Shown here in pieces: positions 1-64,000 of a stretch of 64,000 nt of DNA. A model generated the notes under the pieces. That model saw nothing but the letters and a program-made list of their open reading frames with translations, searched no databases and was not told the origin of the DNA. The stretch lies in contig CM057147.1 of the NCBI GenBank assembly GCA_029964075.1, positions 25,255,513 through 25,319,512 on the forward strand. The letters are read 5' to 3'. Source of the DNA: Patiria pectinifera (Eukaryota; Echinodermata; Asteroidea; Valvatida; Asterinidae). Position 1 is the first letter of the stretch. Each line of letters opens with the position of its first letter. Made by a program: the position numbers and the translations under genes.

Positions 1-1640
1 TCTTCTTATTATTTTCTCAGCTTTTTTTTTTATGCCTACGGCAAAAGGGGGGGGGGAGGTGTCCCGTGGCACTGTCATCTATATTTAGTACAGATAGTGT
101 ACTCTGATAATGGCCCGAAAATGTAGATTATCGTGAAATGCAACACCGATCTCTGTTTGTGGAGTAAGACGATGATGGCATACCGGTATGAAGCCAGATG
201 ACACCCACCATGGCAAACAAGTCATTTACCTCCAGAAAAGAAGGGGAAATATGGACAGCGGGGAGGCAAGTGATATGCCTGTGTCCTCACATGAATCGGC
301 CCATTAGACGGATCAAGTTTCCTGGATCCTGCTTTCAGTTGGAGATTTTTCTTCTTCTCATCAATCATAGAATGAGACAGTTGTCATATGAAAGGCTGTA
401 TAAATAAACTTGATTAACGGGAAAAGTTGGACATTAAGGATAGGAACCCGAGATCAATGTGGTAAACGTTGAGCATAACTTTCACGCACCGATTAATCCT
501 AACTTCCTAGCTAGGGTACGTGAAAAATCATATTAAACTTGGAATATTCAGGATTGTCGGGTTAAATATTAAATAGTTCGCAGGCACTTTACAAGAGCTG
601 CGGCCTCTCCCCTTTATGTATGCGTTATCACACCAGAGAAAAAAATCACAGCATTGATCTTGGTCTGACTTTATGTTGAAAACATCAAACATAATTAATT
701 TAACACATTTGATTCTTAAGATTAACAGGTATACATCCTTTAAAAAAAAACAAATCTTGTCCTTTTTTAAAACAGAAACAGATCTTGATGGCAACATTTC
801 TGAAAACAAGTGTTAACATTTATGTTCCATTTAATTATTTTTTTTAATATGTGGACTGATTGAGATATTTTTGTTAATTTTTTTAAAAGTGTAAGTGTCT
901 ATATTAGACTTTCAATGTGGATTTACAACATCTTTGGGATTTTCATCCCTTTATAATTCTTCTCAATTTGAAACCATCAAGAAAAATGATCAAGTAACAC
1001 ATTTCTGATAAGATTAAAATGTTTGCATGGTGAGGCCATAAAAAAGAAGAAGTTATTTGCGATGTCACCATGTGACAATCAATCTATTTTTTAAACATGT
1101 TTCTAAAAACAGATTTGAAAAGAAATTGGAATTGCTTTGCAACATATCAAATGTCAAGTACTTAAACATTACTGTTGTCAAGGAATATGTTAACAGTCTT
1201 CAAATTGTCATTTTCCACTACACTGCTTCCATATAATCCAAACATGTCGCGACTGTCTATTAATTTGGCGTGACCAAAAATAGACTTCCATCTCGGTTTG
1301 CGACAGAAACACCAATCTTGATAAAAATCCCATTTTCTTTGATAAGATCGCTCCTGTCAGAGAAGTTCATTTAACTAAAAGGCCTCTTCCATCACATGAG
1401 CTCTTTACGATGTTTGTGCCCTGCGACAGCCTTGTTTCCTAATAAAAGACCTGGATTTTTCTGGGGGGGGGGGGAGCCTTTGCAGCTTCAGTTCACAATG
1501 TGATTTCACCAAGACTCAGGATGTGGCTAAGAACAAGACAAATCAAAATTGCTTTTCATTGCAGTAAAGTAACAAAAACAGGAAATTCTATGAAGCTATG
1601 AAAGACATCATGCTGTACTTACATGCCAATGTTTTTTCAC
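1..1640. other. No gene seen
   Basis: AT-rich, no convincing exon or structured element. A G11 run lies near 1463. A short stretch at 1650-1715 resembles the family-I MITE end (AACGAGGAAATC...GAGGAAAAGTTGCATCCCTG). Confidence 0.5.
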
Positions 1641-1959
1641 ATTTTATTGGCAAAAGTAGGAAGTGTAAAACGAGGAAATCAGCTGACCTGAGGAAAAGTT
1701 GCATCCCTGTACATTGCTACCATACAATCAAGTTCCACTCAATCTCCACCGAGCTTCACACACAAAATTTCAAAAATATTTTGCCCGGAGATAGAATTGA
1801 TTGATTATAATTTGAATGGAGCAGTGCATGCAGAATGATCATAGACTTGCACACCAGTACCCTTAGCTTTTAAACTATTGTTCAACCCATACATACAAAT
1901 GCGGTGCGTCCATGTAGAAAACTGAGTTTGATCAAGCGCACTCAGTACATAACAATACT

Positions 1960-3900
1960 AGCATGTTGATAACACATACTGGTAACCAATGACAATGTGT
2001 ATTCATCTCCTTGTTATTATCCAATACCTCATTCTATGCGCTGCCTGTCCACGTGGACGCACATGATGAGGCTAATTAAGAACGCAAAGTCCTCATTAAT
2101 GGTGGGCATCTGACAATAGCCAATGCCATGATCAAGTGTCATCTCACTGGTGGATTTTAATTTTTCCTCAGACTGGTCCTTACTATGATTCTATGATTCT
2201 ATTCTCTTGTTTGGTTTTAATCTATAATGTAACAGTTTTGTAAATGTAATGACAACACTGTAAATAATGTCACAAGGCTGTACTGTACACAGTTGGCAAA
2301 GTAAATATGAGGCAATGTGCATGATGACAATTAAAAACAAAATGTTTTTCATGAAACTATGGAAGTATAATTGTTGAAATCCATTTCATTATCCATGGTT
2401 TCATTACACGGCCTACCAGTCCACATAGCAAGCAGATAGGCTTAAAGATACAGTCCATCATTTGTAATTTGTGCATTTTGTTCGTTTAAAGCAACAAAAG
2501 TGTTCAAAATCTAATGAAGGATACTGAAAAACTAACCTGATAAAGTTTCAGCTCAGCTTCAGTTGTATATTCCGAGAAAAACAGCATTCTAGGATCTCAA
2601 TTTCAAATCAAAAGTTGCTGAATCATGTTTTGAATTGTTCTGAATTGCAGCTATACGCGATGTCGCGCACTGATCAGACGAATTATAGCAACCGCGCGCT
2701 CCTGTGCGTCGTGCCAATGCTTGCGCGCGCTGCGCCTAATAACAAAACGAAATTACTAATTTAAATTTTCCTACGGTGCTTCTTAAGACGCACCGTTGGA
2801 AAGGCCTTCTTTCGTTGATTACTTCAAAATAATAGCTTGCCAGAAAGATTAATTTCACAGGGAGTTTAGTCCGCTTACTATCTTTCAACCAAGTATGTTT
2901 TTCAACAATAATATGCCAGTTACTTTTTCGGATGGCTGCAAATGATGGACTATAGCTTTAAATAGTTGCATCACATACAGTGGCCATGCAACAATGCCAC
3001 TATTTCTGTCTTGACAGTGGACCGTTGAATTTCAATTTTTCAACCGACTGTTTTGTACCATGATGCAATTCTCTTATTTTGTTTGTAACCTAATTTTGTA
3101 AATGCAATGCCAACTTTGAAAAGAAACAAAGTCAAAAGGCAACAATGATGTGCCTATTTCATAGACTAACCTTGAATTTTTCTCCCGATAAAAAATAAAT
3201 GATGATTACCACTATGAAAAGTCTTCAAGCATGGAGCATGAATAACTGTTCCACTCCTTCTCTTTATCCGTGACCACATTCTCCATGATCTACGGGTCCG
3301 CAGGAAGCAAATTAGGCCTAATTAAGAACACGATGTCATCATTAATGCCCGCCTTCTGAAAGCAGTCAATGCCACATGATTCTGCCTTGCCATCTCACAG
3401 GTGGTTTTTAATTTCTCCTGAGACTGTTCCCGACCATGTTTCTACTCTCTTGTTTTTATCTCACGTGGCCCAGTTCATCAATAGCAATGCCATCATTATA
3501 AATAAAACTCCCAAGGTTATGATGCTCCTATTTCAAAACTACCGGTACCCTAGATATTTTCCTCTGATAAAAAAATGATGATATCCAAAGAATGAAAACT
3601 CTTCAAGCGTGGAACATGCATCGTTGTTCAACTCCTCCATATTATCCTTGGCCTCGTTAAATGACCTATCGGTTCACAATGGAAGCAAATAGCGCTTCAT
3701 TACTTGAGCTTCATTACTTAATTAGGTACATCGAGAACATAGAATCCTCATTTAGGGTGGCATATGTGATGGCAGGTGATGCCAAAATTCTGTCTTGTCA
3801 TCTCACAAGTGGATTTTCTTTTAATTTTTCTGGACTAAAGTTCTGTTTTTGAGAGTCTAGATCTGAGTGGGAGTTTCGTCAAAGCAAGGCCAATGATGTA
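1960..3900. repeat. Degenerate ~360 bp tandem repeat, about four units
   Basis: The landmark TAATTAAGAAC...TCATTAATG recurs near 2073 and 3309 and in diverged form near 3713. Other shared landmarks are CTTCAAGC(A/G)TGGA (3223, 3601) and ATCTCAC(A/T)(G/A)GTGG (2140, 3393, 3805). Removing the 516 bp MITE insertion at 2442-2961 makes the spacing about 360 bp, so unit 2 is the interrupted one. Confidence 0.65.
2446..2957. mobile_element. MITE family A, copy 1 (TTAA target site)
   Basis: 512 bp with inverted ends AGATACAGTCCATCATTTG and CAAATGATGGACTATAGCT, flanked by TTAA at 2442-2445 and 2958-2961. The interior has GCGC-rich blocks (GATGTCGCGCACTGATCAG, GCTTGCGCGCGC) shared with the two other copies. 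It is inserted in the tandem repeat. TTAA sites suggest piggyBac-type mobilisation. No coding capacity. Confidence 0.8.
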
Positions 3901-6900
3901 AACAACGCCTCCACAAAAACTCTGTGCATTTGTATAAGACGATACATCATTACTGAAATAGCCAGCTGCAGTACATGTACATGCATTTGCATGATGCAAA
4001 TGGTGATTTTATTTATTCAAATCGATTCAAAATGCAAAATGTAAGCTCACAAAATCTGCAGGCTCTATCTGTCAAGAAGTTATTTCAGCCAACTTGCTGG
4101 CCTCATCTAGAGTGCAGTTTTGTGATGTGCAGACCATGTCACATGTGATTAGTGCATGCACTTAGAATCATACAAAACTTTTTTGTTTTCTGTTCTCAAA
4201 CTCATGCTTGTAAGTGATGATGTAGAGCGACATAGCGAGACTGATTTGAATGGGGGTGTGGCAACAGATTTGTAGAAAGACAGGACAGCCCTCCGTGCTG
4301 AAAGGTAACCAGGCATTTTTTTCTGGTTTGCAAGCTGCTGCAAAATTAAAAAGTGTGAGTGTTGGGGGGGGGGGGGCTGGACACCATCTAACTTTTGGAG
4401 ACACTTTTCAAAGCAAAAGATCTTGGACACTATTGCAAAATGGGTGGTGCTCTTTGATGCAGCATACTGGCTGACAGATATATGATTTTGCTTACAGGAT
4501 GACGATTGTGCCAGCAAAAAAATATGGGGGGGGGGTGTTGACACATTCACACCCCTCCTCTGGCCATCGGGATGGGCCCTTGTTTTTTTATCTTGGTGTT
4601 TCAATTGTCCCCGATGAGACTGATTTTCCATAATCTCATTTGAACTCACAACAAACATGCACAGTACAGATAAGTATTTTGAGTGAAACTACTGGCCTGA
4701 TCAACTATAGCCAAAAAAAACCATTACAGCAGAATAAATTCTATACCAGAGAACAATTGTTAGTTAACTAGACTCTGTAAACAGTATGCCAACCAATTTG
4801 CACATTTATGCATACCTGTTTGTACATGTGTTCGCTTTCATGCACTTCAACACTGTTTGTATCAACAATGAACATGGTTAAGCAGAAACTATATAAATAG
4901 ATGGTGTCATTTCCGACCTGAAGCAACACTTGTCTCGGGACAAGCTAGCATCCCAGGTGTTGACTTAAAGACGTGCGCAAGAGAGACGCATGCAGAATTG
5001 ACTTGCAGTGCCATTTGAACTTTACTTCAAACCCTGTATGCAAACAATTGCTGTAGTGTAACAAAAGCTAGCTTTACAAGCACCAACTGCAGAACTTGTT
5101 AAGATCCGAGATTAAAAAAAAACCTTCAAACCTTTCAAATCAGTATCTCTGATGTATATGTATAACTGATACATTGGACAGAATTCATAGAATTAATTGG
5201 TTCTTTGTATTTCATGGATATATGGGCTCTGTGCGGGAACAACAGAGGCCCTTTTTTGACCACGTTTGAGAGCTCCAGTTGGGGTCACAGTGCGTGTGTG
5301 TACTGGGTCGTCTACAGAACACAATGCTGAAAATGAAGAAAATAACAGAGAATGAAAAAAAAAATAATAGGAAATCCTACCAGTATTAAAATAGAGAAAC
5401 TATCATGCCTGGACTTAACCGTCTGCCAAAAAAATGTGTTTGGCCTACACAATTAAGAGACAGCATGGAGGTCAGGATTTGAATCCAGATTTCTTTTCTA
5501 ATCTGCATTTAATATATGTTGTGTTTTTGACTGAACCCCTTTCAAATCCTCTTGTCACTTTCCACCCACGATTATGAACTGAAACTAGCACAAGCGTAAG
5601 TCAGGGATGAACTCTCAACAGACTTGTAGTTCAACAACGAGGACTATAAATACTCTCAGTCACTTCACTCAAAGCAACCACATTTAACACCAGCTTGATT
5701 AGGAGTATGGACTCAGCAGCCTTTACTTCTTTTTGCCTTAAGTAAAGATTTCTGACAGCCAAAAAAAAAAAAAAAAAAAAATCTGCACAAGACCCTCTTG
5801 ATCTGTAACAGAATAGCAATTCACAATTGGAATCTTCATTAAAAAGATATTAAACCGAAATAAGAGATTGGTGAATTTCCAATATTTTTCATAAAGTAAG
5901 AGAATATTTGCCAGGTATCATTGCTGCTTTATATATAAGTACCCTTTGAAAAAGCCGAACCTTTTAATAATTGCCATATTTCTATGAAACATCCAGGTCT
6001 ACAGTGTAACTTTTACTCAAATCTCAGGAGTCATTTACCATTCCTTTTTCCCCTGCTCCATAAAATATTCAAAATCTAAAAATCCCAGAAATGTACATGT
6101 ACATGTATATGCAGTCTTGTTTTGTGGATGCAAGTTATGGAAGCGTTATATTCTGGAAAGGGCATTCCCATCACGCAGATTACAGTTTTTGGAAACAGGG
6201 ATTTTACCCTAAAACATTAATGACATTTCAACCGTTTTTTTTTTTACAAAAGCAATGTCCTGAGACCAGTACAAAATTCATCACAGAATCGTCAGGTATG
6301 TGTGTTGGTGGTTGGAAGGGGGGGGGGGTGTTGTGTTGCTGAGGCCTTTTAAAAAAGTTTTGCTGGTATGAAAGAAACAGTTACATATTGCCATGGCAAC
6401 GGGCATTGCCCTACAACAGCTGAGAAAATGTCAAACATCCCTCGCTATATTTGGTGACTGTGCCCCAGTTTTATGTGGGTTTTCAAGTCAGATCCTTAAT
6501 TCTGCCCGGACTAAGGGCTGTGATTGCAAAGAAAGCACACAGACCTGCGAAGAATGGGAGCAAAATCACACTGGCAAAAACACCTGCTTTCTTTTTCAAA
6601 GCAAATGTGCCTGCAGCAAGGTTGTTAGAGGCCACACAATCTCAAAAACCTCTCTCATAAGATGCAGAATGATCCGCAAGAGTATTGGGGATTAGAAGCC
6701 ATCTTTCAGGGATCATGTCATCTAAAAGTCACTCCATTTCCAGACCGTAACGAAAAGCAATTTTTTTGGGGGGGGGTGTGGGGGTGGGGGAAAGGCAGTC
6801 CAGCAAAGTTCTATTCAACTTGTTTGTGTCATATGCTAATGAATCTATTTGGGTGTGAACAAAGATGGAATATACTAACAATGGACATACGTGTAGAACG

Positions 6901-6918
6901 CTTCCAATTAGATTGCAA
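3901..6918. other. No gene seen; homopolymers
   Basis: Contains poly-G runs near 4363, 4526 and 6319, an A21 run at 5761-5781 and alternating TACATG at 6092-6109. Open frames on the minus strand around 4149-4658 are low-complexity and not supported. Confidence 0.5.
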
Positions 6919-7008
6919 ATAATATAAAAGACAATTTGAGAGCCACAATTAAAAAAAAAGCCTTTATGACAAAAGTACTCCACAGAGTGCTTCGACTAAA
7001 TGCTTCGT
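6919..7008. repeat. 90 bp dispersed repeat, copy 1
   Basis: Matches 10886-10975 over its whole length: ATAATATAAAAGACA(A/G)TTTG, AGAGCCACAA, AAGCCTTTA(T/G)GACAAAAGTA, CCACAGAGTGCTTC and ACTAAATGCTT. No inverted ends or clear target duplication was seen. Confidence 0.6.
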
Positions 7009-7098
7009 TTTTATGAGAAAATGAAAGTCTTTAAGCATTTGATTAATCTCATTGAATGGATGAATTTGCAGTTCATTGTCCATGTTCAGTCTAAAAGC

Positions 7099-7257
7099 CA
7101 GTGCAAAGTGAATTCATTAGGCAGACGTCACAGAGAAAATCCATCAGGCAAACTCACAATGAAAATTCATGCTTCAAGGGAGTGGGGAAGCAAATTCATG
7201 AAGTCAACAACTGAAGTATCATTGTGACGTTTTGCCTAATGAGTCCACTTTGCACTG
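7099..7257. mobile_element. Short MITE with 33 bp inverted ends
   Basis: Ends CAGTGCAAAGTGAATTCATT...GGCAGACGTCACA and TGTGACGTTTTGCC...CACTTTGCACTG pair over about 33 bases with few mismatches. The 90 bp interior is non-coding. Confidence 0.65.
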
Positions 7258-7270
7258 AAATTAATACTGG

Positions 7271-7717
7271 CCCAAGACGTCAGTGATCAAGAGCAATAGT
7301 TGCAATGTCTATAGCGCCCTTGCATAACTGATTTTTTACGTTCTCTCACTAACGTCTTGGTCATTTCGTAGCAATGGGAGCGTGGGTATTTTATATAAAT
7401 CGGACCTTCTGTATAAATTTGAACAAAACGGCAGTTCCCATTTGCCGCAGTGGTCGCGCCTTCGCGACCCGTATTACTGCGTCGCAAATGTTTACGGCGA
7501 GCCATCGAACCATTTCTCAATCGCTGATTGGGTCCCTAGGAAAGCAATATGATGCTGGGTCACCGTCACTGTACGTACATGTATAAAGCCCGTATATTTA
7601 CAACTATTGGGAGCGCCTTTGAACTATTTCTTGACCGCTGATTGGTTCCGTAGGAAAGCCTACAGAGAAAATAAAGAACAATTAAACCGCTGTTACCAAA
7701 TGGCCAAGACGTTAGTG
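7271..7717. mobile_element. Element with CCAAGACGTTAGTG ends
   Basis: CACTAACGTCTTGG at 7347-7360 pairs with CCAAGACGTTAGTG at 7704-7717. A further direct copy of the end (CCAAGACGTCAGTG) lies at 7271. Inside, a ~110 bp segment is tandemly duplicated (CGCTGATTGGGTCCCTAGGA at 7522 and CGCTGATTGGTTCCGTAGGA at 7633). Confidence 0.5.
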
Positions 7718-7837
7718 CCAGTAGGGCCGCTGGTCTAATTGTTGTGCCATTAGAGGGCGTACTATGCACCATCCACTATCGATCACTAGCTTCTTGGGCC
7801 AAGACTACACTGAAATTCGCCTGGTGAAGAATCCAGC

Positions 7838-8455
7838 ACCCAATTTCACAAAACAGTGCGCAACTTACACCCTGCATAGCGAGTTATAATTGTATGCAAC
7901 AAATTTGTTGCCCAGCTGCACCATAAACTTACGATCGATTTCATCAAACTTGGCGCAGCTGCGTAACATTATAAAAATTTAAATATCTGGGACGAGGATA
8001 ATGACAGCATATTCGACAGCTGTGATTTCATTCGGTCACGAAACAGTCGTTGAATCACCTCCGCCCGCCATTCTGGAAATATTTTTTTTTCGACTTTCTT
8101 TTGAATCTTGCGGCAACTCTCAAAATTCTGTCACGAGTAAAATAGCACTTAATGTACCTCACACATAAAGCTGTGAGTGTCTTGTACCAACCTTGGTATT
8201 AGTTGTGCAATTACAGGCTCTATGACGATCACGATTTGCTGGTAAAAACGTTAATTTCCAATTGCTACCCCGTTAAAATGTTTGCGCAAGCGTCATAGTT
8301 TGTAGGGCAAGTCCCTGACTTAGGCACTATGAAACTTTCGTGAAATGTGTCATAACTAAAATGTTGTACAGCGTGAAACGTAGCGCAACTTATGTAATAA
8401 ATTATGGCTCAAGTGGAGGTATACGCCCTTGTGCAAAGTTTCGTGAAATCGGCTG
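7838..8455. mobile_element. Degenerate TIR element, CAATTTCACAAAAC ends
   Basis: Ends CACCCAATTTCACAAAACAG and GTTTCGTGAAATCGGCTG are inverted. GCGCAACTTA blocks recur just inside both ends in opposite orientation. Interior copies of the motif suggest fold-back structure. No coding capacity. Confidence 0.4.
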
Positions 8456-9731
8456 CAGGTCAACGTTTCGCTGCAAGATTTGTACAAAAAGCACAACAGT
8501 TGACGCAACAAGTACATGTAGGACTGTTTGTGACCACCAAACCATTCAATTACCAGCGCTAATAAGACAAACAAGCCTAGACAAGTTTTTCACCTTTGAT
8601 CTTTAGCTATCCTTGCTGAGACAAGTACCCCTGATCTCCAATTTGTCTTCGTGGCAAATCCCGGAGCAAACTATCAGATAAATTCATTCTTTCAAATAAT
8701 GGGCGCGCTAATGGGATACACGCTAATGGAAAAAAAGTAATCTTTCCAAAGGTCAAACCTATAAGCTGGATAAGCAATAGTTTCTTTACTTTCGGCTATT
8801 ATCAATTTTTCTGGTGATGGGCACCGGAGACAGATTCTGAATTAAAGTGAAAGTTTTGATCACTCTTGTGGAATGAGGCATGTCACTGAAGGGCGGATGC
8901 ACGGATCTAGCCAATTTATTGGTTTAAGGGAGTTAACAAAGGCAAACCTGTGAAGTGTATTAAGGATACTGTACAGAACCCAATCAATTTGCAGATAGTG
9001 GCAATGGTTGGATGTGAACCCAAGACATCACAGGTGAAAGGGAAGCCTCTCAACCCTATGTTGAATTTCAGGAATTCAAAGAAGATATTACAAGGTTTAT
9101 TCGTGTGGGTCATTCTAGAAGCATTCTGGTTTTTCAATTAGATTCAAATTCATCTGCTTTATTGGCTTATGGTTATCAATTAACGGACGCAGATAATTTG
9201 AAAACTCATTATACTGCCAACATTAGGCTGGATTAGCAAGTTGGCTGGGTGCCAATACAATTTTTTGGAGGTTGCAGGTTTCAATCCCATGCACTCCATC
9301 AATTTTTACTTTTTCTTTCTTTTTTTTGGATTATATTTTTTCTTTTTTATTCTTTAAGGAACCTGATTCCTTTCAAGATTTGAAGATAAAAGAGAACATT
9401 AAACAAGTTGCAAGCCGAGTTTCGTTTAATCTAACTTTCCTCTATTCATTGTTTTGTGATATTACATTTATTATGTCATCATGAGTTCAATCACAAACAG
9501 CACGCCTGGTTGCATGCCCTACCACGGCCCAAATCTGATGATACTGAGGTCAGGATGTGTCATCAAGGTTCAACAGTTACACGTTGCGCTACATACAAAT
9601 GTTTGGGCCTGATCAACTATTACTTACATGTAGGCGATTCACAATGCAGAAAAGCTGCCACTTTGTTGCAAAAAAAACAACTTATTTTCCCCCCAGTGCA
9701 TTCTGAACAGAATTCCAAACTGAACAGTGTA
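8456..9731. other. No gene seen
   Basis: AT-rich sequence with oligo-T tracts near 9318. No repeat pair or exon was recognised. Confidence 0.5.
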
Positions 9732-10540
9732 CAGGGTGTCCCAAAAACAGTTGTGCAAGCAGATGTCCTTTATAATTTCTCAAAAACTATTTTAATATGA
9801 GTATTTCATCTTGACGGAGCATATTAATTATGCTCTTGGAAATATGGAAATATGTTCGTGCAAACCAGAGATCTAACGGATAATAAAAGGCTATGCGTTT
9901 TTTTCACCCATTCCAATGGGATGGGATTTACACAGTTAAAAAAGTGAAAATTGAGGCCCGTGACAGTCTGATGCACTGATATCACTAATAACTGTGTAAA
10001 CCAGGGTGACCGTTAATTTGTTAAAAAACGAGTTTGATAGAAAATTTAACAGAATGGTTATTTTGGCAGATTTCTGGCAGATTTCTGCAAAAATGGTTAT
10101 TTGACAGAAAAACAGCAAATTTAAACAAAAAAGTGTACATTTGTTTTAACAAAGCTTCAATCCTTTCAAACAAACCCTTGCATAATGGGGCAGGTTGGCT
10201 GGTCTAGGTGCTGAGGTTCACTGGGAGAAGGACTTCGTTGTGGCCAGATCCGCATTTTGCCCGAAATTTACCAATATCATACTATCTTTATGTGACTATA
10301 GATTGTTTATAATGTAATTTGAACCTTAATTAAGGCAATACTACCAATCTGCATGTGAGTTTAAGTGTTTATAGTGTATTTTGAATAATTCTGGGGAATT
10401 TGGAAGATTTTTGATAAATCTGACAGATTTTTGATGTGCATTTTATAGCAGACTTTGGTTCTGACCTTACGGTCACCCTGGTGTAAACTGTGTACAATGT
10501 ATATGAATTGCTTGCACAACTTTTGGGGGGACACCCTCTG
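9732..10540. mobile_element. TA-flanked element with nested insertion
   Basis: Ends CAGGGTGTCCCAAAAACAG and ...TTTTGGGGGGACACCCTCTG are inverted, with GTTGTGCAAGCA/TGCTTGCACAAC just inside and TA on both sides. That fits a Tc1/mariner-like MITE of about 320 bp. A second element (10001-10481) is inserted in it. Confidence 0.65.
10001..10481. mobile_element. Nested 481 bp TIR element
   Basis: Ends CCAGGGTGACCGTTA and TACGGTCACCCTGG, flanked by a TGTAAA direct repeat (9995-10000 and 10482-10487). The interior is AT-rich, with repeated CAGATTT(C/T)TG motifs. It sits inside the 9732-10540 element. Confidence 0.65.
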
Positions 10541-10619
10541 TATTGATACATGTATTTCAAGTTCAACAGGAATGTCTGTTTCCAAATTCAAATACCCCTT
10601 CCAGTGAAAGAAAACAAAT

Positions 10620-11015
10620 CAGCAGTCACAGACCCAGAGAACAAGTAACAGATGCACTATCCAGATGAATGTCAGAAGTTACCTCAGCCCTAAACACACT
10701 CCATCAACTTGAAGGGTTAAGTAATTCCCCCACACGGACATGACAGTTTGCCGTTAAGATACGCGGCGAGGCTCATGGCGTTAGCACTTGACAGGTAATG
10801 AATTCCTGAGAGGAGGAATGTCAAAGAAAGGCGCGCTCAGACAAAAAAAGGAAAGTGACCCGGCGTCAAGGATTACTGTTACATCATAATATAAAAGACA
10901 GTTTGAGAGCCACAAATAAAAAATAAGCCTTTAGGACAAAAGTATTCCACAGAGTGCTTCCACTAAATGCTTTGTCATTTCAAGACAATTCTTTCCAAAG
11001 CTTTTAGCGAACATT
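10620..11015. repeat. Duplicated block 1 with 40-bp identical core
   Basis: Matches 14718-15015 in the same orientation. Bases 10714-10753 are identical to 14802-14841 (starts GGGTTAAGTAATTCCCCCAC, ends GACAGTTTGCCG), and CCCTAAACACACTCCATC is also identical. The match resumes after a 90 bp insertion (AGACAATTCTTTCCAAAGC versus AGACAATCCTTCCCAAGG). No inverted ends and no open frame common to both. Confidence 0.65.
10886..10975. repeat. 90 bp dispersed repeat, copy 2
   Basis: Same sequence as 6919-7008. It interrupts the duplicated block at 10620-11015, which is uninterrupted in its partner at 14718-15015, so it looks like an insertion. Confidence 0.6.
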
Positions 11016-12881
11016 AATAGGAAGTCAACCATGAAGTCCAAGAACTTTAGTACACAAATAATGAACGCTGTGAGCTATAGTGCAATGGTAAGAATATTTT
11101 TATGAGAAGACAGATGCAAAGTTCCATTCGCCTCGTGGATTTGCCTCGTGGAATGGAACATTCCATCCGTCACCGAATCAAATGATTCTTTCCACTGCAC
11201 GAATGTGAACCGTTCATTATTTGTTTTATACAACACCTGAATAAATCTTTGTCATCTGATTGGTCAGAGCTGTCAAAAGCGTGCAGGTGCAATAAACTTC
11301 CATTAACCGTGGAATGGAACTTTTTGTCGTGCAGCCGCGCCGTGCGTCGGGACAAATAATTCAATGATATGTGATCAACGACCCGCCAATTAGATGACGG
11401 GGATTACATTATGAGTTGAATATGCTTTGAAGCAGTTCAGTGACATTCATGCTTCATGCCAACTGAAAGGAATATTCTGTACTGGTGAAGCAGCAACAGA
11501 GCAGGAAGGACAGTGGGTAGATAAGATTAGAGTTCTTTGTTGTTTTTTGGGTACTGAGGGAGACAGGGAAGGGGGTTGTATAAGGTCACATCTTTTGAGT
11601 GGCAGCACGAAACAAGCATGCCCGTGCACCTACGAGTAGAATTTGCAAAGCAGAGAGCAAAAGCAAATATTGAGAGACGGTACATGTACATGTAACGTCG
11701 CTTTCAATTACCACAGAAAACAGGGGAGCCACTCGAAAGACCATAGATCTTGATTTGGGCTTCACGTTTGGACAAATATTCCATCCTCAAAAGAGGCACC
11801 ACGCATCCAACTGATTGCTCAAAAATTATGACCAAAAATAACGAGCGTTGCATCAATTTGCTCTTTCTATCAATTTGCACTCTCTGTTACTCTCAGGTTG
11901 TCATGGCAATGTGATGAGAATTTTGTTTGTCTGTTTTTTTTAATTGGTTAAGGAAACTCAATACATTGCAGCGAGGAGTATGATTTACTGCGGAGAGACG
12001 ACGACAATGAATTATGTAAATAGACGGCTGGGGGCTGCGAGCGCTGGACACAATGGATGACAATTTGAAAATTGAATTTAGTCGGTGTACGAGATTGTAC
12101 CGGAGAGTAATTTGTGATGTGATTGTGATAATCACATCCCAGTCTGCAAGTACATGTAGTTCATTTCATGTTCATTTTTAGCAGACGGAGTCGGGTAAAT
12201 CTGAAATGCTCCTTAGGGAATACTCCCTCATGTCTGTCATTATAAATATATTTAGGGAATACTTCCTCAGCATGTCTGTTATTATAAATATATTTAGGTT
12301 TTGCTTCGAAATTAAAAAATCAAAATAGTTTCCAGTTTTTAACACCATCTCCAAAGTATCTTCATTGGGGGGGGGGGGGTTGCAGGAATATCATTTTCTG
12401 TCTCAAAAGTTATATTTAAAATCCACCACATTGTGTAGGCCTATGCATTAATTTTGTCAAGCGCAAATAACTGAAAGAAAAAAAACATCTTTCAACTTTG
12501 TCAAGTGTATCGAGTATATGATAGGATATGGAAAACAGAACAACATTTTTGTAAGAGTTTTGCAACAAATTTGAAACAATTATATTTCACTCGCTGTATT
12601 TTGGAACCTTTGTGAAAAAAATATCTGTTTCATTTCAGTATTGTTAATGCCTGAAATGATGGCAACTCAATAAACTATCAAGTTTCTATGACAACAAACA
12701 ACCTAAAACGCTTCACAAAAATATTGACCTTTAGGATCAATCTCGTGACACTCCTTCGACCAAACATAACACTCGAACAAAATATCACAATATTAGCTGT
12801 CAAGGTCCATCTTGTAATACTCCCTCGACTAAACAATGCATCACAAGTACTGACTTTCAGCATATTCAGGTTTGTCTCGTG
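11016..12881. other. No gene seen
   Basis: Contains a short tandem duplication near 12210-12300 (TTAGGGAATACT(C/T)CCTCA...GTCTGTTATTATAAATATAT, two copies) and a G13 run near 12367. Otherwise unassigned. Confidence 0.5.
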
Positions 12882-13644
12882 TAGGGCTGTGGCAAATAAA
12901 TATACTGAATATTTGAATATTTGATCATCGCCCAAAATAATATCCAATTAGCACTTTTTTCTCGAAAAAGGTGAGTGGTTTCGAGAGATAATGAAAAAGT
13001 CTACCATGCTATTTCAACTGTATAAATTGCGTGGTTTTTGTTGGTCCAATGCCACACTTTTGTCTTAAGCCACTTTTTTCCATGCATAATTTGAGAACTT
13101 CCAGGAAGAGTATTAGCTCAAATTTCGTCTTTAAATTTGTCAAATATCAGCTATTCCGCTACATGTACCTCAAAAAAAGTATAGTATTATTATTATTGAT
13201 CATTTCTGGTAACGAACCAAGGATTCCTCAATAGCTCGCAAGCCTGATAAATACCTGTAAAGAGAAGACAATGAGCAGACATTACAGATTAAGAGGTGGG
13301 AGAAAACTCTAGAAATATATTCTAGGGAAAACCCACAGAATCAGGCAGGGACTGAAGACCAATATTAACCCAGGCAGGAATCAAACCCGGGTCACAGCGT
13401 TGGAAGGCAAGCAAAGTACCGCTGCGCCAACCTGACTCCCGTATACAGATACAACGTGATGTTTAATTACATGATTATTTTAATATCTAATAAGCTCCTA
13501 GTCAAATTTTGACAAGAAAAGTTGATGCAAATTCGGATCAATGGCCAGTTTAGGCTGGTGCACATAAAACTTGATCAGCAAATTTTCAATCAATTTCAAG
13601 TTAGAATAATCGAATACTATTCTTTGAAAAATGGCACAGCACTA
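12882..13644. mobile_element. hAT-like MITE interrupted by a SINE
   Basis: Ends TAGGGCTGTGGCAAATA and ...AAAATGGCACAGCACTA are inverted, followed inside by GAATATTTGAATATTTG and CGAATACTATTC, a pattern common in hAT MITEs. The interior matches 45893-46275 (TTAGCACTTTT, GCCACA(C/T)TTT). A tRNA-like SINE occupies about 13250-13440. Confidence 0.55.
13250..13440 (-). mobile_element. tRNA-derived SINE
   Basis: On the minus strand the head reads TCAGGTTGGCGCAGCGGTAC (A box) and GGGTTTGATTCCTGCC (B box), followed by a body with GTGGGTTTTCCC and GTTTTCTCCCACCTC, typical of tRNA SINEs of marine invertebrates. It is inserted within the hAT-like MITE. Confidence 0.65.
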
Positions 13645-14717
13645 GCATCTGAACACTCCTCAAAACAAACATAACACTTTCATAACTCTCTTCCAACTCC
13701 AATCTGTCTCAAAAGCTGTCACCGCATGTTATAAACCTCCTCGTTACGTGACAAGTCCTTTTTATCAACCTACATTGTGTAAGAGCCGCAACAACACAAA
13801 CAGCGTGACGCCTTTCGGCCAAAAAGATAACTAATGAGACAGACAAGGTTTTGATGTCTGAGCGTTTGGCGTGGTAATTTGCCTCGCGCTCCTCACGGCA
13901 TGAACGCGGGACGTGATTTGGTACCTGTCACCTCAGGAATTTTGCGCAGCTAGGTTTGACTGACAACTGACGGGAAGGAATCAAGGTGATGTTTTGACTT
14001 TTCACTGATTAGAATATTTTTGTAAAATATTATTTTCAGGGTAGGGAGAACGCATGTGTATTCATTGAACTTGTGAAAGTGATATCTTTTACCACATACA
14101 TGAATGCAAAATAACTGCATGGAAAAAAACCACTTGATAAAAAGGCAGTTTGTCAATTAATTTACAAACAACTGTCGATGGGGGTAGGAGTCGTCTTAGT
14201 GAAGAAGATATGAGACTCAAGTGGAGGATAAACATTTCATTCAGCGTGGCTAATTTTTTGTACCAGACAGGGAATGTAGCCAACACAAATTGAAAACAAT
14301 GAACAGACTGACAAAAATAACTTCAAATATAAGTATTTTAGTTGCATCTCAGCACGGCCATCTATACAAAGTTCAAGTTTCCAAAGATTCCTTCCATGTT
14401 GCGGATTTTTAATTATAAGAACAATCAGTGATTGTTTTTTTACGATAAAATTAAATAAAACAGTGAAAAGAAATCGTAACAGACAATTTTAGTGAGAAAA
14501 TACACTCTCTAATCCGCCCTCAAAATCAATCACATATAAAAAAACCACAACAAAAAACTCCTGAATTTAAAAGTCAGAAACTCCAAAGCTTCTTCAATGC
14601 CAATCTGAACAGTACATACCAAACTAAAAGTGATACATTGATTTTTCAAGTCAAATAGAAACTTCTATTTCACAACAACGCAAACAATATCGCAGATAAA
14701 AGTACAAAAAAAGTCAA
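13645..14717. other. No gene seen
   Basis: The part at 13780-13960 has balanced base composition and no repeat signature (ACCTGTCACCTCAGG, TTGGCGTGGTAATTTGCC) and might be conserved non-coding DNA. The rest is AT-rich. Confidence 0.4.
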
Positions 14718-15015
14718 CAGTCACAGACCCGGCGGGTAAGGAAAGATGCAATATCCGGGTGAATTTCAAAAGTCACATGAGCCCTAAACACACTCCATCC
14801 AGGGTTAAGTAATTCCCCCACACGGACATGACAGTTTGCCGATAAGATGCGCGGGGACGATCACGACGTAAGCTCTTGACAGTCGATAGATTCCGGAGAG
14901 AAATGCAAAAAAAGGAGATGCACCGAGACATTATATTGACCAGGCTTCAAGGATTTAGCGGTTTCATCTCACGTCAAACTACAGACAATCCTTCCCAAGG
15001 TTTTAGCAAATTTGT
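14718..15015. repeat. Duplicated block 2 with 40-bp identical core
   Basis: Direct partner of 10620-11015, 4.1 kb away, without the 90 bp insertion. An open frame overlapping it (14876-15217, plus) has no counterpart in block 1, so coding is unlikely. A duplicated regulatory element or an uncharacterised repeat are both possible. Confidence 0.65.
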
Positions 15016-15741
15016 GTTTCTGCTGACGTTATCTTATCTTCCGACGTGTTTGATCCTCAGCAAAGTGACAGAGCTGCGAAAGAAACTCACGACACTGGGG
15101 AAAAACTCCAACAAAATTAGAGACTGCAGTCTAATAAACAGCAAAAAATTAAAGCAAGACATTGTTGAACAAACAAAATGTGCCTTTTGCCTGGTGCTTG
15201 GGAAATGTTTGAAATGAAAAAAAACTCAGCTTAACAAGGAACAGTTTGTGTAATCATTGATGAAACATTTTGAGTTCACCTATAGAGTACCTGAACGCAA
15301 CATGAAAGGTATGTTGCAATGCGCATGGTACAAATCCTGAAATATTCTGCAAGTATAATTTTTCATGCACTTGCTGGAAAATTAAATTACAAGTATTTCT
15401 ATTCTCATGCTACAAATTTAATTTTCACCAAGGGGTAAAATTCAGATAACCAAATAACCACAAAGGGAAACACCACAAAAACAACACTAAAAATATCACT
15501 ATGTTCATTAAAAACAAAATATTATCATATTATCACACACTTTAAGGTCAACCTTGACAATTTTCTTCTGTTCATATTTTGATGATTTCAAATAAAAACT
15601 TGAACCGTCTGCCTTTCCACGACTGTCATTTCCCAGGTTTGTGGAAAACAAAATTGTCATAATCACTTTACAGTGACCCTTGACAATTTCCCTTCATTAT
15701 TTATTTAATAATTTGAAGGGAAAAAAAAAAATTCACTTTTA

Positions 15742-16124
15742 GGCCAAAAAAAAAAAATATTCGGTCTCTGGTCAGACCAAAGTTCTGGAATTGACGCGGC
15801 CACGCAGCTTTTTTTTTTTTTTTTGCTTTTTTTTTTTCTTCTTCAAGCTTGGATTGTACAGACAAGGTAGGTACTATTTTGCTTTTTTGGTGTCGTCATG
15901 TACATTGGTGTCCTCCATAATTTGCCTTGGTGCTTTCGATCATTTGCCTTGGTGCAATTTCCCATTCCTTGGAGCTCTTTAGTAAAAAAAAATTGAGGAG
16001 GTGCGGAAATAGAGGGCGCTGTTGGAGCTACCGCGGAACATTTTTGAAAAAAAAAAAGATCGACACGCATGATTAAAATCGACGCGCGCGCTGACCACAG
16101 ACCGACTTATTTTTTTTTTTGGCC
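15742..16124. mobile_element. MITE family D, copy 1 (TTA target site)
   Basis: 383 bp, from GGCCAAAAAAA...TCGGTCTCTGGTCAGACC to GACCACAGACCGACTTA...GGCC, flanked by TTA at 15739-15741 and 16125-16127. A 3-bp TWA-type site suggests PIF/Harbinger mobilisation. It is the reverse complement of 17552-17909. Confidence 0.7.
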
Positions 16125-17551
16125 TTAAGTGATTCCCAGGTCTGCTGCATAGTAATATTGTTGGCTAGCGTACTGGCTTCTGGTATGATCCAAGCCAACG
16201 CAGCTTTGTTTTGGCTATATGAGCAGCTTTGACAAACACAAACTGAATTGAGCTTTGACAAGAAGAAGACAACTGACGTAGGGATGCTCTCAGATCTGCA
16301 GGTTGAGGACACAGGTTTGAACTCCCATAATGTTTGGAAAACACTCTAAATGTTCTTGTTTCTAGTTCATTTAAAATGAAAGGCATACGAAACAAAATAA
16401 CAACAAAATGAAACTCAACGAAACACAACGGAACAAAACGAAACACAATGAAACAAAATGAAACATAACCAAACAAACTGAAACACAACAAAACAAAACG
16501 AAACAAAATGAAACACAAATGTAAGGCCCTCATTGCACAGAGCCGACAGCATACAGACAACCCTCAAATCCAGTTCAAATCCAAGACCAAAATAGTTTTC
16601 ATTCAACAAAAAATAATCGATGCTACTTGTGTCCCTGGAAACATCAGTAAAAAAATCAGTGCTGGTTGTGTATCACAAGCCATAAGTGGCGTTGCATTGT
16701 TACAGTGTAATTAACCAAAAAAATGAGAAGCCATTTTTGCGATGGTGCCACGTACATTACGCTCACGTGCATGCTGCACACGATCTTAAAGACGAGGCAT
16801 ACGTGCATTTTGGCAGCGCTATTGATTGAAGAAGCCCAGAGTGCATGAATACACTGTGGCAAAATGAGGAATGTCCCCCAAAACCATGTTTTGAGTAATC
16901 AACGCCTGAAGTTGGATACACTAGAAAAATCGTGTCAAAATCAAGATGGGTTTTTCTTATTTTTGAGAAGCCAAGGTATCCAAGATTCACACTGCTTTTT
17001 TTGTTGGGGATAAAAATACTCCCCAAAACTGGAAACGGAAGAAAGTTTTCCACTGCCGTTGGCAGCACAATGCATGTTTTTTTTTTCAAAGCCGTTTTTC
17101 TAGAAATGAGCTTGGGGAGTTTTGGCGGGACACTGTTGAAGTTCCTATGGCATATCTTTGGAAAAAAATAAGCTACATACACGTACATAAATTTGGCATC
17201 ATTGGATAGTAAACGATTTGCGCCTAAACATGACATACGTGACTTGAAAAGTCAAAGGTGGGGGTTATTCCTCTTTATGATATGGCAGGTCACATTTGAC
17301 CTGAGCCTGGTGCCACCGGAGAAAATGGCCATCGCCAAATTAGTCTGATACTGTTATAGGAATATATGGAAGAAAGATGACCTTTGAGATTATAACAATA
17401 TCTGCAAACGATTTTTACAAAATTCTCTTGCAATTAAGATTAGAAAGCCATATTCGTCAAACAATACCCCTTTAATAATAGTAAGCCAAGTCCCACAGGA
17501 TAAGATTCAACTGACGACAAACACTGTACAAGTACAATGTAGTTACAGTTA
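16125..17551. other. No gene seen between inverted MITEs
   Basis: Apart from the AAAC minisatellite, this interval shows no exon and no recognised repeat. Open frames on both strands at 16763-17236 overlap and lack coding character. Confidence 0.5.
16385..16520. repeat. AAAC-rich minisatellite
   Basis: Irregular repeats of CGAAACAAAATGAAACACAA. The reverse strand gives an open frame rich in Phe/Cys/Val, which is an artefact of the repeat. Confidence 0.7.
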
Positions 17552-17909
17552 GGCCAAAACAAAAAATAAGTCGGTCTCTGGTCAGCGCGCGCGTCGATTT
17601 TAATCAGGCGCGTCAATCTTTTTTTTTCCAAAATGTTCCGCACCTCCTCAATTTTTTTACCAAAGAGCACCAAGGAATGGGAAATTGCACCAAGGCAAAT
17701 GATCGAAAGCACCAAGGCAAATTATGGAGGACACCAATGTACATGAGGACACCAAAAAAGCAAAATAATACCCCACCTTGTCTGTACAATCCAAGCTTGA
17801 AGGGAAAAAACAAAAAAACAAAAAAACAAAAAACAAAAAAAAACGCGAGGTCGCGTCAATTCCGGAACTTTGGTCTGACCAGAGACCGAATATTTTTTTT
17901 TTTTGAGCC
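17552..17909. mobile_element. MITE family D, copy 2 (inverted)
   Basis: 358 bp, GGCCAAAACAAAAAATAAGT to ...GAGCC, flanked by TTA at 17549-17551 and 17910-17912. It carries GCACCAAGGCAAATGATCGA and GAGGACACCAATGTACATGA, both found reversed in copy 1. Confidence 0.7.
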
Positions 17910-20900
17910 TTAGTGTTTTGCACTTAAAATAAATCCCAACGGGAACCTCTGTGCTGCCTAATGGGTTCCTATAATAACCCATCGCTTTACACTCCTAGAA
18001 CAAAATTGTTGTTGTTTTTCTTATCTTTTCTTTGCGGCAGTACAGTAAAAATTGTTACTCCGTTATAAGGAAGAAGCATCATACAGATCAAGTGCATCTT
18101 GAGTTATTCATAACAGCCCATTGGGAATACATGTGACATCACACACAGATACCCCTGGGCATAAGAGCAAATATGATACAGCAGGTTACCATGGATACAG
18201 GGTATCAGTAGCAGATTTGTTACTAAGTTAAGAAATGATGAACTGATGAGATGAATTTGGATATGGAATATCTCAAATTATTCCGTGTCAAATTCGTTCA
18301 CTTTCGAGACATCAACAACAACCAAAATCGGCCCACGTTTAGTTTTTGCAATAATATATTTAATGTAAACTAAATCATCGCAGTGTAACCCTTAGGATTA
18401 CTTGGAGCAGTTCCGAGATCGAGAGGATGCAGTTTTCTGTTTCCAAATCGCGATCCTTGGACCCATACCATGCTGTAACAAACAAAACTGCGCCTGATCT
18501 TAAGTCACGTGACTAGCCAAAGGAGGCATTTAACAGGTTTAACATTAGACGTCATTTTAAGGATTACTGAGATCCGTGAGCAAAACAAACGGAACCCGGA
18601 TCCAGATCAAGATCTGTGTGAAATAAACAGGCCCTACGTTACCCGGTTCGTTAGTGTAACATCATCTCAACTTAACCACGCATACTTCACACTGTGTAGC
18701 ATAGCACGAATGGAACCGGAAGTTAACGCAACTTGAGTGTTTAGTCAATGGGCGCTAGTAATCAGTGGTGTGCGTGTATGATTTTTTTTTTTTTTACTAA
18801 CGAACCAAATAGAGTACCGAAGTGTGACGTCAGCTGTCATTGTTCTGGTTCACTCTGGTTCATGCGCTGATGTCTTCACACACTTAATTAGCTGTGCACA
18901 TGGAACAGAATACACAGCGCATGCAGTTCAGTACTCTATAAGTTTCACTGAAGTTTGCAGTGGTTGGTTTTTTTTATGTCTGTTCAGTAGGCTAGCAGGA
19001 AAAGCTTGACTAATACATTACTCTACAAAACACACACAAAAAAGCACCAGGTTGTTTTTCAACCTCATTATTTACAAGCTGCAAGATCAGATAATAAGCA
19101 CAGAACTAACCCGAAAAAAATATCAAAGCAATTACGAAGGAAGAATATTTGGAAGAAAAAAAGCGAGTGAAAAAACGATAACTTCTTCTTTTTACTTTGC
19201 ACTTCTTAAAATAGAACTGACATAAAAAGCAGGTGTTTCCATGACAGTTTTATTAGTAAAGACAGTATGGTCGCTTTTTATCATCCGCTGTTTTGTGATG
19301 TTATCCCGAGGGGCTTTGTGATACTTTGTAAGATCCTGATGAAAACTACAGTTTAAATCTGAGATAAGACGCCTGACAGACCCATTCTTTATTAAAAAGC
19401 GATCTTGCATTGTAATTGGTGAGACGTGGTTGATTACATCTTGTGACAGCTAACAATGCACAAAGTGTTTGTGTTAATGGTACATCAGATTCAATGCGTC
19501 ACTTTTTTTGTTCATCATTGTACTGTTTTTATTTTCCCTTGGAAAGTAAACTTTTGTTAGTCCAAAAATGTCAGTAAACAAAGAAAAACCCACAATACAC
19601 TTGCAGGTAACGAAAGAATTTGGTTAGAATCAGATTGAAGGAAATTTGTTAAATTAGTACAGAGGTACGTCCACTGCAATACAAATTTTGTTTATTTGAA
19701 GTCTTTGCTTTTTCCATAAAACTGGGGACCTCAAAATAAATTTATTTCATTTTTTTTTTTTTTAAATCAAGAGTTGGAGCATAAACCTCAGAATATAAAA
19801 AATTCCACAACTAAATTGAAACCCTTGTCTTTGCTTGACCAGTCGTAGTATTGGCTGTAAAGATGTTGTTTTCCCTCTGTTGATCTGACATTTTCTGACA
19901 TTTTCAGAACCTTGCATCACACGGGAGCTTAAAAATTGTCCAAATAACCTACTGTAGCAACACGGTGCAATATCAAAAGCTCCATCCAGCTTACACGAAG
20001 TAAGAAAACAGATACCATAATAGAGATTGAAAACAAAGGACCACATGAAAGCAGGCCAAGAATAATACCGATCGGGTTACTTGCACCACAGCCCCAGGGA
20101 ACGTGTGAGAAGGGTGCGGGGCTCCAGAGTCCAGGGCACGGATACAAAACGGTCGTGAAATGAAGCTTGACAATCTCAAATGATAATGCGGAGCTGGTCT
20201 GTGCGGAATGGTTTTTGAAAGTGCAACTGGAAATTGGCTTTTATTCCCGAGCCCTGCGATTTTGCCACTGACGCATAATTTGGCCATGAAACAGAGAGTG
20301 ATATTTTCTTCCATATCGTATTGCCGGGCAATAACAAGGGTTGTTGACGTCAGTGTCAACAAAAATTACAATAACAGCATTGAGAATAGCAAAAAACTAA
20401 CAAATGTTCATATTCTCATTGGCATGCTACTGCTCCGGTTGCTTTTCTTTGCATTACTGTATGTACAAGGGGTATTTTTTTTTGGGGGGGGTTTCAAAAC
20501 CTTAGCTTCGTCTTTGTAGTTTTGGCTTCAGGATATTTTCAGGCCACTGACGATTTTTTTTTGGGGGGGGGGGGGGAAGGGGACTCTGTCTCAGTGTTCT
20601 GAGTCAGGATCATTAAAATACTGAAGGCAAAAGTCTGCATTTAGGGCATTTCCAAGCGAAAGTGCACACGGCTGAAAAGTAGGCCTACTGAATTAAGAGT
20701 GCCAAATGAGGGAACATACACCTTTTTTTTTCATCAGTAAAAAAGCGTTGAATATTGGGTAACATGTTTATGCAAAAAAAGGAAAGAGTAACCATTGCCA
20801 ATTTCAGTTTAAATATTTTCTTAATTGGTGTCTCTCTAAAAATTCTGGAGTCAAAACACATGAAACTGATTTCAGAGACAAAACAGAGGTTCGTTCAGGT

Positions 20901-20933
20901 GGTGATGGGCAGATACATGTAAATGTACGAATT
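17910..20933. other. No gene seen
   Basis: AT-rich, with poly-T/poly-G tracts near 18782, 20473 and 20559. No exon or repeat pair was recognised. Confidence 0.5.
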
Positions 20934-21077
20934 AACAGTTGTTGACTGATGTGATGTGGGATATGACGTTTTGAACACCCGAGGGACGCATAGCGCCCGA
21001 GGCGAAGCCGAGGGTGCTATGCGTCCCCGAGGGTGTTCAAAACGTCATATCCCACATCACATCAGTCAACAACTGTT
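20934..21077. repeat. Near-perfect 144 bp palindrome
   Basis: The left arm starts AACAGTTGTTGACTGATGTG and the right arm ends CACATCAGTCAACAACTGTT. The arms are about 70 bases, and pairing is nearly perfect to a 3-base centre (GAA) within GAGGCGAAGCCGAG. A diverged single arm lies at 31887-31961. It could extrude as a cruciform or be a fold-back transposon. Confidence 0.75.
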
Positions 21078-21236
21078 TTGTCATACCTCTGTCTTGATGA
21101 TGTGTTTTACTTGTTTTTCTAAGGGAAATTAAGGGTGGCAAACTGAAGGAATCTTTGAAAATTTTTCTTTCAACATATATAGATGTAGGGGCATTAAAAC
21201 AAGCTTAAGTTCAGGGAAATTTGGGGTAAAGGTTTT

Positions 21237-21505
21237 ACAAGTGGTATGATGTCCCATTCTTCTTGTTAACGTTTCCAAAAAAGTCTTCAAGAAGACTGTC
21301 CAGTTCTTTCACAGGAAGTGTCTCGAAACGAGTGTCCCTGCCCGTTTCTTCGCAGAATTCTCGTACAACGCGGACTGCGTAGTCGGTACAACGTTTGGTG
21401 TTTGATGAGTCTTGTTCAAAAGCTAAATCTTTTATTTGTTGTTTGGAGTGGCTCAAAAACCTTTTTTTTGGGCGGAGAATCTGTGCCTCCGGGCTCAGCT
21501 GACAT
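21237..21505 (-). pseudogene. Frameshifted exon of Crypton/DUF3504-like protein
   Basis: Reading leftwards from an ATG at 21505, the frame gives MSAEPGGTDSPPKKK and then meets an A8 run. One base out of frame after that run, it continues FLSHSKQQIKDLAFEQDSSN, then TKRCTDYAVRVVREFCEE and ELDSLLEDFFGNV. This resembles the N-terminal DUF3504-like domain of Crypton tyrosine recombinases and their ZMYM/QRICH1-type relatives. The pattern I recall for those is PPKKRF, NTKR, then LxxELDxxLxxFF. The frame ends at CACTT|GTAAAAC, which could be a splice donor or a stop. The homopolymer shift and missing remainder suggest a dead copy or a sequencing error in an otherwise intact first exon. It lies 160 bases from a long palindrome. 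Confidence 0.5.
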
Positions 21506-21509
21506 GTTG

Positions 21510-22228
21510 AGGCTGATGAGGATCGTATACGAAAAAACTAACTGTGTCAGCTCTGCATTTCCGAAGTTCTGAAGGCCTAGGCACCGTTACTAGAGTCAGT
21601 CAAAACGTACACATAATCTTAATGCCGCTCGTCGCTGGCCGCCAAATTAAAGTAAATATCGTCTGCAAATGCACTGCTCCCTCACTGCTATACATTATAT
21701 TGTGGAACGTGAAAGTACTGCGGGGTACCAGTGAGTACAAGTATACTCTGGTTTAAACGCGGTCCGCGCATAATGATTTGGACTGTGGGGCGGGGACTAG
21801 TCTACATGCATGTGATATCACAATGTGATATACAACGGGAGTGTGCCATGCATATTTATCGCCCGGTCAGCTGATCGTCCTGGGCCAATGAAAATACAGT
21901 ATAAAGACAGAGGTATGACAATGTGGCTTACAAACCCGAGCCCACAAGTGAAGGCACTTTCTTGACACTGATAGTGTGCAATGGAGTGACGATTGCTCGC
22001 CTGCAAATAACTTGATCTTTGTCAACATGCACATCCATGTGATCAACCCACCAGAGCATACACGTTTACACTTGGCAGAAAACGGCACTGAAGTGCCCTC
22101 ACCTACATTTCTATAAAAGATAGTGTAAATAGACAAGTTATTGTTCGACTTCATGCTTCCTCTTTTTTCGTAACTGCTCTAATTTGATCTGTGCGTTGTT
22201 TCCAACTAAAGAAACCCAACCCTGTTAA
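21510..22228. other. No gene seen
   Basis: Short stretch between the Crypton-like exon and MITE A copy 2, with no recognised feature. Confidence 0.45.
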
Positions 22229-22751
22229 AGCTATAGTCCATCATTTGCAGCCATCCAAAAAGTAACTGACGTAATTATTGTTGAAAAACATACTTGGTTG
22301 AAAGATAGTACCCGGTAATGGGACTCAACTCCCTGTGAAATTATTCTTTCTGGCAAGCTCTTGTTTTGAAGAAATCAATGATAGAAGGCCTTTCCAACGA
22401 TGGAAATTTCCATTTCCGTAGTTTGTTTTTTTTATTCGGCGAAGCGCGCGCAAGCATTGACATGGCGCACACGTGCGCACAGTTGCTACATGTATAATTC
22501 GTCGGTTCAGTGCGCGACATTGCGCAGCTGCAATCGGCTCAGTGAGAACGTGTCACATGTTGAATTCAGGACCAATTCAAAACATCCTAGAATATATGCA
22601 AAATGATCCTAGAATATTTTCTTGGAATTTACAGTATTCACTGAGCTGAAACTGCATCAGGTGAGTTGTTCAGCACCCTTCTTTAGATTTTGAACATGTT
22701 TGTTGCTTCAAATGAACATAATGCACAAATTAGAAATGATGGACTATACCT
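22229..22751. mobile_element. MITE family A, copy 2 (inverted relative to copy 1)
   Basis: Starts AGCTATAGTCCATCATTTGC after TTAA (22225-22228) and ends ATGATGGACTATACCT before TTAG, a decayed TTAA. The interior matches copy 1 in reverse: CATCCAAAAAGTAACTGAC, GGCCTTTCCAACG, GCGCGCAAGCATTGAC and AGTGCGCGACATTGCGCAGC. Confidence 0.8.
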
Positions 22752-23216
22752 TTAGAGAACCCCAACCCCAAAATTAAAATCTCTGAAGTTTCTGTTAAGA
22801 TTGTTCATAAAGGTCCGCTCGATAATACTGAACACAGCTTGCCAATCAAGAGACCGTCCTTTCTCTCTAATACAAGGTACAACATCATAAACCATGCATG
22901 TATTGAAAATTAACTTAAAATTGCAGTTTCAATGTTTAATGAGCTGCTTCATGGACACACAATCATATATTCTACTCCAGTCTCCTGCACATTTCCGATG
23001 GCACTAATTGGAATGGTTTTTTTTGTAATTATATATTAACCCTCAAGGCCGGTTCATGATACGTGTACATCATGCAATCAAATGCGGATGTCAGGCAAAT
23101 TTGCACCTTAAAACCTTCACTGCAAAATTCGGCATAGCTGTGCTCAGCTTTTGCAAAGTCATGGAGTGACACTTGCCGCATTCTTGTTTGCTTTAGCGCC
23201 AAGCAGTGGCGCACCC

Positions 23217-23496
23217 AGGATTTGTCTTGGGAAGGGGGGCTCAAAAAAATTTTGCCCAAAATTTTTGGCCGCAGAAAAAAAAAAGGTTTTTTTCAGGGGG
23301 GGGGGGACTATTTTGACGTTGGTAGTGCCACTTACACCCCTATTATACTACTCGAAAATAGGCCACATACATATCACCTAGGTCAAATCTTTGGACTAAA
23401 AAAAAAAAATTACCAAAAAAAAAATAAAAAATAAATTGACAACCTCTTGGGGTAGGCTCAAGCCCCCCGAGGCCCCCCCCCCCCTTGGGTGTGCCA
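23217..23496. mobile_element. MITE with TGGCGCACCCAGG ends
   Basis: Ends TGGCGCACCCAGGAT and CTTGGGTGTGCCA are inverted. Just inside are GGGGGGCTCAAAAAAATTTT and GCTCAAGCCCCCCGAGGCCC. The interior holds A and G homopolymers. Confidence 0.55.
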
Positions 23497-23891
23497 AGTA
23501 CATGTATAAAGTGCAAGTGGAGTTGGTGCAACATACCACATTAACCAGACCTGTGAAAAGTTATGGAAATGTCTACCTATTTAGAAAATTTTGCAGTCAG
23601 GGATCAGGATTTAAAGGGGTTCCAAGTTCTTCAAGATTGGAGATGATGGGAGCAATGACCAAGTGAGCACACGCGCGTAACTGTGCGGACATCCACGTGT
23701 TTCAAGTGCTTATTATAATGTGTATTGTCTGACAGTACGGTAGGTCGACAGCCACAAGAGCAGACAAAAGCAGTGGACTCCTAGCATCACAAAATAGATG
23801 CTATTATATATGAGAAGTCAAATAACAGAAAAGACGGATTGGAAAAACACATGAGGTAAAGACCTTTGCTTGAAAGAAATTGTGGCGATAA

Positions 23892-24260
23892 GGCCAAAAA
23901 AAAATAAGTCTCCTGTTTCTGGTATGCGCGCGCGTCGCCGTAGCCATGCGCGTCGGCAAAATGAAAAAGTTTTTTTTTCAATAAAAGATAATGTCTCAAA
24001 ACTGCCAAACTCACTGGTTTGACTGGAATCCTGCTGCTGCACAATTTTAACGTGTTTTTAGATGGGGTTATGATCGAGAATAAGCTTTATGTGGCCTCTC
24101 TAGACTCCCATATATTTTCACCAAGTTTAGTCGGGCACCAATTGCAGTCCTCAGCCGACATTTGAAGCAAAAAAAACAGGTAAAAAAAAAAAGAAGCCGC
24201 GTCACCGCAGCACTTTTTGGGCAAGCTCCATACCAGAAACCGGAGACTTTTTTTGGGGCC
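23892..24260. mobile_element. MITE family D-related (TAA target site)
   Basis: Ends GGCCAAAAAAAAATAAGTCT...TTTCTGGTATG and CATACCAGAAACCGGAGACT...GGGGCC, flanked by TAA (23889-23891, 24261-24263). The interior is unrelated to copies 1 and 2 except for the GCGCGCGTCG block next to the left end. Confidence 0.65.
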
Positions 24261-24305
24261 TAAAGGCTAGGGGGTTAATAAAGCTGGTCTTAGACAGTTC
24301 ACAAG

Positions 24306-24484
24306 CGATATAGTTACAGTCACAGACTAAGTCACAAGAGAAAGTCAATCCAGGAGATAGGTTACCAGTATAAGTTACAAGTAATGGTCAGTCAGTGAGA
24401 TCTATAATCAGTCCATGGAGCCATGATCAGTCTAAGTCAAAAGTGATAGTCAGTAAGTCAAGTCAGTATTAAAGTCAGTCTGTC
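24306..24484. repeat. AGTCA-rich degenerate tandem repeat
   Basis: Many irregular AGTCACAAGT / GTCAGTAAGTCA units. Similar shorter runs occur at 58985-59050 and 63240-63305. Confidence 0.5.
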
Positions 24485-24756
24485 AGTAAACTAAAAATGC
24501 TATTCGGTATTCGGTTGACAATCGAATATTGGAATCTTCGGTATATTTTGGACAACCCTTGCACCTCTGTCCACCCAAAACGAGTCTGTAACAGAGACCC
24601 CTAGAGCATGTTAACAAAAGTGGCATAAGTTGCTTTAAAAAACGCTACAATGGAAATCTTGTTGCACATGCAAGCATTATCATCAAGGGCGTCCATCGCT
24701 TCTCAAAAGTGGGTAGGTTATACACTGCTCTGGACTAATGCAAGTGTGAATCCCTA

Positions 24757-24890
24757 ACGGCGTGGGGTTCGGGCCCGCTTAAGGGCCTCTAAAAATTTGG
24801 GATTTTAGATGCTCTGTGGACCGTCCCGAGGCAACTTCTGACCACTTTAACCAATTTTTTTTTTTTTTTAAGTAAAAGATCATCATTTAA
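24757..24890. mobile_element. Fragment of the CAAGGGCGGATCC MITE
   Basis: ACGGCGTGGGGTTCG, CCCGCTTAAGGGCC, TAGATGCTCTGTGG and TCTGACCACTTTAACCAAT match the interior of 46706-47026. Both ends are missing. Confidence 0.6.
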
Positions 24891-26324
24891 ACATCATTTT
24901 CGAGTTTGGAGTCATTGAATCTGCTATTCTAAGCTATAGCATCAAATGTAGGCTACAATTATTATATTCGAGGACGAAAAAACTGGGGGTTCAAATGATA
25001 TGACATCTGTCCCCCCCCCCCCAACACCCCGACCGATCGACGCCCATGATTAGCATGTCTACACAATGAAATCGCTCAAGGTTTACCGTTGACACAATTT
25101 TTCTGCTATCTGTTACATGACTGTTAAGCAGTGCCATAAAATCCATTCCAAAGGTCCTACTTAGGACAGGGCAGTACGTTACTCCCATCTGTATCAAAGA
25201 AATTGATTCAAGGGCACTTACCACAAAGATCAACCACAGTTCACTCAAATAAAAATGCTTAATTATTTTTCATATAAAATGTGGTTAACTGCATCACACA
25301 ATTATTTCAGATTCACTCAAAAAATACATTGTTTTTTCAATGGCTATTTTCCTGCAAATCTAAAAATGATTTGCTACTGAACGAGACATCAAACGAAAAC
25401 AATCCCCCGACATATAGTTATTGAATATTTCCTTACAAAATCTCAATTATTTGCCAGCTGCCAACAATAATTTGGCCATCACAGGGCTGGTTCGTTTGTG
25501 AAAATAAAAACCTTTTTCCAGTTGGTTGCAGATGCCCAAAATGGGAGAAAAAAAATAATTGATTTTTCGTTACATACAACCTGAACATTTGGGGTACCCA
25601 ACTTTAATGTCAATTTGTGATTGATGCATTTTTATTTATCCCCCTCCCAACCACAAATACTGCAAAAACAGCCAAATCCACCCTAAAAACCACACACGCA
25701 AACCTGTAGGCTTTGTGCCTATAATCACAGCTTATGACTTGCCGTATGCCCCAATTCCTGAAAACCTTGAGCTGCACGCGCTAAGTGCTGGTTCCGAGCA
25801 GTTGCATGGCCATTACATTATTGATTTCATTATCTATTTATGGTGCTTCGGAGGGTCGTTAAGTTTTGCCTTCAAGATCCCTGTGCTAGTTACGGTACAC
25901 AATCTCCGAGGGAAATCTTTACAAGGATACGCAGGCGCCATCACCATGGTTTCATAGCAGATTTACGGTCGATTTACTGTTTATTCATACTTAGAGGCGT
26001 CACTAAAACAATTTGTATTGTGGCGTCAAGGGGGGAGGGGGGAGGATGGGAAGGGGGGGGGAGAGAAGTGTTTCCTCATCACTTCATCACTATAACTGCT
26101 GATGGACAAAAACAGACACTATTGAAGCTGGAAATTTTTTGTAGCTCATCTGAAACTGTCTTCGATAGTCAATTGTTGGGGGGGGGGGATTGAACATTCA
26201 TATTTAAAAAATATCTGAAGGTGTAATCATTTAAAACATTTTTCCTGTCTCCCTATCCCCAGTGTAAAGTGGCTAATTACTCTATACAGATATGTACCTT
26301 TACCCTAGTCTATAAAGTATCCCA
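24891..26324. other. No gene seen
   Basis: Contains poly-C at 25013 and poly-G near 26034 and 26176. No supported exon. Confidence 0.45.
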
Positions 26325-26775
26325 AGGGTCTATGATAAGCGAGCAGATTCGGTGATAAATTATGCAAAACAAGACTGCATCTTGACCTCGAGATTCTGAC
26401 CATTCAGTGCGCGCCTTCTATATCAGGTATTCGGTTACCCGTTGTCATAGAGATCTATAAATAAAACCTAGACAAGACATCTATTATGCTTTTTCGTTGT
26501 GAATTGAGTAAAATTAGGCTGCGTCACGCGGACTGTAATGATATGTTACGCGATGCGCGAACATCCTGTGGCTTCGAATGATAATCACATCATATTTTAA
26601 ATAACGCGCGTAATTGGCCAATCAACAGCTTAGTCCACATTTCGGAATGAAATGACGTCACGTCGACTCCGATTGGCTGGTGCGCGGGGTAGCATAAATT
26701 TGCATGCTTAGATATCAGACGTTGGACAGGAGACAGAGAGGGCTCTGTTGAATGGGCAATACTCGGGCAACCTTT
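26325..26775. promoter_or_regulatory. Promoter-like duplicated block 1
   Basis: Homologous to 35205-35620 in the same orientation. It contains inverted CCAAT boxes (ATTGGCCAAT at 26613-26622, GATTGGCTGG at 26671-26680), a CRE (TGACGTCA, 26653-26660) and an octamer ATTTGCAT (26698-26705). The spacing from the second CCAAT to the octamer is kept in both copies. The arrangement recalls histone-type promoters, but no gene follows. It could be part of an uncharacterised repeat. Confidence 0.45.
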
Positions 26776-29604
26776 ACCCTGGGATGGAAATGAAGTCAAT
26801 TCAAGTGTATACATACTTCATAAATATTGTTATTCTGTTCTTTCAGAGCCAATATTAGTGCCAATTAAGAAACAAAAAGGTAAGGACGTCTTTGGCTGGT
26901 CCCAGCGAGGGCAGCCTTTAGTTCTCTTAAATTTGTACCTGACTGCCTCACTGACTGGCAGGCTAGTGAAGTGAGCCGGGCAGTGCTGTCATATAGGATC
27001 ACCTGGTAACAGGCTAAATCTGGCCCAGTGTGAGCACCACACGAGTGAAAAAAAAAATGAATAGGAGAATCAATCAAATCAAATTGGGACCATGCTTTAT
27101 CACGTATGCAACTGGGAATTCAGAAAAAAAACTTGGCAGTTCAAAACCACATAACACTTTGTACATTGTTTTCAATTTGTAACGGCATACACGAGAAGTA
27201 AACAAACGAGGAATTCAGTGGATCCGAGGAAAAGTTACATGCCTGTTTACAAGGCTCGTTTCATGGATACAATTGTTTGCAATACTAGCCAACCTGAAAA
27301 GCAACACGCCGTACACATACCTCTGCTTAGAGACCTCCAAATCGAGCTCCATTGAGCGCTGTTGCCAGCTGATCACAGCAGTCCCTCCCTCCAATTGTTT
27401 TCCAGCCATGGTGGCGGGACAAAAATATCAGGGATTCCTTTTACGCAACTACGGCATACATGGGAAGATTAACATCTCTAGCGCCGAACCCATGTGCGTG
27501 TTGCTCTGACAGCAACGAACTGAAAATGTGTCTAGTGCCAGCTGTGGTTTAAAAGCCTCCGAGGGCCATTATGTTGCACATCCATCCTCTGCAATGTCGA
27601 CCTCGTCTCTTTTACGCCACAAGTTTTTTGTTGTTAGTTGTCCGATTGAGTTTTTCAGCCATGGAAGTGAAGATTGTTGCCATGCCCGGCAGGCAGGCGT
27701 GCACCGTAACCATCTGGGAATCAAATGCATGCCTTGACTACTCTGTCACTGATGTTCTATCCGTGCAAATACGTCTGGGACACGAGGCGAGTTGAAAATT
27801 GCCAGTTTTCATTAGCTGTGCATCACTGAGCTTTTTCTTTTTCTGATGCAGGATTTAATGCTTCAAAAGTGGCTAAGCCGTTACTCCATCCACAATCCTA
27901 AAACATTAAGAAATATGCCTGGGAAAATCACTGTTATAAAGACAATGCAATTAATTTTTTTCGTTTGCACTTGCTACTTATGAATCTTACTTATGATGCT
28001 TCCTAACGTTCCACTGCCACACTCAATCCAGTGTGTCTGTCAATGCGGCAGCATTTGTGAGATTTCAAAATCACCGAGCTGTTTCTTTTTCTGCAGACAC
28101 CGAGCCGATACGTCTTTCAGCATCTACCGGTACGCTCCGGTGGCATCTGATGACTGTGGGCTAGATGTTTCCCCCTCGTGGGTCTGTACGACATCACACT
28201 GGTCTGCTGAGATCAGTGATGACGAGAGTTTCTTCCATCTTCATAACGACCATTATGTTATCGAGATGCAGGATTTTCACTGCTGTTCTAGAAGTCTTCA
28301 TCAATATGTCCACAGAGAATCATCGTGAGTAAATTAGCAGCACGCTCATTACCGAATGAATTGATGAGTTCCTCGTCCCAAACAAGCACACACTGGACTT
28401 CTGGTTTGTTTCCTCACTGTAGCTATAATTGGTGCTCGCAGATCAAGACTCACGAGTTTATACGTTTATCATCCCACCACCGTCCCACGGCAGCCAATCA
28501 CATCAACTCCCATGGACTTGTTGAGTGGGGGGCAGGGCGGATCATTCCATTCACAGGTGTATTCCCCACTCGGCAAAATGTTGCACTGTTGTCTTTTGCT
28601 CTTCTGACGTTTGTGTTGGAGATAGTGTGATCTTTTTTTTATTTCAAGTTAATCACGAGCACTCGAAAGCTGTCAAAATGCATTTCACTCACAGTGCCTT
28701 GCGGTTGTCAAGGATTAGGACGTAGAAACAAACCAGATGGATAGCTTGACAGAAGTTGCTGGATGAATGCTGTATCCAATGACTCCTTTAGCAAGTGGTT
28801 GTTGGTAGATCATCACAATGTACGTATATATACACATGCATGGACAAGTCACACAGAAATTTGTACCAGATGCACTTAACGACCGAATACAACCACACAT
28901 TTTCCCGGTGATTTTTTTCTTCAATTTCCAGAGAAAAAAACCCCTCAACAATTAACTTTGCCTGTAAACAAATTTCCCTTTCAGTTTGTAGAGCATCTGC
29001 TCACGCCTTTCTGATTAAATTTCAATTTATCCGATTAGCCGCACGTGGAGAAACTAATGAAAAAATACAACCATGAGAAAATAACCGCGTATAACTATCG
29101 CATCGTTGAACATGAGAAAAATAAAAGGCAAGTGAACTAAGAAAATATCAAAATAAGGATGTTTGATGCGGGATCTAGGAGCCAGGAAGAGCGACAAAGA
29201 CACGTGCAGGCCAATCAATCAATCAGACCGGGGAGAGATCTTCCATTTATATGGCTGAGCTGGCCTGCCCCGCCACGTATATTGGTACAATCCGAGCGTG
29301 AGTAAAACAGCTATATAGGAGGGAGGAAAGCTAGCATGCTGGGCTGGCATTGGCCGATTCTGTCTCTGGTCATGGCAGGCACACTCAGGCACACACAGTA
29401 CTCCATACTGATGTTAGTCAATTGCAGCTGCGATTATATAGGAGTCCCGTGTAGTCTCCGTGTACACGTACCCACAATGATGAGATGTACAATGTACGTA
29501 GTAATCCATTACTGGTAATTGAAAACTGCATCAGACACTGTACATGTGCCCAGACGCACTGTATTATCAGACCATGCAATTTCTAAATGACGAATGAATA
29601 TTTT
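26776..29604. other. No gene seen; family-I MITE fragment
   Basis: 27105-27247 resembles the family-I MITE of 62177-62319 (ATGCAACTGGGAATT, ACTTTGTACA, TTTTCAATTTGTAA, GATCCGAGGAAAAGTT). The stretch 29000-29260 is free of repeats and rich in TAAT/ATTA and CAATCAATCAATC, possibly non-coding regulatory DNA. No exon was supported. Confidence 0.45.
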
Positions 29605-29609
29605 ATGAA

Positions 29610-29690
29610 AAGCTGACGTGGTTGAACAGGATAGAGCCCTGGACTTGTAACCCAGGGGCTTGGGTTCAGATCCCTGTACAGTCAAAATGC
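29610..29690 (+). mobile_element. tRNA-derived SINE head
   Basis: GTGGTTGAACAGGATAGAGC (A box) and GGGTTCAGATCCC (B box) surround CCTGGACTTGTAACCCAGG. The anticodon loop is enlarged, so it is not a working tRNA gene. Confidence 0.55.
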
Positions 29691-30920
29691 TTGAATTGAA
29701 TAACACTCAATCTGTACACGTAGCTGCTGATTTGATTTATTTCCTTGAAATTCAATGTTTCACTGATTCATGTTATCTGATCATGATTGATGTCCTGATG
29801 GTTTGTTAGTGTGCAATTTCAATCTCATCAGTGCATAAAGGTTTGTTGCAATCTTTGATCTCATCAATTGTCAATGCACGTGAGCTTTCATTATATTGCT
29901 CACTAAATGTCACTGCTTTCGACTCAACATGAACTGCATACATCATGTTCAATCTCGAATGCAATAGAGAGTTTAAGAAAACAAGCAATTGAAAAAAAAA
30001 AACATTTTCAGTTTGAAATTGCAAATATGTTTTCATTTGATCTGTGCAATATTCATACACATACAAGTGCAAATATGTGTGGACATGTTCGTGCCTATTT
30101 AACTAGGCAAACTGTACGTATGTACCATCTGCTGTCTGATACTTTTAATAAAAAGAAAAAAAATGCACAACAAATAATTATGTACCCAAGCTACCTAATG
30201 TTAATTGTTTCTCTAACCTTGACGAGAAAATTGCATTCACAGAAATCTAATCAAGAAAATGGCTTTGGGCATTTGTTCCGACGACACCTCCCCCCCCAAC
30301 AAATTCATTGGTGACTTAGTGCCTATGGAAAATTACAATTTCTATCTTTCTCCATGGTTTGGGTAATTGAAATGCATATGCGTTGTTTGTTCTGTGTGCA
30401 GGTGGGAAGATATAGCTATTATCCGACAGCAGGCAAGACAGGATGTAATGTGCGCGTGCATGCCCATTGCCCATTGAACGCTTAGTTGATTGTTGACTGA
30501 AAAATTTCTTTCAATCATTTGCCCCATGTACATGTCTCAGCACTCTTTTGATGAGTGCAGCTGGGACAACTGTACCGCACTCAATTGTATGAAATTTCAT
30601 ACATGATCAGAAAAAAAAAGTACCGGTACATAAAGATTTTAAACACATTTTTTGTTTGTACTCAATAAGTTTTAAGTTAAAAGTGAGCAGCTGGACTGTT
30701 GAACGTTGTTAGAAATCAACTATATTTTAATAAAATACAGATTCAAACATGATATACATGTTTCATTTGTGGAAATTTTTTTTATTTTTTTTTTATTTTG
30801 GCATTGATGTTTACAATTTCCTGGAATTGCCCAGATTAAAAAAAAAAAACAGAAACACTTACAATCTCCTATAGGGATACCGGTAATTGAACAAACTTTG
30901 AACATCCCGACGGCATATCA
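29691..30920. other. No gene seen
   Basis: AT-rich with poly-A/poly-T tracts near 29993, 30779 and 30839. No exon or repeat pair was recognised. Confidence 0.45.
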
Positions 30921-30921
30921 G

Positions 30922-31095
30922 GCCCGTCGCCAGCCCTGCACCTCGGGGGAATTGGCCAAAGTACCAACTACATGTATGTGGGCCCACTACCGTAAAAATA
31001 CAAAAACACACATGTACGGCTTCTGCCGTTGGAGGGGGGGGGGCCAATTGCTCGCCAAGGGGGGCCCGGCCCCATCCCCCCCCTTGACGACGGGC
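30922..31095. mobile_element. Short G/C-tract MITE
   Basis: GCCCGTCGCCAGCC and GACGACGGGC are inverted near the ends, with GGAGGGGGGGGGGCCAATTG and GGCCCCATCCCCCCC inside. CCGACGGCAT/ATGCCGACGG also pair just outside. Confidence 0.4.
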
Positions 31096-33180
31096 ATGCC
31101 GACGGAGGAACAGACAAGCACATGGTAAAATGACGGTGCAATGCAGACGGAAATGACAAGTTGGAGTGGAAGGCGCGGTTTTAGAACCTATATTTCAGTA
31201 GTGCTAGCAGGGGTGAATCCAGAAATGTTTGCAGGGAGGCATGCTGAAATGTAGACCGGGTTCTTTTCTTCGGACACTTACGCCTCCGAAATCAATTTGG
31301 GGGGGGCTCGTACCATATTTTCAATAGGGAGCGCTGATAAAATTCTACAATCATGCACTATATTACCAAATAGTGTACAAATGCCCCCTTCTCATGATTT
31401 TTTTTTTGGGGGGGGGGGGAAGGGGGTAGACCGTTTGCATGTGACGTCACCTTCTAACATTCGCTACTGCCATTTCTCTCTTTTTTTGGCAATTTTTTTG
31501 GGGGGAGGCTAAATAAAAGTTTTGAAAGGGGGGGGGTGTATGGGAGACACTTGTTGAGTAATGTTTTGCCTAAGGCACAATTTTTGCAGTGAGTTTGCAC
31601 GACATTCTATATTCTTCAAGTCTCGTGCATGTTTTGATGCAAAACTTATGCAAATTGTCCTGAGGGTCACCGCGCTGTGCAACATTATTGGAGGCTGCGT
31701 ACCGTGAAAAGCACATTTCCCCATATACAATACATGGATAGTACAGCTTCCTGTGGTAACAGTGTACGAACTTGCAAATTAAATAATTCCAAAAAAATGT
31801 CTCTCACATGCTTTTACATGTGTGCCAAATTTCATTCCACTTTGTCGTTTCACGCCCGAGTTTTGAAGCAGGAGGGGGGGGGGGGGCCTTCGCCTCGGGT
31901 GCAATGCGCCCCTTGGGTGTTAAAAACGTCATATCCCATGTCACAACAGTCAACAATTGTTAAATATTGCCTTTAAGCTCAGATAGTGGCACGTACATAT
32001 ATCCTCAAGTGCTTTCAGCTCCCTCGGGTTGATTGATATCACAATATACGTGTCACTATTTTTTTTTTATGCATTTCTTAATCTGTGCCCATCTGTGACA
32101 GGAGCTGTTTCTTATGGGGCATGTGTTATCCTCGGGAAAATCTCACTCAGTCTCAAGAGAAAGGCTTCAGGTTATTCAGTGTGGTATATTATGGTAATAA
32201 TACAGCACGGTGATTTTTCCATCTTGGATGACGTGCCAAACGTTATAAAAGCCACAAATCTGTGGGTTTATAAATAAATCTGGGAAGGTTGCATTTATAA
32301 AGAGAGAACCAAAAAATTAATAATTCTATGAAATAAACAATCCCCATCCCACTTCGCAGAGTGAGGATTGTGTTGTTGTACACGGCCCACTACAAGTATT
32401 AACCACAGCATTTAGCAAATCTGTCCTGTATTAAATATTAATGGCAAAGAGCTATACAGAGATGGAATATACTTACAGGCTGCGTGCCAAAAGCAAGAGA
32501 GAAGAGTCCTCAAAATCCTGCGACTGTAATGAAATCCCAAAACTGTTGGCATGGAAACCCTAAATCAAGGATTTCCTATTGGGCAAGATGCCACACATTG
32601 CGTAAATGTAGAGAATATATATGCATGTAAGACACCGTGCGTTCTCGCCAACGGAACAGACAAACAGCGCCATGGAAGTCACGTTGCCCAGGGCGATCGT
32701 GGAAAAATATTAGCTTTTTGCAACCAGACGTCTGAGGGCGGAACGACTTGGGAGCTGGCTGGCCGTGGCCTGGATGCTTGACTGCATCGATCAGCCGCTG
32801 CTAAACCCCCTCGCGTCTTATTGTTCCCTCGTCACGTCGCCTCCAGTGGTTGCCATGACAACAGACCTGTGCTCATAGGGAATGCGTGTCCCGCCTGTGT
32901 TGATTATTTGCACTGTGGTCCGTTACAGTGTGTTGCTGTGTTTGCAGATTAAACACTTCATGTCTTTGCGTTGCGCTTTACGTGCCTGGTTTGCAATGCT
33001 CCCAAATCAAGTGAACTGGGTTCAGGCAGTTGAATCATTAGGGCAATAACATGATGCAGGTGAATATGAAACTTCCTCTCTAATGAATGCACTTTTTGAG
33101 TATCATGCTTTAGATTTCAATCCTTTCTTGGTGAACATCGCCCTCAAGTGATTTAAGGAAACAACGCCCTCTATGACAAC
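31096..33180. other. No gene seen apart from palindrome arm
   Basis: Several poly-G runs (31300, 31409, 31531, 31873). Near 33190-33310 is a compact structured-looking segment (GACGAAGCTTCTACC, GTGAAACGTAACTATT) of unknown nature. Confidence 0.4.
31887..31961. repeat. Single arm of the 20934 palindrome
   Basis: Reads TTCGCCTCGGGTGCAATGCG, then AACGTCATATCCCATGTCAC and AACAGTCAACAATTGTT, matching the right arm of 20934-21077 with scattered changes. The opposite arm is absent and is replaced by a G-rich run. Confidence 0.6.
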
Positions 33181-33670
33181 AAAGTAAGGGTATAAAAAGG
33201 CAGTTGAGCATTGGACAGGTTGCCAGTCCGACGAAGCTTCTACCAGTAGCTTAGGAGTGAAACGTAACTATTAATAATGTGTGAGTAACATCTACAATTT
33301 TTTGGACTGGAAAAAACGAACCTCCTAATTCATGTTTTACCAATAATCCAGATGAAGTTATTTAAAGAGCATATACCTAAGTACACAATTGGCTCATCTT
33401 CTTCGTGCGAACCATGCAGCAAACTCAACTGAAAGCCAGCAACACGGCAACTTCCATTCAACTTCATTGCAAACAAACAGCTATGTTACCATGACTACGG
33501 CTTGGAACGTATCATCAAAATGTCATCCTCTTGAATTTGATTTTGTTTTTTTCATGCATGAATTTCTGACAGACATCTTATGGTCTCAGTATTGAGTTTT
33601 GCGCTTCACTGACATACATTGGAATTTCATCAGTACCGTCTTGAGGGCTTGTTGAGAAAAAAAATCACTA

Positions 33671-33748
33671 GCCCACTGGGGTTGGACTCGAACCCACGAC
33701 CTTCTGCTTACAAGTGCAGATGTCTTACCACTAGACCACTGAGCTTGC
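33671..33748 (-). mobile_element. tRNA-like SINE head
   Basis: The minus strand has TGGTCTAGTGGTAAGACA (A box) and GTGGGTTCGAGTCCAAC (B box), with TCTGC/GCAGA around an eight-base loop containing TGT. Imperfect acceptor pairing and the loop size argue against a functional tRNA. Confidence 0.55.
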
Positions 33749-35204
33749 TAAGGTTGGCTGTCTGGTTTCAAAAATAATACACATATATAGCAGCAGATAC
33801 TTTTTCAGTCAATCACTACATTGTACGTAGTACATGTATTACAATGTGTTTTGCCATAATCTTGGACAAGCGAAGTACATGTATATGGAGTGTTTGTGTA
33901 AAGTGCTGGTTCATTATTTAATCAAAATTTTTGATTTCATGTTAAAGTTGAACAAATAATGCACACATTTGTGCTAATAACAGGAAACAATATTTAATAC
34001 CTACATTGTATGTGTGATTGCACACAGACCAAAATCTTTTCAAGTACACAACACATAAAACTCGCTTAAAAGTATTACCAGAGTGTTAAGGACAATTTGC
34101 AATGCAGTGACAAGATCCTTACAAGACAAAATAGGTTTTGTAACAAAACAAAATGGCCCTCATTACCTACGGTCGTGACGCCATTAGCATTCAATCAAAA
34201 AATAACTTTTGTCGAGAATAACAATGTTGCCATGGCAACCCCCGGCCCGGCAGTTAATCAGAAAAAGCTCCTGCAAAGGGCACATCAACAACCCCTGACT
34301 ATTATTCCCCTCTACTCGCTGGGGCATTTTTTTTTTCCTTCTTCTTCTTTTTCTTTTCACAGGTAGCTTGCAACTAGCTCGGAGCAATTTTTTCACGGGC
34401 AGTTTGAGGTTGTGAATCATTGCTGAATGAGATAGCGACATCTGTGCAAATAAGGTTCTTGGTCGGAGTGACACGATAGCTTTCAGGACGAGTGCAACTT
34501 GACACAATGAAGGCAACGCGTATCAATTAATCGAGTGCCTCACTGCAAAGTGCACCTGTCTTGTTTGGCACATTTAAACTTGCATGACAACTATTAATTG
34601 TCTTTTACATCTTTGTACTTTTTATATATTTTTAGAACACACTTTGTGTAATGCAGTTTGTGACCATGCATGTAATTCAATTTTAATGACATTTATTTCC
34701 ATCAAAAGCAAAGTAAAAGCATCATGAAAACGAACAGTAGTTATATTAAGATGGAACGAGGCATGATTTTAAAATGCCGAGTCTTACAGGTATAGAGGCA
34801 TGCCTATACATGTACTTCAATGCAAAACTGTAAAAATACATGATTTCAAAGAATCTATAGAAAAACAGACAAACCAATAGACAAGTACAAATGAAACGCA
34901 AGCAATAACCAAGGACGGCCTGGCGGACATGCAGGGGTCAAAGATTTACATAATAATGAGACTAAATAAACACTAGGAGGAAATAGGGAGCAAAATAGCT
35001 TGTCGGGACGGAGAAAGATAATAGATATCATGCTAAATAATGGGACACAAGATGGTTCTTGAAGCTGATTTTGAATCGGCCCACTGAGGACTGTGATTTT
35101 ATAGACTGATGAAGTCCATTCCACAAATTAATGTGCAGGTGCTGTTTTGTTTTGTTTCTTTGACTGTTTTTGTTTTTTAATTTTTTTTGGGGGGGGGTGG
35201 GAAG
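33749..35204. other. No gene seen
   Basis: No supported exon. The GC-balanced part near 34230-34500 is repeat-free and unassigned. Confidence 0.45.
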
Positions 35205-35620
35205 GGGGTAGTCTATTATGCGTGAACACATTTGCTGATTAATTAGGCAAGACCCCGCCTCTTGACCTCCTAGATTTTGACCAATCAGCGAGTGCTTTCT
35301 ATATCGGGTCTTCCGTCATTCACCCGTTGCGCGTCATACATTGTAGACATGGATAAAAAAAACCTGTGCCATCACGGTGCTCTGTATCATGTTACGCGAA
35401 TGCGCGCCCGGCTGTTGTTGTATTAATTAAAAAACACTACATTCGAATTGACCAATCACAGTTTTAGACCTGATTTGGGAATGAAATGAAGTCACAATTT
35501 AGTAAAGTCAACTCTGATTGGCTGGCGCGCGGCTAGCATAAATTTGCATGTCTGGAGATATCAGACGTTATGCAGGATTTGGCTCCGTGGATAACGGGTG
35601 ATACTCAGACTAGGAAGGGG
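35205..35620. promoter_or_regulatory. Promoter-like duplicated block 2
   Basis: Partner of 26325-26775. It has CCAATCA at 35452-35458, GATTGGCTGGCGCGCGGCTA next to AGCATAAATTTGCATG (octamer 35542-35549), then GATATCAGACGTT. The CRE has decayed to GAAGTCACA. Confidence 0.45.
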
Positions 35621-36435
35621 GCCGGAGGGGGAACAGGAAATATCCCAATTAGTATCCTCCACACAGAACAACACCTATCAGTAACACTTTTTGAAAAAGT
35701 GCGCCAATATACTGTATCACTTTCAAGATGGCAAGCCCCTGACTTTTTTTTTGCAAATGGCATCCATTCTATAATGCCAGAGTTAGTCCCTGCCCATGTT
35801 TGAAATTGACTAAATATAGGTTAAAGAGCGCGAATAGCTCCGAAATAACGAAAATAAAATTCAAATACTATAAAGGAGATCTGATTTGTGTATTTGCAAT
35901 GCATGTATTGCAAAATGGCGTCCTCCAGCAACATGCAGGTCAAATTTTAAATTGCCTTGAAAATGTATCCATAAGCTTGCTAACAAAGTTGGAACAAACA
36001 ATAACAGCTACCGTATGATGATGAAAATGCAGACCGTGTAACAAAAGCCTTTTTTTTTACACAGGAACTGAATCTAATACGTTGGCCGGTCTTCATGTGT
36101 TACCAATAGGACTGAAAATAATTTGTAGCATGAAAGTCCTCATCAACTAAATAAGTCCACGAAACCGGCGGAAACAAATTAATTCTGAAACTCATGTTTC
36201 AAAAATTATTCTGAGAAATAATTTAGCTTCAGTTTGGGAGATAATACCCTTGGGGACCATTGTACATGTTTGTACAATTGTATATGTATTATCAATGAAA
36301 ATTAATTCTGCCTCACTAGAGTCAAATAATTTTCTACTGAAAGAGTTGATTATCATTGCGCTCACCATTAATCAGATTAAGTTCAGCAATTAAATCCTCA
36401 TTCAGAGATTAATAAAAATGAGAAATATTAAGGAT

Positions 36436-36813
36436 GTGACGTTTACACGTTTAAACGAACAACAATACTAAATTCATTTACAAATTTTCCAAAAACATTT
36501 AAACGAAACCTGAATTATAGAAAGGGAATCTATGTTCACGAAGTCTTCCTTTGAGTTAAACCTACATCGCACAAATAATTAACGATATTTTACAACCTAT
36601 TTTATTTACAAAGCCTTCGAAGCACTTCAGTACTTTACTTGATTACATTCGGGGCACATGTAGTTTAGCTTTTACTTTTTCAGTGACTGCCATTTTGATT
36701 TGGCATGTCAATCACGCCGGTCTGCAGAGATAATGAGCATGTGTCAGCCTCTGTGAATGGCTAAACGTTTCAACGTTTAAACGGTTCTTAAAATGTTTGC
36801 TAAACGTTTACAA
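36436..36813. mobile_element. Degenerate element with TTTAAACG ends
   Basis: ACGTTTACACGTTTAAACGAAC on one side and AACGTTTCAACGTTTAAACGG on the other contain inverted TTCGTTTAAACGT-type blocks (first 20 bases compared). It looks like a hAT-style MITE remnant. No target duplication was found. Confidence 0.35.
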
Positions 36814-37204
36814 AATTCAACCATCAAAGTCACAGGTGAGATATCTAATGATACACAAGTACTGTAAAAAGCTGTGCTGGTAACAAATTGCATACTGTTT
36901 AAATAAAAATACAAAATAAAAACTCCACACACGAAGCTGTACGCGTCTTACGATCTTCACAAGAAAAAAAAAACACGCAACTTGGATCATGTAAAAATAT
37001 GTGACCTAGTTGTTTTTCCAGGCACAACGAGCACAAACAGAATCCAATTTGAAACCAGGTGCTTTAGGGCCTGTTCCAACTTAGTGTAAATGTGGAAGCA
37101 TTGTGAATTTGTTACCTATGGGCATTTATTCGGGATGCAAAATTGTCAAATTGAACACATTCCAACTGAACGTGAATTTTGCAATGGATATTGTGTGATG
37201 TTAG

Positions 37205-37430
37205 ATTTGGGTCCACTCGATAGTCTGAGAATTCGATAGTCTGAAGTTTTATTAATCCGAAGGTACGTTAGTCTTAACACACATATTTCCTATACCCGGG
37301 TGCTCATCAGTCCGAAAATGAAAAAGGTACATTAATCTGAAGTCTGAAGGTCTGATGATTCGAAGGTTCATTTTGTCCAAAGGTTTGAAAGTTGGAATTT
37401 AGAATAATGTTACTTAGTCCGAAGGTTTAA
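37205..37430. repeat. Degenerate TTAGTCCGAAGG tandem repeat
   Basis: Variants such as GATAGTCTGAAG, TTAATCCGAAGGTACG, TCAGTCCGAAA, TGATTCGAAGGTTC and TTAGTCCGAAGG recur every 12-25 bases. Confidence 0.55.
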
Positions 37431-38610
37431 GAAAGAAAGTGTTAAAAGAAATCCACAGTATAAAAGAAAGCCACAGTAAAAACGTAAAAACAAAAAAAAA
37501 ATGAACAAACAATTTTAATAATAATATAAAGGCAACAAACTTACCTTAACAATGAAGCCATCTTCATGTGGGAGGTGAAGCAATGAGCTCACATAGCAAC
37601 ATGACCACATCACATGACCACATCACAGCCAATCAAATTGGGAGGTAAGGAGGAGGGGCGGGTCCACAGGTCACAAAGTGCAGAGACACATATTGACAGG
37701 AAAGGCATGCAGATACGCAATTCACCTAACACTTAAAAATCAAAGCACTAAAAAAATCTCACAAGTGACTGGTAAAAAACGAATAAAGTACACATAGGAG
37801 TCAAATAAATGACAAATACTATCCATGCAACACACAGGAAACATGATTGACATATTTTAAGGTCCCAAGAATCTCTAAATAAACGGCATAACGGTACTAA
37901 GTTCATACTCTTCTTGAAATATAATCCATCAAATCAGTTTTAAAAACACAAAGTGATTAACAGCTTCACAAAATGACATCAATGTAAGTGAAGATCTGAC
38001 TGAGTGCAAAGATGGTACCACTGCTTGCTTCAATTGTATATGTGGAGGATGAAATTACGATCGGACATCAAACTTTACCGGCCATTTACCATATAAAATG
38101 GACGTGCTTGGCTAACTTCGGACAGTTAGTGAATACTACACGCTATATTGATTGTGCTCCCTCGTCTTTGTCGGAGCAGTTTTTTTATCTAATCTCTTCC
38201 TCTGTATGTCAATAGACTAATTCGGCGTGCAAAATTAAAAGCCTTTTTTTGAGGTGGAACCAAGTTCGCGCGCATGCCACACGCGTTCTTAAAGACAAGA
38301 TGTGCGTGCATGTTGCTAACACTATTGGTCGAAGGAGCCCGGAGTGCGTGTGTATTACCTGAGTGCAAGCCTGGTTCCAGCTCATGGCTTCTATAATTTA
38401 GGTCGTCGAATACAAAATCAAAACATTGTCACGATATGACACTCAGAGATGTAATTTGAACAATGTCTGACCAAAACCAGTTCACCTCACCAAAAAATCA
38501 TATCTGAAAATGTGACTCTGTTGCCAAAGGCTTACAATGATAAGCAGAGAAAGAAATTGGCAATTTTTGTTATTAAACACCTATTTAATAAAAGAAGATA
38601 TGAGTTTTAC
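37431..38610. other. No exon found just downstream of the last coding exon
   Basis: This should be intron. The acceptor for the next phase-2 exon was not found here or further left. TCACATAGCAACATGACCAC repeats in short form near 37591-37625. Confidence 0.4.
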
Positions 38611-38854
38611 CTTGCAGGGTTCTTGTCATGATGGTTCCCGCAGGATCTGGCCACTGCCGGCGGATGATAATTAAAGGGGAAGTTGACCGCTGTGGCCACG
38701 GCCGTTGGGCTTTTCTGCGGCGGGCTGGGGCTGACGTCCCGCGGGGTACTCCAGGGGCTACTGGGAGCCCCTCGGGGGCTGGACCGGGTGGTGTTGTACG
38801 TGTTGGTACGGGGCGAGGCGTCTCTTGAACGGCCGGAATGCTTGACTTGTACAC
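38611..38854 (-). CDS. Coding exon, Ser/Pro/Arg-rich, last one found
   Basis: Encodes residues 738-818. The acceptor is TGTTTGTTCACAG and the donor GCAAG|GTAAAAC, leaving in phase 2. It reads VQVKHSGRSRDASPRTNTYN and continues through many SP/TP sites (SSPRG, SSPWSTP, SPSPPQKSP), likely proline-directed phosphorylation sites. It is GC-rich, unlike its surroundings, which supports real coding. The other two frames are open for part of its length but do not match the phase. The next exon downstream was not found in the remaining 38 kb. Confidence 0.75.
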
Positions 38855-39042
38855 CTGTGAACAAACAGACCAGAGGAATAAGCATCATAAGGGACGAAAC
38901 AAACAAAAAAACTTGCTGCAAATATTATTCTGTGTACAGGACATGCTGATAAACACATGACAAGGTGATAGTGACACCCACTGATGAAGACAGTGAGCTA
39001 TTGTGTCTCAACATCAAACCGGGGTCTACCCGGTGTTCCTCA

Positions 39043-39145
39043 ATACCTAAGTTCCCCCAAATCCTTAGGGTTAGGGTTAGCGTTAGGGTTGGGGAACATA
39101 GTTATTGGGGAACTTAGGTATAGGGGAACATAGGTACGCATCCCA
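39043..39145. repeat. Telomere-like tract inside an inverted repeat
   Basis: ATACCTAAGTTCCCC (39043-39057) pairs perfectly with GGGGAACTTAGGTAT (39107-39121). Between them is CTTAGGGTTAGGGTTAGCGT followed by TAGGGTTGGGG, about four TTAGGG units. GGGGAACATAGGTAC follows as a direct copy of the right arm. Confidence 0.65.
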
Positions 39146-39928
39146 TCAAATCTATATTACTTTACAGGAGGGGTTACCATGCTTTCTCGGTGTGGAACCC
39201 TAAAGAATAAAGTTCAAAATCAAATTGATCATTTGTTAACTTTCCAATGAGACACTGAATGAAAAAAAAACAAATCGGTCCACGCTAAAGTTATAAACTT
39301 TTACAATTCAGCTTTTAAATGGGATGCTCCTACGTGTAATTCAGCTTAGACTTGACTCAAGTCGGACTTAAAACAATATCCTCAACACACACTATCATCA
39401 CAATCCAGCCCTGAATTCCATCATCAACATGGTGCAACGAGAGCCATAGAGTATACATGTACCCCTTCAGTGTGTGGGCGTGTACGCATCCTGCACAGAC
39501 CAAATGCTACGCCCAACTCGGGCCAAGTCTATAAATTCAGCTTGAGCATGAAACAAACACATACACATACAAAGCTCTTTTTTAGTAGACATTGTCTAGG
39601 GAAAAAATCATGGGGATTCCAACTTTATCATCAAATAAAGGAAATTCATTATGTGCTCAAAGTTACATAAACTGAATAGGAGTGACCAGAAATATACAAA
39701 TCGCAAAAGAAGCACTGCTGTTTTTTTTAACCTTGCAAAAACTTCAACGAAACAAGGAGGATCAGAAACACACAAGCAGCAAACACATTAAACTAAAAGC
39801 ATTATTGGACGTATTGGTTTTACTGCAATTCCAAGGAGTGAAGAACAGGTGGCATATTTTTAAACAACATAGAGTTGATACCTATGTGTATAAAATCGTC
39901 CACTTCTACTTCAAAGTCAGTATTAGGC

Positions 39929-40063
39929 CGGTTCATACTCAGCGCGAATGACAAAGTAAGTTTTTCCACTGAATATTCGCAAAAGTTGAGCACATTTCAA
40001 CAGTAAATTTTTTGTGACATCAAATTTTCTTCGCATGCGCATTCACAGGAAGTATAAACCGGC
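39929..40063. mobile_element. MITE family L, copy 2
   Basis: Inverted ends GCCGGTTCATACTCAGCGCG and GCGCATTCACAGGAAGTATAAACCGGC (edges only) resemble the 53784 element. Partial relatives of the end (GGCCGGTTCATGATACG, GGCAGGTTCATGACGTC) occur near 23046 and 59645. Confidence 0.5.
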
Positions 40064-40533
40064 AAGAAAGACATGTACGAGTTTCACACTCAACCAAATT
40101 GAAGCGAGTGGCCAGCTGCAGTCTTCATTCAGAGGCTTTGACAGTTGACACGTGTCCATTTTGATAGCAATCCCAGATGAAGACAGTCCGGGATTATTCC
40201 TCTTTCACCTGAAGGCTGATAACACGTCTACTGAATGTAAATGTTCATGCCAGAAATGAGCTTGGGGGATAATGAAAAATCCACAAAACACATATATGGA
40301 GCAGGTTTGTTGTCGCGATCATGACAATGAAATTCTGCACATTTTCAGGGAGGCATATGTACGTGTAAATGTCTAACAATTAACAACACATGAACACCAA
40401 TGGCTAAACTTGTACTTGTAAGTCTTGAGCTTGGTTTAGTATAGACAAACTACAAGAATACCGGTAAGTGGTACAACCCATTGCATCCGGCTAACCTATG
40501 AAGATGGCACCGTTCATGCACGCACCCGGGCTG

Positions 40534-40938
40534 CGTACTTTTTTTTCCTAGGAGGGTTAGGGGCAATGTCATGAATAATTCAGTTTTTCCTTTGAATCAT
40601 TGCAAGACTTAGGTTCTCGTTCTATTTTCCCCTTAATTTAAAATTATCTCAGTGATAAATTTGGAGAAGGAAAATAGCTGATGAAAATGAGCAGTGACAA
40701 CGTGGATTCGAACCAGGGATCTTTGTATCCATAAGCTCACCTTGCTATCCACTAGGCTACAGTGTGGTAGCTCGATGACAACCGTTCTTTAAAATGCTTT
40801 AATGTATTGTAACTAGTTGAGTAACTAACAACAATGCTGTTGATGTCATTGTCCGTTCTCATGGATAAACATAATTTTCCCATCGAAACTACTGAATTAT
40901 TCATGACATTGCCCCTAACCCTCCTAGGAATAAAAATT
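40534..40938. mobile_element. Fold-back element with 14 bp flanking direct repeat
   Basis: Perfect 39 bp inverted repeats lie at 40546-40584 (TCCTAGGAGGGTTAGGGGCA...) and 40891-40929. ACGCACCCGGGCTG occurs exactly at 40520-40533 and 40939-40952. The minus strand carries a tRNA-like head (TAGCCTAGTGGATAGC, then GGTTCGAATCC) in the middle. Confidence 0.75.
40694..40774 (-). mobile_element. tRNA-like SINE head inside the fold-back element
   Basis: A box TAGCCTAGTGGATAGC and B box CCTGGTTCGAATCCACG are well kept. The anticodon arm does not fold as in a tRNA, so it is a SINE promoter or tRNA relic. Confidence 0.6.
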
Positions 40939-41357
40939 ACGCACCCGGGCTGTACCGGTATCCCGACAGTACAGAAACGAAACTGAATGGGGTAAGATCA
41001 AATATGCAAAAATATGCAAATCAGACGCATGCACATTAGTGTTATCAAAACCGGCCTTCGGAAGCAAAGCTGAATACAATATATGGCCAGGTAAAGTAAA
41101 CTAACCCACCATCCACCAACCAACCAACATAAGCAGCTCAAGCCTACTCCCCTTTCCAAAACCAAATCCCATTATGCATAGTGCGTCTTGGATCACCTAT
41201 TACCATGATTACATTATTGGTCATATGTCCTCACAGATTCTTGAGAGCTTGCTGCTGTACCTTAATATAATTACTTGCTCAGAGAAGAATGAATGATGGA
41301 GAGGGAAAAAATCTTGCCTTCAACAATACAAGGAGTATATCTGACTGTAGGGCTTAA

Positions 41358-41866
41358 AGGGAAAATACAACATTTGCAAACATCCAAAAATAAATCTACC
41401 AAATTATTAGGAAATATCTTGCTGGACTTGTTAGTGAATGACAGTCTAAAGCATCCTGTAAAATCATGGCACCTGGTGTACTGTCATTTTCAAAAAAAGT
41501 GGTATTGTGCATCAATTTCCAACACTGGTCGGCCGACCAGCGTTGGAAAAACCTGGCTTTTTTTTCAAATACTTGCCCCATCTGCATTTGTTTGCAATCG
41601 ATTACACACCTGTGAATGGGTACAAGCCAGCCAGACTGGTTCCCTGAACTTATAATTCCCCAACGTCTATATATTGCTCAGTTTCATCTTAAATGGAGTC
41701 AGGGATCCAGACTACAGGAAAATGATTGTTTTCATTGGTTTTTATAGCATCTACGAACCCAAAACGTCAGAAAAAATCAGTGTAACAATATTTGCTATAA
41801 AATACTAACCTCCCAAATCCATCCATTTCTGAAAATTACAACAAAAGCAAATGATGTATATTCCCT
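41358..41866. mobile_element. MITE family B, copy 1
   Basis: 509 bp between TTAA at 41354-41357 and 41867-41870. Ends are AGGGAAAATACAACATTTGC and GCAAATGATGTATATTCCCT. An internal near-palindrome TCCAACACTGGTCGGCCGAC...GTTGGA lies at 41518-41547. The copy at 44836 is its reverse complement. Confidence 0.8.
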
Positions 41867-41900
41867 TTAAGATGGTGAGCATGTATTATGAGCAACAGAC

Positions 41901-42090
41901 TTAGAGGCATTATTTGCTGTTCATGCATTTTGTTTGTTTCGAATAACAACACTCACAATCCAAAGAAAAAATGTCCAAAATAAACCTGTTGAACTTTCAG
42001 CTCAGTGGATATTACACTTTGAGAAAACAGTGAAAAATAATGCACAATGATCAGTCAATGGTTGGAAATCGCCTGCATTTCTTACATTTT
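41901..42090. mobile_element. MITE family C, diverged partial copy
   Basis: Starts TTAGAGGCATTATTTGCTG and follows the left half of the 56608 element (CATGCATTTTGTTTG, CAACACTCACAATCCAAAG, ACCTGTTGAACTTTCAGCTC, CAGTGAAAAATAATG). The right end is not recognisable. It lies between a B copy and an A copy. Confidence 0.5.
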
Positions 42091-42259
42091 GTGAACATCA
42101 CAGTTCACACTGCATGAACTTATGAGCCCTACCAATGAACCAAGAATCCTGACAGCTCACAGCACTCAATAAAATTGCTGAAATAGAGTGCATCATTCTT
42201 TGTTCAATGAGATCAGGTCTCCCGTAGGGGTCATCATGTGATTTAAATCCCTGGATTAA

Positions 42260-42813
42260 ATGTAGAGTAGAACATTTGCAGCTATCCAAAAAGTAACTGA
42301 CAAGGCTATTGTTGAAAAGCTTACTTGGTTTTATAGACAGTAATGACACCAAAGTCCCTTTGGAATTATTCTTTCTGGCGTGCTGTCATTTTGAAGAAAA
42401 CACTAAACGAATGCCATTTCCGAAGATGCGTCAAGTGACAATTTTTTGGAAATTTCCGTTTTTAGTTGGTTTGTAATTCAGCTAATCCATGAACGGGTGC
42501 GCGCAAGTGTTGACACGACGCACACGAGTGTGCGATTGCTATTATTTGTCAGTTCAGTGCGAGACATTGCGTACCGGTAGCTGCAATCGGCTGAATGAGA
42601 ACGTGTCTTGGACCTTGGTTTCGGGCGCAGTTCAAAACATGACACTGCAACTTTTGAATTGAAACCAAGATCCTAGAATATTGTGTTCTGAGAATATACA
42701 GCATTCACAGAGGTAAAACTTCATCAGGTTAGTTGTTAAGCACCTATAGATTTTGAGCACTTTTGTAGCTTAAAACGAAAAAATGCACAAATGACAAATG
42801 ATATACCCTACCT
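42260..42813. mobile_element. MITE family A, copy 3 (diverged)
   Basis: Same orientation as copy 2. A TTAA lies at 42256-42259 but the outer end has decayed (ATGTAGAGTAGAACATTTGC). Interior blocks are retained: CTATCCAAAAAGTAACTGAC, GCGCGCAAGTGTTGACACGA and AGTGCGAGACATTGCG. The end is ATGACAAATGATATACC. Confidence 0.7.
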
Positions 42814-44835
42814 GTAAGTCGCATTATTATTCTTCTTCTGCAGGTTTACATTAACACCTGATTTGTTATTCAAACTTTCAAGTCATTTCTCCGTGTTCCC
42901 TTCAGAACCTAATTTGAATCAGCTTCTCATGCTAGGGCACTAATTTAGTATTCAGTTATTCCAACTTGGACTTAAGCGAATATTCAAATATTGCAAATAC
43001 ACTGAGCAAGATTAGCCAGCCTTAGTTGGCCGACGATCAAGATTTGTGAGAGCCTGCGCTTGTTTTTGAATAAAATGACACATCAGAACTTATTAATAAT
43101 AGAAGAGGTAGCAGAATGACTTATGTTTGACAAATTTTACAAAAGAAATTTTAGGAAATGTTTCTCAAGGAAGCTCTAAAAAATCATGCCCCAAATTGGC
43201 TTTTGACAAAAGTTTTTCATCTTCTCCTCTAGACCGCTCTAATTTTTTTATTGAAATTTGAGTTTCGTAAAAAAACAAACATTATCAGCAAATGTGTTTG
43301 CCGAGAAGCCAGTCAACCATCATTGTGGAGGGAAATTAATTTCAACTTTACAATGTAGCAACATGTACGATTACAAAAATGTATCACTTTTCATTCAAAT
43401 ATTTTTTTTCAGCTATTATTTCGGCTTCAATGCACTTAGAACATTATCTTGGTGTAAAGCAGCTTAAGAGAATGGGCCTCAGGAGCTTTTGTGCAGTAAG
43501 CAATGTCTGGTACTAGGCCTAACCTGGTCAAGATGAACAAGATAGAAGTACTTCCAGTTTGACTGATCATCTTGATCTTTTTTTCTACACTATATATATC
43601 ATACACAACATGCATAAATGCTTAAAAAATAGTCCAGAGACTTTTCAACGCTGTATCAATTAAAAAAACAGTGAAAAACCCCGAACTTGGTTTCTTATCC
43701 CCATTTTTACATCAACAATTAAGGTTTAAATAAAAAATATTTTATCTGATGATATACATACACGGTTCGTAGAGGGATTTTCCGCGGTGTTGGCCGCTGT
43801 TCTGCAAATAACGGAAATGATGCATTCTAATCGCTCCGGTAGGTCTGTCACCATCGGTCGCTGATGTGTCTGACAGTTTGTCCCTGCCAGGTGTGTGCTT
43901 TTGACGAGTCTGCCGTGGAAAAGAGTTGGGATGCTGCTACCGTGTCACAGCTATTACCAGGCACCTTGGGTCTTCCTCTCTGCCGACGGGCTTCAAGTAG
44001 CAAAGCGAGATGGCCTTCCGATGTTCAGGTTTTTTTTTTTCAACCCCAGCAGACTCAAAAGATCAGCAGATAGGATATTGCCGTATCCCACAGAACTCAA
44101 ATGTTCCTTGAGCATCTTAAAAAGCAGCCAGGGACGGTTAGATCTGAGCTTTTTTTTTCTTCAGTAGATGGCGAACATGCTTGAGAGAGCAATTACAGCA
44201 GTCCTTTTGAGGGAAATTCAATTTGTGGGATAATGGGCCCGGGGGTAGCATGGATCGAGACAAAAGAAAGGAGTAGCGAAAAAAATATCAACCGCATTGA
44301 AGTATTTTTTTAAGTAGACAGGGATCCCAGATATAGAATAGATGCAATACAATAAAGAAATATGATACAGGGATGGAAATAGACAGAGAAAATGTCAATT
44401 GATTTCTGCCAGATGGAATACCACGTCCAGAGGAGTGCGTAGTGATGATTGAGAAGTGAAAGCAGCCATGTACAATGTGCCGTAATGATGAAGAATTCCG
44501 GATTGGAAAAATAAACAGTCCCGCGCGCGCGCGGTGTGGCCTTAATAGATTTTTGATACAAAAGCGATTTTTTTTTCTTCCTAATGGGGCTGGCATTAAG
44601 GCATTCCAGGACAAGCTAATCACGAGCACAAGGAGCTAATGAAGAACGGCCCGACATTGATTTCCTGATATGGTTCATACTCCAGAAAGGCCAGCTGATT
44701 AGACGGAGTTCTTGGTTACAAGATGGTTTTCTATTCAGGTTTCCATGGATAAGTTAAATGTAACATCTGGCTTCAAGATGAAATATTCATTTATGTAAAC
44801 ATGCTCTATATATTTTTACCGGTATATTAAATTAA
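42814..44835. other. Intron sequence, no supported feature except 43762-43801
   Basis: Mostly AT-rich. (GC)n-like CCGCGCGCGCGCGG lies near 44521. Open frames here lack coding character. Confidence 0.4.
43762..43801 (-). CDS. Possible 40-nt micro-exon, phase unresolved
   Basis: The minus strand shows CGTTATTTGCAG, 40 bases, then the consensus donor GTATGTATATC. Read from its first base it gives NSGQHRGKSLYEP plus one base, which would leave in phase 1 as the next exon needs. It would need entry in phase 0, while the upstream exon leaves in phase 1. Forty is not a multiple of three, so including it alone breaks the frame. Either another unseen exon corrects it, or it is a decoy. Confidence 0.3.
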
Positions 44836-45358
44836 AGGGAATATACGTGTACATCATTTGCTTTTGCTGTAATTTTCAGAAATGGATGGAATTGGGGGTT
44901 GGAAATATATAGCAAATATAGTTACACTGAATTTTTCAAGTTTTGGGTTTCGAAAATGCTATAAAAACCAAGAAAGACAATCATTTTCCTGTAGTCTGGT
45001 TCCCTGACTCCATTTAAGAAGAAACAGAGCAGTTTACATATATTGGGGAATTGTAAGGTCAGGGAACCAGTCTAGCTGGCTTGTACCCGTTCATAGGTGT
45101 GTTACAAATCGATTGCAAACAAGTGCGATGGTCAACTGGGGCCAGTATTTGAAAAAAAGCCAGTTTTTTCCAACGCTGATCAGCCGATCAGCGTTGGAAA
45201 TTGATACAAAAATACCACTTTTCTTGAATATGACAGTATACCAGGTGCCATGATTTTACAGGATGCTTTACACTGTCATTCACTAACAGTCCAGCAAGGC
45301 ATTTCAAAATGATTTGGTAGTTATATTTTTTGATGTTTGCAAATGTTGTATTTTCCCT
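44836..45358. mobile_element. MITE family B, copy 2 (inverted)
   Basis: 523 bp between TTAA at 44832-44835 and 45359-45362. Starts AGGGAATATACGTGTACATC and ends GCAAATGTTGTATTTTCCCT. The internal palindrome TCCAACGCTGATCAG-CCGATCAGCGTTGGA is at 45168-45197. It shares long stretches with copy 1 in reverse (CAGGTGCCATGATTTTACAG, TCCCTGACTCCATTTAAG). Confidence 0.8.
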
Positions 45359-45740
45359 TTAACCCATATTTTGTAAATGCTTCACTATGAACTGAAGTGA
45401 AATTCAATTGTTGTAAAAAAATATACAACAGTGTAAGAGGTTGTAAGATCAAGATCGAAAATCTTGCAATGGAAAATGAAATATTTATCAACCCCCCAAA
45501 AAATTGGCAGCAAGCTTTATTTTTTAAAATTCTGACTTTTCCTGACCTCATGAGTTTCAGCTATCATGTGCCAACAACTCTTGTATCTCATTTACATGTT
45601 TACAATTTAATGTTATGAGTCTTGGCCATGATCACTTCTCTGTGGGAGGCGTCCATGCCACATCGACAAAATTGGAGAAATAAAGACAGCATCCTGAACT
45701 TTATTTCTTGCAGATAAGTCAGCCTAATATAAATAATGAG

Positions 45741-45891
45741 AATATTGGATGGCCATTTCTGGGGGGATACAAGAATATTTTGCACTCGCTATAACAATAT
45801 TGCAATATCATGCAATATTGTTATAGCTTGTGCAAAATTGTTATAGCTCGTGCAATACAGTCTTGTATACCTCTCAAAGCCATCCAATATT
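45741..45891. mobile_element. 150 bp hairpin element
   Basis: AATATTGGATGGCCATTTCT pairs with ...AAAGCCATCCAATATT, and CGCTATAACAATATTGCA with TGCAATATTGTTATAGC near the centre. One arm has an extra 20 base duplication (GCAAAATTGTTATAGCTCGT). It adjoins a hAT-like remnant. Confidence 0.6.
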
Positions 45892-45892
45892 A

Positions 45893-46275
45893 TATAAATA
45901 TTTGATCACCCATCGAATATCTAAATAGCACTTTTCTGATACGACTCAAGAAATGTAGAAAAAGTTTATCATTTTAATCGTGTAACTGGGTTGAATAGTT
46001 TTATCATTGTCAAACGCCACATTTTGGTTGAGTCTCTTTACCAGCATGATTTCTGAGAAAGATCTTTTTTAAATCTTTCAAATATCGATGCATGCACAAT
46101 GTTCTTGATATTTTTATAACCCGATTGTCCATTTTCGACAGATGCACGCACATCCCAATTTGCAGACAATTAGCTTCCAACCGGCATATTCAATTTAGAA
46201 TGGCAAAAGGTAAAATTTGATCAGTGCGATGAAAATATTGTAAAATTTGATTGAATCCAAATTTGAATACCCGAA
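45893..46275. mobile_element. Remnant related to the hAT-like MITE of 12882
   Basis: Shares ATATTTGATCA(C/T)C, TAGCACTTTT, GCCACATTTT and TTTCAAATATC in the same order. Terminal GGCTGTG-type ends are lost. Confidence 0.45.
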
Positions 46276-46365
46276 TACTAAATTATTCCAAATGCAGATC
46301 ACGAAACATGCTAAATGGGCTAAGCACGTATCTGCAGAGAACAACCAATGCATGCACCCATGCTT

Positions 46366-47080
46366 AGATAATAGTAATAATAATAATCAGGGCACTTATA
46401 TAGCGTTCTTACACAAAACTGGTATCACAACACGACACAAGAAAACAATTAAAGTGTATAATACAAAACGATGAAGGGAAATAACAACAACTTACATGTA
46501 TGGGACATTTAAGTCTGGAAGAGATGTGTTTTAAGCAATGCTTTTAAAGTCAGTAAGGGAAGGGGCAAGACAGAATTTATAAGGAAGCTTAGGTTTGGAG
46601 CAGCTGCATCAAAACCTGTTGTTGAGATTGAAGAACGAGTTTTGGGTTTAGTGAGGATTCTGGTTTCAGAACTGGAACGCAGTGTACGATTCGGCTGGTA
46701 TGGGGCAAGGGCGGATCCAGAACACAATTTTTTTGGGGGGGGGGCCAAAAAAATTGTTGGTCCCCCCAAAAAGTGGGTCAAAAAATTACGGCGTGGGGTT
46801 CGGGGCCCGCTTAAGGGCCCCGAAAAATTGTTGGATTCTAGATGCTCTGTGGTGCGATCTGAGGCATTTTCTGACCACTTTAACCAATGTTTTTTTGAGG
46901 AAAAGATGGTGGTGTACTCATTGCCTGCATTTATTGCGATGTCACATAAACAAAACAAAAAAAAAATTGGTTTCGTTTTGGGGGGGCCATGGCCCCCTTT
47001 GGCCCCCCCCCCTGGATCCGCCCTTGGTATGGGGTGATGAGTTCAGTGAGATAAGATGGAGTCACTCAAACAATTATAAG
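46366..47080 (-). mobile_element. CR1/L2-like 3' end or derived SINE, interrupted
   Basis: Begins AATAATAATAATCAGGGCAC and TATATAGCG, the reverse complement of a typical (ATT)n-tailed 3' end, and continues GTCTGGAAGAGATGTGTTTT and CAATGCTTTTAAAGTCAGTA. It is split by the MITE at 46706-47026, after which the sequence resumes (TGATGAGTTCAGTGAGATAA). Confidence 0.5.
46706..47026. mobile_element. MITE with CAAGGGCGGATCCAG ends, 8 bp TSD
   Basis: 321 bp. Ends CAAGGGCGGATCCAG and CTGGATCCGCCCTTG are perfect inverted repeats, and GTATGGGG flanks both sides (46698-46705, 47027-47034). The 8 bp duplication fits hAT. G-runs lie just inside both ends. Confidence 0.85.
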
Positions 47081-50000
47081 TGATTGCGTTTCGGCTGACA
47101 ATGTACAGTACCACAGCCCAATTTCATGGCTGCTAACCACAGAATTATGCGCTCACGATCACCGTTCTCTGCTAACCGACTCACTGGCAAATCTGACCTG
47201 AAATTTGTTATTCACCTATTTAATCCTGAATCTACGTCAACGGGGCCCTCATTTGCTTCATGGTGTGTGCGTAAATATTTGTCAGACGGCGTTCAATAAT
47301 AATTCATTGCAAAAAGAACAAAAAAAGAAGAGAAAAAGAAAGAGAAATGCGTGTTTGAACGAACAAAAGCAGCGAGGGGCAAGAAAATGGGTTGAGTAAT
47401 TTGATTGAAAGCTCTGCACGTAAGTATATGCCAGCCTCACGTAAGAACTTTATTATGACATAATCAAATTCTGAATACAGACAGTAAACACTTCAAAGTA
47501 GGTCCATTCTCGTAATCGTGCGCTAGGTCACACATTTGCAAGAAGCTGTTTGTGTTGGCATAATGGCACAAGTGTGATGTGTGTACACAAGTCTTCACAA
47601 GTACCATCTTTGCAGGAACGGTAACCGTTTTTACATAAAAATACATGCCAAAGTGCAATTTCTGAAATCATCAAAACTTCCTTTGCTCTATCACTATCTG
47701 CACCTTCCCAAAGAAAACAAAATCTCCCATTTTTACTCATTTATATAAATTCAAATTGGAAGAAATATTAAAGACAAAACTATGCTAGTACAATGTACAT
47801 GTTTGAATAAATTTGTAATGGAAGGGTGAGTAACACGATTTAAAGGTATTCATTGTTGATAGCTTTTCTATTCCACATAGAAACAGCAAAATAAAATCGT
47901 TAAGATTTTGAGAGGAGCTATTTCCATGGAAAATCAAACTCGAGGTGGGCATGAACTTTCTCACAAGGAACATATACTGTGAAATTCAAGAACCTATTAC
48001 ACGCCTGGATAAGGAACAGAAAGGATGACCGAACCACAAGCATCCTTCAAGTCCAGACAAGTCTGAAAGACCTTTGTCACTTACAGGTAACAGCAATGTC
48101 AGTACCCTTATATTGTTGTTTCACTGCATGTAACTTCCTGTGTTAAACAATGGCTTTTTTCGTTTAAGCCGGAATCATCGAAAGAAGATTCGTTCTTTAA
48201 TTGAATTCTAAGCGTCTGAACATGGCTTTCCCAGAATGAATGACTGTTGTCAAGTTCAATCAATTGCCTTAGGGAGTTCCTACAGAGCGGGCCAACGACA
48301 CACAGTCTGAGTCAATGTCTCAAGGTGCACAAGTCTGATTTCTGTGGGAGGATATTCAACCTCGTTTCCATGGGTACGATCTTGCGGCACCATGTTGTTT
48401 CCCATCATGCCTTGCGCGATCTTAACCCCTGGATTTGTCTAATTTAAATGTGTCAAAATATGACACATTTAAATTAGGAGTGCAGTTGATGTACTTGGAC
48501 GCCATCTTTAAACTGTTGAAAGTTGTGTTTTTGTAGAATCAATCCTTTCAAACATACATGTAAGGTTTCGATGTTGCATTAATTAGCAAGGATTTGCATT
48601 AAATGTACGCTTTAGTATCATTTAAGAAAGCCAGTTCCGGCCAAATATCCACTTTTTTGTGGCATACCATTAGAAAGCTATTGATCTGCAATACAAATAT
48701 CTTGTATTTTTTTTTTAAAGTCCAACTTAATGTGCACTTCGTGGTGACGGGTCCAATGTACAAATGTGCAATTTCATAATCTGAACCTGAAATAAAACAA
48801 GCTTACGAAAAGTACATACTCTATGTATGACCAGGGATACAATACAATGTAATAAAGGAGTGCGAGTATGCTATTGATAAGATTCTACTTTAAAGTCTTG
48901 GTAGCAGTGAAATCTGGTGGACATGATGGAACTTGATCTCATGCAAACGTCAAAAACATGCCGCAAACTGCATTCCAAGTTTGAGTAATTGACCAGTCAG
49001 GGGGATCAATGAGTGCAAGTTTCATTTTGATTCCCGGGACAGAAAGTCCGGTCGTGATCCCGTCCCCGCCGTTCTGATGAACTTATTTGCTCGTGGGCAG
49101 AAGGATTTCTATTCTTACAAATGTATGCGTGCTTGACTGTCCTGTACGGTAACTGTAACAGTTCTAAGTCCTGTAACTGTCCTGATGGATTGCGCGCACG
49201 GATCACATTGCATGGGGCAAGCGTTCCACAGGAAATGAGTTTCTTAGCCTGAGGGTACGAGAATAGAATGCGTGTTTATCTGTTTTTCAGTTCTGGTCCT
49301 CAGGTAAAGAAACACGACTGTAGCTCTTCTTCTAGATTTCATGAACACAACTCTCTTGAGTGAACAAAAAAGTAATCACGATTCACTATCTGTTACGACA
49401 TGGGGGGAAAAAACATGGTGTGCATGTACATTACATGTATACCAAGCAAATATCAATGATTACCTAAGAACTTGCTAATAGAGAACTCTGACTCACAACA
49501 CATTGCTGAATATCACTGCAAGACAAAAAAATAAGTTTGATGTCACAAGATGGCGCCATCACGGCAAAGAAGGCATCTTCAGGAGACAGGCAACCTAAGA
49601 ATGAGGGCAGTATACACTTAATCCTAAGAAGCTAACACACAAGAATCATTGTAACATTGTAATCATTGGGGTTTTGCTGTACATGACCTACTAGATAAAA
49701 TGTAAACAGGACGTTGCAGTCGTACCAGGGTTTTGTTCACCCATTGCAAAATAGAATTTTCGTCTCACTTATAAATTCACAGACTGTCTGAGGTAAAAGG
49801 TGCCCAGGATTTTCTCCGACATTTCGCCCTCGATACATAATACTCAAAATTAGACGGTGTGACTCTGTAGAGGGCATTCTTTTAAGAACACCGATGGCAC
49901 CACTTCAAATAGCTGACAGAGCTTTGAAACTGTAGAATCCAAGGTGGCCTTCACTGTCATTACCTTATAACCACTTGCTGCCGGGATTATTTTTGGCCGA

Positions 50001-50846
50001 AAGACACCATTTTTGAAAAAGACAATTTTTTTAAATTAAGTCAAATGCCACACATACTGACTCTTGAGAGTCATTTGTGAAATATTTGTATGAAACTTCT
50101 CACCATAACTTAATATTATGCAACGCTCTGAGGCCTCGCCACAGAGCGATCTTTGCAACAACGACAGGCCGTGTACAATAGCCAAGATCAAGTTCAAAAC
50201 AGGGTGTGTAAAAAAAACCAATGGGAACAACTTGCTGACATGTATACAGGTCCTCTGCCTGAGACTAGGGGAAAGCTGGATGATTTAACTGTTCTCCTGA
50301 CCCTGGGAATATGTGTGTTCTTACAAAATGAGATGGATGGGCACAGATCGTAGCGCAGATAAAATGCCAAAAAAATCCAAATGGGGATGACTTTTTTCAA
50401 TTTTCAGATTTATTGACATCTTTGATATGTCTACTACACTTGTTTTTAAGGAATAGTACAAAAATCCCAGAATAGAAACGTTTTTAAAGAAAAACAACGG
50501 ACATCTTTCATTTTCACGAATACAAAACTCAAAACTTAAAGGCCTTTTACTCTATATTTTACTTTTTTGACAATCGATAAATGCAAACTTTAAACAGCCA
50601 TAATTTGTCAATGGAATGTCCGATTGAAGTGCATGCAAACAATGTTGTAAGAAAAACGTTATTCTCTTTGATGTGTTACGATGCGAGGGCCCAGACTATC
50701 CTGACACCATCTCGGGACTTGGTCACCACCTTCCACTCTTCCTTATCCAACATTAGGGTCCTCATCTCCCCTGTGTCACTTTCCTTATACTCATAAACAC
50801 TCATTTTCACCTCTGCCCAGTTCTGTCTCATTTTGCCTCACATATA
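47081..50846. other. Intron sequence, no supported exon
   Basis: Includes the perfect palindrome at 48439-48477. A minus-strand open frame at 49006-49206 is hydrophilic but lacks a convincing splice pair in the right phase. Confidence 0.4.
48439..48477. repeat. Perfect 17 bp-arm hairpin
   Basis: CTAATTTAAATGTGTCA, five bases, TGACACATTTAAATTAG. AT-rich; it could extrude or act as a transcript hairpin. Confidence 0.7.
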
Positions 50847-51254
50847 CAATGGAACGCCGATATACCGAACACCGCTATACCAAACATTCGGCTACACCGA
50901 ACATTATCCTTGGCTCCCGGTTTTAATATGCAAAATGTACCGAACGTTGTTGTTGAAAATAGGCAACAGATTAACAAAAACTCTAACGGTTGTTCATGTA
51001 TTAAACACTATTTGGGCCACTAATTCCCGCACATCAAACGACCCACAGTTACATCGGGTTTGAATGTTGAAGAGCGATAGATTGCTATTACATGTATTTC
51101 CCCAAGGAAAAGAAGGGAAAACCACTCGTGAGAAATGCCAGTTCACTATTGGTCAAAAGAGGGTACCGTCGATTCAAAATCGCCATACCGAACGATCGTT
51201 ATTACGAACACTTTCTGTGGATCCAACGATGTTCATTATAGCGGCGTTCTACTG
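50847..51254. mobile_element. pogo/Tigger-like MITE (TA target site)
   Basis: Ends CAATGGAACGCCGATATACC and ...TATAGCGGCGTTCTACTG are inverted and flanked by TA. GAACACCG/CGAACA blocks lie inside. About 408 bp, no transposase. Confidence 0.7.
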
Positions 51255-51559
51255 TACATTGCCAGATCGTGAGTACCACATCCTTCGGCGTTAGCTGGTT
51301 AAGTATAAAGTGAGTAGGTCAAATATGGACTCCATGTATGAACATTAGATGGCGCTTTGTTGCGACTCACAACTGACTGGAGACCAGACCTATATATATA
51401 TCACATGTGATCCTGAAATGTGACTAGTTTCTATATACACTTCTTTGCTGAACTGCCTTTCCTGTTGTCTGATTGGCCTACTTCTTCCGCACACTCATGC
51501 ATCATGCACAAAAGTATACGCACAAATGCACGTAGATACGTGTCTTCACTTAAGCACCA

Positions 51560-51801
51560 GGGGCCAATTTCACGGCCCTGCTAAGCACAAAAAATTGCTT
51601 AGCACAACAAAAATATGGCTTATAAAAGCAGGTTACCAGCCAAAACTCCATGTCATGTATGTTGCTTGTGATTAGTATTCACCTGTTGTTTGCTTAGCAT
51701 GGAAATCACATGGAGTTTTGGCTGGTAACCTGCTTTTATAAGCCATATTTTTTGTGTGCTAAGCAAATTTGTGTGCTTAGCAGCGCCGTAAAATTGGGCC
51801 C
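51560..51801. mobile_element. Palindromic MITE, GGGCCCAATTT ends
   Basis: Ends GGGGCCAATTTCACGGCCCT and GGCGCTGCTAAG-type RC (AAATTGGGCCC at the right). The arms pair over about 110 bases (CTGCTAAGCACA, GCTTATAAAAGCAGGTTACC, GCCAAAACTCCATG) around a 40-base centre. Confidence 0.75.
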
Positions 51802-52007
51802 AGATCAGCAATGGGTTCAATTGTCTCTCCAAGTGAACACTCCCAGCTTACTCTCTGTTACCATTGAGGGGGTACTTGTGCATTCAGTTACAAGCATGAC
51901 CATTAAATTTGAGCAGGGTGCCGAACCTGGAACAGGGCTGCATGAACATGTTTTGCCCTCCATAAAACCCCTAGTGGGAAACATGTGACACTCATCTAAG
52001 GTCTTAC

Positions 52008-52139
52008 CGTTGTGATGTCGGTGGCCTTTGCTCCGTCCGTTCTTGGATTGTCTGTTTGGTGGACTACCAGTCTCGGACTTGGAGGGGATGGCCCGTACGC
52101 TGTCCATATCACTGGTGACATCATCTTCTGTCTCTCCAT
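52008..52139 (-). CDS. Coding exon, degenerate motif and basic tail
   Basis: Encodes residues 694-737 and is phase 1 at both ends. The acceptor is CATTCTCATTTCAG and the donor AACG|GTAAGACC (strong). It starts DGETEDDVTSDMDSVRAIPS, which looks like the first half of the repeat motif (SDMDSV) without the TExxExxF half. It ends in a Lys/Arg/His-rich tail (SKNGRSKGHRHHN). Its donor is in phase with the exon at 38611-38854. The intron between them is 13 kb and full of MITEs, so intervening exons cannot be excluded. Confidence 0.75.
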
Positions 52140-52239
52140 CTGAAATGAGAATGATTCAGACGTAATACTACAGAGAAGATTCTTGCAATCTACAAACTTG
52201 AAAATGCCTCTGAAAATGCCTCTGAACAACGACACTGAA

Positions 52240-52330
52240 AAAGTGGGAAACCGTCAATGTAGGGCAGGATAGCTCAGGTTCAGATCCCACTCACGTCAAA
52301 TCGTTTTTCAACTTTATGATTACCAACTAT
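52240..52330 (+). mobile_element. SINE relic, internally deleted
   Basis: GTCAATGTAGGGCAGGATAG, then CTCAGGTTCAGATCCCACTC. The left flank (GACACTGAAAAAGTGGG) and tail (GTCAAATCGTTTTTCAACTTT) match those of 60043-60185. The part between the A and B boxes is missing. Confidence 0.45.
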
Positions 52331-52500
52331 TACTTGGGACTTCTGCGGCCTAATTGTCTAGAGACTAAAACTTTGAGTCCAGCCTGCAAGTTGAAATGAG
52401 ATTGTCCTTGGGCATGACACTTTTTTCGAGTACTGCCTCTCTTTATCAAGGAAAGGATAGGTACCTGTACCTGTCAGGATTTTTTACATGGTAATATGCT

Positions 52501-53593
52501 CAGAGATGCCACAGGGTCTGCTTGAAAAAAACGGAACTGGGTGTGCTTGAAAAAAAACCGGAACAGCTGCTTGAAAAAAACGGACTTTTTTGTGGGTGAA
52601 AAAGCCACTCCGTGTCCGACACAAAGTCCCCGTTGTCATCTTTATCTTGTAGCCAAGCCAAGTTCTGTTTATTTTTTAATTGTGCTTCTATGGCCTTTAA
52701 AGCTGTCGGTTCGTTCAATCACTTTGACTTTTTCCATATTCCTAATATTTATTCTGCCTACCCGAATTTCCAACGTAACATTCGACACGAAACATGCATG
52801 ATTCCACAACACTGGGCAAGTTCGCGCAAGGACTATAGTTAACCATTGGTCGACTAACGCTTGCCCGAACTCTGTCTAGTTGACGATGGTTAACTACGCT
52901 AGTCGACTATTTGGAACCAACCTACTGGGGTTGGTTGCTTCGCTGGTAACCATAGCCGCGCGGGTTCATAACGTACAGCGTGGAGCCAGGATCCAGACGT
53001 TTTGCAATGACATTTTGACCAGCATTCGACTAGAGACGTTCGCACTTTGCTATAAGTGCGCAGGCGTAAGGTACGTCACAAATCAACCACTAGTCGACTA
53101 ATGGTCCTTGCCCGAACTTGGCCACTGCTGTCGGTGTACATGATCCTTGCACTACGCGTACGCGATGCGCTCAACGAAAACATGGTTGGTACCCGCATTT
53201 TTTATTCTGTATTTCTTATTTTTTTTTTTTTTAATTTTTATTCTTTATTTTGTATTCACATAAATCACTGCGATCGGAAACCACCGATAGCTGAAATGAT
53301 AGACTTGATATCCAGGCTGAATGCTTTGTGCGCTTAGCACACAACACGCCTAAGTACGTTGGCCGCTTGTATTGCATGCAGGCTCGGCAACAACATACAC
53401 AAAGACTGTTTTTAAGACTACTTCAACGAACAACGTTGTGCCATGCCTGCGCCTAAATGAGGTAAAAATCAATGCATTTCCACAGTTTTTCTTCTCTTTT
53501 TCTGGTTAATTTGACGGCCGGAAAAAACGGAATTTTGTGAGATTTTTTGTAAAATCCGGAATTCCGGTTAAAACCGGAAAAGTGGCATCTCTG
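52501..53593. mobile_element. 1.1 kb TIR element with 6 bp TSD
   Basis: Ends CAGAGATGCCAC and GTGGCATCTCTG, flanked by TATGCT (52495-52500 and 53594-53599). The left end has a triplicated GCTTGAAAAAAACGGA; the right end reads CCGGAATTCCGGTTAAAACC. A second element (52810-53127) lies inside. Confidence 0.65.
52810..53127. mobile_element. Nested TIR element
   Basis: CACTGGGCAAGTTCGCGCAA and CCTTGCCCGAACTTGGCCAC-TG are inverted with few mismatches. GTCGACTA blocks recur in both halves. Non-coding. Confidence 0.5.
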
Positions 53594-53783
53594 TATGCTT
53601 GAATGTGAAGTATATTTTGTGAATTGGCTGTATTCAAGCTAATGCGAGCGTGTGAGATATTCTCTGAATTTCTCGGGTATCAGTGCCAAAGTTCTCATGA
53701 CTCGCTTTGATTAATCTTGTTGGTTGTGCCCTCTACAACCGCGGCGGCTAGACCACAGCTTCCAGGATCGGGACCAGTTGTAT

Positions 53784-53931
53784 TAAGACTGGTTCATGCC
53801 AATTTGACGTCACGACGCATTTGCTGTGAAATTCGCCAGAGTTGAAATGTTTGTGAATTCGCAGCGTGAATACTCCCCCTGACGTCACAGATTCGCGTTC
53901 GCGTTTGCGCCGAGTATGAACCAGCCTTAAG
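53784..53931. mobile_element. MITE family L, copy 1
   Basis: About 150 bp with inverted ends GACTGGTTCATGCC and GAGTATGAACCAGCC, flanked by TTAA on both sides. GACGTCA (CRE-like) and CGCGAATTC-like blocks lie inside each arm. Confidence 0.6.
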
Positions 53932-54383
53932 GGAGATAGAAATTTGAATCCACTCACTGACCAAGAGTATGCTGATCTTTGGTGCCCCTTAAAGCATTCC
54001 CACATATTAAACATTGTAAAACTGGGTTTTTGCCAGTGGACGGGTTGCCTGATTAACCAGTTCGTGCCAGGATTATTATGACAAGAAGGGAACGGGGTGC
54101 GGGATTAATTTTCACTCGATCTCAAGCCAGGCAGGTTGAAGCCATCAAACCTTGGGCAGCACATTCATATTTTCTGCCTCGCTCCCTGTGAGTGGGTCGC
54201 TGACAGATATGTCCGGCCTCGCTCCCTGCGTGTTCATGCGTCATCTGTTCCGAATACCGGAAAACCTTTGCGTGTGTTCACATCATCCGGCACTAACTGT
54301 CTAAGGGTGAACTGGTTAAGGGTGAAACCTGGCTCCTAAAGAAATAAAGCTATTGCAACCCTTAAACTGTACAATTCTTTTAC

Positions 54384-54518
54384 CTTTTCTAGAACGTCGC
54401 ATTTTCTCTATCTTCTTCTTCCTAAGAATTGCTTGGAATTTCCTCTCCACTTCCTCCATTTGCAAAGGATCCAGGTCGCTCTGGTCTCCAAACTCATTGA
54501 AAACTCGAACCTCTGGAC
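54384..54518 (-). CDS. Coding exon with repeat motif and basic helix
   Basis: Encodes residues 649-693 and is phase 1 at both ends. The acceptor is CGCATCTTTAG and the donor AAAAG|GTAAAAG. It starts GPEVRVFNEFGDQSDLDPLQ and continues MEEVERKFQAILRKKKIEKM, then an Arg/Ser/Lys tail. This is the most helix-prone copy: acidic first half, then a strongly basic second half with hydrophobic residues every three to four positions. It could pair as a short coiled coil or bind an acidic surface. The intron above it (54519-55485) contains a degenerate tandem repeat. Confidence 0.8.
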
Positions 54519-54889
54519 CTAAAGATGCGAAAATAAGACACAGTGAAATTTCCAAAGCAAATGTGGATTGAATTTGGCATTGCTTAGGTTTTCATCAGGT
54601 GTAAAAATAGGGACCGTAACTTCAGCTTGCCATCAATGTAAATGTAAAGATTTCAAACTTGGACTTATTTTCTACACTTTAGCTGAGCTGATATTTGAGC
54701 GGGTTCAGTTTTTTTATTGTCCTGGCTTAATTTTTTTGGAGCCAGTGCTCCGTAATAAAAAAAAAAACCATCCCTGTTGGCATTGAAGGCTAAGCATTTT
54801 TATATGGTGTAAGATTTTTCTCAAGTTGACTCCTTATAATGTTGGCAAGAATTATCAAGAGGCATCATCATCACGTCAGCGTCTGGAGT

Positions 54890-55450
54890 TCTGTAATTTG
54901 TGAGGTGCAGTCAACTTTTTAGAACTTGCATTTCTGCTGCACTTTTGGTATTGTAAACCTCACAAGCATGAACCTTGTGAGGCTCTCCATCTATAAAGGT
55001 GGCAAGAGTAGTATCTCCCACATGCTGCATCCCTTATGAGATGTGAACCTCACACATTGCTTCACCTCAATTACCTCAATTTGTCAATTACCATGATTAC
55101 CTCACAAGGTGGCAAGTGCTGCACCTCACATACAAACTTAGATTGATACCTTCCTAACTCATCCTGCACTTTTTGATGTACCCTGCCCTTCTCGGCTTAC
55201 AACCAAACTGCATCTCAGCTACACCTGGTGAAATGTGAACCTCACAAGTGCTTTATCTTGCGAGGTTCTCCAATTACCTAACACAAGGTGGCTTGTGCTG
55301 CGCCTCACATGCATTGTACAAACTTAGATTGGCTAAATTTCTTTTTGATTTACCTTCCTGTCTCACTTCATAGCATCTCAGCTACTACTTGTTTAGGTGT
55401 GAACCTCACAAGCTTTTAAACCTGATGAGGTTCCTAACCTCACTATGCAT
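54890..55450. repeat. Degenerate intronic tandem repeat (~185 bp unit)
   Basis: GTGAACCTCACAAG, GAGGTTCTCC / GAGGCTCTCC, AAGGTGGC(A/T)(A/T)G and ACAAACTTAGATTG recur in order about three times between two coding exons. Confidence 0.55.
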
Positions 55451-55485
55451 GTACAAGATCAGTACAAAACGATCGACTGTGATAC

Positions 55486-55731
55486 CTTTCCTCAAAGCCT
55501 CCTGAAACTTCTCATGCACCATGCCCGTCTCGACAGACTCCAGGTCACTGGCTATGGTCACCTGGTCGAAGCTCTTGACCGGCACTCCGGCCACCTGCTT
55601 GACCATCAGGGAACGGAAGCGCTGCTCATATTCCTCAGTCTGGATAGACTCGGGGTCACTCTGGACATTTGGGGCATGTCTGCTCCTGGGGATATTGCTG
55701 AGATTTGCATATTTTGGAGAGTTGTGCTGAT
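55486..55731 (-). CDS. Coding exon with two repeat motifs
   Basis: Encodes residues 567-648 and is phase 1 at both ends. The acceptor is TTTTTTTTTTACCAG and the donor GAAAG|GTATCAC. Two motif copies are about 35 residues apart: QSDPESIQTEEYEQRFRSLM and SDLESVETGMVHEKFQEALR. The second ends one residue before the exon edge. Each copy is followed by a short hydrophobic/basic run, consistent with a short amphipathic helix after the acidic part. The preceding stretch is Asn/Pro/Arg-rich. Confidence 0.85.
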
Positions 55732-56607
55732 CTGGTAAAAAAAAACGAAACAAACTTCTCTCGGTGGATTTCGAAAACTTCTGCAAGCTATTTGTTATAA
55801 CGAACAAACTAGACATTTTTACAGAATTTGAACATCTTTCCAATTTTCTTAAAAATAATTGAAACCCTGCATGGTGGAAAATAACTTGTGGAAGGGTTGA
55901 TGTAGCACCCTTCACAAATTTTTCTTTTAAGTAGTATGAAGACAATTCTGAGTAAAGCGGCAGTGCTTCTCAGATCATCTTCCTATCAATCCAAAAAAAC
56001 ACCCGTTTTTCTACAATTTTTAGAGCGTCTTCTTTTCTCAAGTTCTCTTTGTAATGGTATAAACTGATGAGAAACGTTCCAAATGTAATGGTAGTTAAGA
56101 AATGATATAATGGTATGTCACATGGATAAGTAACCACAATGACAAACCATGAAAAAATTCTGTCAAATGTTAGTTCAATATTGCCAACTTGAATGTCATA
56201 AAATACATGATACACTCAAATGATGGTAGTGCGGTAAATCTATGCACGAGATGATGGCTGCTTAAAACTGCCAATGGGAGCTCCTAAACGGCAAATTTCT
56301 GCATGAAAAATGTTATTATGATTAGTGAAAGCGATGCGATAGATCCTTATCACACAAGTAGCCATCTGCCTAGCTTGAGGCAAGACAGATTCCAAGTGCT
56401 GATTTCTAAAAATAGAGCATGGCAAGCAAGCCAGGGTAATTCTCTACCATGGTTGCCATGCCTTTAGGACTTCCCAGACAGCTGCACATGATGCGAAATG
56501 ATATGCTTAATGATCAGCTTAAAAGAACAAGTTTGGTTAAAACTGAGCGGGAACATGTAAACTTGTGTGTTTAACACACACTGTTAAGATCAAAAATTGG
56601 TTTTTAA

Positions 56608-56986
56608 AGGCATACAGGATCATTTGGTTTTCATTCATTTTGTTTCCAATGATAACACCACTCGAAATCCAAAGAAGAATGTTCAAAACCTAACCTGTTG
56701 AAGTTTCAGCTCAGTGGCGTTACATTTTTCGAACAAACACTGAAAAATCGTGTACAACCTTTTGATCACGAAACATGATTTTGTTAATTTTACTCTTTAT
56801 TTCCAACGATCCTTCAATTAACTGATTGTTGAAAATCTCCTACATTTCATGATTTCTTCTAATTAAATGACGGCAAGCCAGACGGAGTGTTTATTAGTCC
56901 AAGTACGATCTTTAATCCAAGTAACGTTTTTTGATAATAATTAGGTAAGTTACTTTTGGAGTAAATGCAAATGATCGTATATGCCT
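56608..56986. mobile_element. MITE family C, beside an exon
   Basis: 379 bp between TTAA at 56604-56607 and 56987-56990. Inverted ends are AGGCATACAGGATCATTTG and CAAATGATCGTATATGCCT. It sits in the intron with its lower-exon-side TTAA only 15 bases from the 57006 exon edge. Confidence 0.8.
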
Positions 56987-57005
56987 TTAAGACCTCTGTT
57001 CTTAC

Positions 57006-57833
57006 CCGTTACCCTTGCGACCTCAAAATGACCCTCATAATCCTCTGTCCTGATAGAATCTGAGCCTACGTCGCTCTCTGTTACACCCTTACGGAGGTAC
57101 ATGTACTCTGGAAGACCGCTGGGTTTGGAAGTTGGCAAGGTGTTTGTCCGTTTCTTCTTGCTCCTTGATTTTCCTCTTCTGCCCATCCCCGGGACTGTCA
57201 AATGGTCAGTCTTTTTCGGAGAAGCCGACGGTATTCTCTTAGCTTCATTCCTATTGGACGGATTATTGCGTGTGGTTTTCAGTGGGCTCCTGCTTGTGGT
57301 GGATGGTGGGTCGTGCGCGACAATGCTTGTCTGGAAGACGTGCTCAAAATCCTCAGTTGCTATGGAGTCTGCGTCCATGCCTCGGCCAGCTCGCCGGTGC
57401 TCCAGGAAGGACTTGCTATCCGGCGGCAACGATTGGTGGGTTCTTCCGTTCTCACTGGAACGTATTGCGCCTGTGGTTCGTTGAGTATTGTGATTCGTCC
57501 TTGGAAGATTTTGACTTTGGTGATTGTTGCTGAGGTTTGGTGACGATTCTGCGTCAAAAAGCGGATCGGTGGTTGAGTCGGATAAAACAAGCGAGACCAT
57601 TTCCTGTATCCTCGAGGATATGTCTTGCGTTTGGTGATTGTCATCACTTTGACTTGAATCCTCAGTCCTGTTGTCGTCCGCCTCGTCTGGTACCCCACGC
57701 CGCCTGTTCCAACTCTTTGTACTGTTTGATGCTGTGGCCGAAGAAGGCAGTGACCTGTTGTGCTTTTGCAGTGCATCGTGGGTGTGTGAAGGATTGTGGG
57801 AATGCTGTGAAGGCAGTGCGTCGGTATCAGAAT
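57006..57833 (-). CDS. Largest coding exon, two repeat motifs and basic cluster
   Basis: Encodes residues 291-566 (828 nt, phase 1 at both ends). The acceptor is CTACCACACAG and the donor ACGG|GTAAGAAC, a near-consensus site. The first 150 residues are Asn/Ser/His/Gln-rich and look disordered. A motif copy (MDADSIATEDFEHVF) lies near residue 445 and a second (GSDSIRTEDYEGHFEVARV) closes the exon. Between them is a strongly basic stretch (GRRGKSRSKKKRT) that could be a nuclear localisation or nucleic-acid/lipid-binding patch. A family-C MITE ends 15 bases below the exon edge, almost touching the donor. Long open frames on the opposite strand here are shadows of this exon. Confidence 0.85.
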
Positions 57834-58589
57834 CTGTGTGGTAGCACACGCAAAAATCGGCAAAGAGAGGGAAGGGGGATGGGTGTTAAATAAGCTGCAG
57901 TTAGAGACATTAGCAATGCATGATATTAAATGTTACCTGAATCTTCAAAAATTTCATGGCACTGCTTAGCACACAATTTTCTGCGTATTTTTGTTCAGTT
58001 CAATGGCATTGTGCACAAGTGCGCCCTCGACGGTAAGAAAGAGAGAGTTGGGGGAGTCCATCGGGAGGGCAATTGAAGACACCATGCATGTGCACATTCA
58101 GAATAAATTTAGTTGTCCCGTCCACTACAAGTTTGGCTCTCAAAGAGGACAAATTCAGAGCACATAGAGACCCCCTAACTTTTTTTACTCGGCCTTAAAT
58201 AAGGCAATAAATGTGTGCTTGGCTGGTTTTAAACACTCTGTTTAAGACCGGTTGGCGTCTGGATGCTGATTTTACCCGAGCCATTCATAAATACCTTTTC
58301 GGTAAAAAAAAATCTAAACTTTTTCGGTCCAAAAGTCCCAATCAAAAATTATAAATTTCCAAACACCCCTCTGGCTATATTATGGCATGTCCATGTCGTA
58401 AACAACTCCTTCTATGGAGATTGGTGCGCGCGTACTGCGCGATGTGGCGCAGAATGCAGCTGCACCGGTGTATGTGAATTTAGGACTATGAAATACTGAC
58501 TCACTGGTAGTATTGCGCATGCCTGTGTGAGCATTGTGAATGGACATTCAACCAATAAAACGGTAACTAAAAGGCACCGGATTCTGTAA

Positions 58590-58676
58590 CTGTTTAAGCT
58601 GTTTATTGTGAGGCGCTGTGATCTTTGTAGAGCGCCATACAAATGCTTGGTATTATTATTATTATTATTATAGGAG
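58590..58676 (+). mobile_element. CR1/L2-like 3' tail with (ATT)n
   Basis: GAGGCGCTGTGATCTTTGTA, GAGCGCCATACAAATGCTTG, then GGTATTATTATTATTATTATTA (first bases). This is the usual tail of L2/CR1-type LINEs and their SINEs. Confidence 0.5.
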
Positions 58677-59195
58677 TCAAACGTTCATGTGACACTGGAA
58701 AAGTGTTTAAGACACCCAGCCGGTCTTTATCAACCAATTAAAACCGACCATGCGACGGGCTCTCGACCAATAGGAATGGGTAAACTGTCTCAGGTATTTA
58801 TGAATGGCAGCTTTTACTACATCTACATTAAAAATGATTTTTGCAATGCATACTTCTTTTGCAGCTTGGGTTTTAGTATATTTGACCCACTAAATAATGA
58901 TTTTATGAGTACTGCTGCCGCAAGTAGTTAGTTTGTTATGCAATGAATGCTTTTTGCAGAAAAACAAAGGTTAGCATTGTTGTAGTCAAGGCCATCACAA
59001 GTCCATCACAAGTCAATAACAAGTCATCCTGTCCAAAGTCAAGTCACAAGCTATTCAAATGACCTCCAACCAAGGCATTTCTTTGTCATTTTTTAAATGG
59101 TTGGTATTTGTTGAATTGACTTGAGATTTAATTTGTGATTTGGATTTTTCGATGGCCTGTACTACACAGCTGTCAAGAAAACATGATACATGTAC

Positions 59196-59291
59196 CTTGA
59201 AGATTTAGAGTCTCCTCCATTCTCATCCTGACGTCGTCGGAACAGATAGAGTCACCATCGCTGAATTCCACTAAAGCTTGGCGTTTGGAAA
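59196..59291 (-). CDS. Coding exon with first clear repeat motif
   Basis: Encodes residues 259-290. The acceptor TTTTCTAAG and donor CAAG|GTACATG are both used in phase 1. After a basic start (SKRQALVEF) it carries the motif SDGDSICSDDVRMRMEETL, a divergent copy of the SDxDSIxTExxExxF repeat with Cys-Ser in place of x-Thr. A second AG lies 20 bases inside the exon (GCTTTAG|TGG), but using it would shift the frame to a stop, so the upstream AG was preferred. Confidence 0.75.
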
Positions 59292-59972
59292 CTTAGAAAA
59301 GTAATACAAAAACCGTTTATTACACATATGAATTAACTGTTCACTACAGAATAAGCAAGTTCAGTATCCTGAATGGGATATGTGGTAATTTTAACTTCAG
59401 AATAAACTCAGGACATCAATTTTCATGAAATCAACATGTGTGCAAGATCACACACACAGCTAAAATAGTGAGCTGGATTACATATGAAAAAGCTCCCTTG
59501 AAAAAAGTCCTCCGTCATTTTTTTTTCTTTTTCTTTTTAAACGGACAAAAAAACCTAAATGTTCATGTGTAATCCTAAGCAAGCAGCAGCAATGCTTCAA
59601 AGGCTTCTTACATTTGTATGCTACATGCACTTAACATGCCCAGGGCAGGTTCATGACGTCAACATGACGTTCACAATTTTTTTTATCCTATTACGCCTCA
59701 TAAGCTTCCGTCTGAATTTGCGTACAGGATGAGCCAGCTTAATGAGGGTGCAACACACAGTGTACAGCAATCATCTTCAGAAGTACAATGCATTTGTGAC
59801 TTGAGTGCACATGCACTATCATGGTACTTAAGTCAGTCACCAAAATTTTCCCAACATTTACTATATTCAGTGGTGGATCCAGGTGGATCACCCCCCCCCC
59901 CCCCCGGGAGTGACCGATAGTTTCTCATATAAGGTTATTTTTCACTTCAGAGAGACATTGACAGGTTTGTAC

Positions 59973-60040
59973 CTGCGACGGCAGGAATACAATTCCGCTG
60001 GTTCCGGCGATTAACGGTTGAAGGCTTCTGACTAGCGTCC
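59973..60040 (-). CDS. Possible frame-breaking cassette exon (68 nt)
   Basis: On the minus strand this segment is bounded by TTTTTTCAAG and by CGCAG|GTACAAAC. One frame is open and hydrophilic (DASQKPSTVNRRNQRN...) and leaves in phase 1, matching the next exon. It would need entry in phase 2, though, whereas exon 4 leaves in phase 1. Entered in the real phase, it reads through and makes exon 59196-59291 stop at a TAG after six codons. Inclusion would therefore truncate the protein and probably trigger nonsense-mediated decay. It directly adjoins a tRNA-like SINE piece (60043 onward), whose edge supplies the pyrimidine tract. It may equally be a chance splice pair. Confidence 0.3.
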
Positions 60041-60042
60041 CT

Positions 60043-60185
60043 TGAAAAAAGACATTGACAAAATAGGGGACCACCAACATAGGGCTGGATATAGCTCTAT
60101 TGGCAGCACCGGAACAGCAACCCGGAGGTCACATGTTCAAACCCTGCTCCAGTCAATTTCTTTGTTCAACTTTAAAATAATTTAC
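60043..60185 (+). mobile_element. tRNA-like SINE next to the cassette-exon candidate
   Basis: TATAGCTCTATTGGCAGCAC (A box) and GTCACATGTTCAAACCCTGC (B box), then CAGTCAATTTCTTTGTTCAA. Related to 52240-52330. Confidence 0.55.
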
Positions 60186-60204
60186 AAAATGTGGTTTCAA
60201 GTAA

Positions 60205-60267
60205 GGTATTTCATAACAATTTGATAGTTTTGTTTTTTTGACGTTTGCAAAATGTTGTGTATTATCT
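60205..60267. mobile_element. MITE family B, terminal fragment
   Basis: About 60 bases match the right end of copy 44836-45358: AATTTGATAGTT, TTTGACGTTTGCAAAATGTTG, then ...ATCT followed by TTAA. The rest of the element is missing. It lies in the intron, 30 bases from a splice donor (60296). Confidence 0.5.
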
Positions 60268-60296
60268 TTAATTATACAGAAAGCAAAGAACTTTAC

Positions 60297-60470
60297 CCTT
60301 TTTCTTGAAGGATCTGTTGCTGCCATTCTTCAGCTTTGTCCCTTTTCCTTCTCCATTCATATCAATTTTTCCTACAGCAGACCCATGACGGACATGATTC
60401 CCATTGGGTATAGGGCTCGAGTCCCCGCGGTGGCTTCCTGTACCCAGACCAGTGTCTGAAGCACTGTCAT
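60297..60470 (-). CDS. Coding exon 4, Gly/Ser-rich then basic
   Basis: Encodes residues 201-258. The acceptor is TCTCATTGCAG and the donor AAGG|GTAAAG. It starts DDSASDTGLGTGSHRGDSSP and ends with the basic run NRSFKKK. It is phase 1 at both ends, so it can be skipped without a frame change. Its donor connects in frame to the exon at 59196-59291, giving Val at the junction. It does not connect in frame to the small exon-like segment at 59973-60040. A truncated family-B MITE end sits about 30 bases beyond the donor. Confidence 0.75.
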
Positions 60471-60559
60471 CTGCAATGAGACCATAAAAAGGTAATATGT
60501 ATATTGACCTATCAGCACCTTCACTCATTAGCCCTAACCGCCCTGTATCCTTCAAAATC

Positions 60560-60930
60560 CTCTTTGCCAAAGTGAAGGAATTGGGAGGATTGAGGTTAGA
60601 TGGCTAAAGTGAGTTACTGATTTCGTAGGATGCACTTTGTCTAGGTCTTGGGCCGGACCTTGTGTTGTTTTTGCTCAGCCATGCATAAATACATGTATAT
60701 GCATGGATTATGCTTGAAATCCTCCGTACTGCTCCAGGATGTCACTAGCCAAGCCTCGACATATTGACAGTCACTACGGCAGGATGTTGCAGGATTCAGG
60801 CAGTGGTCACCCCTCCACGGATCATATTCAAGAAATAATGGAGGAATTGGCAGGATTGAGGCTATATGCTATTTTTCCATGAGGCCAATTGGAGGATTTT
60901 GCAAGATTGAGGCTACATCCAAGCAAAAAG
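60560..60930. repeat. Short dispersed direct repeats in intron
   Basis: GGAATTGGGAGGATTGAGG (60578), GGAATTGGCAGGATTGAGGC (60843) and GGATTTTGCAAGATTGAGGC (60895) recur with flanking similarity. Confidence 0.4.
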
Positions 60931-61505
60931 GCCTAGTGAGTTAGGGTTAGCTAATGAACCCATAACACCATACAATGCTGGAATTGGTTTTGGGCGATAC
61001 AGGGAATGACAGGCAAGGCGGTTTGGGCCGTACGCAATTATATTTCTACAGCCAAGTACAGTCAATGACCATAACGCCCATGCGTCAGTTGGCAACGAAA
61101 TGGTTCTCAGACGTAACTTCCCTTTTTAAAACAAATCCTCGAGTGTCTTGAATGAGAAGAAAAGAGTACATTTTATTTTATCAATCATCAGGACTTGATT
61201 AAACAAAATTTAGGGAAGAAAATTCAATTTGGGGAAAAACATGGAACACGGAACCTGCAGCATTCAGGTGATAGGCTGCAGTGATTGGACCGCCGGCGTG
61301 CTGGCTGCAATTTGGCCAGCGGTAGCGATCAGGCAAACTGGAAAGCCGGGATTTGTTGCAGTTATGGGCTGGAGTCCAATCACAATAGCATCGTGTTTGC
61401 TGCATCCCAATGTACTCTTTAAAAAGTTTTGCAATCTTTTTGCTTCTTTGTGAGTGTTTAGGTTGCGGTTCCTTATGGACTTGTCCAACAAAAGTTCAAG
61501 TTAAA

Positions 61506-61643
61506 CAGGGGTACCGATGCGTTATTTCGAGTTACTAGGGTATTCATTTCCAAAATATCCTATTCTGTTGACAGGCTTGAAGTATCACTTCAAAATAAAC
61601 AGAGTTTCGAGTTATCAGAGTTTGCTTTATCGCGATTTCACTG
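61506..61643. mobile_element. pogo-like MITE remnant
   Basis: CAGGGGTACCGATGCGTTAT and ...TTATCGCGATTTCACTG are a decayed inverted pair with TTTCGAGTTA inside both arms. It ends about 35 bases before the 61678 donor. Confidence 0.5.
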
Positions 61644-61677
61644 TACTCTCTAATTACAAGATGACATGTACCGGTAC

Positions 61678-61822
61678 CATTGAGCGTTTCATCAGCTGTT
61701 GCATTGTCGCTGGACTCTAGTTCCTGTCTTGTCAATGTGGAGGCCTTCTGACTGTGCCTACTGGTTCCAGAACTGCTGCTGTTACCATGGTAGCTGTGCT
61801 CGCTGTGCTCACTATTAAGGCT
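61678..61822 (-). CDS. Coding exon 3, serine/histidine-rich linker
   Basis: Encodes residues 153-200. The acceptor is TTTCAAATCAG and the donor AATG|GTACCG, a weak-looking donor inside the palindrome TACCGGTAC. It begins SLNSEHSEHSYHGNSSSSGT and continues into a Ser/Thr/Ala-rich acidic stretch ending ADETLN. Only this donor restores the frame: AAT-G joins AT of exon 4 to give Asp. Composition suggests a flexible, phosphorylatable linker. The N-terminal residues come directly after the exon 2 helix. Confidence 0.7.
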
Positions 61823-62176
61823 CTGATTTGAAACAAAAATCAGAGCTTTTAATTACAAACATACTGTATATAGATTAAAAGAGTTGTGGTTAGAAAAATT
61901 AAAATGAGCTTCATTTTTTTTTTATTATAGAGAATGGAACTAACAAAGATGTGGGGAAACCCACTTGCAACTTTTGAAAGGCGAAATATTTGAATCATGT
62001 TCTTTTGATAATTGAATCAATATAGTGGACGTTTGACAGTGCTCTGAAAAATTCTCTCCTTATAAAGTAATCTCGCAATTTTGTGATTATCAAGAAAATT
62101 GTTCTAAATATCATAGATATCAGTAAGTCAATTGACTATTATCTCAGCCAAAACAGTCTTAAAACCTATTATTACT

Positions 62177-62319
62177 CAGGCATGCAACTGGGAATTTTGA
62201 AAAAACGAGGAAATTCCTAATCACACAAGACTTTGTACAGCGTTTTTCAATTTGTAATGGCATCCATGAGAAGAAAAAAACGAGGAAACCAGCAGATCCG
62301 AGGAAAAGTTGCATGCCTG
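62177..62319. mobile_element. MITE family I with ATTACT duplication
   Basis: 143 bp. Ends CAGGCATGCAACT and AGTTGCATGCCTG are perfect inverted repeats. ATTACT flanks both sides (62171-62176 and 62320-62325). Relatives lie at 27105-27247 and about 1650-1715. Confidence 0.75.
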
Positions 62320-62463
62320 ATTACTCTGCAGAAGCTGTCTTTTTTCCTAGATTACTGTTGCCACACATGTTGCTTTCTCAAACAGTGAGTCCGAAAAACT
62401 TACATGTATCGTAATATTTTATACACGTATATTCTGCAACTGGTTTTCATCACAAAAGCTCAC

Positions 62464-62861
62464 CCTGTTGATGATGTCGTTCAGTTCTGCATCTATATTA
62501 TCCAGTATCAGATCCACATGGTGCATGTTGATCACCGTTTGTCGCTTCTCGTTCACCACTGGTTCCCCGCCTTCCATGGTCTCCCCAGAAGCCTCAAGTC
62601 TCCCCTCCGGTGGTCCTTCTGCCTCATCTCCACCCACAACCTCCGAATGATGATGCTCTGATGAGTTGTAGCTATTATCATCTTCTTCTTCTTCTTCTTC
62701 TTCTCCTTCTGAGGAGTGATCGTGGTTGGCCGGGAGTCCGTCAGAGTCCACCGCGTTGCCGTTTTCGGTTTGGTCTTCGTAGTTCATGTTGTTCTCTTCT
62801 GTGCGATGGCCTGCGGCTTCAAAACTCTCAAACTCGCCCTCTGAGGTCTCTGACTGGGAGT
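62464..62861 (-). CDS. Coding exon 2, poly-glutamate acidic region
   Basis: Encodes residues 20-152. The acceptor CTCTTTTAG and donor AACAGG|GTGAGC are both good. It opens with SQSETSEGEFESFEAAG and then holds a run of seven Glu followed by Asp-Asp, encoded by a (GAA/GAG) repeat visible on the plus strand as CTTCTTCTTCTT, a likely length polymorphism. His/Ser-rich and Gly/Glu-rich stretches follow. The last 20 residues (DLILDNIDAELNDII core) are the only amphipathic, helix-like segment and would be a reasonable binding helix. It ends in phase 0, unlike most later exons. No family was recognised. Confidence 0.8.
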
Positions 62862-63611
62862 CTAAAAGAGTACCAGAGAGCAACAGTAAGAACACAATTT
62901 TTTCATAACACCATTGTAAATGAACGTCAATAATAACTCACATGTATGTAAAGCCATTGCATGTTAATGTTAGCACCATAGAATTAAAAACTTAAATGAC
63001 AGGGGATGAAAACTCAAGACTATGCATAAAACACCTATAGACCCTTTTAAACAATCTGACACTAATTCCTACCCTCTGTTTGCCTGTATACCCAAAAATG
63101 ATGTACGTCTTACTCTGTCCTGCCCATACACACAGTAATAAGGCCAGGCTAGACATCCATCAACATCAGCTAGGACAGCCGAACATAATATAATGTGATT
63201 ACGGGCGCATATGGCCTGCAGGGTCTCATAGTTGTAATTGAATGTCAAGCCGTGAGTCAACCACGAGTCAATCACAATTAAGTCAAGTCACAAGCCACGT
63301 CACAAGTACATTATAGCCAAAGCAATTGTTCATTCGTTTATAAATTTGTTTATTTGTTCAATTCAAACAACATCCAACAGCGCATGAGCACCAGAGACGG
63401 AAGGATGAAAAATACAAGTACAATAAAAATTTAATAAAAACATTCGAACAGCTCATCACTCAACTGACTAGACTGAATGACTTGCCAAACAGTGTGTTTA
63501 ACTTGTAATAACTCGATTAAAAGTCAGCCCTGTTTTTTAGAGAAAAGGCCAGTTTAACCCTGATTCAGGCCTCCTTCCCAAAGCCTAATAGTTTGCCAGT
63601 TCATGACTCAC

Positions 63612-63669
63612 CTGGCTCTGTGAGGTCTGACTCCCTGCTCAGGTCCTGATCACTCCATGACCCGTTCAT
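63612..63669 (-). CDS. Coding exon 1 (start), acidic N-terminus
   Basis: Encodes residues 1-19, starting MNGSWSDQDLSRESDLTEP, then one base of a split codon. The donor is CCAG|GTGAG. The start was chosen because an in-frame TGA lies a few codons upstream in the same exon and no other in-frame ATG intervenes. The sequence is Ser/Asp/Glu rich. Together with the start of exon 2 it forms a degenerate copy of the repeated motif (DSQSETSEGEFESF). The split codon G|AC gives Asp20 and joins exon 2 cleanly. Confidence 0.75.
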
Positions 63670-63737
63670 CCTGTCACCTCTGACCCCTCGGCAATGTCAC
63701 TCTTCACTTACAGCTATAGGTTCATTGTCTCATCTCC
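63670..63737 (-). promoter_or_regulatory. 5' UTR part of first coding exon, with two tiny uORFs
   Basis: A good acceptor (TTTTATTTTGTGCAG) ends just above 63737, so at least one non-coding exon probably lies upstream, perhaps beyond the window. Between it and the start codon are two overlapping minimal uORFs: ATG-AGA-CAA-TGA from 63733 and ATG-AAC-CTA-TAG from 63725. A TGA in frame with the main ATG lies upstream of it and fixes the N-terminus. Such short uORFs often lower translation of the main frame; here that is inference. Confidence 0.6.
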
Positions 63738-64000
63738 CTGCACAAAATAAAACAACGCAATAGAAGTTATACATTGTCTCCATACCAAGCTTCACCTTGA
63801 TGGTAAAGAGGAAGTTATAAGGACAACGAAGAGGGACTCTTTAACGCATTGCCGATGGTGCATGACACTCACGCAAAGACGATAAGGGTTGGTGCAGATC
63901 CAGAATAAAATCAATTGTGCATACTACATGCCATACACGTGCCCTATTTGCGCATGCCGTGCATCTCCCTACTAATATTGTAAGCTCTTGTGAGTAGTGA

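What the first reader, a model, noticed from the sequence alone, without database searches (positions are those of the whole stretch)
52008..63669. Unrecognised protein built around a repeated SDxDSIxTExxExxF motif
Seen: copies in exon 59196 (SDGDSICSDDVRMRMEETL), exon 57006 (MDADSIATEDFEHVF; GSDSIRTEDYEGHF), exon 55486 (SDPESIQTEEYEQRF; SDLESVETGMVHEKF) and exon 54384 (SDLDPLQMEEVERKF), with half copies in exon 52008 (SDMDSV) and the exon 1/2 junction. An acidic/Ser half is followed by an amphipathic, often basic half. I know no named family with this repeat. Inference: repeated short linear motifs that each dock the same partner, or are phosphorylated at the S/T positions.
Basis: partly seen in the sequence, partly recalled or inferred. 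Interest (0 to 1): 0.72.

Follow-up and report, generated by a model that had tools for sequence, protein, structure and literature searches.

The report
Disordered protein with repeated helical motif
A gene in an animal genome appears to encode a floppy, acidic protein carrying six copies of a short, probably helix-forming motif that matched no catalogued family searched here, so it may be a scaffold that grips one partner at several points.

Summary
A minus-strand multi-exon gene lies at 63669-52008. The repeat signal exceeds all shuffles (0 of 200, twice), and each copy is recovered by a profile of the other five. The half copy SDMDSV is unlikely by chance; the exon 1/2 one is not supported. 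Pfam and PDB sequence searches explain none of it. A search of the own genome listed no second copy of the gene. Two exons folded singly show helices starting inside the motif. The second half is basic in only 2 of 6 copies. Best reading: a disordered scaffold with repeated helical docking motifs, partner unknown. Resemblance to the actin-filament motif (Lifeact/SFM) is weak and fails at P1. The gene probably runs on to exon 10 (38854-38611). It may join a giant exon outside the window with a divergent KRAP (IP3-receptor-binding) core; that link is undecided. No transcripts or related genomes were available.

The parts
63612..63669 (-). exon 1 (start codon; MNGSWSDQDLSRESDLTEP)
   Evidence: ATG, donor AG|gtgagt, phase 1 out
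62464..62861 (-). exon 2, acidic, ends in a hydrophobic stretch HHVDLILDNIDAELNDIINR
61678..61822 (-). exon 3
   Evidence: not chosen by the exon-chaining script
60297..60470 (-). exon 4
   Evidence: not chosen
59196..59270 (-). exon 5, with motif copy 1 and the KKVEF (RVxF-like) stretch over its 5' junction
   Evidence: not chosen
59218..59262 (-). motif copy 1 SDGDSICSDDVRMRM (most divergent)
57006..57833 (-). exon 6, motif copies 2 and 3
   Evidence: one search uses another acceptor (57804)
57334..57378 (-). motif copy 2 MDADSIATEDFEHVF
57025..57069 (-). motif copy 3 VGSDSIRTEDYEGHF; six whole codons lie between its F and a phase-1 donor
55486..55731 (-). exon 7, motif copies 4 and 5
   Evidence: one search uses another donor (55444)
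55616..55660 (-). motif copy 4 SDPESIQTEEYEQRF
   Evidence: predicted helix from its T
55505..55549 (-). motif copy 5 SDLESVETGMVHEKF; six whole codons lie between its F and a phase-1 donor
   Evidence: predicted helix
54384..54518 (-). exon 8, motif copy 6 and basic tail
54436..54480 (-). motif copy 6 SDLDPLQMEEVERKF
   Evidence: predicted helix 17-43 of exon 8, mean pLDDT 87
52008..52139 (-). exon 9, half copy SDMDSV at 52113-52096
38611..38854 (-). candidate exon 10 (GVQVKHSGRSRDASPRT...HHDKNPA), phase 1 in and phase 2 out; or last exon, because a TAA stop follows at once

Best explanation
The exons encode one largely disordered, Ser/Asp/Glu-rich protein of at least 730 (probably 811 or more) residues. 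It works as a multivalent scaffold. Each of six motif copies is a short docking unit: an acidic, Ser-containing cap (SDx[DE]S) that ends a disordered stretch, followed by a helix whose [YFV]...F pair faces one shared partner. Several weak copies in one chain would give avidity, and phosphorylation of the cap could tune it. The array probably grew by duplication of exons with phase-1 borders. Shown: the copies, their exon places, the disorder-like composition. Predicted, for exons 7 and 8 only and from single sequences: the helix. Inferred: docking, avidity, phosphorylation, exon duplication. The partner is unknown.
For: Six copies beyond chance. Composition on the disordered side of the Uversky line: H 0.364, boundary 0.430 (formula recalled). 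Exon 7 predicted helices 31-46, 59-64 and 70-80, the first beginning inside copy 4 and the last inside copy 5 (mean pLDDT 62). Exon 8 predicted as one helix 17-43 beginning at the DP of copy 6 (mean pLDDT 87). No Pfam family over its cut-off for the whole or the pieces. Exons 4 to 9 (6 of 6) are phase 1 in and phase 1 out, taking exon 10's entry phase for the end of exon 9. In exons 6 and 7 exactly six whole codons separate the last motif F from the donor, which fits exon duplication.
Against: No relative in another species could be compared, so conservation of the motif is untested. Both structure predictions used one sequence each, and exons 5 and 6 (copies 1-3) were not folded. Amphipathicity is unremarkable in 3 of 6 copies (37th, 6th and 55th percentile). 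Copy 1 is divergent and its exon was not chosen by the gene-finding script. In exons 5 and 8 the distance from motif to donor is 7 and 17 codons, not 6. No partner is known.
Confidence: 0.5

Rival explanations
1. The motif is a form of the short actin-filament-binding motif (SFM, as in Lifeact and ITPKA), so the protein is a multivalent anchor to actin filaments.
For: In the SFM register P4 is hydrophobic or aromatic in 6 of 6 copies, P8 is F in 5 of 6, P9 is E or Q in 5 of 6. Of 36 registers only this one gives all six copies a positive score against Lifeact (sum 45, next best 1). Copy 6 is the most Lifeact-like 13-mer of 799 and the only stretch of the 811 aa to fit [VILM]xx[LIVMFY]xxx[FY][EQ]. 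SFM repeats occur in PLEKHG3 and SORBS1/2 (PMC13364712, passages).
Against: P1, Val in the published motif, is T in 4, S in 1 and M in 1 of 6; peptides mutated at P1 and P8 together lost localisation (PMC13364712, passage). Copy 6's score of 20 is reached by 63 of 1000 shuffles of the protein and 112 of 1000 block shuffles. The six-copy sum of 45 is reached by 180 of 5000 shuffled Lifeact peptides, 38 of 553 13-mers of a coiled-coil gene, 47 of 1885 of the giant exon and 31 of 1622 of the C2 protein; without copy 6 the sum of 25 is reached by 443 of 5000 and 65 of 553. The part of the motif before the helix is unexplained.
Confidence: 0.12
2. The window exons are the first part of a larger protein: exon 10 splices to the giant exon downstream of the window, which carries a divergent KRAP (IP3-receptor-binding) core, so the motif array sits on a second ITPRID-like protein and tethers IP3 receptors to the motif's partner.
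For: Same strand and next long coding stretch; exon 10 ends in phase 2 and the giant exon opens in phase 2, its first Met being residue 137. Joined, the frame is open for 2709 aa. The giant exon's EDVLINLGFGG...IPSRFLK aligns with the KRAP exon of the genome's true ITPRID gene on C2 (score 57; shuffles mean 33, maximum 49, 0 of 500). Its best motif-like place is DSLQIKDFE in 6 of 8 cuts of the motif.
Against: A TAA stop follows exon 10 directly (AGG TAA), and the chaining script closed the gene there. A 42 kb intron would be needed. A rival start exon, MAGKQLEGGTAVISWQQRSMELDLEVSKQ at 27409-27321, also phase 2 out, stands between, and an in-frame Met lies 42 codons before the supposed acceptor with no stop between. 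For a seventh copy the best place has p 0.014 to 0.6 over eight cuts, and in two of them it is another place; the 20-column profile is not beyond shuffles, the 12- and 10-column profiles have p 0.32 and 0.05. The KRAP core is below Pfam's cut-off (11.8 against 27 bits) and appears only when an 89-aa piece is given, not with the 333-aa or 627-aa pieces that hold it. BLASTP of the two regions did not align the core (best E 0.17, elsewhere). The genome-wide PF14722 search did not list it.
Confidence: 0.3
3. The exons belong to two or more genes, or some (3, 4, 5) are not exons, so the array is smaller than six copies.
For: The chaining script skips exons 3-5; no transcripts available.
Against: Exons 4-9 keep one phase throughout. 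Exons 6-9 are kept, two with one border moved. Five copies remain without exon 5.
Confidence: 0.15
4. The copies are remnants of a known fold (SAM helix 1 or an EF-hand loop) that looks like a repeat.
For: The motif profile's PDB matches (19 at E<=10) include the start of the EphA8 SAM domain (LDSIRMGRYRDHF, E 0.68-0.88); best is a PKD-domain protein (E 0.014). The SAM stretch scores 106 against the six copies, more than Lifeact's 45, though it was picked from the PDB for its likeness.
Against: No SAM or EF-hand match in Pfam for the whole or for ten pieces at E<=10 (HMMER's filters drop most weak matches). By eye the rest of a SAM domain does not follow the copies. Foldseek with the exon 7 model: 2 matches at E<=10, none at 0.001.
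Confidence: 0.05

Closest known systems
[quoted passage not shown] PMC13364712)
   Same: short helix in a disordered chain, hydrophobic P4, F at P8, E/Q at P9; can be repeated in one protein
   Different: P1 is T/S/M, not V; an acidic Ser cap precedes the helix; similarity to Lifeact is near chance
KRAP/ITPRID2-TESPA1 family (PF14722)
   Same: nothing in the window itself; the giant exon further on has a related core
   Different: no KRAP domain found in the window protein (alignment score 29, below the mean of 33 for the shuffled giant exon); the genome's clear ITPRID gene is on C2
SAM domain, helix 1 (e.g. EphA8)
   Same: I-x-[TM]-x-x-Y-x-x-x-F spacing
   Different: no Pfam match, no further SAM helices by eye
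PP1-docking RVxF motif (pattern recalled)
   Same: one KKVEF stretch at the exon 4/5 junction, just before copy 1
   Different: only one site; not part of the repeat; binding untested

Membership tests
SFM actin-filament motif | Val at P1 | tested here: not met
   0 of 6 copies; T 4, S 1, M 1
SFM actin-filament motif | hydrophobic residue (Leu) at P4 | tested here: inconclusive
   V, F, Y, Y, V, V: hydrophobic or aromatic 6 of 6, Leu 0 of 6
SFM actin-filament motif | Phe at P8 | tested here: met
   5 of 6, M in copy 1
SFM actin-filament motif | Glu at P9 | tested here: inconclusive
   E 2, Q 3, R 1 of 6
SFM actin-filament motif | binds actin filaments, predicted complex with actin | not testable with these tools
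   only single window or locus proteins can be folded
KRAP_IP3R_bind (PF14722), window exons | KRAP domain over the Pfam cut-off | tested here: not met
   0 Pfam families at E<=10 in 730 aa and in the exon 10 piece
KRAP_IP3R_bind (PF14722), giant exon outside the window | KRAP domain over the Pfam cut-off of 27 bits | tested here: not met
   11.8 bits, E 0.23, as an 89-aa piece; nothing with longer pieces
KRAP_IP3R_bind (PF14722), giant exon outside the window | Phe-Phe pair on which Tespa1-IP3R1 binding depends (F187/F188, PMC5472764, passage) | tested here: not met
   F-L in the giant exon (IPSRFL) and also in the C2 gene that passes the Pfam cut-off (IPNRFL)
ITPRID C-terminal domain SSFA2_C (PF14723) | match in this genome | tested here: inconclusive
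   0 matches anywhere in the genome, the C2 ITPRID gene included, and none in the control genomes
SAM domain | match to the domain family | tested here: not met
EF-hand | match to the domain family | tested here: not met
PP1 regulators (RVxF) | RVxF docking sequence | tested here: met
   one match, KKVEF at aa 257-261; binding not tested

The most novel reading that the evidence does not exclude
The window exons, exon 10 and the giant exon form one protein of about 2,700 residues or more: a second, divergent ITPRID-like family that carries an array of six or seven helical docking motifs in front of an IP3-receptor-binding core, so that clustered receptors would be held by a multivalent, phosphorylation-tuned tether.
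Probability: 0.25. Interest if true: 0.6.

Novelty: new variant of a known kind. Interest (0 to 1): 0.4.

Why it matters
Arrays of repeated short motifs are how many scaffolds get avidity (general knowledge). A six-copy array in an unnamed protein gives its own internal alignment: which positions are kept among copies (the [DE][SP][IVL] cap, the [YFV]...F pair) is visible from one gene, which makes peptide tests easy to design. If it is the front part of an IP3-receptor-associated protein, it would bear on how receptors are tethered.

Tried and rejected
Considered and dropped. (1) A link between the repeat and a motif of vertebrate ITPRID2/TESPA1 proteins that I recalled (DSFEMEEVQS-like): what I took as its counterpart in the predicted protein of the genome's own ITPRID gene, ESFEIEEISS, ranks 9 of 1626, 21 of 1624 or 235 of 1616 by three cuts of the profile, so not supported; a paper search with such strings found 0 papers. 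(2) A seventh copy in the giant exon: not significant by the 20-column profile, borderline by other scores. (3) Lifeact resemblance as strong evidence: removed by controls. (4) SAM, EF-hand and several docking motifs weighed from memory. (5) Relatives elsewhere, with exon 6 as query: genome contigs 34 pattern matches, none confirmed; viral contigs no pattern match. Both collections are ill suited to an animal gene. (6) Own-genome search with the 811 aa at E<=1: 15 candidates scored, 11 matches, 10 of them its own exons and one on C16 at E 0.126. A distant gene sharing only the short motif would be missed. (8) Motif strings in papers: 0 papers. (9) A search for invertebrate ITPRID literature showed nothing relevant in the 10 of 1,674 papers listed.

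Corrections on the way: one search misplaced the end of exon 3 by one base (mended); one search misplaced the end of exon 10 (mended), which does not touch its repeat statistic on the 730 aa.
Full report
What is there. The window is G000:C19:25255513-25319512 of a 613.5 Mb genome in 1020 contigs. On the minus strand nine exons, 63669-52008, splice with GT/AG borders into an open frame of 730 residues starting at an ATG. A tenth exon at 38854-38611 fits in phase, giving 811 residues; directly after it comes either a donor (AAG|gtaaaa) or, if unspliced, a TAA stop. The protein is rich in Ser, Glu, Asp and Asn with very little Cys or Trp, and falls on the disordered side of a charge-hydropathy line.

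Is the repeat real. A statistic that needs no motif in advance picked the six named copies, with a score of 163 against a shuffle mean of 118 and maximum of 147 (0 of 200; block shuffles 0 of 200). Three overlapping 730-residue pieces of the neighbouring giant exon scored 105-110. With a profile made from the other five, each of the 6 copies ranked above every place but those five; the weakest is copy 1 with 11.5 bits. The half copy SDMDSV in exon 9 is not expected by chance (65 of 5000 shuffles hold any such half copy). The one at the exon 1/2 junction is not supported. A six-frame scan of 284 kb of this genome found no other stretch above 13.5 bits.

How it is built. Exons 4 to 9 all begin and end in phase 1. 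In exons 6 and 7 six whole codons lie between the last motif F and the phase-1 donor; in exon 5 it is seven and in exon 8 seventeen. This fits growth by duplication of phase-1 exons; it is an inference. Folded alone, exon 7 shows helices beginning inside copies 4 and 5 (mean pLDDT 62) and exon 8 one long helix beginning at the Asp-Pro of copy 6 (mean pLDDT 87). Exons 5 and 6 were not folded. So the acidic Ser half looks like the cap of a helix, at least in copies 4-6. The second half is clearly basic in only 2 of 6 copies, and the helix part is amphipathic beyond the 80th percentile in 3 of 6.

The actin idea. A 2026 paper (PMC13364712; I read the abstract, sections 8, 9, 11, 12 and 15, and passages) defines an actin-filament motif VxxLxxxFE, strongest at P1 and P8. 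In that register our copies have hydrophobic or aromatic P4 (6 of 6), F at P8 (5 of 6) and E/Q at P9 (5 of 6), and no other register comes near. But P1 is never V. The resemblance of copy 6 to Lifeact is reached by 63 of 1000 shuffles, and 38 of 553 unrelated coiled-coil 13-mers match the six copies as well as Lifeact does. It stays a rival, not a filing.

The KRAP idea. Beyond the window on the same strand lies a single open frame of 1918 residues with EDVLINLGFGG...IPSRFL. Aligned to the KRAP exon of the genome's true ITPRID gene on C2 it scores 57, shuffles at most 49 (0 of 500), so I take it as related. Against this: it is below Pfam's cut-off and seen only in an 89-aa piece, BLASTP did not align the core, the genome-wide family search did not list it, and it has F-L where Tespa1 needs F-F (PMC5472764, passages), as the C2 gene also has. 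KRAP ties IP3 receptors to actin (PMC8302619, title and passages), and the KRAP domain is named as a possible metazoan innovation (PMC7016017, one passage). PMC13364712 cites the first KRAP paper as its reference 79, inside the range 74-90 given for SFM candidates known to bind actin only by indirect methods; that human KRAP is one of its 103 candidates is my inference, as the supplement was not open to me. Exon 10 could splice into the giant exon in phase 2. But a stop follows exon 10, a rival start exon lies between, an in-frame Met lies 42 codons before the giant exon's supposed acceptor, and the seventh-copy signal is borderline. I cannot decide this.

Gene-model caveat. A small exon-chaining script, partly trained on these exons, kept exons 1, 2, 8 and 9 as drawn, shifted one border each of 6 and 7, skipped 3-5, and closed the gene at exon 10. 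Even so, five of six copies remain in chosen exons.

Verdict. The partner, the phosphorylation and the exact length are open. The repeat appears undescribed in the libraries searched; that it is not in print rests only (string searches, 0 papers).

Noticed in passing
L004:651-6408 (minus strand; G000:C19:25246163-25251920, outside the window): A single open frame of 1918 aa with a divergent KRAP-like core (EDVLINLGFGG...IPSRFL), apart from the genome's clear ITPRID gene on C2.
   Followed up: partly
L017 and L019-L027 (G000:C2:2543001-2633000): The genome's clear ITPRID gene: KRAP exon 46.6 bits, over the cut-off; predicted exons end in coiled-coil-like sequence.
   Followed up: partly
51560-51656 and 51705-51801: Foldback element just beyond exon 9: 97-nt arms, 92% complementary.
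   Followed up: no
54927-55412: Diverged direct repeats with an AACCTCACAAG-like core between exons 7 and 8.
   Followed up: no
59196-59270 with 60297-60470 (minus): KKVEF, an RVxF-like PP1-docking sequence made by the exon 4/5 junction just before motif copy 1.
   Followed up: no
G000:C19 about 42.6-45.9 kb below window base 1 (minus): Long Ser/Lys-rich open frame holding two nearly identical halves in tandem, by eye; I guessed HIRIP3 from memory, and Pfam gave nothing for the short neighbouring piece.
   Followed up: no
G000:C19 about 55-56 kb below window base 1 (minus): PTB/PID-domain gene (PF14719, E 3.1e-11); further PTB-like frames nearby on both strands by eye.
   Followed up: no
21238-21537 (minus): Open frame with ...RFETLPVKELDSLLEDFFGNVNKKNGTSYHL, mobile-element-like by eye; Pfam gave only two weak matches below cut-off.
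   Followed up: no
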